Assembly: GCA_026392115.1 (NCBI GenBank)
Contig: JAPLCQ010000092.1
Span: 1 to 64,000, forward strand
Length of the DNA stretch: 64,000 nt
Reading direction: 5' to 3'
Source of the DNA: Armatimonadota bacterium
GTDB taxonomy: Bacteria; Armatimonadota; Chthonomonadetes; Chthonomonadales; CAJBBX01
Positions 1-64,000 of the stretch are shown piece after piece. Both the position numbers and the translations under genes were made by a program. The stretch's first letter is position 1; each line of letters starts with the position of its first letter. The notes beneath the pieces are model-generated. The model did no database searches. It was given only the letters and a program-made list of their open reading frames with translations, and was not told the DNA's origin.

Positions 1-1186
1 CCGACGCCTTGTCGCCCGCCGGGGCCAGCCAGAGCTCCTCCGGGCGGCCCGTGAAGCCTCCGGCCGCGATCAGGTTGAAGACGCGCACGGCGATGACCGC
101 CGAACCCGCCTGCACCAGCGAAGCCGGAACCCGGTACTCCCGCACGATGGAGGCGTCGGGGTAGGGCCCGCCCGAGGCGCCGATCTCCTCCCCGTTGAAG
201 TAGGTCACGTCCCGGTCGGCGATGGGCCCCAGGTGAAGGAGCAGCTCCTTGCCCGCCCACGCCGCAGGGATCTCCACGGTGCGCCGGTACCAGACGGCGC
301 CGTCGATGTCCAGACGCGGGGTGTTGGCCTCCCAGGCGCCCGGGAGCGGCATGGTCCGCCACTCGCCCGGCGGGGTGGCGCCCGCCAGGCCCGCGGCGAA
401 GCCGCTGTTGCCCGGGTCCTTCATCATGACGCCGATGTACCAGTCGTTCATCGTCTTCTCGTAGGCCGCCTGGCCCAGCGGGGCGTCGGCGCCGGCCGGC
501 GGCGTCTTGGCCAGCAGGTCGCGATAGTCCTTATCGCCCTTGAGCCAGTCGGGCAGCATCCACGACTCGGCCGGGGTGCCGCCCACGTCGGCCTGGATGA
601 GCCCCACGGGCGCTCCCAGGCGGCGGTGCAGCTCGCGGCCGAAGAAGTAGGCCACGCCGGAGAAGTTCGCCACGCTTGTCGGGGTGCAGGGAGCCCATGA
701 TCCGGCGCAGTCGAGCTGCGGGCCGGGCGCGGCGGTGCGCGGCGCGGCGAAGAGGCGGATGGCGGGGTAGTCGGCCGCCCGCGTCTCGACCGCCCCGTCG
801 CGCGACTGGCTCACGGGCCAGACCATGTTCGATTGGCCCGACGCCACCCAGACCTCGCCCACCATGACGTCGCGCACCGTCAGCGTCTCGGCGCCGGAGG
901 TGACGCGCATCTCGTGGGGGCCACCGGCGGCAAGGGGCTTCAGCCGCAGGCGCCAGACGCCGTCGGCCCCGGCGGCGGCGGAGGCGCTCTGGCCCGCCAC
1001 GCGGACGGTCACCCGTGCCCCGGGCGACGCCCAGCCCCAGACCGGCGCGGCCATGCCCCGCTGGAGCATGGCGTGGTCGCCCAGCAGCGCGGGGAGCCTG
1101 AGGGAGCCGGCGGGTGGCTCCGCCAGACCCGTGGCGGGCGTCAGAGCCACTGCCAGCGCCGCCGCGATGAACGCCATGGGCGCCAT
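1..1186 (-). CDS. Sialate O-acetylesterase-like (SGNH/GDSL) secreted protein, C-terminus truncated by window edge
   Basis: Reverse-strand translation starts MAPMAFIAAALAVALTPATGLA (signal peptide) and contains VGEVWVASGQSNMVW, the block I motif of sialate O-acetylesterases; frame is open to the left edge. Confidence 0.85.
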   Translation of the reverse strand, partial: MAPMAFIAAALAVALTPATGLAEPPAGSLRLPALLGDHAMLQRGMAAPVWGWASPGARVTVRVAGQSASAAAGADGVWRLRLKPLAAGGPHEMRVTSGAETLTVRDVMVGEVWVASGQSNMVWPVSQSRDGAVETRAADYPAIRLFAAPRTAAPGPQLDCAGSWAPCTPTSVANFSGVAYFFGRELHRRLGAPVGLIQADVGGTPAESWMLPDWLKGDKDYRDLLAKTPPAGADAPLGQAAYEKTMNDWYIGVMMKDPGNSGFAAGLAGATPPGEWRTMPLPGAWEANTPRLDIDGAVWYRRTVEIPAAWAGKELLLHLGPIADRDVTYFNGEEIGASGGPYPDASIVREYRVPASLVQAGSAVIAVRVFNLIAAGGFTGRPEELWLAPAGDKAS

Positions 1187-1193
1187 GTTCGCC

Positions 1194-3203
1194 TCACGCC
1201 CCCGCCATGCGGAAGTCGATGCTCCGGGGCGGCGGGCACTCCGTCCGCACTCGGGCGCGCAGCTCATCGTTCACCTCGACGCCCGTCTCGGCGGCCATGC
1301 GCCGCTCGTGGTAGGCGAACCAGAGGTCGGTCAGCGTCACCTCGCCCTCGCGGATCGTGGCGAAGCTGTGCGCGAAGATGCGCTCCACGCCCTCGGTCTG
1401 CCCGGTGGCTAGCGCGGCGCGGGCCCAATGGAGGAGCATCCGCTCGTGGGAGCGCACCTCCTCGGGCAGACCGCGTACGAACTCCATCACTTCGGCGTGG
1501 TGGCCCGCGTCGGCCAGCGCCTGGGCCAGCTCGATGGCCGGCGGCGCGGTCCGCGGCCCCGCCTGCCAGGCCTGGCGGAGGAGGCTCAGGGCCTCGGCGG
1601 CGTCGCCGGCCCGCTGGGCGGCCACTGAGAGGTTCCGCAGGGCCCAGCCGTTGGGTTCGCACTCCAGCGACCTGCGCCAGGCCGCGCGGGCGCCCTCGGT
1701 GTCCCGCGCCTCCATGCGCAGGTTGCCCAGGTGCCACCAGGTCAGCCAGTCGCCGCCCGTATCACCCGCGAGGCTATGCTCCAGCGCCGCGGCCCATTCC
1801 GGCTGGGTCATCAGCGCGCCGGGACCGGCCTCAGGCGCCCGGCCGGGCAGCGAACCCGCCTCAAGCAGCGCGAGCCAGGGCGATTCGTCGGCTCCGATGG
1901 CGTCGCGCGGGAAGGCGAGCGCCTCGGGGACGCGGTCCGGCTCGCCGGCCTTCGCCTTGCGCAGGCGCTCCAGCGCGCCCCAGCCGGAGCCACGGCGCAG
2001 GATGTCGGCCGGCGGCAGGTCGGCGATGAGCGCCATCCGCGCGTCGACCTCGGCCATGCGCGCCTCGGGGATGACGCCCTCGATGCGGGCGCCCACTTCG
2101 CCCCAGGCGGCGGGCCAGTCGGCGCCGTGGACCAGCGCCGGGTCGGCATCGACGTACCCGAACGCCTCGGTCCAGCTCCACTCGGTGCGGCCGGGCATGG
2201 GCAGCGTCTCCATCTGGGTGCGCGCCAGGCCAGCCTGTATCTCGATGTACGCGTGGCCCGGAGCGGCAAGGAACTCCTGCCACTGCCGCCCGCCCGCGCC
2301 CATGCCCCAGCAGAAGAGCTTGCGGCCGCGGAGCCGTTGCGTCGAGGCCTCGAAGAAGCCGGTGCCGTCGCCTCCCAGCGCGGCGACCCAGTGGCGCCGG
2401 TCGTCCGGGATGCGGGAGAAGAAGTCGGCGGCATGGGGACATCGGGTGCTGTAGGTCATGTCGCGGCCGCCGGCCTCGGGCAGGTCCACCACCTGGATGC
2501 TCGTCCAGTAGGGGTTGCAGAGGGCGCTTTCGGCGGGCACGACCACGCGCACGTCCTCGCGCTCGTCCACGGCGATGTTGGTCCACCAGTACATGGCGAT
2601 CTCATGCTCGTGGGGGTTGACGATGCGCATATGCGCGAAGAGGACCGGCGAGCCCTCGGGCAGGCTGAAGTCGATCTGCCACGCGTAGCCCTTCACGCGG
2701 TCCCACTCGTAGATGCGGAGGCCGGGCTCGCCGTCCGGGCCGTCCACGCGGGCGCAGAAGACCGGCGAGCAGGTGAGCCAGTGGTGCCCGACCTGCCCGG
2801 AGTTCCACTCGATGCCGCCGCTGAGCCAGGCGTTGCGCAGGGCCAGGTTGGTGGGCTGGAAGACCGGGTTGCGATGGAGCAGCTCGCGGCCCAGGGGCTT
2901 GTTCACCAGCGACATGAGCCGCCCGCCCGCGCCGGGCAGGAAGACGGCCCGGAGGATGTCGTTCTCCAGAACCAGCGAATCGAGGTCGCGCACCTCGCGG
3001 GAGCGGTCGTACTCGTCCTGCATGCGGTAGGGCAGCACGCGGTGCGCGGTGCGCCATCCCATATGGAGGCGGTCCTCCTCGGGCACGTCGTCGGCAAGGC
3101 CGATGGCGCTATCGTCCTCCGGCCCGCGGAACATGGGCAGCGGGTTCTCCGGGCCCATATTGGCCGCGGGGATCGTATAGGGCGCTTCGTACAGCCTGGT
3201 CAT
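1194..3203 (-). CDS. DUF5107-type protein with C-terminal TPR region
   Basis: 669-aa ORF; N-terminal galactose-mutarotase-like fold typical of DUF5107 (FLPGAGGRLMSLVNKPLGRELL, GGIEWNSGQVGHH), TPR-like repeats in C-terminal third. Confidence 0.75.
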   Translation of the reverse strand: MTRLYEAPYTIPAANMGPENPLPMFRGPEDDSAIGLADDVPEEDRLHMGWRTAHRVLPYRMQDEYDRSREVRDLDSLVLENDILRAVFLPGAGGRLMSLVNKPLGRELLHRNPVFQPTNLALRNAWLSGGIEWNSGQVGHHWLTCSPVFCARVDGPDGEPGLRIYEWDRVKGYAWQIDFSLPEGSPVLFAHMRIVNPHEHEIAMYWWTNIAVDEREDVRVVVPAESALCNPYWTSIQVVDLPEAGGRDMTYSTRCPHAADFFSRIPDDRRHWVAALGGDGTGFFEASTQRLRGRKLFCWGMGAGGRQWQEFLAAPGHAYIEIQAGLARTQMETLPMPGRTEWSWTEAFGYVDADPALVHGADWPAAWGEVGARIEGVIPEARMAEVDARMALIADLPPADILRRGSGWGALERLRKAKAGEPDRVPEALAFPRDAIGADESPWLALLEAGSLPGRAPEAGPGALMTQPEWAAALEHSLAGDTGGDWLTWWHLGNLRMEARDTEGARAAWRRSLECEPNGWALRNLSVAAQRAGDAAEALSLLRQAWQAGPRTAPPAIELAQALADAGHHAEVMEFVRGLPEEVRSHERMLLHWARAALATGQTEGVERIFAHSFATIREGEVTLTDLWFAYHERRMAAETGVEVNDELRARVRTECPPPRSIDFRMAGA

Positions 3204-3248
3204 GCCTTGCCTCGTTTCCCCGGCGCGCAGCGGTGCGAGCGCCGGCCA

Positions 3249-5603
3249 CTACTGGGAGCTGAACTCGATGAGCGTGACGGAGAGCGGCGGGAACTCACCG
3301 GATACGATACCGCCCGCCACAGGCGCCTTGATCGATCGTGCGGCGATCCTGCCCGGCTCCTGCATGGTGTTGCGATCCGACAGCCCTCCCCGCACCTGCC
3401 AGGCCCGGGCGCGACGACCGCGGAGCCCGCCGGCGACCTCCACCTCGCCCCGTACGGCATCCTTGGCGGCGTTCACGATCTTCAGGACCAGCCTCTTGCC
3501 GTCCTCGCTCCGAGTGGCGGCGATGTTCAGCGGGCCGGGGTTGTCGCAAGAGACCAGCTTCGGCTGGAAGTGGTCCCGGTAGAGCTTCATCACCACGTAG
3601 TTCGGCGCCGGGAACCAGCCCAGATGGTCCAGGTTGATGAAGGCGTTGTCCCAGTCCGTGGCGTCGGTCCGGCGCAGGAAGAGGGCCGGCGTGGCCATCT
3701 GCACGACCCCGCAGGAGCGCTCCATGACGTTGAGGTAGCCTCCCGCGAAGAGGCCCGTGCGCCAGTCGGTGCTCTGGGCGTTCCACTCGGTGACGGCCAG
3801 CTTCACGGCGGGGTTGGGGCCCGCGGCGATCAGCTTCTCGTAGCGCTTCCAGATCGCCTCGAAGGTGGCCGGTGCGGTGGCGTAGTTGTTCGGATCCTCG
3901 TAGAAGTGGTAGCTGATGAAATCGATGTTCCGTCCGCACAGCTCCAGCAGCCGGGCGTCTTCCTTCTCATAGAAGGTGCAGGCGTAGAGCTTGAGGCCCG
4001 GCCAGCGCTGCTTGAGTTCCCGCGCCACCCGGTCCGCCACCTTGCCGTAGCGCTCGACGCCCATGCCCCAGGTCTCGTTGTCCAGCTCCCAGTGCGTCAC
4101 GTTGTAGGGCTCCGCGTCGCCGTGGGTGGCGCGCAGGCGGCCCATGGGCGTCTCCGGCCCGCCGTTGCAGTACTCGACCCACTCCAGGGCCTCGCGGACG
4201 TACTCCTCCTCCTTGCTCGGGTCGGCCCACGAGCCCAGGTTCACCACGATCAGCGGCTCGCAGCCCACGGTGCGGCAGAGGCGGATGTACTCCGAGACGC
4301 CGAAGCCGTTGCTGTCCCACTCGCCCCAGACGTAGTTGCGGAAGGGTTGCCGGTCGTGCTGCGGACCCACGGCCTTCTTCCAACGGTAGATGGAGGCGAA
4401 GCAGCCGCCGGGCCAGCGGATGATGGGCGCTTGGAGGCCCTTCACCGCGGCCAGCAGGTCGGTGCGGCAACCGGTCTTGATGTAGTCGCTGCGGGTCATG
4501 GAGACCATGTCGACCCAGACCTCGCCCTGCCCCTCGTAGGCTATCACCAGCGTGGCCTGCGGGTCGGTGCGCTTGGGCCGCAGCGTGAAGCGGTACTCCT
4601 TGAGCTCCGCCGTGGGCCTGGGCAGGCGGGCGCGGGCCAGTTCGGAGCCGTCGGCGGCCAGCAGGGCCACCCATCCCGGAGCGACCTCGCCCTTGCCCGC
4701 GCTCCAGACCGAACCCGGGTAGCTCTTGCCGGCCACGGCGCTGTGCCGCTTCTGGGAGATGCCCGCCGCTTCGCCGGAGGGCGTAAGGCGCACGGCGAAG
4801 CCCGTGTTGGGCGACGGTGCGTAGCGGACCATCTCGGCGCGCTTGGAGCCTGCGGGATAGGCCGCCCACTGGTCGGGCAGCTCCATGCCGGGCGCCTCGG
4901 TGGCCAGGTTCAGGCCCAGGTCGCGCCCCTGCAGGTCGGTCACCTTCAGGTCGGTGTACTCGCCTCGGGTGGCCCAGAAGCCCACGCCCACGCCGCCGGA
5001 GCCGTGCGTGGCGTCGCGGAAGTCCAGCGACTTCTCGCCGTCGATCCAGCCCTGGATGTGGTCGCCCTCCACCCGGACGCGGATGGCGTACCAGCGGTTG
5101 GCCTCGATCTTGCCCGGCGTGCGCGGACCCACGGGGCGCCGGAGGTCGTTCTCTTCCACCTCCATCTGGTGCGCCGTGTTGCCCCAGCCGCCCAGGTTCC
5201 ACCAGTAGAAGCTCTTCTCGTCGCGGGCGCGGACGAGGATCAGGAAGCCCTCGCCGCCGTCCAGCTTGCGGGCGCGGAGGGTGAAATCGTAGTCGGTCCA
5301 CTTCGGGTCGCCGAAGACGCGCTTGACGTCGGTGGCCGGCTCATCCAGCGTCACCGCGCCCTGCTTGACGCTGAGGCCCGCCATGGCCGGAAACGCGCGG
5401 TCGCGCACCAGCTCGCCGTAGAGCCCGTCCTCCACCGAGTGGTAGATGTGCTCGAGGAACTGCCCGTAGATATGCGGGTTGATCTCCCCGACCACCCGGT
5501 CCGGGTCCACCACGGCCCGGGCCGACTGGGCCTGCGCCGCCGCGACGAAGAGAAGACAAGAAGTCGCCGCCAGCAGGAGGACGATTCGTGCCGAATCCAG
5601 CAT
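3249..5603 (-). CDS. Alpha-L-arabinofuranosidase, GH51-like, secreted
   Basis: Signal peptide MLDSARIVLLLAATSCLLFVAAAQAQ; EINPHIYGQFLEHIYHSVEDGLYGELVRDRAF; RWPGGCFAS; WELDNETWGMG; laminin-G-like insert; start chosen at 5603. Confidence 0.9.
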   Translation of the reverse strand: MLDSARIVLLLAATSCLLFVAAAQAQSARAVVDPDRVVGEINPHIYGQFLEHIYHSVEDGLYGELVRDRAFPAMAGLSVKQGAVTLDEPATDVKRVFGDPKWTDYDFTLRARKLDGGEGFLILVRARDEKSFYWWNLGGWGNTAHQMEVEENDLRRPVGPRTPGKIEANRWYAIRVRVEGDHIQGWIDGEKSLDFRDATHGSGGVGVGFWATRGEYTDLKVTDLQGRDLGLNLATEAPGMELPDQWAAYPAGSKRAEMVRYAPSPNTGFAVRLTPSGEAAGISQKRHSAVAGKSYPGSVWSAGKGEVAPGWVALLAADGSELARARLPRPTAELKEYRFTLRPKRTDPQATLVIAYEGQGEVWVDMVSMTRSDYIKTGCRTDLLAAVKGLQAPIIRWPGGCFASIYRWKKAVGPQHDRQPFRNYVWGEWDSNGFGVSEYIRLCRTVGCEPLIVVNLGSWADPSKEEEYVREALEWVEYCNGGPETPMGRLRATHGDAEPYNVTHWELDNETWGMGVERYGKVADRVARELKQRWPGLKLYACTFYEKEDARLLELCGRNIDFISYHFYEDPNNYATAPATFEAIWKRYEKLIAAGPNPAVKLAVTEWNAQSTDWRTGLFAGGYLNVMERSCGVVQMATPALFLRRTDATDWDNAFINLDHLGWFPAPNYVVMKLYRDHFQPKLVSCDNPGPLNIAATRSEDGKRLVLKIVNAAKDAVRGEVEVAGGLRGRRARAWQVRGGLSDRNTMQEPGRIAARSIKAPVAGGIVSGEFPPLSVTLIEFSSQ

Positions 5604-5689
5604 ATTGGAACCCCCGTAGAAGGCCGACCGGCGGGCCTCGCCCGACCAGGCCGGTGCGTAGGCGCTAGGTTCGGCCCCATGCGCGGCAC

Positions 5690-5900
5690 TTCCTCCATAG
5701 GCGCGTGGGGAGAAGGAGAACCAGGGTACAGACCGGAGACATGGGTTACACGTAGACCGGCGACATAGGTGACACTCGGTGCTGTCCTGACATGGCGTAG
5801 GAGGTGGACACGCCATGCCCTGGAGACGAGGTTGTCAAAGAGCGCTGCGCGGCCCCCGCCAACAAGCGGGCATGGCCAGACCCCAGATCAGGCCGTCAAA
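5690..5900 (+). mobile_element. Possible decayed IS481-type end plus transposase N-terminus remnant
   Basis: 24-bp tandem AGACCGGAGACATGGGTTACACGT / AGACCGGCGACATAGGTGACACTC at 5730..5777, followed by a frameshifted MPW..DEVVKER-like N-terminus; no intact transposase. Confidence 0.4.
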
Positions 5901-5972
5901 CCGCGGGTCGCAGCAGTCCGACGCTTGCAGCACCCCACCGGCGGTTCTACCACAGGCTGGAGGTAGGCCGCA

Positions 5973-6170
5973 ATGTGGGGAGGGTTTGACGGTTACGGTG
6001 TCGCGCTCACGGACGAGGACGAGGCGGCAGTGGAGGAGAAGCTCGCCCTGCAGTCCATTCCTGGCATGGCGGAGCCCATCCGCGAGGGCATGGCGACGCC
6101 CGTTGAGGAGTGCAGCGAGGAACCGGGATGGCCCGGGGGCCAGGAGCCCGGCGCCGGGATCACGACCTGA
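5973..6170 (+). pseudogene. Possible antitoxin C-terminal remnant
   Basis: 65-aa ORF MWGGFDGYGVALTDEDEAAVEEKLALQSIPGMAEPIREGMATPVEECSEEPGW; ends like small type II antitoxins (IREG-ATP-EEC-EE-W); no N-terminal DNA-binding part and no intact toxin next to it. Confidence 0.3.
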
Positions 6171-6282
6171 GGGCCTGGCTGGTTGCACCGCGGTTGTGCC
6201 GCGCTCACCATGGGTACACTCCCTTTGCAGCCGCTCCATGGCTGACCGGGAGCCGAGTATGATGGCGCGAGAGGGTGAGCCA

Positions 6283-7866
6283 ATGTCCAGACGCGAGTTC
6301 ATCGGCGCGGCCGCGGCCGCCGGGGTTGCGGCGACGCAAGGCCCCGAGCAGCGCCGCAGGCCCAACATGGTCGTCATCGTGGCAGACGACATGGGCTACT
6401 CCGACCCTGGCTGCTACGGCGGCGATGTCCACACACCGAACCTCGATGCTCTGGCCGCCGGCGGATTGCGCTTCACGCAGTGCTGCTCTACTGCTCGGTG
6501 CTGGCCCTCGCGCTCGTGCCTGCTCACCGGCTACTATGCCCAACAGGTGCGCATGGACCCGCCCGGCGAGCCGCTGCCGAAGTGGGCCCGCGTGATCCCG
6601 CACTATCTGCGTCCCGCCGGCTACCGCTGCTACCACTCGGGCAAGTGGCATCTCATGGGCGCGCCCAGGGTGGTGGCCGACGGCGGCTTCCACCGCTCCT
6701 ACGTCCTCCACGACCACGACAGGTTTTTCGACCCCAGGAACCACATGCTGGACGATCGCCCGCTCCGGCCCGTGGACCCGGACGAGGGCTACTACGCTCC
6801 CATCGCCATCGCGGACCACGCGGTCGGCTTTCTGCGCGAGCGTCAGGAGCAGCATGGCGACGAGCCGTTCTGCCTCTACCTGGCCTTCACCTCGCCCCAC
6901 TTCCCGCTCCACGCCCTGCGGGAGGACATCGACCGCTACCGCGAGACCTACCTGCGCGGCTGGGACGTGATGCGCACCGCCCGCTGGCGGCGCATGCGCG
7001 GCATGGGGCTGGTGAACTGCGAACTGCCGAAGCTGGAGCGCAAGGTGATCCCATCGTGGAACCGCACTCCCAAGGAGCTCTTGGACCTGGTGGGCGAGGG
7101 CGAGGCCCCGTACGCCGTGCCCTGGACCGAACTGAACCGCAAGCAGCAGGAGTTCCAGGCGCTGAAGATGGCCATCCACGCTGCCATGGTGGACCGAATG
7201 GACCAGGAGATCGGCCGTGTGCTGGACCAGGTGCGGGCCATGGGCGCGTGGGACGACACGGCGACCTTCTTCGTGTCGGACAACGGCGCCAGCGCCGAGC
7301 AGATGATCCGCGGCGACGAGCATGACAAGCGCCGAGCGCCGGGCTCGCGGGGCACGTTTCTCTGCCTGGGCCCCGGCTGGTCCTCCGCGGCCAACACGCC
7401 CTTCCGGCTGCACAAGTCGTGGGTCCACGAGGGCGGCATCTCGTCGCCGCTGATCATGCACTGGCCTCGGGGCATCGCCGATCGCGGCGAGTTGCGCCAC
7501 AGCCCCTGCCACTTCGTGGACATCCTGCCGACGCTGACGGACCTGGCCGGAGTTACGCCGGAGCCGACCTGGAACGGCCTGACGCCGCCCGCGCCGCCTG
7601 GGCGCAGCCTCATGCCCGCGGTCCGGAGCCATGCCGCCGTTCCGCGCGGCCCGCTCTACTTCCACCACGAAGGCCACCGCGCCCTGCGGGATGAGCCGTG
7701 GAAGCTGGTGTCGGTGAAGGGCGGCCCGTGGGAACTCTATGACCTGCGGACGGACCGATCAGAGCAGCACGACCTGAGCGCCAAGCACCCCGACCGCGTG
7801 GCCGCCATGGCCGCGTTGTGGCAGGCCATGGAGGATACGCACCGGGCGCAGGCCAGGACCGGATAG
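6283..7866 (+). CDS. Sulfatase (arylsulfatase family), Tat-like signal
   Basis: MSRREFIGAAAAAG; PNMVVIVADDMGYSDPGCYGG; formylglycine motif C-W-P-S-R in STARCWPSRSCLLTGYY; FVSDNGAS; ends ELYDLRTDRSEQHDLSAKHPD. Confidence 0.92.
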   Translation: MSRREFIGAAAAAGVAATQGPEQRRRPNMVVIVADDMGYSDPGCYGGDVHTPNLDALAAGGLRFTQCCSTARCWPSRSCLLTGYYAQQVRMDPPGEPLPKWARVIPHYLRPAGYRCYHSGKWHLMGAPRVVADGGFHRSYVLHDHDRFFDPRNHMLDDRPLRPVDPDEGYYAPIAIADHAVGFLRERQEQHGDEPFCLYLAFTSPHFPLHALREDIDRYRETYLRGWDVMRTARWRRMRGMGLVNCELPKLERKVIPSWNRTPKELLDLVGEGEAPYAVPWTELNRKQQEFQALKMAIHAAMVDRMDQEIGRVLDQVRAMGAWDDTATFFVSDNGASAEQMIRGDEHDKRRAPGSRGTFLCLGPGWSSAANTPFRLHKSWVHEGGISSPLIMHWPRGIADRGELRHSPCHFVDILPTLTDLAGVTPEPTWNGLTPPAPPGRSLMPAVRSHAAVPRGPLYFHHEGHRALRDEPWKLVSVKGGPWELYDLRTDRSEQHDLSAKHPDRVAAMAALWQAMEDTHRAQARTG

Positions 7867-7881
7867 GGCGCGCGCACGCCC

Positions 7882-8865
7882 CTACGCCGAGTAGATGCTC
7901 CTCAGTTCGGCCGGGCCCGCCACGGTGGTGAGGGCGTCCTTCACACGCTTCAGGGTCTCAACGCTCTCAATGCCGCGCAGCTCATCCATCTGCGCCAGGG
8001 CGGACTTGCCGAAGCGCAACTCGAGGCCCAGCTGCACGGCCTCCAACAGGCCCTGCCGGAGCCCCCTCGCCTCGCCCTCCCGGCGGCCGAGAGCAACGCC
8101 CTCCTGGCGGCCCCGCTCGATCGCCTTCATCTCGAACCTGGACATGTACTGCATCGTCGATCCACCCTCTTCCTCGTTCACCTCGCTCCAGAACCGGTCG
8201 TCGAGCTCCTCGGGGAGTTCCAGAACCCAGTCCATGAAGGTCATCAGTGCCGACGCCTTCCCTTGTGATACCCCCATCCGACGCATGTCGCGATAGAGCG
8301 CCTTGCGCCGCATGAAGCGCGACTCGGGACGCTTCCCGGCCGCCAGCGCCGCGAGATGCGCCGCAACCGCGATGCCGAACGGGTTCCCGCTCTCGGTGAG
8401 CGCCTCGGGCCGGTTGGCCCAGTCCATTAGTTTGACTACGGGGAAATCGAGCCGGACGCTGCAGCCCCACCGTGAGTAGCCGAAGCCATCGGGACGCCAC
8501 CCCGGCTCGCCGTCCGCCAGCACGGCAACGCTGACCGGTTGCCGACGAAACCGCTCGAGGATGCGCGTGTGGTACTGGAACATGCGGCTCGCGAACGCGG
8601 CGTCGCGTTGCGACTGCACCTCGATGTGCACCAGCACCCATGTGGGGGCGCCGTCGAGGAGCGCCACCTCGACCAACCGGTCCACGGCCCGCGGGCCCGC
8701 CGGCGCGCCCCTGATAGTCTGCGCCAGCTCCTTGTCCAGGAACTTGGGCTGCCGCGTCCAGTCGATGTCGGCGTGGGCCTCCGGCACGAACAGCTGCATG
8801 AATTCCGGGAAGAGCGCCTCGAGGATCGTCTTCCACGGGCTGTCGAACCTGCGGCGGGAGGCCAT
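7882..8865 (-). CDS. Rpn-like / DUF4351-type PD-(D/E)XK putative nuclease
   Basis: PWKTILEALFPEFMQLFVPEAHADIDW; DRLVEVALLDGAPTWVLVHIEVQSQRD (E-x-Q core); C-terminal coiled-coil/DUF4351-like tail. Confidence 0.75.
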   Translation of the reverse strand: MASRRRFDSPWKTILEALFPEFMQLFVPEAHADIDWTRQPKFLDKELAQTIRGAPAGPRAVDRLVEVALLDGAPTWVLVHIEVQSQRDAAFASRMFQYHTRILERFRRQPVSVAVLADGEPGWRPDGFGYSRWGCSVRLDFPVVKLMDWANRPEALTESGNPFGIAVAAHLAALAAGKRPESRFMRRKALYRDMRRMGVSQGKASALMTFMDWVLELPEELDDRFWSEVNEEEGGSTMQYMSRFEMKAIERGRQEGVALGRREGEARGLRQGLLEAVQLGLELRFGKSALAQMDELRGIESVETLKRVKDALTTVAGPAELRSIYSA

Positions 8866-8878
8866 CGGTCGCCCTCGC

Positions 8879-11425
8879 TCAGCGCCTGCCGTCGGGCGCC
8901 GGCGGCTGCACGCGCACGGTGATAGGCTTGCCCGCTTGGACTGCCAGCGGGAGGCCGGCGGCCAGGGCGGCGCCGTCCAGCGTCGCGGGCTCACGGGAGC
9001 CGATGGTCACGCGGTACTTAGCGCCGGGCGTCACGGTGAACCACTCGGGCCAGTGGTTCAGGCGCGGGTAGTCGTTGGGAAGGCGCATGGCCTTGTGCCG
9101 CTGCGTGTCGAACAGGAGCTTGCCGGACCACTCCTCGCCCGACGTCACCACAACCCGCAGCCCGTTTCCCTCGGCCACGGCTCCACAGCCCAGCGTCGGC
9201 TTCCATGGCAGGCAATAGGCGCCCTGCGAGCAGCGGAGGGCCTCCATCAGCGCGGTGCGGGCGAAGTTGCCGTCGCCGTACCACGCCTCCACGATCCCGC
9301 TCGGCTGCTGGTGCGCCAGGAAGACGGGGACGACGGTCTCCAGCCAGCGCTCGATCACCGGCGACCGGAAGCGCCTGTGCAGCAGGATGGCGCCCTCGAT
9401 GGAGTCGGCGTATGAGTCGGCTCCGCTCCAGGTGAGGTAGGCCGGATTGGCCAGCGCGGCCAGGGCCTTCTCGGCCTCGGCGGTCAGTGCCGCGTTGCCC
9501 GAGGCGTCGCCGTAGGCCGCCACGGCGCAGAGGGCGTAGCCCCATGTGTCGGGCGTGGAGGCCACGCGCACCTTGCCCGTGCTCGCGTCCACCAGGTTCA
9601 CCCAGAGGCCGTCGGCGTTCCGCGCCTTGTCGAGCAGGCGGGCGAACATCAAATCCATGGCGGGCTTGTACTGGCGCGCCTTCTCGGGTCGGGCCGCCTT
9701 CGCCGCGATGTAGGTCTCGGCGAGGCCGAGGATGATCTCGTTGCCGTGGTCGTTCAGGTTGAAGGTGTCGTTGGTGGCTTTGTGGGCTGCGAAGTCCCAC
9801 CGGTAGGCCGGGATGCCGCCGCCGCCGGGGATCACCTCCAGACAGTAGGCGTCGGCGATGCGCAGGGCGCGCTCCAGGTGTTTGGCGTCCCCGGTGAGGA
9901 AGTACATGCGTCCCAGCGTCTGCAGGAGGTCGCCGTTCACCTCTGTGTCCACGGCCGCGATGCGCCCGAACGCCGTCTGCACCGGCGCCTTCTCGTCGAC
10001 GGCGTCCAGCAGCTCCTCCATGCGTTCGGTCCACGGGCCGCGCCCCATCGCCTCCGTCATGGGCATGAGGCCGTCCTTGCAGTACTCGGCCGCGCAGAAG
10101 ATAAGCCGGTTCACGTCAGGTTGCGGGTGGACCCATGTGCCGGTCTTGAAGGAGCGCCAGTCCGGCAGCACGCCCACGCGGTTGGTGACGCGCTGCTCCT
10201 GCTTGAGCATGGCCAGAAGGTCGTCGCGCCGCCCGTGGCCGGTGAAGTGCTCGGTGATGAAGAGGAAGGGCATCAGGTCGGCGCCGTTGTCGCTGGGCGC
10301 CCAGACGGGCTCGTTCACCTGGCGCGGGACCATGCCGAGCTTCGGGTCGCGAACCGCCATCCAGCCGTCCAGCACTCCCACGGCCCCGGCCACGGCGCGC
10401 CGGTAGACGTCGGCCCGGCGCAAGGCTTCCGCCGCGGGCTTGGCCGTCGCCGCCCAGGGCGCGGGCTTGCCGATGGCCCCGTGCAGGCGCGGCCAGAAGT
10501 GGTTGCCCACGAAGACGTGCGGCCCCGGGTGGATGTGCAGCTCCGCCTGCTCCTCGGCGTCGAAGACCTGGTAGACGCGCCGGACCTCCTCGAACGCGGG
10601 CCGCGCGATGGCCACCGGGAAGCCGCCGGGCGCACGCTCCTTCTCGCCGATCTCGCAGACAAGCGGTCGCGGCGCGATGCACCCGAAGATATCGGAGAAG
10701 TCGAAGTGCGTGGACAGGCCGGGGAAGTCGTAGCAGGTGCAATGGCCGTTGCGCATGTTGGCCACGGTGGTGAGCCAGCCCGAGGCGTCCACGGCCTTCA
10801 GGCGCGTGTCCATGGCCCCAACGTACATGGTGGTCTCGCCACCCAGCGAGAGGCCGCAGACGGCCATCCGGCTCTTGTCCGCGTCGGGGCGCGTCTCGGC
10901 GTAATCCAGCGCGCGCATGGCGTCCCAGGTGCGCTCGCCCATGAGGGTCCAGTCCGGGTGCTGCAGGTCGTGCTGGCCCACGTCCGGCGCCACCACCACG
11001 TAGCCCATCTCGGCCAGCGCCTTGCCGTACCAGTAGAGGCTCTGCCCGCGGACGATCTCCTCGCCGGTCCCGCCGTGACCATGGATGGCCAGGACCACCG
11101 GCAGCCTGCCGCGCCGCACCTTGGGCGATGCCACCCAGAGGTGCGCCCGGCGGTCGGGCAGCGACTGGATGGTCACCTCCTCCAGCACGTACGAGCCGTT
11201 GCCGGCCACCTCGCGTCTCAGCACCTGCGGCGCCAGTGGCACGCGGGCCGGCTTGCCGCCGCCCATCATCAAGGCGAAGAGCTTGGCCCGGCAGGAGCGC
11301 TGCCACTTCAGGGCGTCGGGCGCAGTGCGTGCGGAGAAGTGCAGCCGCCTTTCCAGCGGCTCGGGTGCGGCGGAAGCGGCCATGGCAACAGTGGAGACGA
11401 GCAGCGCGAGGAGGGCGAAACGCAT
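8879..11425 (-). CDS. Secreted alpha/beta-hydrolase (acetyl xylan esterase-like) fused to an alpha/alpha-toroid-like domain
   Basis: 848-aa ORF; signal peptide; AIHGHGGTG; CGLSLGGETT nucleophile elbow; C-terminal half of repeated helices with WGYALCAVAAYGDASG. Confidence 0.8.
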   Translation of the reverse strand: MRFALLALLVSTVAMAASAAPEPLERRLHFSARTAPDALKWQRSCRAKLFALMMGGGKPARVPLAPQVLRREVAGNGSYVLEEVTIQSLPDRRAHLWVASPKVRRGRLPVVLAIHGHGGTGEEIVRGQSLYWYGKALAEMGYVVVAPDVGQHDLQHPDWTLMGERTWDAMRALDYAETRPDADKSRMAVCGLSLGGETTMYVGAMDTRLKAVDASGWLTTVANMRNGHCTCYDFPGLSTHFDFSDIFGCIAPRPLVCEIGEKERAPGGFPVAIARPAFEEVRRVYQVFDAEEQAELHIHPGPHVFVGNHFWPRLHGAIGKPAPWAATAKPAAEALRRADVYRRAVAGAVGVLDGWMAVRDPKLGMVPRQVNEPVWAPSDNGADLMPFLFITEHFTGHGRRDDLLAMLKQEQRVTNRVGVLPDWRSFKTGTWVHPQPDVNRLIFCAAEYCKDGLMPMTEAMGRGPWTERMEELLDAVDEKAPVQTAFGRIAAVDTEVNGDLLQTLGRMYFLTGDAKHLERALRIADAYCLEVIPGGGGIPAYRWDFAAHKATNDTFNLNDHGNEIILGLAETYIAAKAARPEKARQYKPAMDLMFARLLDKARNADGLWVNLVDASTGKVRVASTPDTWGYALCAVAAYGDASGNAALTAEAEKALAALANPAYLTWSGADSYADSIEGAILLHRRFRSPVIERWLETVVPVFLAHQQPSGIVEAWYGDGNFARTALMEALRCSQGAYCLPWKPTLGCGAVAEGNGLRVVVTSGEEWSGKLLFDTQRHKAMRLPNDYPRLNHWPEWFTVTPGAKYRVTIGSREPATLDGAALAAGLPLAVQAGKPITVRVQPPAPDGRR

Positions 11426-11640
11426 GGCGACATGGCTCCTTATGTGGGAAGTGCGCCTGGATTCGGCTCGGCGGGGGCGGACTCCTGAGCGGGCTATGCG
11501 ACTGGTCGATCTGATACCATGTGGCTGACCCGCCTGATTGTACCGTGCGTGGGGCGCGACCGTCTGCTGCGGGTTCGCCGCTGAAACCAGTACACTTCTG
11601 GCCGGGTAGTCGGTCTGTACACCCCAAGGAGGATCGTGCG

Positions 11641-12555
11641 ATGAGGCGACTGATGGCTCTTCCGGCCCTGCTCCTGGCGTTCGCGCCCGCCTGCCTGTTC
11701 GCGCAGGCCGAGGCCAAGGCCCCCGACCGCTCCACCCCCGAAGCCGCGGTGCGCAGCTTCGTCGATGCGTTCAACCGGTTCGACCTGGACGCGCTGGTGG
11801 CCTGCGTGGCCGGCGCCAAGAAGAACGCCATGCTCGAGGAGATGGGCAAGAACACCGAGGGCAAGCCCGAGCTCGTGGTCTCGGCGATCGAGGTGAAGGC
11901 CGACGGTGACAACGCCACCGCCAAGGTGAAGCTGGACCCCGAGAAGCTCAAGGCTCTCGGCGGCGCCAAGTTCGTGGCCGAGGAGACCGTGAAGCTCAAA
12001 CGCACCGGCGGGGCCTGGCAGATCGTGCCCATGGAGCTGGCCGAGTTGATGAAGTTCGTGGGGCAGTCCGCCGACTCGCAGCAGGCTTTTCCGGTGCTGA
12101 CGATGATGGCATCCATGTTCGTCCGCTTCGAGGAGATGATGGCCCAGGGAGCCGCTGAGGCCCGCGCCGGCGCCGCGACCACCGGCAAGCCGGACTGCAT
12201 GTCCAACGTGAAGCAGCTCTGCCTCGCCGGCATGATGTGCGCCGCGGACTTCAACGATCTCTACGCCTTCTCACCGGCCAACCTGAAGGCGCGGCTCATG
12301 CCCTACAGCCGCAACGCCAGAATCTTCGCCTGCCCGAACGCCAAAGGGGCTGCGGCGGCCTACGCCATGAACCCGGCCGTCTCGGCAAAGAAGGTGAGCA
12401 AGATCGTCCACCCCGAGCGGCTCGTCCTCTTCTACGAAGGCGCCGGGGGCAAGCTGGCATACCGCCACAAGGGCACGGCCACGGTCGGCTTCTGCGACGG
12501 GCACGTCGAGCAGGTGACGCCCAAACGCGCCGCGTCGATCCGCTGGAAGCCCTGA
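11641..12555 (+). CDS. Secreted protein with SnoaL/DUF4878-like region and C-terminal H-X9-DG motif
   Basis: Signal peptide; STPEAAVRSFVDAFNRFDLDALVACV; C-terminus HKGTATVGFCDGHVEQVTP matches H-X9-DG. Confidence 0.8.
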   Translation: MRRLMALPALLLAFAPACLFAQAEAKAPDRSTPEAAVRSFVDAFNRFDLDALVACVAGAKKNAMLEEMGKNTEGKPELVVSAIEVKADGDNATAKVKLDPEKLKALGGAKFVAEETVKLKRTGGAWQIVPMELAELMKFVGQSADSQQAFPVLTMMASMFVRFEEMMAQGAAEARAGAATTGKPDCMSNVKQLCLAGMMCAADFNDLYAFSPANLKARLMPYSRNARIFACPNAKGAAAAYAMNPAVSAKKVSKIVHPERLVLFYEGAGGKLAYRHKGTATVGFCDGHVEQVTPKRAASIRWKP

Positions 12556-12637
12556 GGCCGCACGCAGGCAGGATTCCGCCCCGCCCGTCGCCAATAGACC
12601 CGCGGCGCCTGCGACCACGGCGCGGCGAGGTGACACC

Positions 12638-14038
12638 ATGGCGGAGCAGGCGGGGCGGTTCAGCAGGCGTGCGGTGTTGGCGGGCGCATTGGGCGCCGCG
12701 GCGGCGCCGCGGGGGATCAGCATGGTAGACGAGCCGCGCCTGCCCGTGCCGACGCCGGAGCAGCTTGCCTGGCAAGAGGCCGAGCTGAGCATGTTCTTCC
12801 ATTTCGGGGTGAACACGTTCACCGACCGCGAGTGGGGCGAGGGAACCGAGGACCCGGCCATCTTCAACCCCGAGCGGTTCGACGCCGAGCAGTGGGTCGA
12901 TGCCGCCAAGCAGGCGGGCTTCAAGTACCTGATCCTCACCGCCAAGCACCACGACGGCTTCTGCCTCTGGCCCAGCCGCCACACGAAGCACTCCGTGGCG
13001 GCCAGTCCCTGGCGCGGCGGAAAGGGCGATGTGCTGGGCGACTTCGCCAGGGCCGTCCACGCGGCCAAGCTGAAGCTCGGCATCTACATCTCGCCCTGGG
13101 ACCGCCACGAGCCCTGCTACGGCGACTCGCCCGCCTACAACAAGCACTTCGTCGCCCAGCTCGACGAGGTGCTCACTCGCTACGGCGAGGTGGGCGAGGT
13201 CTGGTTCGACGGAGCCTGCGGCGAAGGCCCCAACGGCAAGCGGCAGGAGTACGCGTGGGACGACTTCTACGCCACCGTCCGCAAGCGGCAGCCCAAGGCT
13301 CTCATCGCCATCTCCGGTCCCGACGTCCGCTGGGTGGGCAACGAGGACGGCTACGCACGAGAGACAGAGTGGTCCATCCAGCCCGCGCCAAACGGCGCTC
13401 GTGCGGTAGTCGACGGCAAGGCCTGGTGGCCCGCCGAGTGCGACGTCTCCATCCGTCCGGGCTGGTTCTGGCATCCCACCGAAGACGCCCGCGTGAAGCC
13501 TCTGGACCACCTGCTCGATATCTACTTCCGCTCCGTCGGCCGCAACAGCATGCTCCTTCTCAACGTGCCGCCCAATCGGCACGGACTGCTGGCCGACCCC
13601 GACGTGGCGCGGCTGGCGGAGTTCGGCGCGTCGGTCCGGCGCATGTTCGGCCAGGATCTGGCGCGGGGCAAGCGGGTGACCTCCTCGTCGGGCAACGGCG
13701 GCGCGCTGACGGACGGGCGGCCCGCCACGCACTGGTCTGTCCCGAGCGGCCTGCCGGCAAGCGCGGAGGTCGATCTGGGCGCCCCGGTCACCTTCGACGT
13801 CGTCTGCACGCGGGAGCAGATCTCCCGGAGCCAGCGGGTTGAGGCCTATCGCGTGGACGCCCGCGTGGATGGCGAGTGGCGCACCCTCGTGCAGGGGTCC
13901 ACTATCGGTCGCAAGAAGCTGGACCGCATGAAGCCCGTGACCGCGGACCGCGTCCGCTTGACGCTGGAGAAGGCCCTGGCGCCGCCCATGGTGACCGCCC
14001 TCAGCCTCTACCGCACCGGCGCGCCCGGCACGGAGTAG
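12638..14038 (+). CDS. Alpha-L-fucosidase, GH29-like
   Basis: Tat-like SRRAVLAGALGAAAA; SMFFHFGVNTFTDREWG; AKHHDGFCLWPSRHTKHSV; VGEVWFDGACGEGP; LLLNVPPNRHGL. Confidence 0.92.
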   Translation: MAEQAGRFSRRAVLAGALGAAAAPRGISMVDEPRLPVPTPEQLAWQEAELSMFFHFGVNTFTDREWGEGTEDPAIFNPERFDAEQWVDAAKQAGFKYLILTAKHHDGFCLWPSRHTKHSVAASPWRGGKGDVLGDFARAVHAAKLKLGIYISPWDRHEPCYGDSPAYNKHFVAQLDEVLTRYGEVGEVWFDGACGEGPNGKRQEYAWDDFYATVRKRQPKALIAISGPDVRWVGNEDGYARETEWSIQPAPNGARAVVDGKAWWPAECDVSIRPGWFWHPTEDARVKPLDHLLDIYFRSVGRNSMLLLNVPPNRHGLLADPDVARLAEFGASVRRMFGQDLARGKRVTSSSGNGGALTDGRPATHWSVPSGLPASAEVDLGAPVTFDVVCTREQISRSQRVEAYRVDARVDGEWRTLVQGSTIGRKKLDRMKPVTADRVRLTLEKALAPPMVTALSLYRTGAPGTE

Positions 14039-14042
14039 CCGA

Positions 14043-14609
14043 TTGAGCCTGGCTGAACTACTTCTGATCGCGCTCGGCTTGGCCATGGACGCGTTCGCCG
14101 TCGCAGTGGCCAGCAGCGTGACGCTGGGTAAGGCCTCGCCGCGCCAGGTCTTCCGCCTATCGTTCCACTTCGGCCTCTTCCAGGCCATGATGCCCGTCCT
14201 GGGGTGGCTCGCGGGCCTCTCCGTGCGGGACTCCATGCAGGCCTGGGACCACTGGGTGGCGTTTGGCCTCCTCGGCGCCATCGGCGGCCGCGCCTGCTGG
14301 GCGGCGCTTCACGGCGACGAGGAGGAGGAGCGCAAAGCCTCCGATCCCACCCGCGGCGCCTCGCTGGTCTCGCTCTCCATAGCCACAAGCATCGATGCCC
14401 TCGCCGTCGGTGTCAGCTTCTCCATGCTCCGCGTGGTCGTCTGGCAGGCGTCGGCCGTGATCGGCGTCGTTGCGGGCGCCATGACGGTCCTCGGCATGGC
14501 CCTGGGCGCTCGCCTGGGCGCCCGGTTCGGCTCTCGCATGGAGCTGGTAGGGGGTCTGGTGCTCATCGGCATCGGCCTCAAGATCCTCGGGGATCACCTG
14601 CTCCGTTAG
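14043..14609 (+). CDS. mntP: Putative manganese efflux pump MntP
   Basis: 188 aa, TTG start; ALGLAMDAFAVAVASSVTLG and SIDALAVGVSFSML duplicated signature; six hydrophobic segments. Confidence 0.9.
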   Translation: MSLAELLLIALGLAMDAFAVAVASSVTLGKASPRQVFRLSFHFGLFQAMMPVLGWLAGLSVRDSMQAWDHWVAFGLLGAIGGRACWAALHGDEEEERKASDPTRGASLVSLSIATSIDALAVGVSFSMLRVVVWQASAVIGVVAGAMTVLGMALGARLGARFGSRMELVGGLVLIGIGLKILGDHLLR

Positions 14610-14788
14610 CGCTTCGTTATTCCTGCCCCTTTTTGCCTCCTATCCATTCCGCTCGGTTCGGCTCCACCGGTATCATCGTCCCGCCAAGCCCTCTCTACTT
14701 GGCACTGAGGTGCTTCGGAGCGCAAGGCCGGCCCGATGCGGCAGGGCGGGTCCATTCCGAGACCCCGCTCCGAGCGAAAGGGATTACC

Positions 14789-16576
14789 ATGGGAAGAACC
14801 GCCAGACTGCTGAGCACGGCAGCTCTTATTGCATCGGCATTTGCTCTCTGCGCCGCTACGGCGTATGCCGACCAGTACATCATCCGCCTTCGCGCCGGCA
14901 ACGACGTGTACGGCTTCGCACAGAAGGCCCGTTGGCAGATGGGCGCGGCGACCGCCACCGCCCGACCCGGCCTGGGCGCCGTCGTCGTCACGATGCCCTC
15001 CGGCCGGGTCGGCGGCTTCGTGAAGCTGCTCGCCGCCCGCACCGATGTCGCGTACATCGAGCGCGACCTGCCCATGACGGCTCTATCCACGCCCAACGAC
15101 CCTTACTTCGGCAATGAGTACGCCCACTCCAAGGCCCAGACCCCGGCCGCGTGGGACCTCTGGAAGCCCAACGCCTCGGTCACCGTGGCGGTGATCGACA
15201 CCGGCATCGACAGCACCCATCCCGACCTGGTCAACAAGATGGTGCGCAATGCCCAGGGCGCGGTGGACGGCTACAACGCGCTGACCCTCACCGCCGGTTC
15301 GGCACTGGACGACCACGGCCACGGCACGCACTGCGCCGGCATCGCCGCCGCACAGATCAACAACGGCTCCGGCGTCGCGGGCGTCTCCGGTTGGACCGGC
15401 TCCGCCGCCCAGACCGACGTGGGCACCAAGATCCTCCCCGTGAAGTGCCTCGACGCCACAGGCTCCGGCACCTCCAGCAGCGTGGCGGACGGCATCGTCT
15501 GGGCCGCCGACCGCGGCGCCCGCATCCTGAGCCTCAGCGTCGGCGGCGGAAGCACGCAGACCCTGGCCGACGCCGTCACCTACGCTTGGTCCAAGGGATG
15601 CCTCGTGGTGGCTGCGGCAGGCAACAGCGCCAGCTCCGTCCGCCAGTACCCGTCCGGCTATCCCGAGTCGCTTGCCGTTGCCGCAACGACCAGCACGGAC
15701 ACGCTGGCATCCTACACCAACTACGGCTCCTGGGTGCAGACCGCCGCTCCCGGCGATGCCATCCTCTCCACGCTGCCCACCTATGCCACCACGGTCGGCG
15801 TGACCGGGTACGGCACCATGTCCGGCACCTCCATGGCCACGCCGTTCGTAGCCGGTGAAGCGGCGCTCCTCCTCTCGTTCAACCCGAGCCTGACGAACGC
15901 GCAGTTGAAGAACCTGATCGTCAGCAACGTTGACGCCTACGTCCCCTATCAGTCCCGCACCCTGGCCACCGGCGCGGGCCGCGTCAACGTGCTCAAGGCC
16001 ATGGTGGCCGCGGGCGCGGCGCAGTCCGTGCCGGGCGCTCCGGGCAGCCTCGCCGCCGCGGCGGGCTCGGGACAGGTGACCCTCTCCTGGACCTCCGCGG
16101 CCAATGCGCTCACCTACAACGTGAAGCGATCCACGACTGCGGGCGGTCCCTACACGGTGCTCGCTTCCGGCGGCGTCAGCCTCGGCTACACGGACAAGAG
16201 CGTCGTCGGCGGCACGACCTACTACTATGTGGTCTCCGCCACCAACGCCGCCGGCGAAGGCGCCGACTCCAACGAAGCAAGCGCCAAGCCTACGGTGGTC
16301 CTTCCTGCCGCGCCCACTTCCGTCAAGGCGACCGCCGGCAAAGCCAGCGTCGGCCTGACGTGGACGCAGTCCGCGGCCACCGGCGTCACCGGCAACAAGG
16401 TGTACCGATCCACCACCAGCGGCGGCCCCTACACGCTGGCCGCAACGCTGGGCAAGTCAACCTCGACCACCATCAGCGGTCTCACCAAGGGTGTGAAGTA
16501 CTATTTCCGGGTAACCGCGCTGGTGGGCACGGTGGAGAGCGCCTACTCCGCCGAAGTGTCCGCAACGCCCAAGTAG
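14789..16576 (+). CDS. Subtilisin-like serine protease (S8) with two C-terminal FnIII domains
   Basis: VAVIDTGIDSTHPDL, DDHGHGTHCAGIAAA, GTMSGTSMATPFVAGEAALL; two FnIII repeats with SxxGGPYT. Confidence 0.95.
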   Translation: MGRTARLLSTAALIASAFALCAATAYADQYIIRLRAGNDVYGFAQKARWQMGAATATARPGLGAVVVTMPSGRVGGFVKLLAARTDVAYIERDLPMTALSTPNDPYFGNEYAHSKAQTPAAWDLWKPNASVTVAVIDTGIDSTHPDLVNKMVRNAQGAVDGYNALTLTAGSALDDHGHGTHCAGIAAAQINNGSGVAGVSGWTGSAAQTDVGTKILPVKCLDATGSGTSSSVADGIVWAADRGARILSLSVGGGSTQTLADAVTYAWSKGCLVVAAAGNSASSVRQYPSGYPESLAVAATTSTDTLASYTNYGSWVQTAAPGDAILSTLPTYATTVGVTGYGTMSGTSMATPFVAGEAALLLSFNPSLTNAQLKNLIVSNVDAYVPYQSRTLATGAGRVNVLKAMVAAGAAQSVPGAPGSLAAAAGSGQVTLSWTSAANALTYNVKRSTTAGGPYTVLASGGVSLGYTDKSVVGGTTYYYVVSATNAAGEGADSNEASAKPTVVLPAAPTSVKATAGKASVGLTWTQSAATGVTGNKVYRSTTSGGPYTLAATLGKSTSTTISGLTKGVKYYFRVTALVGTVESAYSAEVSATPK

Positions 16577-16654
16577 CGCCCAGGGCATCTCGGCTTGCGG
16601 CGGCCCGGTTCACCGATGGGGTGGACCGGGCCGTCGTGCTTGTGGGAGGGGGAA

Positions 16655-17719
16655 ATGGTGATGATGCTGGCCTTGGCCGTGCTGGCCGCTCTGCCGGGGA
16701 TGTCCGCCGCCGCGCCGCGCGTCGAGAAGGTGGAGAACGGCGGGCTGCTCTTTGCCGACAACCAGGCCGGCATCAGCGGCGTCGATTGCGGCTACTCCCT
16801 GCCCATCGGTCGCCGGACGCTCTGGGTCTTCGGCGATGTCTTCCTGCTCCACCCCACGGACCCGGCCAAGCCCTACGTGGGCGGCGTGAGCAACTGCGGC
16901 CTCCTCACGGGCCGCGGGCCGGGAACGGCTCCGCTGGCCGGGTACACGGTCCTCACGGACCCCGCCACGGGCCTGGCGCGTCCGCTCCTTCCGAACCGGC
17001 CCGATGAGGACAACCGCGTCCGCTTCTGGCTCTTCGGCGCGCACCACGACGACGGCGCGCATCGCCTCTACCAGTTCTACGCCCGTATCCGCACGCATGG
17101 CCCGGGCCCCTTCGACTTCGCCGCCGAGGGCCACGGCCTCGCCCGCGCCTCGACCGTCAACCCCGAGGCGCTGACGCTGGAGCGCATCCCCGCCGCCGGC
17201 TCCGATCTGTGGTGGCCCGCCACGGGCCCTCTCTACGGCGCGGCGGTTGCCAGGCAGGGGGAGATGCTCTACGTCTACGGCGTCGATGACCGGGCGCCCG
17301 GCAAGCCCGGCGTGGTGGCCCGTGTGCCGGCGGCCTCCATCGCGGATCGATCGGCCTACCGCTACCGGGGAGCCGACGGTGCCTGGCAGGCCGACCCCTC
17401 GGCTGCCGCGGCCGTGGAGGGACTCGGCGGCTTCAGCGAGCTCACGGTGGCCTACAACGACTATCTGGGCGGTTGGCTGGCCGTCCACTCCGTGGGCATC
17501 GACCAGAAGGTGCGCCTCTGCCTGGCCCCGCAGCCCTGGGGGCCGTTCAAGACGCTGGCCGAGATAGGCGCGCCGCATCGGGCGTTCGAGAAGGCCTTCT
17601 GCTACGCCGGCAAGGAGCATCCCGAGATGCGCGAGCAGGGCGGCAAGGTGATCTACATCACCTATGTCGACGGTCAGCGCTACTGGCTGCAGCTGCTCAA
17701 GGTGACGCTGGCCAGGTAG
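16655..17719 (+). CDS. DUF4185-like secreted beta-propeller protein
   Basis: Signal peptide; CGYSLPIGRRTLWVFGDVFLLHP; GPLYGAAVARQGEMLYVYGV; five-bladed-propeller-like. Confidence 0.7.
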   Translation: MVMMLALAVLAALPGMSAAAPRVEKVENGGLLFADNQAGISGVDCGYSLPIGRRTLWVFGDVFLLHPTDPAKPYVGGVSNCGLLTGRGPGTAPLAGYTVLTDPATGLARPLLPNRPDEDNRVRFWLFGAHHDDGAHRLYQFYARIRTHGPGPFDFAAEGHGLARASTVNPEALTLERIPAAGSDLWWPATGPLYGAAVARQGEMLYVYGVDDRAPGKPGVVARVPAASIADRSAYRYRGADGAWQADPSAAAAVEGLGGFSELTVAYNDYLGGWLAVHSVGIDQKVRLCLAPQPWGPFKTLAEIGAPHRAFEKAFCYAGKEHPEMREQGGKVIYITYVDGQRYWLQLLKVTLAR

Positions 17720-17722
17720 CCC

Positions 17723-19069
17723 CTACTTCATCGCCCGGCGGATCGCCGAGTAGGTCAGGGCCACGGTGGCGCAGTAGAGCGGGTTCTGGTAGTGCCCCTT
17801 TTCCGGGTTGAAGCACTCCCAGGGCGCCCCCTTGGCCCGGTTGGCCTCCACGCTCTCGACGAACTCGCGCAGCATCCGGCGGCCGGCCTCGCGGTCGGCG
17901 CGGTAGACGGCCGGCGCCATCCAGCCCGTGGGCGTTCCCCAGAAGGCCCCGTTCTGGTAGGTCCCCGGCGCGGCCACGGTCTGGTCCCAGAACCCGCCGT
18001 ACGGGCCGGCCGGCGGTAGGGCCCGCACCTGCCCCTCCAGCACCGTGCCGCCCTGGCGGTAGAGGTGCAGCAACCCCCGCGCCACCGCGTCGGCCTGCCG
18101 GGCCGGCAGGAGGCCGAGCCAGACGGCGTAAGCAGACGCCCAGACGTCGTCGCGCTTGCCCTTGCCGGTGGCCGAGAGGAGGATGGCCCGCCCGTCGCCC
18201 GTGTCGCGCAGGAAGACGACCGGTACCGTCCGCCTGACCTGGGCCGCGACGGCGCGGTACCGGGCGGCATCGGCGCGGCGGCCCAGCGCCCGCGCGATCT
18301 CGGCCATCTCGTTGGCCGCGCGCCACCGGAGCAGCGAGGGCATCAGGCAGGAGCCGGTCTTGCGCACCGTGTCGCAGAAGCCCCAGTCCACCCGAGTGCG
18401 TCCCTCTTCGGCGCTGCAGACCACCAGCCCGTCGGGCCCCGCCTCCACGCTTGCGAAGGCACGGTCCAGCATCTCCCAGACGCCGGATTTGCCGGCGCAT
18501 ACCGCCACGTCGCCCTTGAGGAACGCCGGGGACCCGCTCAGGCGCAGCTGCTCGCGGGCCATGCGCACCAGCTCGTAGGCGTCGTCGGCCGGTGGCAGGA
18601 AGCCGAAGGTGCCGTCGCCCTGGTTCGGGCCGTCGTAGGCGCCGGGATACCAGCAGGCCGAGCCCCGCAGCGTGATGTGGTCGGGAATCGACCAGGGCGG
18701 CACGGTGAGCCCGTTGGCCAGTCGGATCGCCTCCGGACCCGCCTGCACCGAAGCGATGAGCCGGATCCAGCCCTCGACCTCCTCGGCGCCGATGAAGTCC
18801 GCGCCCAGCATCATGGCCGCGTCGCGGACCCAGAAGGCCGGGTAGCCCGCGTTGCCGCCCGGCATGCGGAGCGTGTAGCGGGTGGTGTTGGTGAGGCCCG
18901 GGATCTTGCCGCCGGGCACGATGCGCGCGCTCTCGACCACCGGCGCGGCCAGCGCGTGAAGCCGCGCCAGCAGCGCCTCCATGGCCGGGTCTCGCCCCGC
19001 CGACGCCGAACCTGCCGATCCCGCCGCCATCATGGCCGCCGCCAGCGCCGCTCCGCCCCTTGCCCGCAT
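17723..19069 (-). CDS. Six-hairpin (alpha/alpha toroid) glycosidase-like secreted protein
   Basis: 448 aa; TLRMPGGNAGYPAFWVRDAAMML; NGAFWGTPTGWMAPAVYRADREAG. Confidence 0.65.
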   Translation of the reverse strand: MRARGGAALAAAMMAAGSAGSASAGRDPAMEALLARLHALAAPVVESARIVPGGKIPGLTNTTRYTLRMPGGNAGYPAFWVRDAAMMLGADFIGAEEVEGWIRLIASVQAGPEAIRLANGLTVPPWSIPDHITLRGSACWYPGAYDGPNQGDGTFGFLPPADDAYELVRMAREQLRLSGSPAFLKGDVAVCAGKSGVWEMLDRAFASVEAGPDGLVVCSAEEGRTRVDWGFCDTVRKTGSCLMPSLLRWRAANEMAEIARALGRRADAARYRAVAAQVRRTVPVVFLRDTGDGRAILLSATGKGKRDDVWASAYAVWLGLLPARQADAVARGLLHLYRQGGTVLEGQVRALPPAGPYGGFWDQTVAAPGTYQNGAFWGTPTGWMAPAVYRADREAGRRMLREFVESVEANRAKGAPWECFNPEKGHYQNPLYCATVALTYSAIRRAMK

Positions 19070-19091
19070 CGCATCGCTCCTCTCCGGCGCC

Positions 19092-21728
19092 CTACTGCTT
19101 CAGCTCCACCACCTCATAGAGGCCCACCGGGCCCACGCGGACCTCGGACCCAGAGCCCCGCCGCGCCACCGCGGCCTGGCCGCCCCGGATCAGCCGCCGG
19201 GCCGAACGCACCGGCCGCTGCGTGACGATGACGGCCTCTGGCCCCGCCGCGCCCTTGAAGCCCGCCACGAAGCCGTCCCGGTTGTGCAGATGGACCCGCA
19301 CGGTCCCGGCCGCCGAGGTGAACACGCCCGAGCGCACCGACGCCGGAGCGGCTACGCGCACCGCCTGCGGGATGCGGGGTTGCAGCAGGCCCATGACGGT
19401 CCGCAACAGCGTCGGTTGGGACGCCCCGCTGGGGCCTTCCTCGAAGTCGTACCGCACGGCCGTCTCGCTGCCGCCCGCCGCCGTCCTGCGCGTCAGCAGC
19501 ACGTTGTCGATCCGGAAGGTGGCCTTCTGCGTGCCCGCGCCGTAGATGACGATCCAGTCCATACCGCGCCACGCCGGGTTGCCGCAGGGCCGGCGCTCCT
19601 CGCGGCGCGTGCCGTCGGGTAGCGTCACACTGATGGTGTAGGCCGCCGCGGCGCCCGGAGCGGCGAAATCGAAGGCCACGCGCAGGTGGAACCAGCCCGA
19701 GATCGGCGCCGCGCAGACCGGACGGCTCTGGGCCAGCAGTCCGTCCTTGGCGCTGAGCATCAGCGTCGGGCCCTCCAGCGGCCCCTGCGACGACCGCAAC
19801 TCCACGGCCGCGGAGGCATCGGGACCCAGCCAGGCATCCATCTCCAGCGCGCCGCCCGTGCACCGTGGCAGGCCGAAGTGCGGCAGTCGGGTCTCCATAT
19901 CCGGGTAGTAGGTCTCCGGCGCCACGGCGTCGTCGCCGAATTCGGCGGCCCACTTGCCCGAGGCCGCCTGCGGCACGAAGGCGATGGTGGTGCGTCCGCC
20001 CACCGCCAGGTCGCGCCCCGCGGTTCGGGCCGGGTCGGCGTCCAGCAGGATCACGCGCCCCTTGCCGTATGCGCGCTCGGCCATGCTCGGCTTGCCGTCG
20101 GCCGTCATCATCGGCTTCCAGGCCGGGCTGGTGAAGCGGACCGGCTTGCGGACGCCCTCGTGCACGAACGCCGCGCCCTTGCCCGCGCGCATCAGCGCCG
20201 CCGACGTGTCCGTGCCGTCGGGCCGCGGCGAGCCCGTACCGGCGTAGCCCAGCTCCTGCTCCAGTGCGCCGCGGACGCGCGGTTGGCCGTCGGCCTGGGC
20301 CGTGCCCGTGCCGCAACCCAGCAGCAGTGTGCCGCCGCTGCGGGCATAGGCGAGGGCGGTGCGCGCCTGCGCGTCGGTGAGGCTTACGGAGAGCGGCAGC
20401 AGCACCGCCTTGTACCCCGCCAGTCGAGCCGGCGCGAAGTCGCGGTCGAAGAGGTACTCCGGGGCCAGATGGGCCTCTCCCAGCGCCGTGGTCCATGCCT
20501 GCAGCGAGCTCCAGTAGGGCGCCGAAGCGCTGCCCGGCGTATCGCCGCGGGCGTAGTGGAAGGTCTCGGTCTGCTGCGAGACGTGCAGGGCCACAGGTGT
20601 CAGGCTTCGTCCGCCCGCCACGGGGCCGATGGCGTGGATGATGGGCGCCATGACGGCCGCCGTGGGGGCCGTGCGGGCGTTGAACGGGTCGCCGCCGAAC
20701 GAGGGCATGCCGCCCGCGGCGTAAGCCGCCAGCGCGTGCTGCACCAGCGGCTCGGCGTTCACCGCCGGTTCGCCGGCCACGTCCAGCGGACGCCACACCT
20801 CGGACTGCGACCTCCCGTAGGCCCGGCAGAGGCGAGTCGTCAGGTCGACCTGCTCCAGCGGCCCGGCTTCGGAACCGGTGATGATGTCGGCCTCGTACCG
20901 GTCGAGCGGCACGGCGCTGCGCCATGGGATGCCCGGGCGATGGTAGTGGTTGATCGCCACGGCCGCTGTGGGCTTGGCCGCGCGTATGGCCGCCGCGAGC
21001 TTGCCGATATACCGCCCGAAGAGGTCGAACCGCCACGCCGCCCACTTCCGGAAAGCCGGGCTCTCCCAGTCCAGCTTGGTGGGCAGCGTCATGCCGGTGT
21101 CGCGCTTGAATCGAGTCTTGCAGGCCGCGCAGCAGCAGGTGAGCGGGTAGGGGCGCTGCCAGATGCCGGTCCAGACCGAGCCGTCGAACCAGATGCCGTC
21201 CAGGTCCAGCCGCTTGACCGCTTCGACGCAGTAGGCGATGAGCGCGTCGCCGTAGCCCGTGTTGATGCAGCAGAAGAGCTCTTCCTCGCCGGGTATGGGA
21301 TAGGGCTCGATGAACTGCTGCCGCCAGTCGGGATGCGCCCGGTAGCCCTGCCGGTTGAAGGTGAGGGGGTGCCACGACATGGCGGCCATGCCCTGCGCCT
21401 TGATCTCGGCCACCCATGCCTTCAGGTCGGCCTCGTAGCGGGCGGCCTGCGGGCCCGGACCGGGGACGTAGGGCGTGTCGAGCAGGGCGTTGCCGGAGGT
21501 GTCGACCATCTCGATCCACCGCGCCTGGATGCCCGCGCGGGCCAATGCGCCCTCCGCCGCCTGCCGCTTCGCCGCATCGGGCTCGGGCGTTGCGGTCCTG
21601 GCCTCCAGCCGGAAGAGCGCCTTGCCGTAGGCGGTTCGTTCCACCGGTGCCGGCCCGGCCGCGGCGGAGCCCATGGCCACCGCCGCCAGACAGACCGCAG
21701 TTCCGATCCCCATCGCCCCCATTCGCAT
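19092..21728 (-). CDS. GH42-like / beta-galactosidase-trimerisation secreted glycosidase-like protein
   Basis: Signal peptide; DGIWFDGSVWTGIWQRPYPLTCCCAACKTRFKRDTG; trimerisation-like GYKAVLLPLSVSLTDAQARTALAYARSGGTLLL; start set to 21728. Confidence 0.7.
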   Translation of the reverse strand: MRMGAMGIGTAVCLAAVAMGSAAAGPAPVERTAYGKALFRLEARTATPEPDAAKRQAAEGALARAGIQARWIEMVDTSGNALLDTPYVPGPGPQAARYEADLKAWVAEIKAQGMAAMSWHPLTFNRQGYRAHPDWRQQFIEPYPIPGEEELFCCINTGYGDALIAYCVEAVKRLDLDGIWFDGSVWTGIWQRPYPLTCCCAACKTRFKRDTGMTLPTKLDWESPAFRKWAAWRFDLFGRYIGKLAAAIRAAKPTAAVAINHYHRPGIPWRSAVPLDRYEADIITGSEAGPLEQVDLTTRLCRAYGRSQSEVWRPLDVAGEPAVNAEPLVQHALAAYAAGGMPSFGGDPFNARTAPTAAVMAPIIHAIGPVAGGRSLTPVALHVSQQTETFHYARGDTPGSASAPYWSSLQAWTTALGEAHLAPEYLFDRDFAPARLAGYKAVLLPLSVSLTDAQARTALAYARSGGTLLLGCGTGTAQADGQPRVRGALEQELGYAGTGSPRPDGTDTSAALMRAGKGAAFVHEGVRKPVRFTSPAWKPMMTADGKPSMAERAYGKGRVILLDADPARTAGRDLAVGGRTTIAFVPQAASGKWAAEFGDDAVAPETYYPDMETRLPHFGLPRCTGGALEMDAWLGPDASAAVELRSSQGPLEGPTLMLSAKDGLLAQSRPVCAAPISGWFHLRVAFDFAAPGAAAAYTISVTLPDGTRREERRPCGNPAWRGMDWIVIYGAGTQKATFRIDNVLLTRRTAAGGSETAVRYDFEEGPSGASQPTLLRTVMGLLQPRIPQAVRVAAPASVRSGVFTSAAGTVRVHLHNRDGFVAGFKGAAGPEAVIVTQRPVRSARRLIRGGQAAVARRGSGSEVRVGPVGLYEVVELKQ

Positions 21729-21858
21729 GGCCTCACCTCCCGCTCGCGCCTGTCTGGCGAGTCTACCGCAGCAGGGGCCGTATGGACCCGTCTCGGGGCA
21801 GGACTCAGCCTGCGGCGCGGCGAACAGGTGAGGGTCCACCATCGGAGGTCCCTCGCCC

Positions 21859-24591
21859 ATGTTCACCCCGCTCCTTCTCGCTCTGGCCATGCTGCCCGGC
21901 CGTCCGACCGCCGCGCAGGCCGCCAGTGCGCCTTTCGTGCCGGCCGACCTGCGCTGCGAACGCCTCGTGACGCCGCTGGCCGAGGAGACCCAGCGTCCCC
22001 GCCTGAGCTGGCGTCTGCTCCCCGCCGACCCCAACGTGCGGGGCATTCGCCAGACGCGCTACCGCATCATCGTGGCCTCTACGGAGGCGCGCCTGGCGTC
22101 GGGCCGCGGAGATATGTGGGACTCCGGCATCGTCTCCTCGCCGCAGACCATCGGCGTGCGCTACGCGGGCGGGCAACTGCTCCCCTGCCGCCGCTACCTC
22201 TGGTCTGTGACCGCGTGGGACCAGTCCGGCGCGTCGGCCGTCGCCCGCTCGTGGTGGGAGACCGGCCCCATGCGCCAGGATGACTGGCACGCCCGATGGC
22301 TCCGGGCGCCCGGCGACCCGGCCAAGCCCAAGGCCGGACCCATGCCCCTCTTCCGACATGAGTTCACGCTGCGCCGCGCTCCCCTGCGGGCCCGCCTCTA
22401 CGTCTGCGGTCTGGGTCACGCCGAAGCGCGCCTGAACGGGCGGAAGGTGGCGGACAGCGTCCTCGATCCCGGCTGGACCAACTACAAGAAGACCTGCCTC
22501 TTCGTGCCCTACGACGTCACGAGCCTGCTGGCCAAGGGCCCCAACTGCCTCGGCATCATGCTGGGCAACGGCATGTACAACGTGCCCGGTGGCCGCTACG
22601 TCAAGTTCACGGGAACCTTCGGGCCGCCCAAGGTGATCGCGCAACTGGTGCTCGACATGCCCGGCGGCCGCCGCGTCTTCATCGGGACCGACGGCTCGTG
22701 GCAGACGGCCCCGGGGCCCATCACCTTCTCCTGCGTCTACGGCGGCGAGGACCACGACGCCCGCCTCGAGCGGCGCGGGTGGGACCTTCCGGGATTGGCG
22801 CCTGCCGAGGTCTGGGAGAAGGCCGTTGTGACCGACGGCCCCGGCGGAGCCCTGCGCCCGCAGATGACCGAGTCCATCGTCGCGCTGGAGCGCCTGGCGC
22901 CTGTGGCCGTCGCCGAGCCGAAGCCCGGGGCCTTCGTCTATGACTTCGGCAAGAACATGAGCGCCATGCCGTCGCTCCGCGTCCAGGGCCCCGCGGGCGC
23001 CAGGGTGCGGCTGATCCCGGCGGAGCGGTTGAACAACGGCCTGGCCGACCAGGGGCAGTCCGGCGGTCCCAGCTACTTCGAGTACACGCTGCGCGGCGGC
23101 GGCATCGAGGAGTGGGAGCCGCGCTTCACCTACTACGGCTGCCGTTGGCTGCAGGTCGAAGGCGCCCAGCCCGACAGTCCCGACGCCCCCCGTGACAAGC
23201 CCGTGGTCGTGGGCCTGGCCCTCCGCGTGGTGGCGCCGAGGATGGAGCGCACCGGCTGGTTCGCCACGTCCGACCCGCTGCTGAACGGCATCCACACGCT
23301 CATCGACCGGGCCATCATCAGCAACACCAAGAGCGTCCTCACGGACTGCCCGCACCGCGAGAAGCTGGGCTGGCTGGAGCAGGACTACCTCGTCGGTCCC
23401 GGGCTCTTCTACAACTACCGCATGGGCGCGACCCTGGAGAAGGTGCTCCGAGACATCCGCGAGGCGCAGACGCCCGACGGCCTCGTGCCCGACATCGCGC
23501 CCGAGTACACGGTCTTCTCCGGAGGCTTCAGAGACTCGCCCGAGTGGGGCGCCGCCTACGCGCTCTGCTCCCAGCAGCTGGCCCAGTTCACCGGCGACAC
23601 CTGGCACCTGCAGATTCACCGGCGCAACGCTACCCGCTATGCCGACTATCTCGTGGGCAAGGCCAGGAACGGCCTGCTCGACTTCGGTCTGGGCGACTGG
23701 GCCGACGTGGGCAGCGGCAAAACGCCCATGGGCGTCACCGCCACCGCCATCGGCGTGGAGACGCTGCGCGCCACGGCGGAGATGTGCCGCGCCGGGAGCC
23801 AGGAGGCCGACGCCCGACGCCTGGAGGCCGAGGCCGAGAAGATGCGCGAGGCCTTCAGCCGCACGTTCCGGCGGCCCGATGGCCCCGGCTTCTGTGAGAC
23901 GAGCCAGACCGCCAACGCCATGGCCCTGGCCCTGAACGTCGCGGCCGACGGCGAGCGCGCGGGCGCCCTGGAGGCGCTCATCGCCGACATCGCGCGACTC
24001 AACGGCCACACGTCCGCCGGCGACATCGGCTTCCGCTATGAGCTGCTGGCGCTGGCGCAGGCCGGGCGTTCCGACCTGGTGCTGGACATGCTCCTCAAGC
24101 GCGAGCACCCGAGCTACGGCTATCAGATCGACCACGGCGCCACGTCGCTCACCGAGGCGTGGGACGGGCCGACGCGGGGCTGGTCGCAGAACCACTTCAT
24201 GCTGGGCCACGCCGACGAGTGGTTCTACGGCTGGCTTGCCGGCATCCGGCCCACGCAACCGGGCTTCTCCACGTTTCTCGTGCGGCCGTACATCGACCGT
24301 CGGCTGGACTGGGTGGCGGCGCAGCACAACTCGCCGCACGGGACCATCGCCGCGCGCTGGGAGATCAAGCGCGAGACGGTGACGCTGGATGTCACCGTGC
24401 CGCCCAACACCGTGGCCACCATCTGGGCGCCGGGAGCCGATGCCCGCGAGGTGCGCCACGCGGCGGCGACTCCGGCCGAGCGGGTCGGCGTGCGCGAGGG
24501 CTGCACGGTCTTCCGCGCCCCCTCCGGCCGCTACACGTTCGCCGCGCCCATGCCGCCGCAGCGGCCCGCCGGCGCACCCGCAAAGGAGTGA
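21859..24591 (+). CDS. Alpha-L-rhamnosidase, GH78-like
   Basis: 910 aa; LSWRLLPADPNVRGIRQTRYRIIVAS; DCPHREKLGWLEQDYLVGPGLFYNY; GATSLTEAWDG. Confidence 0.95.
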   Translation: MFTPLLLALAMLPGRPTAAQAASAPFVPADLRCERLVTPLAEETQRPRLSWRLLPADPNVRGIRQTRYRIIVASTEARLASGRGDMWDSGIVSSPQTIGVRYAGGQLLPCRRYLWSVTAWDQSGASAVARSWWETGPMRQDDWHARWLRAPGDPAKPKAGPMPLFRHEFTLRRAPLRARLYVCGLGHAEARLNGRKVADSVLDPGWTNYKKTCLFVPYDVTSLLAKGPNCLGIMLGNGMYNVPGGRYVKFTGTFGPPKVIAQLVLDMPGGRRVFIGTDGSWQTAPGPITFSCVYGGEDHDARLERRGWDLPGLAPAEVWEKAVVTDGPGGALRPQMTESIVALERLAPVAVAEPKPGAFVYDFGKNMSAMPSLRVQGPAGARVRLIPAERLNNGLADQGQSGGPSYFEYTLRGGGIEEWEPRFTYYGCRWLQVEGAQPDSPDAPRDKPVVVGLALRVVAPRMERTGWFATSDPLLNGIHTLIDRAIISNTKSVLTDCPHREKLGWLEQDYLVGPGLFYNYRMGATLEKVLRDIREAQTPDGLVPDIAPEYTVFSGGFRDSPEWGAAYALCSQQLAQFTGDTWHLQIHRRNATRYADYLVGKARNGLLDFGLGDWADVGSGKTPMGVTATAIGVETLRATAEMCRAGSQEADARRLEAEAEKMREAFSRTFRRPDGPGFCETSQTANAMALALNVAADGERAGALEALIADIARLNGHTSAGDIGFRYELLALAQAGRSDLVLDMLLKREHPSYGYQIDHGATSLTEAWDGPTRGWSQNHFMLGHADEWFYGWLAGIRPTQPGFSTFLVRPYIDRRLDWVAAQHNSPHGTIAARWEIKRETVTLDVTVPPNTVATIWAPGADAREVRHAAATPAERVGVREGCTVFRAPSGRYTFAAPMPPQRPAGAPAKE

Positions 24592-24596
24592 CGCAC

Positions 24597-26606
24597 ATGG
24601 ACAAGCGACCCGTAGCCCTGGAGGACCTCCTCCGGCTGAAGCTGGTGGGCGACGTGCAGATCAGCCCCGACGGACGTCGGCTCTGCTACACGGTCCGCAC
24701 CATCAACGCCGAGAAGAACAAGGCCGAGTGCGCCCTCTGGATGGCCGACGTGGCCGACGGCGCTTCGCGCCCCTTCACCGGAGCGGGCCACAGCGACGGT
24801 TCGCCGCGCTGGTCGCCGGACGGGGCCGCCATCGCCTTCGTCTCCGACCGCGACGGCCCCGGCTCGCAGCTCTACCTCATCGCGGCGGACGGCGGCGAGG
24901 CGCGCAAACTCACCTCGCTGCCCGAAGGCTCCGCCGGTTCGCCGGCGTGATCGCCCGACGGCGCGCGGTTGGCCTTCACCTTCCGCCGGACGCCGGAGGA
25001 GCGCACCGAGAAGGCCGCCGAGGAGCGCAAGAAGAAGGGCCTCAGCAACCCCGTGCGCGTGCATGGCCGCGTCTTCTACCGGCTCGACGGCGCGGGCTAT
25101 CACGACGGCGCGTACCGGCAGGTCTGGGTCGCCGATACCGCCACCGGCGAGGCCGAGGCCCTCACCGACGGCCCCTGGCCCTGTGGAGCGCCCGCTTGGT
25201 CTCCCGACGGCGCCACCCTCCTCTTCGTGGCCAACCGCCGCGACGACGCCGACCTCACCGGCACGCTCGACGACCTCTGGGCCGTCCCCGCGACCGGTGG
25301 CGAAGCGGTTCGAATCGAAGCGCCGCCCGGCCCCAAGTCCGCGCCGGCCTACTCGCCCGACGGCGGCCGCATCGCCTATGTCGGCCATACCGACGTCGAC
25401 GACACCTGGGGAGGCCGCAACGAGCGCGTGCTTATCCTGCCGGCCGGAGGCGCGGCGGAGGCGCTGGACCTTACCGGCGCCGCGGACCTCGCCGTGGGCT
25501 ACGCCACCCTGTCCGATATGCACGAGACCGGCGGCGGTCGTCCGCTTGCCTGGTCTCCCGACGGTCGCGACCTCCTCTTCCCGGTCAGCGAGCGGGGCGA
25601 GACCTACCTGGCCCGCATGGGCGTCGCAGGTGGGAAGCCGGCGCGCGTATCGCCCGGGGGCCGCGCTCTGGGCTCCTTCAGCGTCTCGGCGGACGGCTCG
25701 CGCATCGGCCTGCAACTGGGAAGCGCCGTGGAGCCCCACGAGGCCTGGGTGTCCGACGGCTCCGGTTGCCGCAAGCTGAGCCACACGAACGGCGACCTGA
25801 TGGCCGATGTGGCCTTCGCCATACCCGAGGAGGTGACGGCGCCCACGTCCGACGGCGGCTTCGTGCACGGCTGGGCGTTGCGGCAGGTGGGGGCCGAGGC
25901 GGGCGCCGCGCCCTGCGTCCTCTACGTCCATGGCGGGCCCGCCGGCCAGTACGGCGGCGCGAGCACGCCCTTCCACGAACTGCAGTGGCTGGCCGCGCAG
26001 GGCTACGTGGTGGTCTTCGGCAACCCGCGCGGCAGCAAGGGCTATGGCGAAGCCCACACCATGGCCATCCAGGGCGAGTGGGGCGGCAAGGACTGGGTGG
26101 ATATCCAGGGGCTCGCCGACTACGCCGCGGCCCTGCCCGAGGTCGACCCGGCCCGCATGGCCATCATGGGCGGCTCCTACGGAGGCTACATGACCGCCTG
26201 GGCCGTGGGCCACACCACGCGCTTCGCCTGCGCCATCGCCGACCGGCTGGTGGCCAACCTCCACAGCATGTCCGGCACCTGCGACTTCCCGTGGGAGCCC
26301 GACAAGGAGTTCCCCGGCACGGCCTGGAACCCCGCCGCGCTATGGCGCCTCTCGCCGCTGGCCACCGCCGACAGGATCGAGACGCCTCTGCTCATCATCC
26401 ACTCCGACGGCGACCTGCGCTGCCCGATCGAGCAGGCCGAGCAGCTCTTCGCCGCCCTCCGCTGGCGCCGGAAGACGGTGCAGATGGTGCGCTACCCGGC
26501 CGAGACCAGCCACGGGATGTCGCGCAACGGCCCGCCCGATCTGCGGCTCGACCGCCTCCGCCGCAACCTCGCCTGGCTGGACCGCTTCCTCAAGCCCCGG
26601 GCCTGA
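24597..26606 (+). pseudogene. S9 family (prolyl oligopeptidase/acylaminoacyl-peptidase) protein interrupted by one in-frame TGA at 24948..24950
   Basis: N-terminal part (MDKRPVALEDLLRLKLVGDVQISPDGRRL...EGSAGSPA*) and C-terminal part (SPDGARLAFTFRR...GGSYGGYMTAWAVGHT...) are in the same frame, separated by a single TGA at a WSPDG tryptophan position. Confidence 0.85.
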
Positions 26607-26643
26607 CGCGCAAGCAGGGCGGGAGCCGCCACGGCCCCCGCCC
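26602..26643 (+). repeat. 42-bp hairpin repeat, copy 1 (terminator-like)
   Basis: CCTGACGCGCAAGCAGGGCGGGAGCCGCCACGGCCCCCGCCC; 10-bp stem with one internal A.C mismatch at 26617..26643; 37/42 identical to 27722..27763. Confidence 0.8.
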
Positions 26644-26891
26644 TTCCCGTTGGCCCCGTAGTCCCTCCGAACCCCGTCTGGCAGTGCCCCAAGCCCCTTG
26701 TGCCATCGCCGGGTCGATCCTATGATGGATCAACGATGGCTCCCGCTCGTCGACGCGTCGATTGCGTGACGCCGGAGCCGCTCCCTTACCGCGGCTGACC
26801 CCGACTGCAATCACCGCCCTGCCGAGGCGTGGCGGCGCGCCGGTCGCGTGCGCTGATCGCCCCGAGTCGCACCGAACGTGGAGGCTGCACT

Positions 26892-27638
26892 GTGAGTGAT
26901 GACATCTACACGAGTGGCGAGTACGCCAGTCGTTTCCCCGCCTACCATGTGGAGGATTCGGCCTGGAAGGCGCGGCAGATCACCAATCTGCTGGAGGGAC
27001 GGGACATACCGGTGGCCACCGTCTGCGAGATCGGCTGCGGCGCCGGCGAGGTGCTGAGGCAGCTCCAGCTCCGCATGCCCGACGACGCCCGGTTCTCAGG
27101 CTTCGACATCTCCCCCGATGCCATCGCGGCCTGCCGCGCCAAGGCGACCGACAGACTGACCTTCTACTGCGAAGACCTGCTCACCCGGACCGACAGCGCC
27201 TATGACCTCATGTTGTGCATCGATGTGTTTGAGCATGTTGCGGACTATATCGGATTTCTACGAAAGCTGCAGCCGAAAGCGCGCTATACAGTGTTTCACA
27301 TACCGCTCGACATGTCGGCCCAGTCCGTCACCCGCAACCAGCAGGTCGGCATCCGCAATGTGCTCGGGCATCTGCACTACTTCACCAAGGACACCGCCCT
27401 CGCCACGCTGACCGACTGCGGCTACGAGGTCGTCCGGTGGTCCTACACCATGGGCGGCATCGATCTGCCCAAGAGCATCGCCGCAAAGCTCTCAGCCCTT
27501 CCGCGCCGGTTGGCGGCCCTCCTGCTCGGGCAGGACATGGCCGTGCGCCTGCTTGGCGGCTGCTCGCTGCTGGCGCTCACCCGGCCCCGCGCCGGCGCGT
27601 CTCCCGACGCGCCCACAGGCGTGGCGCCGGACCCGTAG
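26892..27638 (+). CDS. Class I SAM-dependent methyltransferase
   Basis: GTG start; VCEIGCGAGEVLRQL, FSGFDISPDAIAAC, YDLMLCIDVFEHV. Confidence 0.9.
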   Translation: MSDDIYTSGEYASRFPAYHVEDSAWKARQITNLLEGRDIPVATVCEIGCGAGEVLRQLQLRMPDDARFSGFDISPDAIAACRAKATDRLTFYCEDLLTRTDSAYDLMLCIDVFEHVADYIGFLRKLQPKARYTVFHIPLDMSAQSVTRNQQVGIRNVLGHLHYFTKDTALATLTDCGYEVVRWSYTMGGIDLPKSIAAKLSALPRRLAALLLGQDMAVRLLGGCSLLALTRPRAGASPDAPTGVAPDP

Positions 27639-27655
27639 CCCGCGCCGTTTCCCCG

Positions 27656-27685
27656 CGGTGGCTCGGGCCTCCGCACCCGAGTCGC
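27656..27685 (+). repeat. 30-bp intergenic hairpin repeat, copy 1
   Basis: CGGTGGCTCGGGCCTCCGCACCCGAGTCGC; 28/30 identical to 39053..39082. Confidence 0.75.
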
Positions 27686-27721
27686 AGGGGCGCCCGGAAC
27701 TCGACCGTGCGCAAAGCATGA

Positions 27722-27763
27722 CCTGACGCGCAAACAGGGCGGAAGCCTCCATGGCCTCCGCCC
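27722..27763 (+). repeat. 42-bp hairpin repeat, copy 2 (terminator-like)
   Basis: CCTGACGCGCAAACAGGGCGGAAGCCTCCATGGCCTCCGCCC; same stem geometry as 26602..26643 with a compensatory G-C to A-T pair. Confidence 0.8.
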
Positions 27764-27791
27764 CGTCGCTTTCCGGCTGCCGTCCCTCGGC

Positions 27792-29177
27792 TTACGCCAG
27801 GATGGAGAGCGGGCTCTCCAGCAGCTCCTTCAGGGTCAGGAGGAACTTGGCCCCCGGCGCGCCGTCGAGCACGCGGTGGTCCAGCGAGAGACTCAGGTTC
27901 ATCATGGAGCGGATCACCACCTGGCCGTTGCGCACGACAGGCTTCTCGGCCGTGCGGCAGACGCCCAGGATGCAGGACTGCGGCGGCACGATGATCGGGT
28001 CGAACGAGTCGACGCCGAACATGCCGATGTTGGTGATGGTGAATGTCCCGCCGGACATGTCCTCCTGCGTCTGCTTGCCGTCGCGGGCACGGGCGACCAG
28101 GGCCTTCAGGTCCAGGCTGATCTCGCCAAGCGACCGGTTCTCGGCGCCGCGGATCACGGGCACCACCAGGCCGGTTGCCGTCGCCACCGCCACGCCGATG
28201 TTGCGGTCGGCGTAGAGCCGGATTTCATCGCCCACCAGCGCGGCGTTGCAGAGCGGATGGTCCTTCAGGGCGCGGGCCACGGCCTTCACCAGCACGTCGG
28301 TGACGGTGACCTTGGTCTCGTGCGTCTTCTGGATGACCGGGACGAGCTTCTCGCGCAGGGCGATGCACTCCGTCATGTCGACTTCCATGTTCAACGTGAT
28401 GTGCGGCGCCGTGAAGCGCGACTTGGTCACCACGTCGGCCGTCATCTTGCGCAGGCCCTTGAAGGGGATCACCTCGGCGATGGCCGGTGAGCCCGCGGGG
28501 GCGGCCGGAGCGGCCGCGGGCGCCGGAGCCGGTGCCGGGCTTGCGGTGCCCTCGGCGAACTTGCGCACGTCGTCGGCGCGGACCTTGCCGTCGGACGAGG
28601 GGATGGAGCCCACGGGCACGCCCAGCGCTTCGGCGATCTTGGCCGCAAGCGGCGTCGCCTTCACCGTGCCGACCGTCTCCATCGCGGCGGCGTAGGCCTT
28701 TACATCCTCTTCGATGACGCGCCCGCCGGGGCCGCTGCCCTTGCCGGCCAGCGCGGACGCGGCGATGCCCAGTTCGTCGGCCAGGCGGCGCGCGCGCGGC
28801 GAGATCGCGACCGGTGCGGTCGCGGCGGCCGCGGGAGCGGATTCGGCGGCGGCTTGCGCCGCGTCGGGAGCGCCGGCCGCGGGGGCCTCGGCTGCGGGTG
28901 CGGCCGGTGCGTCGCCGGCGGGCACATCGGCCGACTCGCCCTCTGCGCCGATGACGGCGATGGGCGCGTGAACATTGACCACCGCGTCCGCCCCCTCGAT
29001 GATCCGAAGGACGGTGCCGTCGGCGGGCGCCTCGACCTCGAAGTTGGCCTTGTCGGACATCACCTCGAGGAGCGGTTCGCCGGCCTTCACGGCGTCTCCT
29101 TCCTTCTTGAACCACTGAAGGATGGTGCCTTCCTCCATCGTGTTGCCCAGCATCGGCATGTTGAAGACTATGGCCAT
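27792..29177 (-). CDS. Dihydrolipoamide acetyltransferase (E2) of a 2-oxoacid dehydrogenase complex
   Basis: Lipoyl domain EVMSDKANFEVEAPADGTV, E3-binding domain SPRARRLADELGI, catalytic LDHRVLDGAPGAKFL. Confidence 0.95.
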   Translation of the reverse strand: MAIVFNMPMLGNTMEEGTILQWFKKEGDAVKAGEPLLEVMSDKANFEVEAPADGTVLRIIEGADAVVNVHAPIAVIGAEGESADVPAGDAPAAPAAEAPAAGAPDAAQAAAESAPAAAATAPVAISPRARRLADELGIAASALAGKGSGPGGRVIEEDVKAYAAAMETVGTVKATPLAAKIAEALGVPVGSIPSSDGKVRADDVRKFAEGTASPAPAPAPAAAPAAPAGSPAIAEVIPFKGLRKMTADVVTKSRFTAPHITLNMEVDMTECIALREKLVPVIQKTHETKVTVTDVLVKAVARALKDHPLCNAALVGDEIRLYADRNIGVAVATATGLVVPVIRGAENRSLGEISLDLKALVARARDGKQTQEDMSGGTFTITNIGMFGVDSFDPIIVPPQSCILGVCRTAEKPVVRNGQVVIRSMMNLSLSLDHRVLDGAPGAKFLLTLKELLESPLSILA

Positions 29178-29201
29178 GGAACGCCTCCTAGCGTGTGAGT
29201 G

Positions 29202-29870
29202 TCACAGTTCGGGGTCTTGCGTGGCGACTTGCTGATAGTTCGACGGCGGGCCGCCGGCCTCCTCCCCGCGATAGAGCCCATGCGTGCGGATGTACCGAAG
29301 CACGGCCGCGGGCGCCAGTCCGTCGGCGCTCTCGCCTGCCGCGATCCTGCCGCGCACCTCGGTGGCCGACAAGTCGCTGTGCGTCGTCTCCAGCATCGCG
29401 ATTCGTTCAATCCAGCCGGCGGGCAGCCGCCGGGCCAGCCACTCCCGCGTGAAGCCCGGGCGCGCGGCGGCGACGACGCTGCTCAGCGCGAGCACGCGCT
29501 CCGGGGCGCGCCACGTGGGCAGTTCGGCCACCGCGTCGACCCCCGTGATGAAGAAGAGGCGGCAACCGGGGCGCTGGTCCGTCAGGCTCTGAAGGGTATC
29601 GGCGGTGTAAGAGATGCCCCGGCGCCGAATCTCCGTGTCAGAGACCTCCATGGCCTCGAAGGGCTCGGCCGCCAGCCGCGCCATGGCCAGGCGGTGTTCC
29701 GGAGCGGCCAGGCAGGCCCCGGACCGATGCGCCGGTCGCCCGTTCGGCACGAGCAGCAGCCGGTCCAGCGCCAGCTCCCTCAGGGCCTCCGCGGCCACGT
29801 GCAGGTGCCCGTTGTGGATCGGGTCGAACGTTCCGCCGTAGACGCCGAGCCGTTGGTGATCCGGAGACAT
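29202..29870 (-). CDS. nadD: Nicotinate-nucleotide adenylyltransferase
   Basis: GVYGGTFDPIHNGHLHVA; ISYTADTLQSL; LSATEVRGRIAAGES. Confidence 0.95.
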   Translation of the reverse strand: MSPDHQRLGVYGGTFDPIHNGHLHVAAEALRELALDRLLLVPNGRPAHRSGACLAAPEHRLAMARLAAEPFEAMEVSDTEIRRRGISYTADTLQSLTDQRPGCRLFFITGVDAVAELPTWRAPERVLALSSVVAAARPGFTREWLARRLPAGWIERIAMLETTHSDLSATEVRGRIAAGESADGLAPAAVLRYIRTHGLYRGEEAGGPPSNYQQVATQDPEL

Positions 29871-29885
29871 GGCGGGCCGGCCGCG

Positions 29886-30587
29886 CTAGTCGATGGAGCC
29901 GCTGGGCTGGACGCCGCGGGGCGCGTCCGTGTCGGCTCCTCGGCGGCGCGTGCCGTTGCCGGTCCGCGCGGGGCCGGTGCGCGGCGGATCGGCGTCGGTG
30001 TCGCGGTTGCGCCGGACGGCGGCGGGACGCTCGCGTTCGCCCGACCGCCTGGTCGAGCCGCGCGGGCGCTCGCTCTCGGCGGCGGGTGTCTGATCGGTGG
30101 CGTCGCGGTTGCGACGGGTGCGCGTGTGCGTGCGGCCGGAGGCCGGGGCCGGCCCGTCGTCCGTGGTCGCGCGGTCGGGTTCGCTCTGCTGCGGCTCGGG
30201 GCGGGCGGCGGGCGCGTCGCCATCGGTCCGGCGCGATCGGCGCCTGCGCGTCGCGGGCGCGGGGGTGTCATCGGATGCGTCCCCCGCCGGTGTCACCTGC
30301 ACCTGGATGGGCACGGCCTGTCGCCGCGTCGCCGCCGGCGCCGGCGTGGGCGAGGCGTCCGGCGTCACATCGGCCGCGGGCGCGGGGTTGGGTGTCGGCT
30401 GGACCGGCGCCGGCGCGACGAGCGCCGGTTGCGGCCGGGGCTGCTTGGACCGGAAGAGCCGGACGCCCGGTGCGATGACGGCGGCGCCCACGACGAAGGA
30501 GGCCAGAAGCAGGAGGCTCCAGACTAGGCAGGACTTGAGGCAAGCCCCACGGTGTTCGCCGGGGGTGGGCGAGGTCATGCGCGACAT
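29886..30587 (-). CDS. Hypothetical single-TM protein with Pro/Ala then Arg/Asp-rich low-complexity tail
   Basis: One TM segment CLVWSLLLLASFVVGAAVIAPGVRLF then low-complexity region; family not recognisable. Confidence 0.5.
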   Translation of the reverse strand: MSRMTSPTPGEHRGACLKSCLVWSLLLLASFVVGAAVIAPGVRLFRSKQPRPQPALVAPAPVQPTPNPAPAADVTPDASPTPAPAATRRQAVPIQVQVTPAGDASDDTPAPATRRRRSRRTDGDAPAARPEPQQSEPDRATTDDGPAPASGRTHTRTRRNRDATDQTPAAESERPRGSTRRSGERERPAAVRRNRDTDADPPRTGPARTGNGTRRRGADTDAPRGVQPSGSID

Positions 30588-30595
30588 AGTATCGG

Positions 30596-31813
30596 TTAGC
30601 TTACCGGCGCCGACTCCGGCTTGTCAAGCCGCACGGCGAGCATCAGGCACGCGGCCACCACGGCGGTGCAGGCTCCCACCGCGAAGGGCGCCCACCGGTG
30701 CAAGTCGTAGAGGAACCCCGCGCCGATGCTGGCCGGCAGCGCGGCCAGGCCGACGACCATGTGAAAGGCGCCGATCTCCGTGGCGCGTCGGTCCGCATGG
30801 GCCAGATCGGCTGCCATGGCCCGCTGTACGCCCTGGGTGAGCGTGTAGTAGAAGCCGTAGAGCACGAAGAGCAGGCAGACCGCCGCCATGCCGTTGAGCA
30901 GCGCGAAGCCGAGGTAGACCGACGCGAAGACGAGCCATCCCAACGCGATGAGCGGCTTCCGGCCCACGCGGTCGGAGAGGCGCCCGACCGGGTACCCCAG
31001 CGCCGCCTCGACCACGTTGAAGAGGGCGTAGAGGAGGAAGACCTGCTCGGGCCGCACGCCCATGTCGTCCTGGGCGCGCAGGATGAGGAAAGCATCCGAC
31101 GAGTTTCCCAGCCCGAAGAGGGCGCAGATGAGCAGGTACCGCTTATAGGCCGGGCTCAGGCCGGTGATCGTCGGAAGGGCCTTGCGCACCAGGTCGGCGG
31201 GCGTCCGCTTCTCCTTCACCATCACGGCCAGCACCAGCACGCCCAGCAGACCCGGCACGAAGGCCACCCAGTAGAGGGAGCGCCAGTTCTGCGCGTTGGT
31301 GCCGTGCAGGAAGCGGCTCAGCAGCAGGTAACCCAGCAGCGGCCCGCCCACGGCGCCGATGGTGTCCATGCTCCGGTGGAAGCCGAAGGCCTGGCCGCGC
31401 CGGTCGGCGTCGCAGTTCTCGGTGATCAGCGCGTCGCGCGGCGCCGTGCGGAGGCCCTTGCCCAGACGGTCCACGAAGCGCGCCGCCAGCACGTGCCCCC
31501 ACGAGCCGGCCAGGGCGATCAGCGGCTTGCCCAGCGCGCCGAAGCCGTAGCCCGCCACCACGAACGGCTTCCGGGCGCCGATCTTGTCGGAGAGCCACCC
31601 CGAGTAGAGCTTGAGGAGGCTGGCGGTGCTCTCCGCCACACCCTCGATGAGGCCCAGGGCCCACGCGGGCGCGCCCAGCACCCGCGTGAGGAACATGGGA
31701 TTCAGCGGATAGACCATCTCGCTGGAGACGTCGGCCAACAGGCTGACGATCCCCAGCGCCCGCACGACGGGACTCAGCCCGCGTCGCTTCGCACCGTCGC
31801 CACTCTCGGTCAC
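30596..31813 (-). CDS. MFS transporter
   Basis: GTG start; LLADVSSEMVYPLNPMFLTRVLGA; LYSGWLSDKIGARKPFVVAGYG; 12-TM-like hydropathy. Confidence 0.9.
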   Translation of the reverse strand: MTESGDGAKRRGLSPVVRALGIVSLLADVSSEMVYPLNPMFLTRVLGAPAWALGLIEGVAESTASLLKLYSGWLSDKIGARKPFVVAGYGFGALGKPLIALAGSWGHVLAARFVDRLGKGLRTAPRDALITENCDADRRGQAFGFHRSMDTIGAVGGPLLGYLLLSRFLHGTNAQNWRSLYWVAFVPGLLGVLVLAVMVKEKRTPADLVRKALPTITGLSPAYKRYLLICALFGLGNSSDAFLILRAQDDMGVRPEQVFLLYALFNVVEAALGYPVGRLSDRVGRKPLIALGWLVFASVYLGFALLNGMAAVCLLFVLYGFYYTLTQGVQRAMAADLAHADRRATEIGAFHMVVGLAALPASIGAGFLYDLHRWAPFAVGACTAVVAACLMLAVRLDKPESAPVS

Positions 31814-31842
31814 GGGCTGGCCCCTCTCCGGCGCACTGCGCC

Positions 31843-33840
31843 TCAGCGCACGCGCGCCCCTGCGGGAACTTCGGTCTCCGGCTGCAGCAGGATCGCCTGG
31901 CCCTCGGTGTCGGCGGCCAGGATCATTCCCTGCGACTCGATGCCGCGCATCTTCCTCGGGGCCAGGTTGGCCACGATGACGACCTGCTTGCCGGCGACCT
32001 CCTCCGGCTCGTACATCTCGGCGATGCCGGCCAGGATGGTCCGCTGCTCCGTCCCCAGGTCCACCGTCAGCTTGAGCAGCTTGTCGGCCTTGGGGATGCG
32101 CTCGGCGGCGAGCACGCGGGCCACGCGAAGCTCCACCTTGGCGAAGTCGTCGTACGTGATGGTCGCGGGCCCCTCGGGCGCCGGTGCGGGTGCGGGTGCT
32201 TCGGTCACGGGCTTCTCCTTGGGTTGTGCGGCAGGCTTGACGGCCGCGGGCTGCGCCGCGGCCGCGGGGGCCTCCTGGATGCGCGGGAAGAGCGGCGCGG
32301 GCGCGGGCAACGCGGCGGCGGCGGGCAGCAATCCCCAGCCGCGGGCATCGTCCCACGTGGCGGACGCGCCCTCCATGCCGATCTGGCGGAAGAGCGCGGC
32401 CGACGCGGTGGGCATCACCGGCGCGACGAGGCAGGCGACCACGCGCACGGCCTCGAGGCAGGTGTAGAGGACCGTCGCCAGCTCCCCGCGCTCGCCGCGC
32501 TTGGCCAGCGCCCAGGGCGTCTTCTCCTCGATATAGCGGTTCATGCGCGCCACCAGCCGCCACGCGGCCTCCAGCGCGCCGTTGAACCGGTACTCATCCA
32601 GCGCGGCGGCATAGTCGGCGGCCGCCTGCGCGGCGAACGCGCGGACCTCCTCGTCGACCCCTGCCGGCGTGGGTGCGGCGCCTTCGAAGTAGCGCGAGGC
32701 CATGGTCACCGTGCGGTTGCAGAGGTTCCCGATATCGTTGGCCAGGTCCGTGTTGTAGCGCTTCAGGAAGCCCTCGTGGCTGTACTCGCTGTCGCCGTGG
32801 AAGACCATCTCGCGGATGAGCAGGTAGCGCACGGCGTCCACCGCCACGGACTTCTCCGCGCCGGTCAGCCCCGCCAGTTCGTCGGCCAGCGCCAGCGGGT
32901 GCGGCAGGCCGCCGGTGCGCTTGCCCTCCTTCTGCCCCGTGGCGCCCACCCACCAGCCGTGGGCGTAGACCTGCTTCGGCAGCGGCAGACCCAGCGCCAT
33001 CAGCATGGCGGGCCACATGGTGGCGTGGAAGCGGACGAAGATCTCCTTGGCCATCAGGTGCGCGTCGGCGGGCCAGAGCTGTTCGTAGCGCTCCATGTCG
33101 GTGGGCCAGCCGGTGGCGGCAAGATAGTTGATCAGGGCGTCGAACCAGACGTAGACCACCTTGTCCGGCTCGTCGGGCACGGGGATGCCCCAGCCGTTGT
33201 TGCCGCGCGTCACGCTGGCGTCGCGGAGCCCCTGCTTGATGAAGGCGATCACCTCGTTCTTGCGGAACTCGGGCTGCAGCCAGCCGGGGTTCGCCTCGAT
33301 CTGCTCCAGTAGCCTGTCGCCGTAGGCCGAGAGGCGGAAGAACCAGTTCTCCTCCTGCACGCGGCGCAGCGGCTTGCGGCACTCGGCGTTGGGGCAGAGG
33401 CCGTCCGGCTTCACGTCGGTGTCGCGGAAGAAGGTCTCGTCGGAGACGCAGTACCAGCCCTCGTAGGTCCCCTTGTAGATGTCGCCGGAGTCGCGCAGGC
33501 GTCGGAAGACCTCCTGCACCACGCTCACATGGCGCGGCTCGGTCGTCCGGATGAAGTCGTCATACGCGAAGTCCATACCGTCCCAGGCGGCGCGGAACTC
33601 GGCTGCCAGGTCGGTGACGAACTGCAGCGGCTCTTTGCCCGCCTCGGCGGCCGCCTCGAAGCACTTGGTAGCCTGCTCATCGGTCCCCGTAAGGAACCAG
33701 ACCTCGTGCCCGCGCATGCGCTGGTACCGGGCCAGCACGTCGCAGCAGAGCGTCGTCAGCGCCGACCCGATGTGGGGGCTGCCGTTGACGTAGTAGATCG
33801 GGGTGGTGATGTACACGGTCTTGGACGGCTTGTCGCTCAT
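31843..33840 (-). CDS. metG: Methionyl-tRNA synthetase with C-terminal tRNA-binding domain
   Basis: TTPIYYVNGSPHIGSALTTLCCDVLARYQR (HIGS); WFDALINYLAATGWP; C-terminal KVELRVARVLAAE...GKQVVIVANLAPRKMRGIESQGMILA; KMSKS is atypical (see findings). Confidence 0.95.
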   Translation of the reverse strand: MSDKPSKTVYITTPIYYVNGSPHIGSALTTLCCDVLARYQRMRGHEVWFLTGTDEQATKCFEAAAEAGKEPLQFVTDLAAEFRAAWDGMDFAYDDFIRTTEPRHVSVVQEVFRRLRDSGDIYKGTYEGWYCVSDETFFRDTDVKPDGLCPNAECRKPLRRVQEENWFFRLSAYGDRLLEQIEANPGWLQPEFRKNEVIAFIKQGLRDASVTRGNNGWGIPVPDEPDKVVYVWFDALINYLAATGWPTDMERYEQLWPADAHLMAKEIFVRFHATMWPAMLMALGLPLPKQVYAHGWWVGATGQKEGKRTGGLPHPLALADELAGLTGAEKSVAVDAVRYLLIREMVFHGDSEYSHEGFLKRYNTDLANDIGNLCNRTVTMASRYFEGAAPTPAGVDEEVRAFAAQAAADYAAALDEYRFNGALEAAWRLVARMNRYIEEKTPWALAKRGERGELATVLYTCLEAVRVVACLVAPVMPTASAALFRQIGMEGASATWDDARGWGLLPAAAALPAPAPLFPRIQEAPAAAAQPAAVKPAAQPKEKPVTEAPAPAPAPEGPATITYDDFAKVELRVARVLAAERIPKADKLLKLTVDLGTEQRTILAGIAEMYEPEEVAGKQVVIVANLAPRKMRGIESQGMILAADTEGQAILLQPETEVPAGARVR

Positions 33841-34025
33841 CGTGGAGAACCTCGCGGGAATGGACGCCTGAGCCCGGCGGCACGAGAGCCACAGGCCCGG
33901 GTCAGGCGACGACTGCTGCCCCTCAGGATACTCCATGCGATGCGCTCAACGCTGGGTCGGGGCGCCCGGGCCGGGCCGGCGCCGGTTCGCCCGCCCTCAG
34001 TCCGTCCGCGCGGCGTCGGGCGCCC

Positions 34026-34772
34026 TTACCACCGCCGTTCGTGCATGCCCAGGCTGACGGCGTGGGCCATGCCGATGAGCGGCAGATGCTGGAGCGTGGC
34101 GCTGACCTCTGCGCCCATCTCTTCCGGGCTCAACTCCTCCTGGCGCTCCAGGATGGCCAGTTGGAAGGCCTCGTAGTAGGGCTCCATCGCATCCATGCAC
34201 TCAACGACCTCGCCGGTGAGGTCGTCGGGGAGCGCCAGGTTGATGGACCCGCTGAGCAGGTCCTCCATGCTGAACTCGATCTCGATCTCGCCGTCGTCCG
34301 AGCGGGCCCAGAGCAGCGCGGCTTCGATCGACTTCCCCCACAGGTACTCGCAGGCCAGGCGTACCAGCCGGTCCAGGTCGCCGGAGTGGTGGGTGGCCAC
34401 GGTGCGGCGGATGTCTGCCTGCGTCGCCTCGAAGGGCTCGACCGCGCCCTGCAGGCACGGCAGGTCGTCATCGCTCTGCGAGAGACCGTTGCGGTGCGCT
34501 TCCCGGAGCATGGCCGACACCGAGTAGCCCAGCCGCGCCGTTGCGGGACTGAGGGGCGGCGGCGCCTTCTCCATCCGCAGGTCGGTGAGGCCCTCGATGC
34601 CCAGGTCGGCCACCTGCCGCATGATGGCCTGGGCTTCGTCGGCGTCCACGCAGACGGCCGCCGCCGCGTTGGGCGACATGTCGATGCCCTCCGACAGACC
34701 GGCGAAGTACAGCTTCACCTTCCGGTCCGAGCCCGGCTCCGCCAGCATCCACGTCACGACGTACGGACCCAC
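34026..34772 (-). CDS. Hypothetical protein
   Basis: 248-aa ORF with coherent codon usage and acidic C-terminus; family not recognised. Confidence 0.6.
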   Translation of the reverse strand: MGPYVVTWMLAEPGSDRKVKLYFAGLSEGIDMSPNAAAAVCVDADEAQAIMRQVADLGIEGLTDLRMEKAPPPLSPATARLGYSVSAMLREAHRNGLSQSDDDLPCLQGAVEPFEATQADIRRTVATHHSGDLDRLVRLACEYLWGKSIEAALLWARSDDGEIEIEFSMEDLLSGSINLALPDDLTGEVVECMDAMEPYYEAFQLAILERQEELSPEEMGAEVSATLQHLPLIGMAHAVSLGMHERRW

Positions 34773-35015
34773 GGCATCCTCCTGCCGGACCGCCTCCGCG
34801 GTCCGCGCCCGATCCCGGCGCCTGTGCCCGGCTCATCGTAGGCGGGCGCGAGGGAACACACAGGATACCCGCCCGCGCGGGGCGGCCCCGGCGAGCGGAG
34901 GATGCCGCGCCGTCGGCGTCGAACCTGAGGCCGGGCTTGGCGGGTCGGAGATCCGGCTGCCGGGCATCGGTCGCGCCCGGCGCACGTTCGCCAGCGGGCC
35001 GGAGGAGGATTGACC

Positions 35016-36071
35016 ATGGTCTTGCAGCTCTGCGCCGCCCTGGCGGGCATCGTCGCCCAGGCATCGCCGCAGCCGGCACAGGCAGACTGGACGCAACGGC
35101 AGTTCACCATCCCCGTGGCGGTGGTGAGCTACTTCCCCACGGCGGGCGACCGTATCGACATATCGGTGACCGGAGACTGGGGCGCACCCTACGAGGAGAC
35201 CCGGGACAAGTGCCGCCGCATGACCCGGGAGACGATCCAGGCGCTGCAGGAGGGCTCCCGCTTCCGAGGCTACAAGAGCCCGTCGGCGAAGCCGGCCCTG
35301 CTCTATAGGGTCGAAGCCGAGTTCGAGTTCCGCGAGCCGCTGCCCACATGCCCGCTCAAGCCCGGCGAAGGCGCCCCCATGACCGACTACAACGCCATCA
35401 TGAAGCGCATCGGCATCCGCGGCCTGCTGGCCAGGGGCGTCAAGGAGGTCTGGGTCTGGGGCTACCACGGCGGCAAGGTGGGCCTCTGGGAGAGCAACAT
35501 GGCCTCTCCCACCGGCGACGTCAGCAACTCCAATCGCGACGGCGCCGACCTGCCCGTCCTCGACCGCACCTACACCGTCTACCATTACAACTATCAGCGC
35601 GGAACCGGCGAGGCTGTGGAGGACCACACCCACCAGATCGAGGCGCTCCTCAACTCCGTCGACGGCCGCGACGGCGCGCCGCGCGACAAGTGGCCCGACC
35701 TCCTCTTTTGGGGCAAGTTCGTGGGCAGCGACATCAGCCACAAGATCGTGACCCAACCCGCCCGCTGCGGCTGGACCCACTACGCCCCCAACTCCCAGGG
35801 CGATTACGACTGGGCCAACAAGCGCCAGGTGGAGACCGATATTGAGGACTGGCGGCCGGACGCCCCCGGCAAGACCCAGCTTATGAACAGCGACCGCTGG
35901 GGCGGCGACGGCCTGAAGTGGAAGGTCTACTGGATGCAGGCCATCCCCGGCCTCGGCTCCGGCCTCACCTATCGCGGCGCGCCCCTCGCCAACTGGTGGG
36001 CCTTCGTGGCCGACTGGGACCGCTGCATGCGCACCAAGACCAAGCTGGCCGCCGCGGCCGGCGGGAAGTGA
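35016..36071 (+). CDS. Secreted hypothetical protein
   Basis: Signal-like MVLQLCAALAGIVAQASPQPAQA; conserved-looking aromatic-rich body (GLLARGVKEVWVWGYHGGKVGLWESNM). Confidence 0.7.
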   Translation: MVLQLCAALAGIVAQASPQPAQADWTQRQFTIPVAVVSYFPTAGDRIDISVTGDWGAPYEETRDKCRRMTRETIQALQEGSRFRGYKSPSAKPALLYRVEAEFEFREPLPTCPLKPGEGAPMTDYNAIMKRIGIRGLLARGVKEVWVWGYHGGKVGLWESNMASPTGDVSNSNRDGADLPVLDRTYTVYHYNYQRGTGEAVEDHTHQIEALLNSVDGRDGAPRDKWPDLLFWGKFVGSDISHKIVTQPARCGWTHYAPNSQGDYDWANKRQVETDIEDWRPDAPGKTQLMNSDRWGGDGLKWKVYWMQAIPGLGSGLTYRGAPLANWWAFVADWDRCMRTKTKLAAAAGGK

Positions 36072-36081
36072 GAGAAACACC

Positions 36082-36612
36082 ATGACGCGCCGATCCGCCA
36101 CCGCCCTGGCCGCCGCCGCCGGGATCATCGCAGCCGTCGCCCTCGCCGCTCCGGCCAAACCGGGCCGCCAGACGCCGGCGCCGCCGCAGAACGTCAAGCC
36201 CGTGGCCAGGCGCCTCCATGGCCCGGGCCTCCACCACATCGCCATCAAGGTCGCCGACTTCGACAAGTCGCTCCGCTTCTACCAGGAGGGCGTGGGCATG
36301 AAGAAGGTCTTCGGCTGGGGGACGGGCGACGGCCGCGGCGCCATGCTCGACATGGGCGACGGCAACTACTTCGAGGTCTTCGCCGGCGGCAAGCCCCGCA
36401 CCGCTCCGATCGACTCGCCCATCCTGCACATCGCCCTGCGCTCCGGCGACCCCTATGGCGCCTACAAGAGGGCCATGGACGCCGGCGCCGCGTCCCAGAT
36501 GAAGCCCACCGACATGACCATCCCCGGCGACCATGCGCTCAAAATCCGCATCTCATTCGTGGTCGGGCCCGACGGCGAGGTGGTCGAGTTCTTCAAGAAC
36601 GACGAGTTCTGA
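36082..36612 (+). CDS. VOC-family (glyoxalase/bleomycin-resistance fold) secreted protein
   Basis: LHHIAIKVADFDKSLRFYQEGVGMKKVF; FVVGPDGEVVEFFKND. Confidence 0.9.
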   Translation: MTRRSATALAAAAGIIAAVALAAPAKPGRQTPAPPQNVKPVARRLHGPGLHHIAIKVADFDKSLRFYQEGVGMKKVFGWGTGDGRGAMLDMGDGNYFEVFAGGKPRTAPIDSPILHIALRSGDPYGAYKRAMDAGAASQMKPTDMTIPGDHALKIRISFVVGPDGEVVEFFKNDEF

Positions 36613-36633
36613 CCGGACGCCGTCGGCGCGCCG

Positions 36634-36669
36634 GTCCCATCCGTCCCACTCGTCCCATACGTCCCATCG
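36634..36669 (+). repeat. Nonamer tandem array, GTCCCAtNc x4
   Basis: GTCCCATCC GTCCCACTC GTCCCATAC GTCCCATCG, exact 9-nt spacing. Confidence 0.9.
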
Positions 36670-36782
36670 CCCGCCGAAGCCCGGACGAAACCCCTGCACG
36701 GCCCTTCGGCGTAGTAACATTGGCGCGCGTCGGGCCGGATGTCGGCCGCGGACTTGGGTGCGCCCTTGGAGGATGACCGAAT

Positions 36783-37631
36783 ATGAACGCCATGAGAACC
36801 ACGGTGCTGATGGCGCTGCTGGTGGGTCTCTTTATGTTCGTCGGCGGAGCCCTCGCCGGCTCCCGCGGCATGATGATGGGCCTGACCTTCGCCGCCGTCA
36901 CCAATATGGCGGCCTACTGGTTTAGCGACAAGCTCGCCCTCATGATGAGCGGCGCCCAGGAGGTCTCGCCCACCGAAGCCGCGGACCTGCACCGCATGGT
37001 CGCCTCCGTGGCCCGGCAGGCCGGCGTGCCCATGCCCCGCGTCTACATGATCCCGCAGGAGCAGCCCAACGCCTTCGCCACCGGCCGCGATCCGGGGCAT
37101 GCCGCCGTGGCGGTCACCGCGGGCCTCCTGCAGCTCATGTCCCGCGAAGAGCTGGAGGCCGTGCTGGCGCACGAGATGGCGCACGTCAAGCACCGCGACA
37201 TCCTCATCAGCAGCATCGCGGCCACCGTTGCCGGCGCCATCTCCATGCTGCCCAGGATGATCTTCTTCTTTGGCCCGGGCGACCGCCGGGACGACGATGG
37301 AGGCGGCCTCTTCGGCATGCTGGCGGCCATGATCATCGCTCCCATCGCCGCCGTGCTGATCCAGTTGGCCATCTCCCGGGCGCGCGAGTTCGAGGCCGAC
37401 GCCGGCGCCGCGCGCATCACCGGCAACCCGCTGGCCCTTGCGTCCGCCCTGCAGCGGCTGGAGGGCATGGCGCGCCGGGCGCCCATGAACGTGAACGCCG
37501 CGGCCAGCCACATGTACATCATCAATCCGCTGGGCGGCGACATCCTGCGGGGCATCGGCGGCCTCTTCCGAACGCATCCGCATACCGAAGAGCGCGTGGC
37601 GAGGCTGCGCCAAATCGCCGGTATCCGGTAA
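36783..37631 (+). CDS. htpX: M48 metalloprotease HtpX
   Basis: VLAHEMAHVKHRDILISSIAATVAGAIS; REFEADAGAARITGNP; N-terminal TM segments. Confidence 0.95.
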   Translation: MNAMRTTVLMALLVGLFMFVGGALAGSRGMMMGLTFAAVTNMAAYWFSDKLALMMSGAQEVSPTEAADLHRMVASVARQAGVPMPRVYMIPQEQPNAFATGRDPGHAAVAVTAGLLQLMSREELEAVLAHEMAHVKHRDILISSIAATVAGAISMLPRMIFFFGPGDRRDDDGGGLFGMLAAMIIAPIAAVLIQLAISRAREFEADAGAARITGNPLALASALQRLEGMARRAPMNVNAAASHMYIINPLGGDILRGIGGLFRTHPHTEERVARLRQIAGIR

Positions 37632-37691
37632 CATCGTGGGGCCAGGCCCCGGTCGAACGCAGGCCGGGGCCACTCCAGACGGGAGAGCCCC

Positions 37692-38894
37692 ATGAACCGC
37701 ACCACCATCGCCTTGCTGCCCCTTCTGCTCGCCGCCGCCCTGGGCGCGTCGGGCCAAGCCTCCGAGCCGGTCGGACCCATGTGGGACCTCAAGGCGCTGA
37801 GCCGAGCGCCCCGCGTCTTCGATGCGCCCGGCTTCTCCGAGCCCGGCGTTCGTGCGCTCTTCTTCGAGGGACCGGCCTTCAGGGGCAAGCCCACGCGCGT
37901 CTTCGCCTGGATGGGCTTCCCCAAGCTAGAGCCTGGCAAGAAGGCGCCGGGCATGGTGCTGGTACACGGAGGCGGCGGCACCGCCATCGCCTCCTGGGTG
38001 CGCCTCTGGACCGAGCGGGGCTATGCCGCCATCGCCATGGACACCTGCGGCGGAGTGCCCAGGGTCGCTAACGGCGCCTGGGAGCGTAACCCCGACGGGG
38101 GACCCAACGGCTGGGGCGGCTTCGACCAGATCGACCAGCCGCGAACCGACCAGTGGACCTACCACGCCGTGGCGTCGGCCCTTCTGGCCCACTCGCTGCT
38201 CCGCGCGCAGCCCGAGGTCGACGCCCGCCGCATCGGCCTCACCGGCATCTCCTGGGGCGGCTACCTCACCTGCATCATCGCCGGCGTCGACCCGCGCTTC
38301 CGCTTCGCCGTCCCGGTCTACGGCTGCGGCTTCACCAACGAGCACACCTTCGCCTCGGCGGTCACGGGCCTCGGTCCCGAGCGCGCCGACCGCTGGATGC
38401 GCTGGTGGGATCCCTCCGCCTACCTCGGCGCGGTCAAGATGCCCATGCTCTGGGTGACCGGCAGCAACGACTTCGCCTACACCTTCAATGCGTTGCAGAA
38501 GAGCTACCGCCTGCCGAAGACGCCCCGCACGCTGGCCATCCGCCTCCGCATGCCCCACGGCCACGGCCCCGCCGGCGAGGCGCCGAAGGAGACCTGGGAC
38601 TACGCCGACAGCGTTCTGAAGCACGGCGTCCCGCTGGCCCGCATCACCGGGCAAGGCCGCGACGGCGAGACCGTCTGGGCCACCTACCAGACCAAACGGA
38701 CCATCGTCCGGGCGGAACTGAACATCACCCGCGACCTCGGCCTCTGGCCCGACCGCAAGTGGGACGCCCTCCCCGCCACCCTGGCCCGTGGCAAGGTCAC
38801 GGCCACCCTCCCGCCCGGCGTAACGGTCTACTATCTGAACCTCTTCGACGACCGCGACTGCGCCGTGAGCACGGAGCACGTAGAGGTGCGGTAG
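37692..38894 (+). CDS. Secreted alpha/beta-hydrolase (acetylxylan-esterase/DLH-like)
   Basis: Signal peptide; MVLVHGGGGTAIASWVRLW; IGLTGISWGGYLTCIIAGVDPR. Confidence 0.85.
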   Translation: MNRTTIALLPLLLAAALGASGQASEPVGPMWDLKALSRAPRVFDAPGFSEPGVRALFFEGPAFRGKPTRVFAWMGFPKLEPGKKAPGMVLVHGGGGTAIASWVRLWTERGYAAIAMDTCGGVPRVANGAWERNPDGGPNGWGGFDQIDQPRTDQWTYHAVASALLAHSLLRAQPEVDARRIGLTGISWGGYLTCIIAGVDPRFRFAVPVYGCGFTNEHTFASAVTGLGPERADRWMRWWDPSAYLGAVKMPMLWVTGSNDFAYTFNALQKSYRLPKTPRTLAIRLRMPHGHGPAGEAPKETWDYADSVLKHGVPLARITGQGRDGETVWATYQTKRTIVRAELNITRDLGLWPDRKWDALPATLARGKVTATLPPGVTVYYLNLFDDRDCAVSTEHVEVR

Positions 38895-38977
38895 GCGGCG
38901 GGACGGCGCGTATAATAGGACGACGGGAGCGGCGGAGCCCATCCGGCGAGGTCCGGGCGGGCTGTCCGGCGGCAGGG

Positions 38978-38995
38978 AGCGCCCGAAGGGGCGCT
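38978..38995 (+). repeat. Perfect intergenic hairpin
   Basis: AGCGCCC-GAAG-GGGCGCT. Confidence 0.7.
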
Positions 38996-39052
38996 TCGTG
39001 CCTCTCGTTGCCCGCGACTTCAGTCGCCGGGCCCCCGCCCCGCCCTACCCCC

Positions 39053-39082
39053 CGGTGGCTCGGGCCTCCGTGCCCGAGTCGC
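39053..39082 (+). repeat. 30-bp intergenic hairpin repeat, copy 2
   Basis: CGGTGGCTCGGGCCTCCGTGCCCGAGTCGC; matches 27656..27685. Confidence 0.75.
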
Positions 39083-39130
39083 CCAGGTGCGCCGGGTATG
39101 CTGCCGCAAACGGCACGGAGGAGCGACGGC

Positions 39131-40270
39131 ATGGAGAACGGCGCACGCTTGCGAGTGGCGGTGGTGGGGTTGGGCTTCGGGGGCAGCTTCCCGGAGATTT
39201 ACCGAGCGCACCCGGACGTGGCCGAGGTGGCCCTCTGCGATACCAACGCCGAGCGTCTGGCCGCCTTCGCCGGCGAGCATGGCTTCGCCGCTCGCTACGC
39301 CCGGCTTGACGACCTGCTGGCCGACGGACGCTGGGACGCCGTCCACCTGGTGACGCCCATCCCACTCCACGCCCGTCAGGCCGTCGCCGTGCTGCAGGCG
39401 GGCAAGCACTGCGCATGCACCGTGCCCGCCGCCACCAGCCTCGACGACCTGCGCGCCCTCGTGGCCGCCCAGCGCGAGAGCGGCCGCAACTACATGATGA
39501 TGGAGACCGCGGTCTACACCTACCACTACCTGATGGCCGCCGCCATGCGCGATGCCGGCGAGCTGGGCGCCCTTCAGTTCCTGCGCGGAGCCCACTACCA
39601 GGACATGGAGGGATGGCCGCCCTACTGGGCCGGCCTGCCGCCCATGCACTACGCCACCCACGCCGTCGCGCCGTTGCTCGCCCTGGCCGACGCCCGCGCG
39701 GTTCGGGTCCACTGCTTCGGCTCCGGCTCCATGCGCGAGGAGCTGCGCGCGCCCTACGGCAACCCCTTCCCGGTGGAGACCGCCATCTTCCAGCTGAGCC
39801 GTCCCGGCCTCGCCGCCGAGGTAACACGCTCGCTCTTCGAGACGGCACGCGACTATGTGGAGAGCTTCACGGCGCTGGGCGGGAAGGCCTCGCTGGAGTG
39901 GCACCTGGAGAACGAGCTGCCCGTGGTCTTCCGCCTCAGCGACCGAACGCCCGACGGCTGGGGACGCCCCTGCGCGGTGGAGCGCGTGGCGCCGCCCTCG
40001 CGCAACGACCTGCTACCGCCCGAGCTCCACCGCTTCACCCACCACAGCGTGCTGATGGACCAGCAGAGCCTCCACGGCTCCGTGCTGCACGGGGGAGCGC
40101 ACCACGGCTCCCACCCGCATCTGGTCCACGAGTTCGTCCGCAGCATCGTGGAGCGGCGCCCCCCGGCCATCGACGCGGTCCGAGCCGCCGACTGGACCGC
40201 CGCAGGCATCTGCGCCCACGCCTCAGCCATGCGTGGCGGCGAGGCCGTGGAGGTGCCGAGCTTCGGCTGA
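39131..40270 (+). CDS. Gfo/Idh/MocA family oxidoreductase
   Basis: VAVVGLGFGGSFPEIYRAHPDVAEVALCDTNAERLAAFA; HLVTPIPLHARQAVAVLQAGKHCACTVP; last 36 nt lie inside a 67-bp direct repeat. Confidence 0.92.
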   Translation: MENGARLRVAVVGLGFGGSFPEIYRAHPDVAEVALCDTNAERLAAFAGEHGFAARYARLDDLLADGRWDAVHLVTPIPLHARQAVAVLQAGKHCACTVPAATSLDDLRALVAAQRESGRNYMMMETAVYTYHYLMAAAMRDAGELGALQFLRGAHYQDMEGWPPYWAGLPPMHYATHAVAPLLALADARAVRVHCFGSGSMREELRAPYGNPFPVETAIFQLSRPGLAAEVTRSLFETARDYVESFTALGGKASLEWHLENELPVVFRLSDRTPDGWGRPCAVERVAPPSRNDLLPPELHRFTHHSVLMDQQSLHGSVLHGGAHHGSHPHLVHEFVRSIVERRPPAIDAVRAADWTAAGICAHASAMRGGEAVEVPSFG

Positions 40271-40301
40271 GGCGGACGCCGGTTCGTGTAGGTCGTCAGG
40301 G
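40235..40301 (+). repeat. Exact 67-bp direct repeat, left copy (att-like)
   Basis: GGCGGCGAGGCCGTGGAGGTGCCGAGCTTCGGCTGAGGCGGACGCCGGTTCGTGTAGGTCGTCAGGG; identical to 47399..47465 (offset 7164). Confidence 0.97.
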
Positions 40302-40368
40302 GGCCCCGAACGCAAGCACGACACCGGTAGCAGGCGTAAGGAGGTGGTCGGCGGTTCGATGCTGCCGT

Positions 40369-42452
40369 TCAGTACGGACTGGCCAGTCGAGCTGCAAGCA
40401 GCCAACTATCGCCTAGCCTTGCATCTCCCAAGGCCTTCGACGCCGCGTCAATGCGCTCAACCTGGGCGTCCATTTGTGGACCCTCACGAACGAGTGAACT
40501 CTTCGGTGAACCCATCGAGGCGCGGAGCCGAGCACCCACCCCGTTGTCCAGAGCAACCATGTGCGCCTGTGCGAGGAACGCAAGCCAGCAGGACAGCCTT
40601 GACCGGTCGCCACTCGTGCCAGATGCCGCACCCGCATGCAGCCACTCGCGCGCCAGCTTGCGATCATTTCCCACGGTCATGCGGAGGATGCCGATCTCGC
40701 GGGCGATCAGTCCCCGTAGGCCCTCATGCTGCGCTGGGTTAGCAGTCGCGACCGACTCCACTGCGGCGCAAACATCCACCGCGACTCGGCTCTCTGCGCC
40801 GGGATGAGCGAGCACCCAGTCGCCAGCCGATCTGGCGATCCAGAAGATGTCCCAATCTGATGGATCGTGCAACAAGGCATCGCCGGACAGCGTCAGCGCG
40901 TCATCGAACCTTAGGGCGCGCAGGAGAGCAGCAATGCGATGGCCAAACAACCTCGACCGGTCCATTGCAGGCAACTCCAACGCCTCAAGCAGCTCAAGCC
41001 GGGCGACCGTGGTTGCCAGATCACCCGAGTTGCCCGTAGCAGCCAGAAATGACCTGCACTGGCACACTGCTGAACGAAGCCTGATGCTTACGCGCGATTG
41101 GTCGAATGCCGCCTCGGCCGCCGAGACCTCATTGGCTGAGGCCTGAAGTAGGGCCCATGCTGTACGGTAGTTGTCGAGTAGATCCTCGAGAGTGGTCGCC
41201 AGCACGCTCAGACGCCCCCAGTCCAAGTCATTAACTGTCGATTGGACAAGCATTAGGCGGTAATCTAGGAGCCAGTGGAAGTCCTCAGGCTGAAGGACGT
41301 GCGCACCGATCGTCTGCTCCTGCTCTGCTGCAAGCCGGCGTGTCTCGCAGGCCAGCGAGCTCTGGTTGGCCAGCATCAGCATGTAGTTCCGCAGACGGAA
41401 CAGCATGGACGGTACATCCCTGCCCGTGGTAGTGCTTAGGCCCGCCTCCAGAGCTTGAAGCGCAGCCAGTTTCTGCTCTGGGCCGGCGGACGTACCAGAC
41501 CGATGCACAGACTCTATGACCGTATCGAGGCAACTCCTCGGTCCGGCAGTGCCTGCGCCGGTCACCACCGCCTGCCAGAGGCGTGATATCGCGTCTCGCC
41601 GCTCAACGGCGACCTGCTCCGAATTGCCGGAGTGGCGCGCCCAGATGGACAGTGCCTGCGCCCAGTTGCCTTCGCGCTCCGCGACACGCGCCCGGCGCTC
41701 CTCATATCCTCCGAAGGACTCGTAGACCGACAAGCGTCTCTGCGACCGAAGACTCTCGAGGATGCCGGCTGGACCGGCCTCGCGGCGGTGGTAGACCGTG
41801 TTAGCCAGGAAGTCCGCGACCACAGTGCCCCAGTACGCATTGGCATACACAAGGCGAAGGGCAACGTTGTTCGAGAGTGCTGCCCGCATGATGCCACGCG
41901 ATGCCAGGCCGGCTTCCACGGCACCCGCCAGTTCGCGGAGTACCTGGTCGTGGATGTCTGAACCAGTCGTCATCCTCTGACCGTTCTGATCAGTCCGGGT
42001 TGCGACGACCAGGTCGAGTCGCGCAAGCGTGACGTCGGGGCTCATCACGGTCTCTACCATCGATATCGTGTCCAAGAGCATGACACGGTAGACACGCTCT
42101 CGGTCGGTCAGTCGGGTCTTGCTGAAGTCCACCGAGGAGAGGAACCGGGCGCCGGCCAGATCGCTGGCAACAACACTTGTCAGTCGTTCGCAGATGGTGA
42201 GTGCGGCCGCGGGGCCGAGTCGCATCCGAAGTTCGCTCAGATGGAAGTCATCGATGCCGGAGAGAGAGCACCTATGAGGCAGTCCTGCCAGCGCGGCATC
42301 CAGTGCTCTGCAGGCATCAGCAAGGGGTAGGGGTACGAGTAGCCCTGCCACGACCCACTCGCCCCGTGGCGTGACGAAGTCGCCAGACTCATCGACGAAC
42401 AGCGTGGCGGATACCGCGCTCCTCATGCGTTTATCTAGTTGCATTGGGGTCA
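40369..42452 (-). CDS. DUF3800-like N-terminal domain fused to a long alpha-helical (TPR-like) C-terminal region
   Basis: SATLFVDESGDFVTPRGEWVVAGLLVPL...GIDDFHLSELRMRLG...ANAYWGTVVADFLANTVYHRR; ORF track opens at 42501, start set to 42452 (MTPMQLDKRM), overlapping the upstream gene. Confidence 0.7.
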
Positions 42453-45142
42453 TACCAGGCGCCACAGCGAGGGCACCTGAGATGATAGACATTGAGCACA
42501 TCTATATCATGGTAAGTCCAGTATGGTCCATGTTTCACTAACGGATGCTTACACTCACAGCAATGTGTTACAACGACAAAATGCCCACAAGTGCTGCATG
42601 TCCCATGCCATTTAGTGCCAGTTTTGGTCTCCTGTTGCTGCCACTCAATGGTCGTACCGCCGCAGGCGATGCAGATGGCTAGCGGCCCGCGTATGGGTAC
42701 CGACTTGCTGTTCTCAAGCGGGTCGTCGTACCCGAAGTTGCAGGATTCACCACTCCGGAGCGATAGCGCCTCCAACTCCATCGCGATCAGACGCCTGAGG
42801 TTGTCGAGTGCTTCCGCGCCGCGGTCACCATCGGGCCGCAACAGGACGGCGCCATGCGCATGGTTGGGTGTGCGTGGTTCCCAGCCGAACAACCGGCTCC
42901 CGCCATAGCACGAGCCGCTGTTCCAGCGCTGCGGTGTCCGCGGGATCCTGATGGCTCCGCAAGAGGGATGGACGATGAACACCCGTCGTGTGCCCTTACC
43001 AGAGTACTTCGCCTCCATCTGCATGATGTCAGCGCCAAGCAGCTTGTCGCTTTCAGCCTCGTACGTCTTGCACTTGCAATCCAGCACGAGAGTCCGCCTC
43101 AGCGGAGATGTGCTAAGCCCTGATCTCGGAGGGTGCATCTCTAGCAGCAAGGTGAAGTCCGGGCGGAGCCCGTCCAACTGCGGCTGATAGCTGAGCTCGG
43201 CGCTAACGGGCGCCGATGCGTGCTCGAACCGCAGGACGATCGGCTCGCTCCCTGGCTTGGCGGCCGCAGCAAGCTTGGCAGCGGCACGATGAAGCGAGTC
43301 GCCGTCACTGACAGTGAATCCCAGACCATCGACCAGAACCGAAACGGCCTGCAGCAGACACCATCGCTCATACAGCGTTGGCATGTCCAGCACGCCGACT
43401 CGCCCAATTGCCAATAAGGCGTCGGCCGTACTCGAACTCAGGCCGGCGGCATCGATGATCTTCCGGTAGGCAACCAACATAGCTCGGTAGCCAGCGTGGC
43501 CAACGAACAGCATGGACGTTGGTGCACCCTGTCTGGCTCGGATTCCACGCTGGCAGAGCATCTGCCTAGCCGCCGTGAGCCCATCGAGGATTGCTCGGAG
43601 CCGCGTACACTGTCCTTTCACGGTATTGGCTACATGCTGGAGGGCGGCGTACTCCTGCTGGCATGCCACATGGTCCCGCTCAGGCGTTCCCACCTCGTTA
43701 CATGGCGCCTCATGCAGGCTTCTTAGGCTCGAGACGCAGGCATCAACTCGCGATTGCTCGTTGCCGGGTAGTCTGAGGCGCCTCAGGCCACTGATCGCAC
43801 TGACGGCCAACATGACATAAGGAAAGTCAACCTTATATATAATGCACTTATCGACTGTTAGTTCATACATGCCATCCTTGTCGAGTAATTGGGCTATTTC
43901 ATCATTACCTTGCAATGCAATGCGTTTGCATTGAACCACTGGTGGGCTGCCTGAGCAGTCGTGCCAGGTTACCCAGAACGTTGGATATAGCCTGTCAATC
44001 CAGTACCTTTTGTCAGGCACGTCGGTAATAGTGAAACGCAAGGTTCCTCCGCGGTCCGAGGCCACTGGCCGCACCGGCACGAGTGCGGCACACCGCTCAT
44101 CCCACTGCTGCCTGTCCTGGTGCAGGGCTGCCAGCTCGCCCATCAGGGCCAACTCCCAATCTTCCGCAGCTTCGCCTCCCTCATATGGTCCCACGCCACG
44201 CCGGCTCTCCGCCAGCGCGGCAACCCTCTGCTCGCATCGGCTCTGGTGCATCGCAGCGCACTTCAGTAGCCCATCGACGATCTGCTGCACGTGCTCGACC
44301 ATCCATGCTACGTATCGGTTCTCTGCGGTGTCAGCCGTCTCCTCGTGCCCACGCGCGGTTACGTGCGTGGCGTCGGGTCGGCGCGAAATCCCGGCTATGC
44401 TCTTGCGCGAAGGGCGTACTCGATGGACAGGCTGGGACGCCTCAGTTGGCTTCAGTCCACAGTGAGGCGCTCTGGCTATCGAGGTCGCATGCCCGATAAG
44501 AGATTCGCACAGTCCGAGCACGCGCACTGAGAGGAGCGGGACGTTTGTCCATCCTTCTACCGTGGTAGGGCTCTTAACCTTAAGCAACAGGCCGTACAGC
44601 CCGCCCTGGAAGTCATCGACGAGGCGGATCAGCTCCGCGCTAGTAAACCCTGGCGGGTGAAGGTGCAGATCACACGTATGCGGACCTATCAGCAACCGTA
44701 GTCTGCCTGAGTATCGGCAACTGGCAGCGTCGAAGTACCGCTGCTCCCGGTGCCACTTGCCCTTCTCAGCCCACCAGACCGTCCTGCTGATCGGGTCCAC
44801 AATCTGGTCCAGTTGGACCGCGGTGCCGTCGCTATACTCTATGCTAGGCGGCTCCATGCCGGGCTGATGGCGAATCGCCAGTTGAGCTCTTCTCGTCCGA
44901 CCAGCGGGAACTGACGGCTCCGCTTCCGACCGGCGGTCTGCTGCCCCGTGGTCGCTGCCGCCATCGCTGCCACCCGAGGTGCGAGCATAGTTCAGCGCCT
45001 CTGCCCACCATCCGTCAGACGGGCTTGGTTCAACCGTGATGGGCTCAGGCGAAGCCGTGACCGACCGGACCTGCCGGTCTTCAGACCATTCAACAGATAT
45101 ATACCTGACCTCAAAGGGTGCACCTACGGCAGTGCGACTCAC
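42431..45142 (-). CDS. DUF2357-type protein with PD-(D/E)XK nuclease domain (McrC-like partner) and C-terminal zinc ribbons
   Basis: TADTAENRYVAWMVEHVQQIVDGLLK; nuclease-like LRPDFTLLLE...RRTLVLDCKCKTYE...QMEAKYSG; C-terminal CIACGG...CSTCGH...CCECKH...CPRCGAWYD. Confidence 0.75.
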   Translation of the reverse strand: MSRTAVGAPFEVRYISVEWSEDRQVRSVTASPEPITVEPSPSDGWWAEALNYARTSGGSDGGSDHGAADRRSEAEPSVPAGRTRRAQLAIRHQPGMEPPSIEYSDGTAVQLDQIVDPISRTVWWAEKGKWHREQRYFDAASCRYSGRLRLLIGPHTCDLHLHPPGFTSAELIRLVDDFQGGLYGLLLKVKSPTTVEGWTNVPLLSVRVLGLCESLIGHATSIARAPHCGLKPTEASQPVHRVRPSRKSIAGISRRPDATHVTARGHEETADTAENRYVAWMVEHVQQIVDGLLKCAAMHQSRCEQRVAALAESRRGVGPYEGGEAAEDWELALMGELAALHQDRQQWDERCAALVPVRPVASDRGGTLRFTITDVPDKRYWIDRLYPTFWVTWHDCSGSPPVVQCKRIALQGNDEIAQLLDKDGMYELTVDKCIIYKVDFPYVMLAVSAISGLRRLRLPGNEQSRVDACVSSLRSLHEAPCNEVGTPERDHVACQQEYAALQHVANTVKGQCTRLRAILDGLTAARQMLCQRGIRARQGAPTSMLFVGHAGYRAMLVAYRKIIDAAGLSSSTADALLAIGRVGVLDMPTLYERWCLLQAVSVLVDGLGFTVSDGDSLHRAAAKLAAAAKPGSEPIVLRFEHASAPVSAELSYQPQLDGLRPDFTLLLEMHPPRSGLSTSPLRRTLVLDCKCKTYEAESDKLLGADIMQMEAKYSGKGTRRVFIVHPSCGAIRIPRTPQRWNSGSCYGGSRLFGWEPRTPNHAHGAVLLRPDGDRGAEALDNLRRLIAMELEALSLRSGESCNFGYDDPLENSKSVPIRGPLAICIACGGTTIEWQQQETKTGTKWHGTCSTCGHFVVVTHCCECKHPLVKHGPYWTYHDIDVLNVYHLRCPRCGAWYDPNATR

Positions 45143-45146
45143 GCAA

Positions 45147-47279
45147 TTAGCCCCAGTAGTTTAGGATGCCATCTGTATCTGAGGCTGTCACCATTCTACG
45201 TAGCTCCTCTGTGGATGATGCAGGCATGGCCCGATAGCGCTGTAACACAGCGCGGCCTACCGAGTTCGTGACCGCCGTTGCCAGCTCTTCAGCGATGTCC
45301 CGCTTCGGCTTGGCGGATTGGGGCCTGTCGTGCGCGGCTGACGTAGCGCTCACTGTCATGAACCGAGGCAGCACCTTGTGCAGCAGCAGATTGTTGACTG
45401 CCACGGCCTCGACACTGCTTGCGTCTTCATCCGCCGTCACTTCGGCGAACAGCAGGGCATATAGCTGGGCTTGCCGAATCACGCGAATGCCGAGCTCAAG
45501 CCCAAGGGGGGCCAGGTAGTTCCTGTTCCATTCGTCCAGGCGCCTGCCGACGCCGTGGCTCAGATCGACATCAGGATAGGGCCGTCGCTCGCAGCGAAGG
45601 GCGGACGGCGAGACCATCACCGGCCCGTCGTGCCCCGCCGCTGTAGTCGCTTCGGATACTTCCTGCCTGATCTGGTCAAGGTGGTCCAGCGGGCTCGGCA
45701 CTCGAAGCACATGCACGCGGTCAAGCACCTTTGGCGAGAGGTAGTGTCCAGTCTCATCGACGTTCAACGTTCCGATGATACGCACATTCGGTGGAATCTC
45801 AAGTGTGCTGGGCACTACGATGCTGGCGGCCAGGCAGCGCAGGCGTCGGCGCGCATCGTAGCCGCCTGCGTCACTCCTTAAGCCCACGGTGGCCCATAGT
45901 GCGTCTCGAACGGCCGTGCATTGCTCTACTCCATCCCAGCTTTGAGTGGCCTGCTCAGTACACAAGTCGGCGCACAGCAGTCTCGCGACTTCACCGAACT
46001 CCTGCCTAGCCCGACGCTCCTCGTCGGACGCATAGAGCGGCACCCTCGCCAGTTGGTGTCGCTCTTCGAACGCCGACAGGAAATCCGCGAAGTAGTACTC
46101 GATCCGGGCCAGGTTCATCTCGTCGAGGCATATCAGGTGGAGCCTGCCCTGGTCGCTTCGGGCGTTGAGCAAGGCATCCAGGAACGGAGTGGTGACGTAT
46201 GAACCATGCATGGGGTTGAAGAATCCCATCAGGTCGTCCGGCGAGGTCCAGTTAGGCTTAACAGGGATGATGTGGGACACCCCTCCAATGGCATCAGCAA
46301 AGGACCTGGCCAGTTCCGTCTTGCCGGACCCGGGTTGGCCTGCCAGGAGGACAATGTCGTGGGTTCGCATCAGCGTCAGGAAGTCGTCAAGCAGGCTACG
46401 CGGATAGTGGATGCGTCTGCTGTGATGGAGATAGGCCTGTATCAGTCCGGGCAAGGCGCCAAGATCGCCATCGAAGTCTGGGCAGCCCCCGAGGGCCGAA
46501 CGTTCGCCTGCCGCTCCGTCCCTCGCCTCATTGGGCAACAGAAGCGCGGCTTGCTCGCTGCTGAGCAGGCCCAGCTCGACCAGCCGGTCGAGTCGGACGC
46601 GGGCTGTGGCCTGCTCTTCGTCTACCCGTCGCGCCAGCTCGGCCTTGGCGTCCTGAAGCCCGGACACCTCGGACTCCAGAGTGGCCCTGTCGCGCACACG
46701 TTGGGCGATCTGCTCCTCCACATCGGCGCTCTCGGCCACCAAGGCGTCGCGCCGGACCTGGGCCTCCTGCAGCTTGTGGGTCTCCTCAGCCGCCTCTGCT
46801 TGAGCTCTTGCGATCTCTTCGCGTATGGTCGTTGTCTCTCTGCTTACATAGTATTTCACTGTTGTTTCTGGAAGCAGGATGGCGCCATCGTCCCGTGTGG
46901 TTACGAGGTTCGGATCGATCTCACTCAACTCAACCGGATCGCGAGCACGCAAGACTACAGGAATGCCCTGTTTTTGAATTTCCGAATCAGACGCTATCTC
47001 TATTATAGTTTGTACAGTACATCCATTCAATGCCTCATGTCTTCCTGACACAAAAAGTCTAGTGGGCATATAAACTATTGAATTCTTAGTATCAGTAGTA
47101 TAAAACACAATCGGAATGCCATCTGCCGTCGTCGGATTGTGCAACCAGGTCGGCTGATCTGGGAGCGACTTGATGGTGCCAATAGCGATGCATTTGGACG
47201 TGTTGCAGGCTGCGAGCAGCGCCGCCAAGCGCTCGGGCTTAGTCATCTGCTCAATCTCGGCTCTAGTCATGTCACTCAT
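45147..47279 (-). CDS. McrB-like AAA+ ATPase with N-terminal uncharacterised domain and coiled coil
   Basis: Walker A LLAGQPGSGKTELARSFADAIGG; SPDDLMGFFNP; Walker B LHLICLDEMNLARIEYYFADFLSAFEER; IIGTLNVDETGHYLSPKVLDRVHVL; heptad-rich Glu/Ala/Arg segment after the first ~160 aa. Confidence 0.85.
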   Translation of the reverse strand: MSDMTRAEIEQMTKPERLAALLAACNTSKCIAIGTIKSLPDQPTWLHNPTTADGIPIVFYTTDTKNSIVYMPTRLFVSGRHEALNGCTVQTIIEIASDSEIQKQGIPVVLRARDPVELSEIDPNLVTTRDDGAILLPETTVKYYVSRETTTIREEIARAQAEAAEETHKLQEAQVRRDALVAESADVEEQIAQRVRDRATLESEVSGLQDAKAELARRVDEEQATARVRLDRLVELGLLSSEQAALLLPNEARDGAAGERSALGGCPDFDGDLGALPGLIQAYLHHSRRIHYPRSLLDDFLTLMRTHDIVLLAGQPGSGKTELARSFADAIGGVSHIIPVKPNWTSPDDLMGFFNPMHGSYVTTPFLDALLNARSDQGRLHLICLDEMNLARIEYYFADFLSAFEERHQLARVPLYASDEERRARQEFGEVARLLCADLCTEQATQSWDGVEQCTAVRDALWATVGLRSDAGGYDARRRLRCLAASIVVPSTLEIPPNVRIIGTLNVDETGHYLSPKVLDRVHVLRVPSPLDHLDQIRQEVSEATTAAGHDGPVMVSPSALRCERRPYPDVDLSHGVGRRLDEWNRNYLAPLGLELGIRVIRQAQLYALLFAEVTADEDASSVEAVAVNNLLLHKVLPRFMTVSATSAAHDRPQSAKPKRDIAEELATAVTNSVGRAVLQRYRAMPASSTEELRRMVTASDTDGILNYWG

Positions 47280-47288
47280 TCCCCTTGC

Positions 47289-47302
47289 GCTGAGCGCTCA
47301 GC
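47289..47302. promoter_or_regulatory. 14-bp perfect palindrome upstream of the island operon
   Basis: GCTGAGCGCTCAGC, ten bp upstream of the ATPase start. Confidence 0.4.
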
Positions 47303-47398
47303 ATCTGGAGGACAGTCGCGCCTACGTGTCACAGAGGGTCCCCTTACGATGACGGTGTCCCAATATCAGTTCGCCAGTGCGTACGGCAGTTCCTGCGC

Positions 47399-47465
47399 GG
47401 CGGCGAGGCCGTGGAGGTGCCGAGCTTCGGCTGAGGCGGACGCCGGTTCGTGTAGGTCGTCAGGG
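47399..47465 (+). repeat. Exact 67-bp direct repeat, right copy (att-like)
   Basis: Identical to 40235..40301; ORF-track peptide AARPWRCRASAEADAGSCRSSG appears at both places. Confidence 0.97.
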
Positions 47466-47502
47466 CGCCGAGGCGCTCCCGGACGTCCATCGCCGCTCCT
47501 GC

Positions 47503-48858
47503 CTAGCCCGCTCTGAGCAGCCACTCCTCAGCAGTAGCGATGCGGATGCCCGGTACGCGGATGGGCGCCGGCGGCGGCTCGGCCACGATCACGAGCCGGT
47601 CGGCGTCGGGGTACTCGGCCCGTGCGGCCGCCAGCGCGCCGGTTTCGCGCTCCGCCGTGGCGCGCGAAGCCATGTCGGCGCAGACCTGGATCAGCTCCAC
47701 CCGACCGTCGGGGTACCGCGCCACGAAGTCGATCTCCGAGCCGTCTCCAAGCTTGGCGTAGGTCACCTCGGCGCGGCGCCGTTCCAACTCAACCAGCACG
47801 CAGGTCTCCAGCGCATGGCCGACGTTGGCCTTGCCCGACCGATCGAACACGGGAATGAAGCCCGGGTCCACGGGGTAGGCCTTCCTGGGGTTGGTCATCC
47901 TCCGACGCTCGGAGTCGGTATCGACGCTCACCAGGCGAAGGAGGAAGCTGTCCTCCAGATGGCCCAGGTACGCATGCAGGCTGTCCTTGCCCACCTTGAG
48001 CCCCTGTGACGTCAGGTCGCCGTGGAGTCTGTGGATGCTGAACGAGGACGCGGTATTGGAGAGCAGATGCCGGACCATCCACCGCAACGCGACCGGGCTG
48101 CTGACGGTGTGCCGCTCAATGATGTCGCGCAGCAGCACGGTGTCCACATACCCGCGCAGGAGCTCGAACCGGTCGGCGGCATCCAGTCCCTGCGCCTCCG
48201 GGAAGCCGCCAACCACAAGGTAGTCGCGCAGCGACGCGCCGAGTTGCGAATGCACCGCGCTGGTCCAGCGCTCCGGCGGCTCGGCGGGCTCGACGCCGGC
48301 GTGCCGAAGGGCCTCGCGGAAGCTGAACGGGAAGACCACAGCCTCCATTGACCGGCCTCGGAGCGACGTCGCCACCTCGCGGCTCAGGAGCTTGGCCGAC
48401 GAACCCGACACGATGATCGCCATGCGCTCGGTGTCGAGAAGCCGCCGGATGAAGAGCTCCCAGCCGGACACCACCTGTATCTCGTCCAGGAACAGCGTGA
48501 CCATCCGGGTCCCGCGCGCCGACGGCCGTGCCTTGTAGTACTCGTCGACGATCAGGTCTAGGTCACGGGCGGCCATGCCAACGAGCCGTTCATCCTCGAA
48601 GCCGAAGAAGAGCAGGTCGGCCCGGTCCGCGCCAGCCGCCATTCGGTCCCCCAGGAGCTGCCAGAGGTAGGTCGTCTTGCCGCTCCGGCGCATGCCGATG
48701 ACTGAGACCGCCTTGCCCGGCAGGCTCGGCGCCCGGAGGTCGCGCCGCGTGAACGCGGGGACGTCCCGAGCCAGCGAGTCTGCGATCTTCTGCCGTACCA
48801 CTTCGCGCATCTGTCCTTCCTCCAAGGACAGATCACTCCGAGTCCGTCCTTCCGTCAA
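47503..48858 (-). CDS. AAA_14/DUF4143-type ATPase
   Basis: SVIGMRRSGKTTYLWQLLGDRM; VTLFLDEIQVVSGWELFIRRLLDT; IIVSGSSAKLLSREVATSLRGRS; alternative ATG start at 48810 is likely. Confidence 0.9.
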   Translation of the reverse strand: MTEGRTRSDLSLEEGQMREVVRQKIADSLARDVPAFTRRDLRAPSLPGKAVSVIGMRRSGKTTYLWQLLGDRMAAGADRADLLFFGFEDERLVGMAARDLDLIVDEYYKARPSARGTRMVTLFLDEIQVVSGWELFIRRLLDTERMAIIVSGSSAKLLSREVATSLRGRSMEAVVFPFSFREALRHAGVEPAEPPERWTSAVHSQLGASLRDYLVVGGFPEAQGLDAADRFELLRGYVDTVLLRDIIERHTVSSPVALRWMVRHLLSNTASSFSIHRLHGDLTSQGLKVGKDSLHAYLGHLEDSFLLRLVSVDTDSERRRMTNPRKAYPVDPGFIPVFDRSGKANVGHALETCVLVELERRRAEVTYAKLGDGSEIDFVARYPDGRVELIQVCADMASRATAERETGALAAARAEYPDADRLVIVAEPPPAPIRVPGIRIATAEEWLLRAG

Positions 48859-48862
48859 GGAC
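48810..48862. promoter_or_regulatory. Two related inverted repeats at the DUF4143 gene start
   Basis: TCTGTCCTT-CCTCC-AAGGACAGA (48810..48832) and GTCCTT-CCGTC-AAGGAC (48846..48862), centres 33 bp apart. Confidence 0.6.
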
Positions 48863-48873
48863 AGATGGCGCGG

Positions 48874-51336
48874 CTAGCCCGGCCCCATGGCGTAGCGGCC
48901 GCCGGGCGTGGTGGCGAAGGTGACGACGCCGTCGGCCTGCGTGGCCCGGATGGGCTTGCCCACGCCGTCCGTTACCCGGACCTTGGGCCATGGTGCGTAG
49001 GCGCGGCAGGGGCCGCCCTTCTCGCTGACGACCTCCACCGTCGTCACGGCGCCCTTGGCCCAGGTCGCGCTCACCAGGAACGCGCCGTTGGCCCGCAGGG
49101 TGCGGAACGAGGCATCGAGCGTGCGGGGCCAGGCGGGAAAGATGCGCAGGGCGCCGTCCCAGCTCTGGAGCATCATCTCCTGCAGCGGAGCCAGAACGCC
49201 CAGCGACTCGGTCCACGCGCCGGAGTGGCCGTAGCTGCCCACGGACATGGCCCAGAGCAGGCCGTTTGGGTGGCGCCACCGTTCCGCCAGGGCGCGGAAG
49301 ACCGGGAAGTCGCGGTCGGCGATGAACTCCCCGCCACGGAGCCGCCCCATGACGCCCCACGGGTACTGCCCGTAGTACCAGCTATGCGAGCCGTCGCCCA
49401 CGTTTGGCCATGGCTTGCCGTCGTGCGTGGCCGGCTGGGGCTTGTAGGGCCTGCCGAAGCCGAACTCGGGCGCGTTGGCCTCGTAGCAGCGCTTCTCCTC
49501 GCCGGTGAGCACTCGGGGCGGGTTGCCGTCGTCGCCGGCGCAGTGGTCCAGCCGATCCTGCCACGCGGCGCGGAGCTCCGGGTCGGCCTTCAGCGCCTCG
49601 GATGCACGGATGGCGGTGCGGAGGCAGTGGCGCGCGAACTCCATGACCTGCGGCCGGTCGGTGAAGTCCTTGGGGTTGCCCGAGAACCCGTCCTCGCCCT
49701 GGTTGCTGGGGAAGGTGTGGTAGAGGCCGTCGGCGCCCTTCTTCATGAAGTCGGTGTAGAAGAGCGCGCAGTCGCGGATGGCCGGGTACCCCGTGGTGCG
49801 GAGCCACGCCTCGTCCAGCGTCACCTGGTAGCGCCACCAGTACTGGCTGATCACCCAGCCGGTCATGTAGGCCATGCGGCCCATGGGCACGCAACCCAGC
49901 GGATCGTCCTCCATGACGGCGGGGTAGCCGGTGAGCTGCACGAACGAGCCACGCGCGCCGTAGTAGTCCCTGGCGATCTTGCGGCCGACGTCGAGGATGG
50001 GCTTCATGGCCGCGAAGTAGGCGTCGCCGACCTCCAGGTGGTTGGCCGTGTAGTCGCCCCAGAAGGGCTCTTGCAGGTTGTAGTTGGTGTGGTAGTCGCC
50101 GTGCCAGTGGGAGTAGTCCTGCACCGTGCTGGGCAGGAAGAGGCCAGGCGGGTAGCAGTCAGGCCGGTTGGTGCAGCGCCGGGCGTGGAGCGTCTCGTAC
50201 CAGAGGCCCTCGATGAGCGGATCAGCCACCGTGATGCCGGATTTCGCCCAGAAGGCGGCCGATGCGGTGCGGTTCTCGGCCTCCCAGGCGGCAGCTGCCT
50301 TCTCCGTCTCGGCGCCCGTAGCGCGGATCGCCTTGAGCGATGCCAGCGCCGCCTTCTCCTCCCCGGTGGCCACGGCGACGGCCAGCGTGCCGGCGGCGGC
50401 CTCGACGCCGGGCATGATGTGCAGTCGCGCTTCGCCGGATGCGGCGGTATCGGCCGGCTCCACGGCGACGCCCGCCGCCAGCGGCGCCATCATGCAGTGG
50501 AAGCCGTTGGGGTAGGTGGGATCGGCGGGGAAGGGCTGGTCGACGATGCGCATCCCCTCCTCCAGGCGCAGCGCGGGTTTCGGCAGGGGCGAGCACCTGG
50601 CGGCCGGGAAGCCGCTGAAGGCGCCGTGCCGCGACTCGCCGATGAATCGCGCTCCGAACTCCTGGATGGTGGGATCGGCCCACCGGTAGAGCGAGAACCA
50701 GATCGGCGGCAGGTTGTTGCCCGTGCGCACCTCGGGCTTCCAGCCGGTCACCTTCCAGCGCACGAGCAGCACGTTGGCCGCCGGCGGGATGCAGCAGTCG
50801 AGGCGCAGGGCCACGCCGCTCCGCCAGGTGCAGTCGATCTCGACGCGGCCCTCCTCGATGACGAGCCGCTGCCGGATGCGGAGGCCCGGCTGGTCTGCGG
50901 GGAGTTGCAGGGCCAGCTCGCCCACGGGCTTGGGGCAGGGGTAGGGCCGTTCGCGGTAGCTGGGCGGAACGGCCTGGCAGATCTCCTTCATGCGGGCGGG
51001 GTTTTTCGTGCCGCGCGTGGCCTCCACGGGTCCGCCGTAGGGCGGGCACTTCCAGCCCTCGTCGGTGATTCCCTTGGCGACCTCGTCGATGTGTGCGGGC
51101 TTCGGGTCGTCGGAGCGGTCGATGCGCCGATCCCAGACGTCGCCCTTGCCGAACCGCCAGACGATCCGGTCGGCGGTCTGGTAGACGCTGACGGAGAGGT
51201 CGCCGTTGCCCAGCAGCAGCCCATCCTCGGGCGTCAGGAGCCGCTCGTTCAGCTCGATGGCGTGCGGCGCGCCGGAGGCGGCGGGCGCCAGGGCGAGCGT
51301 AAGGGCCGCCAGGGCCAGGAGCGAGCAGGTGAGCAT
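48874..51336 (-). CDS. GH95-like secreted glycoside hydrolase
   Basis: Signal peptide MLTCSLLALAALTLALAPAASG; DGLLLGNGDLSVSVYQTADRIVWRFGKGDVWDRR; DYHTNYNLQEPFWGDYTANHLE. Confidence 0.8.
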   Translation of the reverse strand: MLTCSLLALAALTLALAPAASGAPHAIELNERLLTPEDGLLLGNGDLSVSVYQTADRIVWRFGKGDVWDRRIDRSDDPKPAHIDEVAKGITDEGWKCPPYGGPVEATRGTKNPARMKEICQAVPPSYRERPYPCPKPVGELALQLPADQPGLRIRQRLVIEEGRVEIDCTWRSGVALRLDCCIPPAANVLLVRWKVTGWKPEVRTGNNLPPIWFSLYRWADPTIQEFGARFIGESRHGAFSGFPAARCSPLPKPALRLEEGMRIVDQPFPADPTYPNGFHCMMAPLAAGVAVEPADTAASGEARLHIMPGVEAAAGTLAVAVATGEEKAALASLKAIRATGAETEKAAAAWEAENRTASAAFWAKSGITVADPLIEGLWYETLHARRCTNRPDCYPPGLFLPSTVQDYSHWHGDYHTNYNLQEPFWGDYTANHLEVGDAYFAAMKPILDVGRKIARDYYGARGSFVQLTGYPAVMEDDPLGCVPMGRMAYMTGWVISQYWWRYQVTLDEAWLRTTGYPAIRDCALFYTDFMKKGADGLYHTFPSNQGEDGFSGNPKDFTDRPQVMEFARHCLRTAIRASEALKADPELRAAWQDRLDHCAGDDGNPPRVLTGEEKRCYEANAPEFGFGRPYKPQPATHDGKPWPNVGDGSHSWYYGQYPWGVMGRLRGGEFIADRDFPVFRALAERWRHPNGLLWAMSVGSYGHSGAWTESLGVLAPLQEMMLQSWDGALRIFPAWPRTLDASFRTLRANGAFLVSATWAKGAVTTVEVVSEKGGPCRAYAPWPKVRVTDGVGKPIRATQADGVVTFATTPGGRYAMGPG

Positions 51337-51439
51337 GGTGGGACCTCCCGGTGGGCCGCTGTGGCAGCGCCCCAATGCAAGGGTACCTTGTGGCCGACAC
51401 GGCGGGAGTGCGGCAGGTAAGGGCAAGGGCCCGACGTCG

Positions 51440-51493
51440 CCGACCGTGTTGACCGCGTTGACGGCGTTGACCTCAGTGACCGTGTTGACGGCG
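51440..51493 (+). repeat. Nonamer TTGAC array A (6 units)
   Basis: CCGACCGTG TTGACCGCG TTGACGGCG TTGACCTCA GTGACCGTG TTGACGGCG. Confidence 0.85.
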
Positions 51494-51629
51494 TTCGGCG
51501 GGAGGCGCGCGGGTGGGGTCCTATGTGTCGGTGCGATCAGGGGTATTATGCTGTTTAGAGGGATGGTCGAAGCAGTCCATGTGTTCGGGCCGGCGGGGAC
51601 CGGCTGTTGCTTCGACGGCGCCTAGCCTC

Positions 51630-54600
51630 ATGGGTCGCATGGCGCCGGACGTCGAGGGCCCAGACGCCGATCCGCACCCTGGGCGGTGCACGCAGGAGGC
51701 CGGCTTGACCACATCCGAGAACGACAACGTTGATCGCAGCCCGGGCGCACCGGACGTCGCGACGCCCAGGCCGGAGACCTTTCCGATCGTGGGCATCGGG
51801 GCTTCGGCCGGCGGGCTGGCGGCTTTCGAGGCCTTCTTCTCCGGGATGCCGCCGGACGCCGATACGGGCATGGCCTTCGTGCTGGTGCAGCACCTGGCGC
51901 CCGACCACAAGAGCATGCTCTCCAGCCTCGTGAGCCGCTACACGCGGATGCGGGTCCAGGAGGTCGAGGACGGCATGCCGATCCGGCCCGACTGCGCCTA
52001 TATCATCCCGCCGAACCGCAACATGTCGGTGCGCGGCGGCGCCCTCCACCTGGTGGAGCAGGACCGGCAGCACGGCGTTCGGCTGCCCATCGACTACCTC
52101 TTCCGCTCGCTGGCCGAGGATCAGCACGAGCGCGCCATCTCCATCGTGCTCTCGGGGACGGGCAGCGACGGGACGCTGGGCACGCGGGCGATCAAGGGCG
52201 AGGGCGGCCTGACGCTGGCCCAGAGCCCGGACAGCACCGAGTTCACCGGCATGCCGCAGAGCGCCATCGACACCGGCATGGTGGACATGGTGGTGGCCCC
52301 CAACGAGATGCCGGCGCGGTTGCTCGCCTATGTCGAGCGCGCCTGGTGGAACGCGGCGCAGCCCGGCGCGCCGGCCGGAGCCGGCAACGAGAGCGGCCTG
52401 CGGACCGTGCTCGCGTTGGTGAAGACGCACACGGGGCACGACCTGTCGCCCTACAAGCCCAGCACCATCGTTCGCCGCGTCCGCCGCCGTATGGCGGTCC
52501 TGCAGATCGAGACGATGGAGGCCTACGCCCGCTTCCTGTGCGGCGCCCCGTCCGAGTTGGACGCGCTCTTCTATGACCTCCTCATCGGCGTGACGAGCTT
52601 CTTCCGCGACGGCCCCGCCTTCGCCGCGCTGGAGGAGCATGTGCTGCCCGCCCTCTTCGACGGCCACGGCGAGGACTCAATGATCCGCATCTGGGTTCCC
52701 GGCTGCGCCACCGGTGAGGAGGCCTACTCGCTGGCCATCCTGGTGCAGGAGCGGCTCGAGGAGCGGCGGCGCGGGCCGGGAATGCTCATCTTCGCCACGG
52801 ACATCGACTCGCGGGCCATCCTGCACGCCAGGACCGGCGTCTATCCCGCCAGCATCACCGCCGATGTCTCGCCGGAACGCCTGGCGCGGCACTTCACGCG
52901 GGAGCCCGGCGGCGCCTACCGCATCAGCAAGAACATTCGGAGTTCGGTGATCTTCTCCAAGCAGGACGTCACGCGGGACCCGCCCTTCTCCCGCCTCGAC
53001 CTCATCGCCTGCCGGAACGTGCTCATCTACATGGGCGCCGAGCTGCAGAAGCGCCTGATCCCGCTGTTCCACTACGCCCTGAAGCCCAACGGCTTCCTGC
53101 TTCTCGGCATGTCCGAGACGGTGGGCGAGTTCGCCAACGAGTACACGGCCGTCGACCGCAAGGCCAGGCTCTATCGCCGCAACCTCAGCCCCATGCCCGG
53201 TCGAGCCGCCGGCCCCATCGGGGTCTCCGGCCCGTCATCCTCTCCCGCGCCCGCCCGAGTACCGACACGGCCAAAACACGAGGTGGACTCGTCATTGCGC
53301 GAAATCATTGAGCGTGAATTGCTTCGGCACACGTCGCCGGTGGGGGTCCTGGTGAACCTCCGCGGCGATATCCTCTATCTGCACGGTCGGACCGGCCAGT
53401 TCCTGGAGCCCACCGCGGGAGCCGCCGGCCTCAACGTCCTGAGGATGGCGAGGGACGGCCTGCGCCCCAGCCTCGCGGGCGCCCTGGAGACCGCGGCCGC
53501 CACGCAGGACATCGCTTCGCGCGACCCCGTGCGCGTCGGCACCAACGGCTCGTGGACCGATGTCCGCGTCACCGTGCGCCCGGTGCGGCAGGAGCGCATC
53601 GGCTCGCACGGAGCGGACCTGTTCGTGGTGGCCTTCGACGAGGTCCCGAAGCCGGGCTCCGGGGCGCAAGCGGATGCCGAGGCCCCGGCCGGCCAGGCGA
53701 CCCCACAGGCCACGGACGAGCGGGTCGATGCCCTGCGCCGCGACGTGATGGCCAAGGAAGACCGCATCCGGACGCTGCAGGAGGAGATGGAGACCTCGTG
53801 CGAGGAGCTGCAATCGGCCAACGAGGAGCTCCAGTCGGTGAACGAGGAGCTGCAGTCCACGAACGAGGAGCTGGAGACCTCCAAGGAGGAGCTGCAGGCG
53901 CTGAACGAGGAGCTGACCACCATCAACGCCGAGCTCCACTCGAGCATCGTGGAGCTGTCGCGCGCCAACAACGACATGAACAACCTGTTGGCCGGCACGG
54001 GCATCGGCACCCTCTTCACCGACCACGACCTGCGCATCCTGCGCTTCACGCCGCCGGCCGCCAAGGTGATCAACCTGATCCCGGCGGACGTGGGCCGGCC
54101 CATCGGTCACATCGCCTCCAAGCTGATGGACTACTCGAGCCTCGAGGCCGACATCCAGTCGGTGCTCGACACGCTCATTTCGAAGCATATCGAGGTCCAG
54201 ACCGCGAACGGCGCCTGGTACCTGATGCATATCCGGCCGTACCGCACGCTGGAGAACGCCATCGAGGGCGCCGTCGTCACCTTCGACGAGATCACGGAGA
54301 TGCGCAAGGCCCGCGAGGCGCTGCGGGAGACGCAGATCCTGCGCCGAATGGCCCCCGCGATCATCGACTCGCGCGACCCCGTGATCCTGCAGGACCTGAC
54401 GGGCCAGGCGCTGGCCTGGAACCCCGCCGCCTGTTCGATGTACGGCTGGACGGAGGCCGAGGCCCTGGAACTCAAGGCCTCCGACCGCATCTCCGCCGGC
54501 ACCGTTCAGCGCGAGCTGGCGGCGCTGGGCGGACTCAACCGCGGCGAGGCGCTCGACCCCTACGCGGCGGAACGGCTCTGCAAGGACGGCTCCACGATCC

Positions 54601-54686
54601 GCGTCCTCGTGACGGCCACGGCCCTGGTGAAGGACGACGGGGAGGTGTACGGCGTGGCCTCCACCGAAAGGAAACTCGATACATGA
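51630..54686 (+). CDS. CheB/CheR fusion protein with PAS domains
   Basis: PIVGIGASAGGLAAFEAFFSGMPP (CheB); IRIWVPGCATGEEAYSLAIL and PPFSRLDLIACRNVLIYMG (CheR); EELQSANEELQSVNEELQSTNEEL linker; PAS regions. Confidence 0.95.
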   Translation: MGRMAPDVEGPDADPHPGRCTQEAGLTTSENDNVDRSPGAPDVATPRPETFPIVGIGASAGGLAAFEAFFSGMPPDADTGMAFVLVQHLAPDHKSMLSSLVSRYTRMRVQEVEDGMPIRPDCAYIIPPNRNMSVRGGALHLVEQDRQHGVRLPIDYLFRSLAEDQHERAISIVLSGTGSDGTLGTRAIKGEGGLTLAQSPDSTEFTGMPQSAIDTGMVDMVVAPNEMPARLLAYVERAWWNAAQPGAPAGAGNESGLRTVLALVKTHTGHDLSPYKPSTIVRRVRRRMAVLQIETMEAYARFLCGAPSELDALFYDLLIGVTSFFRDGPAFAALEEHVLPALFDGHGEDSMIRIWVPGCATGEEAYSLAILVQERLEERRRGPGMLIFATDIDSRAILHARTGVYPASITADVSPERLARHFTREPGGAYRISKNIRSSVIFSKQDVTRDPPFSRLDLIACRNVLIYMGAELQKRLIPLFHYALKPNGFLLLGMSETVGEFANEYTAVDRKARLYRRNLSPMPGRAAGPIGVSGPSSSPAPARVPTRPKHEVDSSLREIIERELLRHTSPVGVLVNLRGDILYLHGRTGQFLEPTAGAAGLNVLRMARDGLRPSLAGALETAAATQDIASRDPVRVGTNGSWTDVRVTVRPVRQERIGSHGADLFVVAFDEVPKPGSGAQADAEAPAGQATPQATDERVDALRRDVMAKEDRIRTLQEEMETSCEELQSANEELQSVNEELQSTNEELETSKEELQALNEELTTINAELHSSIVELSRANNDMNNLLAGTGIGTLFTDHDLRILRFTPPAAKVINLIPADVGRPIGHIASKLMDYSSLEADIQSVLDTLISKHIEVQTANGAWYLMHIRPYRTLENAIEGAVVTFDEITEMRKAREALRETQILRRMAPAIIDSRDPVILQDLTGQALAWNPAACSMYGWTEAEALELKASDRISAGTVQRELAALGGLNRGEALDPYAAERLCKDGSTIRVLVTATALVKDDGEVYGVASTERKLDT

Positions 54687-55609
54687 CGGAGGCCGACGGC
54701 AAGGTGGCCACGCCGCTGTGGGACGAACTGCGGAGTCGTGCCGAGGCGCAGGCCGCGAGCGCGCACATCGATGACGAGAAGGCTGAGTCCGCGCTCCTGC
54801 ACGAACTCCGGGTCCATCGGATCGAGCTGGAGATGCAGAACGACGAGCTGCGGGCCGCCCTCGAGCGCGTGGAAGAGGTCCAAGCGCGGTTCCAGGGCCT
54901 CTTCGAGTCGGCCCCCATCGGCTACCTCTGCTTCGATGCGACGTGGGTGATCCGCGAGGCCAACGGCGTTGCGGCCGATATGCTGGGCATCGACAGGGAT
55001 ACCCTCATCGACCGACCGTTTGCGAGCTTCGTGACGCCCGACGACCAGGACGCGCTCCACCAGCATCGCCGCGCGTTCCACGGCGGGATGCGGCAACACG
55101 TCACGGAACTGCGGCTGCGCACGGTGGGCGGCGGTCAAAGGCCGGTGCGGCTCGACACCGTTCGCGCCGAGGGCGTCGCCGGCGGGCTTCGCTACCACAT
55201 GGCGATCACCGACATGACGGAGCAGCACGCCGCCATGGACGCCCTGCTCGACGGCGAGCGGTGGCACCGGGCGGTGCTGGAGGCCGCGCCGGACGGGTTC
55301 CTTCAGGCGGACCGCGACGGACGGCTCGTGAGCGTGAACCAGGCGCTCGAGCGCATGACGGGCTACGGGAGGTCGGAACTCGCCAGGATGCGCACCGCCG
55401 ATCTGTGGGCCGACGATTGCGGGGCCTCGTGCGCCGCCATGGTGCAGCGGGCGATGCTGGGCGAGGCCGCGACGTTCGAGACGCGGTGCAGGCGGAAGGA
55501 CGGCTCGGAGTTCGACGCGGAGGTGAGCCTCCAGTACCATCAGTTCGGCGCCGGGCGCCTGGTGGGTTTCGTGCGCGACGTCGCGGAGCGCAAGCGGCCC
55601 GCCGACTAA
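54683..55609 (+). CDS. Tandem PAS-domain protein without a recognisable output domain
   Basis: ATGA overlap with the CheB/CheR gene; two PAS/PAC blocks (FESAPIGYLCFDATWVIREAN; LEAAPDGFLQADRDGRLVSVN); stops after RDVAERKRPAD. Confidence 0.88.
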   Translation: MTEADGKVATPLWDELRSRAEAQAASAHIDDEKAESALLHELRVHRIELEMQNDELRAALERVEEVQARFQGLFESAPIGYLCFDATWVIREANGVAADMLGIDRDTLIDRPFASFVTPDDQDALHQHRRAFHGGMRQHVTELRLRTVGGGQRPVRLDTVRAEGVAGGLRYHMAITDMTEQHAAMDALLDGERWHRAVLEAAPDGFLQADRDGRLVSVNQALERMTGYGRSELARMRTADLWADDCGASCAAMVQRAMLGEAATFETRCRRKDGSEFDAEVSLQYHQFGAGRLVGFVRDVAERKRPAD

Positions 55610-55701
55610 CAGAGGCCCGCTCCCCGCCAAGCAGGGATTACCGCATCGATGCCGAACCTGTAGGGGCGGCGGTTGCCGTGATCTCTTGGAGGGGGTGCGG
55701 G

Positions 55702-57414
55702 ATGCGAGTGTTCGCTGGAGGCTTGCTCGGGTGGGCGGCGGTTGCCGCGTTGGGTCCGGCGCTGCTGCCGGGGGCGGCCGGCGCGCAGGCCATGGCCGGT
55801 CCGGAGGAGACGGCGCGCATCCAGGCCGCGCTGCCCGACCACGCGCCCGCCAGGCCGCTGAAGCCGCGGCGGCTGCTCATCTTCGACCTCAACGTGATCT
55901 ACGGCGGGCACGGCTCCATCCCCACCGCCAACACCGCCTTCACGCTCATGGGCAAGAAGACGGGCGCCTTCGAGACCGTGGTCAGCCGCGACCCGGCCGT
56001 CTTCTCCGCCGAGAGCCTGAAGACGTTCGACGCCGTCTTCTTCAACAACACCGTGGGCAACCAGTTCACCGACCCGACGCTGCGGCGCAACCTGCTGGAG
56101 TTCGTGCTGGGCGGCGGCGGGCTCATGGGCGTCCACGGCACCACCGTGGGATTCACCCGTTGGGACCAGGGCGCGGCCGACGACTGGCCCGAGTGGGGAT
56201 GCATGCTGGGCGGACGGGGCGCCAACCACCGCGCCGCCGACGAGGCCGTGCTGGTCCGCAACGAGGACCCGCTTCATCCGGTGACCGCCATGCTGGGCCA
56301 CGACTTCCGCGCCGCCGACGAGTTCTTCCGCTTCAGCCCGCCCTACTCCCGCGAGAGGGTCCGCGTGCTGCTGAGCCTGGACAACGCCCGGTCGGCTGCC
56401 CTGCAGGGGATCGACCGGCTGCCCAGAATCCGCGAAGACGAGGACTACGCCGTCGCCTGGGTGCGCAACTACGGCCGGGGCCGCGTCTTCTACTCGTCCA
56501 TGGCGCACAATCCCAAGGTCTTCTGGGACCCGGCCATGCTCAAGTTCTACCTGGCCGCCGCGCAGTTCGCCCTGGGCGACCTGCCCGCGCCGACGGTTCC
56601 CAGCGCCAAGCTGACGCCGGCCATCCGGGCGCAGGAGAAGCTGGGTTGGCGGCTGGGCGTCGAGGCCTATACCTTCAGCCGCTACACGCTCTTCGAGGCC
56701 ATCGAGAAGACCGCGGCGCTGGGCTTGCCCTACATGGGCGGGCTCAGCGTCCAGAAGGTGGGCGGCGGCATCGACAAGAACTTCGAGCCGGGCCTCAGCG
56801 ACGAGGAGCTGCAGCAGGTCCGAATGAAGCTGGACGCCGCCGGCATACGGATGCTCACCTACTACATCCAGGACATCCCCGGCGACGAGGCCGGCTGCCG
56901 CAAGGTCTTCGAGTTCGGGAAGAAGATGGGCGTCGAGGTCTTCATGGCCGAGCCCGCCCTGGCGGCCCTGCCGACCATCGACCGCTTCTGCAACGAGTAC
57001 GGCATCAAGGTGGGGCTCCACAACCACGACCAGAAGGCCTCCCCGAACACATGGTGCGCCGACGCGGTCCTGAAGACCTGCCAGGGACGCAGCAAGATGA
57101 TCGGCGCGGCCGCCGACGTGGGCTACTGGATGCGCAGCGGGCTGGACTGCATCGCCGGCGTGCGGAAGCTGGGCGACCGGCTGATCACGCTCCAGATGCA
57201 CGACCTGAACGAGATCACCCCCGACGGCCACGACGTGGCCTGGGGAAGCGGCGCGGGCAAGTCCGAGGCGCTGATTCTGGAGCTGCGGCGGCTGGGCGTG
57301 AAGCCGGTCATGTTCGGGATCGAGCACGCCTACAACTGGACCACCAGCATGCCGGAGATCGCGCAGACGATCCGTTTCTTCGACGGGCTGGCGTTGCGGA
57401 CCGCCAAACCGTGA
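55702..57414 (+). CDS. ThuA-like domain fused to a xylose-isomerase-like TIM barrel, secreted
   Basis: Signal peptide; GGGLMGVHGTTVGF...VFYSSMAHNPKVFWDPAMLKF (ThuA); GWRLGVEAYTFSRYTLFEAIEKTAALGL...VGLHNHDQK (TIM barrel). Confidence 0.88.
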   Translation: MRVFAGGLLGWAAVAALGPALLPGAAGAQAMAGPEETARIQAALPDHAPARPLKPRRLLIFDLNVIYGGHGSIPTANTAFTLMGKKTGAFETVVSRDPAVFSAESLKTFDAVFFNNTVGNQFTDPTLRRNLLEFVLGGGGLMGVHGTTVGFTRWDQGAADDWPEWGCMLGGRGANHRAADEAVLVRNEDPLHPVTAMLGHDFRAADEFFRFSPPYSRERVRVLLSLDNARSAALQGIDRLPRIREDEDYAVAWVRNYGRGRVFYSSMAHNPKVFWDPAMLKFYLAAAQFALGDLPAPTVPSAKLTPAIRAQEKLGWRLGVEAYTFSRYTLFEAIEKTAALGLPYMGGLSVQKVGGGIDKNFEPGLSDEELQQVRMKLDAAGIRMLTYYIQDIPGDEAGCRKVFEFGKKMGVEVFMAEPALAALPTIDRFCNEYGIKVGLHNHDQKASPNTWCADAVLKTCQGRSKMIGAAADVGYWMRSGLDCIAGVRKLGDRLITLQMHDLNEITPDGHDVAWGSGAGKSEALILELRRLGVKPVMFGIEHAYNWTTSMPEIAQTIRFFDGLALRTAKP

Positions 57415-58748
57415 GCGGCGAGAGCGGCCTGACGCGGCGCGATCTGGCGCTGCGGGCGGCGGCGGCGGGTCCGCTGCTGCTCCCGTGGGCCGCGCGAGGC
57501 GCCCCGGCGCCCAGCGCGCGCATCACGGTGGCCGTCATCGGGCTCGGGGCCATGGGATCGGGCCACCTGGCCTACTGCCTCGGCGACCGCTCGGTGCAGT
57601 TGCTGGCCCTCTGCGACGTGGACCGCGTGCGGCGCGACGACGGCATGCGGACCGTGGCGGCCTTCTACGGGGCCCAGGGCGCCACGAGCGTGAAGCCCTA
57701 CAACGACTATCGCGACATCCTCGCCCGGTCGGACATCGACGCCGTGCTCATCGCCACGCCGGACCATTGGCATACGCCCATCTCGGTCCACGCGGCGCAG
57801 GCCGGCAAGGACGTCTACTGCGAGAAGCCGATCAGCATGAACATCGCCGAGGGGCGGCGCCTGGTCAACGTCATGCGCGAGCACGCCCGCGTCTTCCAGA
57901 CCGGCACGCAGTACCGATCCATCACCACCATCCGCAACGTGGTGCGCTTCGTGCGGCGCGGCGGGCTGGGCAAGGTGAAGCACGCCTTCACGCTCTGGTC
58001 GCGCACCGAGGGCTCCTTCACGCCGGTGAGCTACCCGCTGCCGGCGGAGCCCGTGCCCGACGGGCTGGACTGGGACCTCTGGGTGGGCCCCGCCCCGTGG
58101 CGGCCCTACAACAGCCGCTTCCACCGCAACCCCGTGCCGGGCGTGGTGCCCTGGGCCTTCTGCGAGGACTTCGGCGTGGCCTCCATCACCTGGCACCACT
58201 CCCACGCGGCCGACGTGGCGCAGTACGCGCTGGGCGTGGAGGAGACGGGGCCGGTGGAGATCATCCACCCCTCGTCCAACCGCTTCCCCACGCTCACGTT
58301 CCGCTACGCGAACGGCACGCTGCTGCACCTGGTGGAGGACTGGGGCATGGTGAAGAACAGCTACAACGCCGTGCCCGCCGACTCGCGGCTGGAGGGCAAC
58401 TTCGGCGCCCTCTACGTGGGCGAGCGCGGCTGGGTCACCTCGATGTACGGCTCCGGCCGGCTGGAGGGCGCGCCCGAGAGCCTCTTCGAGGAGATGGAGA
58501 TGCCGCGCCACGAGGCCGGCTGGGGGCAGGACCACCACGGCAACTGGCTGGAGTGCATCCGCACCCGGAACCGAACGCGGACCGACGGCGAGCTGGGGCA
58601 CCGTTCGGCCTCGCTGGGGCACCTGGCGCATATCGCGTACAAGCTCCAACGGAGCCTGAAGTGGGACCCGGTGCGCGAGGTCTTCCCCGCCGATCCCGAG
58701 GCCAACCGTCTCTGTTCGCGCGCCATGCGCGAGCCGTGGCGGCTGTAG
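57411..58748 (+). CDS. Gfo/Idh/MocA family oxidoreductase, Tat-like signal
   Basis: LTRRDLALRAAAAG; VAVIGLGAMGSGHLAYCLGDRSVQLLALCDVD; DAVLIATPDHWHTPISVHAAQAGKDVYCEKPIS; GTG start overlapping the upstream stop. Confidence 0.93.
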   Translation: MSGESGLTRRDLALRAAAAGPLLLPWAARGAPAPSARITVAVIGLGAMGSGHLAYCLGDRSVQLLALCDVDRVRRDDGMRTVAAFYGAQGATSVKPYNDYRDILARSDIDAVLIATPDHWHTPISVHAAQAGKDVYCEKPISMNIAEGRRLVNVMREHARVFQTGTQYRSITTIRNVVRFVRRGGLGKVKHAFTLWSRTEGSFTPVSYPLPAEPVPDGLDWDLWVGPAPWRPYNSRFHRNPVPGVVPWAFCEDFGVASITWHHSHAADVAQYALGVEETGPVEIIHPSSNRFPTLTFRYANGTLLHLVEDWGMVKNSYNAVPADSRLEGNFGALYVGERGWVTSMYGSGRLEGAPESLFEEMEMPRHEAGWGQDHHGNWLECIRTRNRTRTDGELGHRSASLGHLAHIAYKLQRSLKWDPVREVFPADPEANRLCSRAMREPWRL

Positions 58749-58757
58749 GAGGCCCCC

Positions 58758-61073
58758 ATGCGAACCATCCTCGCCGCGCTGCTCCTCTGCCTGGCCGCCG
58801 TCGGCTGCTCTGCGGAGCGCTTCCCGGTGAAGCTGAACGAGCATACGCGCCTGGGCCAGCGCTTCACCTCCAAGCTGCCCGTGGCCGATGTGTACGTCTC
58901 CATGCCCAGTTGGTCCGACAACGAGGGCGGGCTCACTCTCACGCTCTGGGACAGCCCCGCGCGCGGCCGCTCGCTGGCTCGGCGCGTGCTGACGGGCGTG
59001 CGGGACAACGAGATGGTCGCCGTCCGGCTGACCCGCTCGCTGCCCGCCGGCTCCTACTACTGGGAGATCAGCGACCGCACGGGCCTGACCGCCATCGGCC
59101 TCTACTGCGACGACCTGCCCGCCGACACGGCGGACTGCGCCTACACCGACGGCGCCCCCAACCCCCGGCGCGCGTTCCTCTTCGAGGTGGCCACGTCGCT
59201 CACGCCCATGCGGCGCGAGGCGCTGCTCATCGCCGACCTGGCGCCGGGCAAGCCGCGGGCCGTGCGGGAGCAGGCGTGCCGGGGCCTGGCGCGCGTGGGC
59301 TCCGCCGCCTGCGTTCCCGCCCTGAGCCGGATGCTGGCCGACGCCGACCTGGCCCACATGGCTCGGTTCGCGATGGAGGGTCTGCCCTCGCCGACCGTCG
59401 ATGCGGCCTTCCGGGCCGCACTGGGGCGCCTGAGCGGGCCGAGGCTGGTGGGCGTGATCAACTCCGCGGGCGTACGGCGCGACAACGCGGCCGCTCCCAG
59501 GCTCGCCCAGCTCCTGAAGGCCGGCGACGCCGCAGTGGCCGCCGCGGCGGCCGCCGCGCTGGGGCGCATCGGGTCGACCGAGGCGGCCTCCGCACTGACG
59601 AGAGCGTGGGCGTGGGCTCCCGTCGCGCTGCGGCCCTCCGTGGCCGAGGCGAGCCTCGAGTGCGCCGCCGGGCTGATGGCCGCAGGCAACGCGGCCACAG
59701 CCGCTCCGATCTACGACCGCCTGTGCGCCCTGGGAGCGCCTCGGCAGTTCCGGGCCGGGGCCGCGCGGGGTTCGATCCTCTGCCGGGGCAAGCAGGCCGC
59801 CGCACGGCTGGCGGAGCTGCTGCGCGGGTCCGACGACGACCTGCGCGACGGGGCGCTCTGGGCCGCGCGGCACGACCTGCCCGGAGCCGAGACCACGCGC
59901 GCTCTGACCTCGGCGCTGGCAGGTCTGCCCGAGGCGACCCAGCTCAGGCTGCTGGACGTGCTGGCGGGACGCGGCGACGCGGCCGCCCTGCCCGCCCTGC
60001 GCGCCTGCGCCGGCGCTGCATCGACGCCGATGCGCGTGGCCGCGGCGGGCGCCATCGCACGGCTGGGCGGCGCTTCCGAGGCCGGTGCGCTGGTGGCGCT
60101 GATGGACGACAAGACCCCCGAAGTGCGCCAGGCCGCGCAGGAGGCGCTGGCGAGCCTGCCCGGCCGCGAAGTGTCCGCCGCCACGGCGAGGCTGCTGACC
60201 CACGCGCAGCCCGCGCGGAGGGCCGACGGCGCCGCGCTGGCCCAGCGGCTCAAGCTGGCGGCCCTGGCTCCGGCGTTGGCCGGCGCCCTGCGCGACCCAT
60301 CCGCCACGGTACGGACGGCGGCCGCGCGCGCCCTCTCCGAGTTGGGGATGCCCGGGCAGGCTCCGGCGCTGTGCGCCGCGCTGGCGGCGGGGAGCGGCGG
60401 CCCGGACTGCGACGCCATGGAGCAGGCGCTGACCGCCATCGCGGGCCGCGCCGGCGACCTGGAGGCCGCGGCAGCTCCGCCCGCCGACGCCCTGTCGCAC
60501 GCCACTGCTTCGGGCAGGGCTTCTCTGCTGCGCGTGCTGGGCAGCATCGGCAGCGGCCGCGCGCTGCAGGCCGTGCGGGCGACGCTGGCCGGGTCCGACC
60601 CGGCAGCGCGAGCCGCGGCGGCGGATGTGCTCTGCTCGTGGCCCGGCGAGGCGGCCGCGCCGGAGATGCTCACGCTGGCCCAGGGCGCGGGCGCTCCCGC
60701 CGAGCGGACCAAGGCATTGCGGGGCCTCCTGCGGCTGGCGGGCGTGGCCGAGCTACCGGCGGACCGCCGCCTGGCCCTCTGCGCCCAGGCCGCGCCGCTG
60801 ATCCAGCGCGACCCCGAGCGGCAGATGCTGCTCAGCGCGCTGGCGGGCATCGCGGCCTGGGCCGCGATGGAGCTGGCGTTGCCGCTGCTGGAGAGCCCCG
60901 GAGTGAAGGAAGAGGCCTGCGCCACCGTGACCGCCATCGCGGCGGGCCTGGCCGACGGTCCCGGCAGCGCCAAGCTGACGCAGCCGCTGGCGCGGGTGAT
61001 CGCCGCCTCGCCCGCACAAGCCACCGCCGAGAAGGCGCGGGCGCTGGTGGAGAAGGTGCGGCAGTACCGGTAG
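58758..61073 (+). CDS. HEAT-repeat lipoprotein
   Basis: Lipobox LLLCLAAVGC; repeated HEAT-like helices (AAAGAIARLGGASEAGALVALMDDKTPEVRQAAQEALASL). Confidence 0.88.
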   Translation: MRTILAALLLCLAAVGCSAERFPVKLNEHTRLGQRFTSKLPVADVYVSMPSWSDNEGGLTLTLWDSPARGRSLARRVLTGVRDNEMVAVRLTRSLPAGSYYWEISDRTGLTAIGLYCDDLPADTADCAYTDGAPNPRRAFLFEVATSLTPMRREALLIADLAPGKPRAVREQACRGLARVGSAACVPALSRMLADADLAHMARFAMEGLPSPTVDAAFRAALGRLSGPRLVGVINSAGVRRDNAAAPRLAQLLKAGDAAVAAAAAAALGRIGSTEAASALTRAWAWAPVALRPSVAEASLECAAGLMAAGNAATAAPIYDRLCALGAPRQFRAGAARGSILCRGKQAAARLAELLRGSDDDLRDGALWAARHDLPGAETTRALTSALAGLPEATQLRLLDVLAGRGDAAALPALRACAGAASTPMRVAAAGAIARLGGASEAGALVALMDDKTPEVRQAAQEALASLPGREVSAATARLLTHAQPARRADGAALAQRLKLAALAPALAGALRDPSATVRTAAARALSELGMPGQAPALCAALAAGSGGPDCDAMEQALTAIAGRAGDLEAAAAPPADALSHATASGRASLLRVLGSIGSGRALQAVRATLAGSDPAARAAAADVLCSWPGEAAAPEMLTLAQGAGAPAERTKALRGLLRLAGVAELPADRRLALCAQAAPLIQRDPERQMLLSALAGIAAWAAMELALPLLESPGVKEEACATVTAIAAGLADGPGSAKLTQPLARVIAASPAQATAEKARALVEKVRQYR

Positions 61074-61085
61074 GGCCGCCGACAG

Positions 61086-61155
61086 CCGAGCCAACGCGGT
61101 CAACGAGGTCAAGGGGCCTGTGACGTTGTTGACGGGGTTGATCTGGTTGTCAGGG
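61086..61155. repeat. Nonamer TTGAC array B (inverted pair, 3 + 4 units)
   Basis: Minus: TTGACCTCG TTGACCGCG TTGGCTCGG; 7-nt spacer; plus: GTGACGTTG TTGACGGGG TTGATCTGG TTGTCAGGG. Confidence 0.8.
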
Positions 61156-63784
61156 GGACGGCCCAGTTGCGCCGGGGCTCGCCGAGTAGGAGCAGGCGGG
61201 TGTCGCCCTTCTTGAGGTTGAGGCGCAGGTCGGGGCCCTTGCCCAGGGGCGCTCCGGTGAGGGCGTCCCGCATGGAGGCCGCCCGCGGGAGGCGCAGGCG
61301 CACGGGGCCGTCCCGCGTGGCGTGGAGGCCCACGACCGGGCCGTTGGCGGTGACGAGGCAGTCCGTCTCCGTGTAGAGGTGGGCGCCCGCCGCCCGTGCG
61401 GCCAGGCGGAGCAGCTCCGCGGAGAGGCCTGGCACACCGGAGAAGAGCGAGGCGCCTCCCTTGTCACGTCGCAGGGCGACGGCGACGGAGCCATCGGGGT
61501 AGGTGGCCAGCGCTTCGCCGGGGCGCGCGTCGGCGGCGTGGAAGAGGGGCTTCACGGCCTTGGCGACGCCGAACGGCTGCGTCAGGCCCAGCCGCTTGCC
61601 CGCGAGGGTGGGGGTTGCCATGGCCTGTTCGGGCGAGCAGGGCTCCAGCCGGAATCCCGTGAGAGCCCGCATGGTCTCGGGCGAAGGGCCGGCGTCGTCG
61701 AACGCGCCGGGGGCGTAGCACCAGAGCCGCAGGGCGCCCGCGGTGGCCTTGCCGAGGTCGGCGCGTTGCTTGGCGGTGAGCCGCCAGGCATTGAGCAGCA
61801 CGTAGAGCCGGGCCCTCACCTTGCCGGCGGCCACATCGTCCAGGAGGTACTGTCCGAAGGGCGCGCCCATGCGGCCCAGCGCGTGGCGGGCCGTGTAGAC
61901 GGCGGGGTTCAGGGCGTCCATGGCCCAGGGAGCGGCCAGCATCTGCGACCGATCGTCGAGCACGGCGGCCACCTGCGGGCGGAAGGGGATCGGCGCCTGC
62001 ACGAAGGGCCGGTCAACGGCGGCGAGCTTCTTGTTGAGGCGCCACATGCCGGGGTCGTCGTACCATCCCGCCATGCCCAGGTCCATCCACCATGTGCCGA
62101 AGTTCCGGGTGGCTTCGTTCACCACGTTTCGCGCCAGGACGTTGTAACTGGCCTCGGGCGTGGACGTCCGGGCGATGGCGTCCGGGCCGTCGGGGCTCAT
62201 GTGGGTGCGCGTGTCGTCCTCTTGCAGCCACATCTTGCCGGCGATGGCCACGCTCTCGGCGCAGGACATGGTGGGACCGGTCTGGCCGAGCCCGCGGTCG
62301 CCGTAGGAGATGGGCGAGCAGACGATGTCGATGTCCGGGCAGCCGAGGATGCGCCGCATGGCGTAGTGGCCGCTGGCGCCCGATCCCAGTGCCACCGCGC
62401 CGAACTCGAAGGCGTAGCCGTAGAAGACCACCACCAGCTTGCGCCCGCCGGAGGCCTTCCGGCACGCGCCGGCGATGCGTGTGACGAGGTCCGCCATGGC
62501 GGCCTGCTGGTGTTCGGTGAAGTCGATGAGCCGCTGCTCGGCGCCGGGCACGCGGAGGACGCCGTTGGGCGCGGCGCGGCGGCTTGCGGCGTCCGGCACG
62601 GTGGCGGCATCGAGGGTCGCCGCTGGGGCGCGCCAGGCGGCCCGCAGTGCGGCATCGGTCCCGTAGCGGCGGCGCAGCCAGACGCGCCAGGCGTCGCGGT
62701 CGGCGGGGGCGTAGCCGTTCAGACGGTTCTCCCAGGTGTCCAGGTAGAACCACTCGCCGGTGTTCTGGCCGGAGGGGTGGTAGCCCGCCATGCGGTCGGG
62801 ATAGCGTTCCTCCAGGTGCTCCACCAGCGCGCGGGCGGCCTCGGCGGCGTCGCGCTGGTAGGTGGGCGAGGCGGGCACGGCGCAGTACTGCCGCAGGCCG
62901 TTCTCCCACTCCATCATGTCGTCGGGGTGCGCCTTGGCCCACCAGGCGGGCGGCTCCATGCCGAAGCGGGGGATGCAGAGGGCGCGGGGATTGGCCGCCA
63001 GCACGCGGTCGACTTCGGCGTCCACGGGCGCCCAGTCCGCCGGCTTGCCCGGCTCGGGCCAGGGCGTGGGCACGATGAAGGTGACGAAGTCGACCCCCGC
63101 GGCGGCGGCGAGCTTGATCTGCGACTCGAAGCGCCCGGGAGGTCCGCCCAGGTGCAGGAAGACCTCACCGGGCTTGTAGAAGGCCACCGATATCTGCCGC
63201 GCCGGCTCGGCCCTGCACCAGAACGAGACGTGGTACTTGCGGCCTTTCGCCAGCGCCAGATTGGCGGCGTGGTAGACGTGGTAATCGGGCCATGCGCCGG
63301 AGGGCGGGGCCTTGAGCCGCACGCGCAGTGCGGCGGAGCCTCCTGCGCCCGCGCCGGGCTCAACGCCTTCGGTTCCCACGGTGTTGCGGGCATCCTCGGG
63401 GAAGCGTATCCATTGTGCGCCGAAGCTGCCCGGGCCCTGGTCGAAGTTGGAGGTCACTACCACGCTGCCGGTCTCGGCATCGGTGACGCGGATGTCGTCC
63501 ACATCGATGACGCCGGGGTTTTGGCCGAAGCGGAAGTGCATCGTGCCCTGCCCTTCGGAGTCGGCCCCGGCCTCGAAGTCGAACTCAACGCGGCGGGCCT
63601 GCGGACCCGCGTCGATGGGGTTCGAGCCCGGCCCGCCGAAGAACATCCGGGCGCGCACGGGCTTGCCGTTCACCAGAAGCCGCGGCGCGCCGTTGACGAC
63701 GGAGACCCGCGCCGTCAGCTGGGCCATGGCCCCGGCGGCAGCGACGGCAAGCGCCAGAGCGAACGCCGGCTTTGAGTAAAGCAT
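61109..63784 (-). CDS. GH42-like secreted glycosidase-like protein
   Basis: Signal peptide MLYSKPAFALALAVAAAGAMAQ; YHPSGQNTGEWFYLDTWENRLNGY; trimerisation-like YVLLNAWRLTAKQRADLGKA. Confidence 0.75.
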   Translation of the reverse strand: MLYSKPAFALALAVAAAGAMAQLTARVSVVNGAPRLLVNGKPVRARMFFGGPGSNPIDAGPQARRVEFDFEAGADSEGQGTMHFRFGQNPGVIDVDDIRVTDAETGSVVVTSNFDQGPGSFGAQWIRFPEDARNTVGTEGVEPGAGAGGSAALRVRLKAPPSGAWPDYHVYHAANLALAKGRKYHVSFWCRAEPARQISVAFYKPGEVFLHLGGPPGRFESQIKLAAAAGVDFVTFIVPTPWPEPGKPADWAPVDAEVDRVLAANPRALCIPRFGMEPPAWWAKAHPDDMMEWENGLRQYCAVPASPTYQRDAAEAARALVEHLEERYPDRMAGYHPSGQNTGEWFYLDTWENRLNGYAPADRDAWRVWLRRRYGTDAALRAAWRAPAATLDAATVPDAASRRAAPNGVLRVPGAEQRLIDFTEHQQAAMADLVTRIAGACRKASGGRKLVVVFYGYAFEFGAVALGSGASGHYAMRRILGCPDIDIVCSPISYGDRGLGQTGPTMSCAESVAIAGKMWLQEDDTRTHMSPDGPDAIARTSTPEASYNVLARNVVNEATRNFGTWWMDLGMAGWYDDPGMWRLNKKLAAVDRPFVQAPIPFRPQVAAVLDDRSQMLAAPWAMDALNPAVYTARHALGRMGAPFGQYLLDDVAAGKVRARLYVLLNAWRLTAKQRADLGKATAGALRLWCYAPGAFDDAGPSPETMRALTGFRLEPCSPEQAMATPTLAGKRLGLTQPFGVAKAVKPLFHAADARPGEALATYPDGSVAVALRRDKGGASLFSGVPGLSAELLRLAARAAGAHLYTETDCLVTANGPVVGLHATRDGPVRLRLPRAASMRDALTGAPLGKGPDLRLNLKKGDTRLLLLGEPRRNWAVPLTTRSTPSTTSQAP

Positions 63785-63795
63785 TGTGATCTCCT

Positions 63796-63840
63796 TTGAC
63801 ACTATTGACAGTGCTGACAGTATTGTCAATGAGGTCAGGC
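63796..63840 (+). repeat. Nonamer TTGAC array C (about 5 units)
   Basis: TTGACACTA TTGACAGTG CTGACAGTA TTGTCAATG AGGTCAGGC. Confidence 0.75.
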
Positions 63841-64000
63841 CTTTTCGAACGGCCGGATGCCCTTGCATTCCGGGTAGGCGCCGCAGCCCCAGAACTCGCC
63901 CTTGGCCGATCTGCGGCGGCGCATGGGCCAGCCACAGAGCGGGCACTCCGGGCCGGCGTCGCGCTGCGTCTCGCGGGCTTCGAGGCGAACGGTGGTGAGG
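63835..64000 (-). CDS. C-terminus of a protein ending in a topoisomerase-type C4 zinc finger (truncated by window edge)
   Basis: Reverse-strand ECPLCGWPMRRRRSAKGEFWGCGAYPECKGIRPFEKA*. Confidence 0.75.
   Translation of the reverse strand, partial: LTTVRLEARETQRDAGPECPLCGWPMRRRRSAKGEFWGCGAYPECKGIRPFEKA

Follow-up and report, generated by a model that had tools for sequence, protein, structure and literature searches.

A stretch of 64,000 nucleotides of Armatimonadota DNA (the window) contains a three-gene operon in which two genes, A and B, encode a McrBC-type pair and a third, C, encodes a diverged DUF3800 protein with a long helical tail. Judged by its sequence matches, the A-B pair is already known as a candidate defence system, PADLOC PDC-M26. 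What is new is C as a recurrent third partner of A-B, undescribed as far as we have checked. The reading that we lean towards is that the operon encodes a defence system of the McrBC superfamily, a Type I-A-like CoCoNuT in a variant with three components, that it was acquired horizontally and that its activation would degrade nucleic acid in two ways. If so, a restriction branch that is predicted to act on RNA gains a probable second nuclease. Furthermore, the role of C can be tested directly, using natural systems with and without C and a case in Psychrobacter in which A and B appear to have been exchanged while C was retained.

Gene layout and insertion site

All three reading frames were found on the minus strand at the positions given in the preliminary description. 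The operon and its surroundings consist of the following features (window coordinates):

Gene A: 45147 to 47279, minus strand; 710 aa; predicted CnuB/McrB-like AAA+ NTPase (PADLOC PDC-M26A, AAA_5, AF2 model)
Gene A, architecture: N-terminal beta-rich domain, 98-residue coiled-coil helix, AAA+ domain with a helical insert, NxD motif
Gene B: 42431 to 45142, minus strand; 903 aa; predicted CnuC/McrC-like DUF2357 + PD-(D/E)xK nuclease with C-terminal zinc ribbons (PADLOC PDC-M26B)
Gene C: 40369 to 42426, minus strand; 685 aa; predicted diverged DUF3800 (RNase H-fold) domain with a TPR-like helical tail
76-bp direct repeat, copy 1: 40230 to 40305, unstranded; spans the 3' end of a Gfo/Idh/MocA gene; shares 97% identity with copy 2
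76-bp direct repeat, copy 2: 47394 to 47469, unstranded; upstream end of the inserted unit
7.16-kb unit: 40306 to 47469, unstranded; the operon and one repeat copy; absent from a same-genus genome

The three genes do exist and form a single operon, as had been proposed. Chance is excluded here, since long homologues of the proteins are found in many phyla in the same order. The gap of 4 nt between A and B is as previously given. On the other hand, the overlap of about 22 nt between B and C relied on an upstream ATG. Since the C proteins of the relatives begin directly ahead of the DESGDF strand, the better start is the ATG at 42426, 4 nt past the stop codon of B, which results in a protein of 685 aa.

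In the same-genus genome that lacks the unit, both flanks are joined at one repeat copy (L112:2603-2678), that is, the site is empty. The GC content is about 58-63% inside the unit and about 70% outside. Together, the empty site, the repeats and the drop in GC support an insertion at this place; the alternative is a deletion in the same-genus relative. No integrase was recognised inside the 7.16-kb unit.

Several observations concern the neighbourhood. In the same-genus genome G096, other DNA follows the same gene end (L117:1-1480) and another contig has the 3' end of the gene once more (L118:2538-2616), as if the site took varied cargo. The AAA_14/DUF4143 ATPase at 47503-48858 (PADLOC PDC-S01, E 6e-93) lies outside the inserted unit, because it is part of the backbone shared with the empty-site genome. 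On plasmids, relatives of A-B, without C, adjoin Zorya I (Klebsiella), Dnd genes (Massilia) or a type I restriction system (Pseudoalteromonas).

Domains and conserved residues of the three proteins

The protein encoded by gene A matches PADLOC PDC-M26A (E 3.4e-134) and was assigned AAA_5 in Pfam. Its identity as a McrB-like ATPase, proposed earlier, is supported by the motifs Walker A, Walker B (DEMN; D386/E387) and NVDE, which are present and, in the alignment, near-invariant among the relatives. The NxD motif corresponds to N506-V-D508 within GTLNVDE (residues 506-508), and its N and D are kept in all 85 aligned A sequences that are ungapped at those positions. The spacing between Walker B and NxD is 119 residues; in the NxD relatives from its own phylum (Armatimonadota) it is 45-48 residues in seven of the eight cases that could be measured. 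The AlphaFold (AF2) model of A (pLDDT 81) places four extra helices (418-436, 448-453, 455-465 and 473-488) between these two motifs. It also predicts a beta-rich N-terminus, with strands at 31-117 of low to medium confidence (pLDDT 47-83), an AAA+ core, and one unbroken helix at 138-235, the region on which SMC-like coiled-coil matches fall. Among the PDB matches listed for the N-terminus of A, no OB-fold domain was singled out, and a PDB sequence search with the A profile gave weak matches only, McrB among them. Its own phylum harbours other NxD McrB-like ATPases (L004-L014), mostly without the long insert.

For gene B, the match to PADLOC PDC-M26B has an E-value of 9.5e-97. The DUF2357 domain is above the Pfam cut-off (27.4 bits vs 23.3), and PDDEXK_7 is just under it (19.4 vs 22.1 bits). 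The D..DCK core of the nuclease is present and near-invariant in the relatives; in the alignment, the nuclease residues P661-D662, D688 and K690 are conserved, as are eight cysteines of the zinc ribbons. The DUF2357 score and the nuclease core support the DUF2357/PD-(D/E)XK identity that B had been given. We were not able to find B in phage records, and a PDB sequence search with the B profile returned no match.

On its own, the C protein from the window has no supported match in family libraries, including PADLOC (0 matches) and Pfam DUF3800. Nevertheless, DUF3800 (PF12686) is matched by ten of the 11 aligned C members (the window protein and ten relatives), with a best E-value of 4.4e-6; two of the relatives are above the cut-off of 21 bits (31.9 and 25.6 bits). 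A DUF3800-type third protein, as proposed in the preliminary description, is thus supported, though the window protein itself gives no match. No PADLOC family fits C well, the best E-value among the 11 members being 0.0015. The 13 aligned sequences all carry D12, D16 and D205, and each has an acidic residue (D or E) at positions 110, 119 and 138.

In the AF2 model of C (pLDDT 79), strands and helices form an N-terminal domain, and helical pairs make up the rest of the chain; the limits are residues 1-240 (approximately) for the DUF3800 domain and about 241-685 for the TPR-like tail. A Foldseek search with this model matched TPR- and HEAT-type proteins, for example RapI (TM-score 0.62, target-normalised), none of which attains an E-value of 0.001. 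The listed Foldseek matches cover the helical tail only, with no RNase H among the PDB matches listed, and a PDB sequence search with the C profile gave no match. The RNase H fold of C is a prediction, based on the DUF3800 match and a model of medium confidence. Going by the alignments, the presumed catalytic residues are retained in A, B and C.

Recurrence of gene C next to A and B

A genome scan with the A alignment resulted in 80 loci, 66 of which have B with 700 bp or more of sequence beyond it. In 12 of these 66 loci, from at least five phyla, C directly follows B, and 54 are without C. The C-bearing loci come from Desulfurivibrionaceae, an unassigned MAG, Sulfurimonas, Paraferrimonas (P. 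haliotis), a Spirochaetes MAG, Halochromatium, Mucispirillum, Oleiphilaceae, two Psychrobacter genomes and two Bacillus-type genomes with diverged copies of C. A thirteenth locus (Chromatiaceae L063) has a broken C at the end of a contig. The trio thus does recur as neighbours in other genomes, and the lack of recurrence that would have refuted the preliminary description is not seen. However, C is not the "fixed" third component that was assumed there: since most A-B pairs are without it, even where there is room for it, C is a recurrent but optional component. In a Geobacillus locus (L103:4291-14806), the place of C after the A-B relatives is taken by a repeat-rich protein of 824 aa, an ORF of 485 aa and an Hsp70-like protein.

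A search by C alone is free of the bias that comes from collecting loci by A. In 289 Bacillales genomes it revealed C in seven (six of them new), and A and B adjoin C in four of the seven. Three of the six new genomes have the gene order C-A-B, which is a second arrangement. The C homologues without adjoining A-B are L128, L130 and L132; in L130 the C-like ORF has a length of just 386 aa, and an ORF of 1075 aa comes after it. Among 369 gammaproteobacterial genomes only the seed was found, i.e. there is no C in the 368 others, and 346 genomes from the phylum of the Desulfurivibrionaceae MAG gave the seed and one genome that is apparently the same as that of L026. In the window's own phylum, neither B nor C was found in any other of 291 genomes. 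Searches of plasmids with three different queries found no C. No relative of C was found in viral contigs, and a scan of these with A gave one weak relative.

We considered C as a chance neighbour of A-B and rejected this, as C recurs beside A-B in two gene orders.

A different possibility is that A and B form a complete defence system, and that C is a separate plug-in nuclease of defence islands which acts alone and only uses the promoter of the operon. We consider this rather improbable. The 54 of 66 loci without C are in line with it, as are the three of seven Bacillales homologues of C that have no A-B neighbours. The same is true for Psychrobacter, where a nearly identical C accompanies two very different A-B pairs: between L091 of Psychrobacter sp. 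APC 3426 (13028-15111) and L098 (13300-15377), C has 90% protein and 91% DNA identity, with a boundary at the start of C, whereas A and B have only about 30% protein identity (in L098 both are frameshifted). A and B therefore appear to have been swapped jointly while C stayed, which argues against a highly specific interface between A, B and C. On the other hand, C adjoins A-B not only in two gene orders but also in two branches of the NxD family, and the B/C junctions are mostly within 30 nt of the B stop or overlap by a few bases. The distances of A and C are correlated (Spearman 0.68, permutation p 0.0005), and this also speaks against a separate C; the identities of B and C are correlated as well (Spearman 0.67, permutation p about 0.001 or less). 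Finally, besides the seeds, no solitary C was found in 658 genomes of the window's own phylum and the Gammaproteobacteria. Note that the tree of A has long branches and needs at least nine changes in the presence of C; we have not used it for any claim about gain or loss.

Alternatively, C could be a control or safety element, the tail of which binds a ligand or a protein, while A-B is gated by an RNA on which the RNase H-fold domain acts, by processing or removing it. The resemblance of the tail to TPR regulators such as RapI would suit such a role, and a connection between DUF3800 domains and putative ncRNAs has been stated (PMC10910872). However, a search of the window between 39 and 49 kb showed no known RNA family, and no RNA element was identified, and we hold this explanation to be quite unlikely. 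It is hardly credible that the three genes have no joint function, as mere chance neighbours or as what is left of a decayed operon: the operon is indeed rare in its own phylum, but none of its reading frames is interrupted, the catalytic residues are conserved and many phyla have the trio.

Proposed mechanism and known systems

We return to the reading of the operon as a three-component defence system. In McrBC, a ring NTPase is activated by a DUF2357 protein. By analogy, A would assemble as a ring, its hydrolysis would be stimulated by the DUF2357 stalk of B, and the nuclease of B would cut nucleic acid once the ring is engaged. The N-terminus and the coiled coil of A may sense the invader or the intermediates of its transcription or translation. 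With its TPR-like tail, C may dock on the A-B complex or else on a protein of the cell or of a phage; its RNase H-fold domain may be a second nuclease, probably acting on RNA or an RNA:DNA hybrid. Upon activation, nucleic acid would be degraded by both routes, and the expected phenotype would be phage or plasmid restriction, possibly via cell arrest. This anti-phage role is inferred. The fold family of C, its conserved acidic residues and the genomic linkage suggest a docked second nuclease. An RNA target is extrapolated from the predictions made for CoCoNuTs, and the one thing that strengthens it is that DUF3800 is found together with RNA-activated CRISPR effectors. A-B presumably has no need of C, which is missing from most of the pairs.

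A broader and more speculative idea, which we think unlikely, is that RNA-sensing immunity makes general use of TPR-DUF3800 proteins as an exchangeable effector subunit, common to Cas12a2/type VI-F and CoCoNuT systems. In that case, the three-gene form would be ancestral and the two-gene Type I-A form would have arisen by loss of C.

How does the operon compare with known systems? It shares with the canonical McrBC of E. coli K-12 the logic of an AAA+ ring NTPase plus a DUF2357/PD-(D/E)xK nuclease. It differs in that A has an NxD instead of the NxxD GTPase motif, a coiled coil, a beta-rich N-terminus and a helical insert, in the extra zinc ribbons of B, and in the third gene.

Type I-A CoCoNuT is a branch of the McrBC restriction systems described as having two genes only, the McrB and McrC homologues CnuB and CnuC (PMC11090510). 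According to Bell et al. 2024, CnuB is marked by NxD rather than NxxD, a helical insert between Walker B and NxD, and a coiled coil before the NTPase (PMC11090510). In Type I-A, CnuB has a cold-shock-like OB-fold at the N-terminus and CnuC an immunoglobulin-like N-terminal domain; CoCoNuTs are predicted to act on RNA (PMC11090510). A has the NxD motif and, as predicted from sequence and model, the insert between Walker B and NxD and the coiled coil N-terminal to the NTPase domain; B likewise combines DUF2357, PD-(D/E)xK and zinc ribbons, and the genes are in the order A-B. In these features, A and B fit the definition of Type I-A CoCoNuT (PMC11090510). The difference is the third gene, C, which is co-linear with A-B in the window and in 12 other loci; the main text of the CoCoNuT paper does not mention DUF3800 (PMC11090510).

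The preliminary description had presented the whole set as a candidate undescribed operon. This does not hold for A and B, as the adjoining genes match both families of the PADLOC candidate PDC-M26 (PDC-M26A and PDC-M26B) and the pair fits Type I-A CoCoNuT. C, in contrast, matches no PADLOC model. In the open-licence literature we found no description of DUF3800 joined with McrBC, although such an absence is not a proof.

The nearest precedent for C is found in Cas12a2 CRISPR systems, namely their TPR-DUF3800 accessory. TPR-DUF3800 proteins accompany Cas12a2, and an RNase H fold with a catalytic rearrangement has been reported for them (PMC10910872); an RNase H-fold DUF3800 nuclease also occurs in some VI-F and V-A2 CRISPR loci (PMC12669027). 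As in the Cas12a2 accessory, DUF3800 is here joined to TPR-type helical repeats and encoded beside an immune effector, and the latter is also true for the DUF3800 (RNase H-fold) domain of the V-A2 and VI-F loci. These proteins are likened by description, not by sequence, and the partner here is a McrBC-type machine and no CRISPR effector. The operon ties the CoCoNuT branch to an accessory protein that has so far been known from RNA-activated CRISPR systems.
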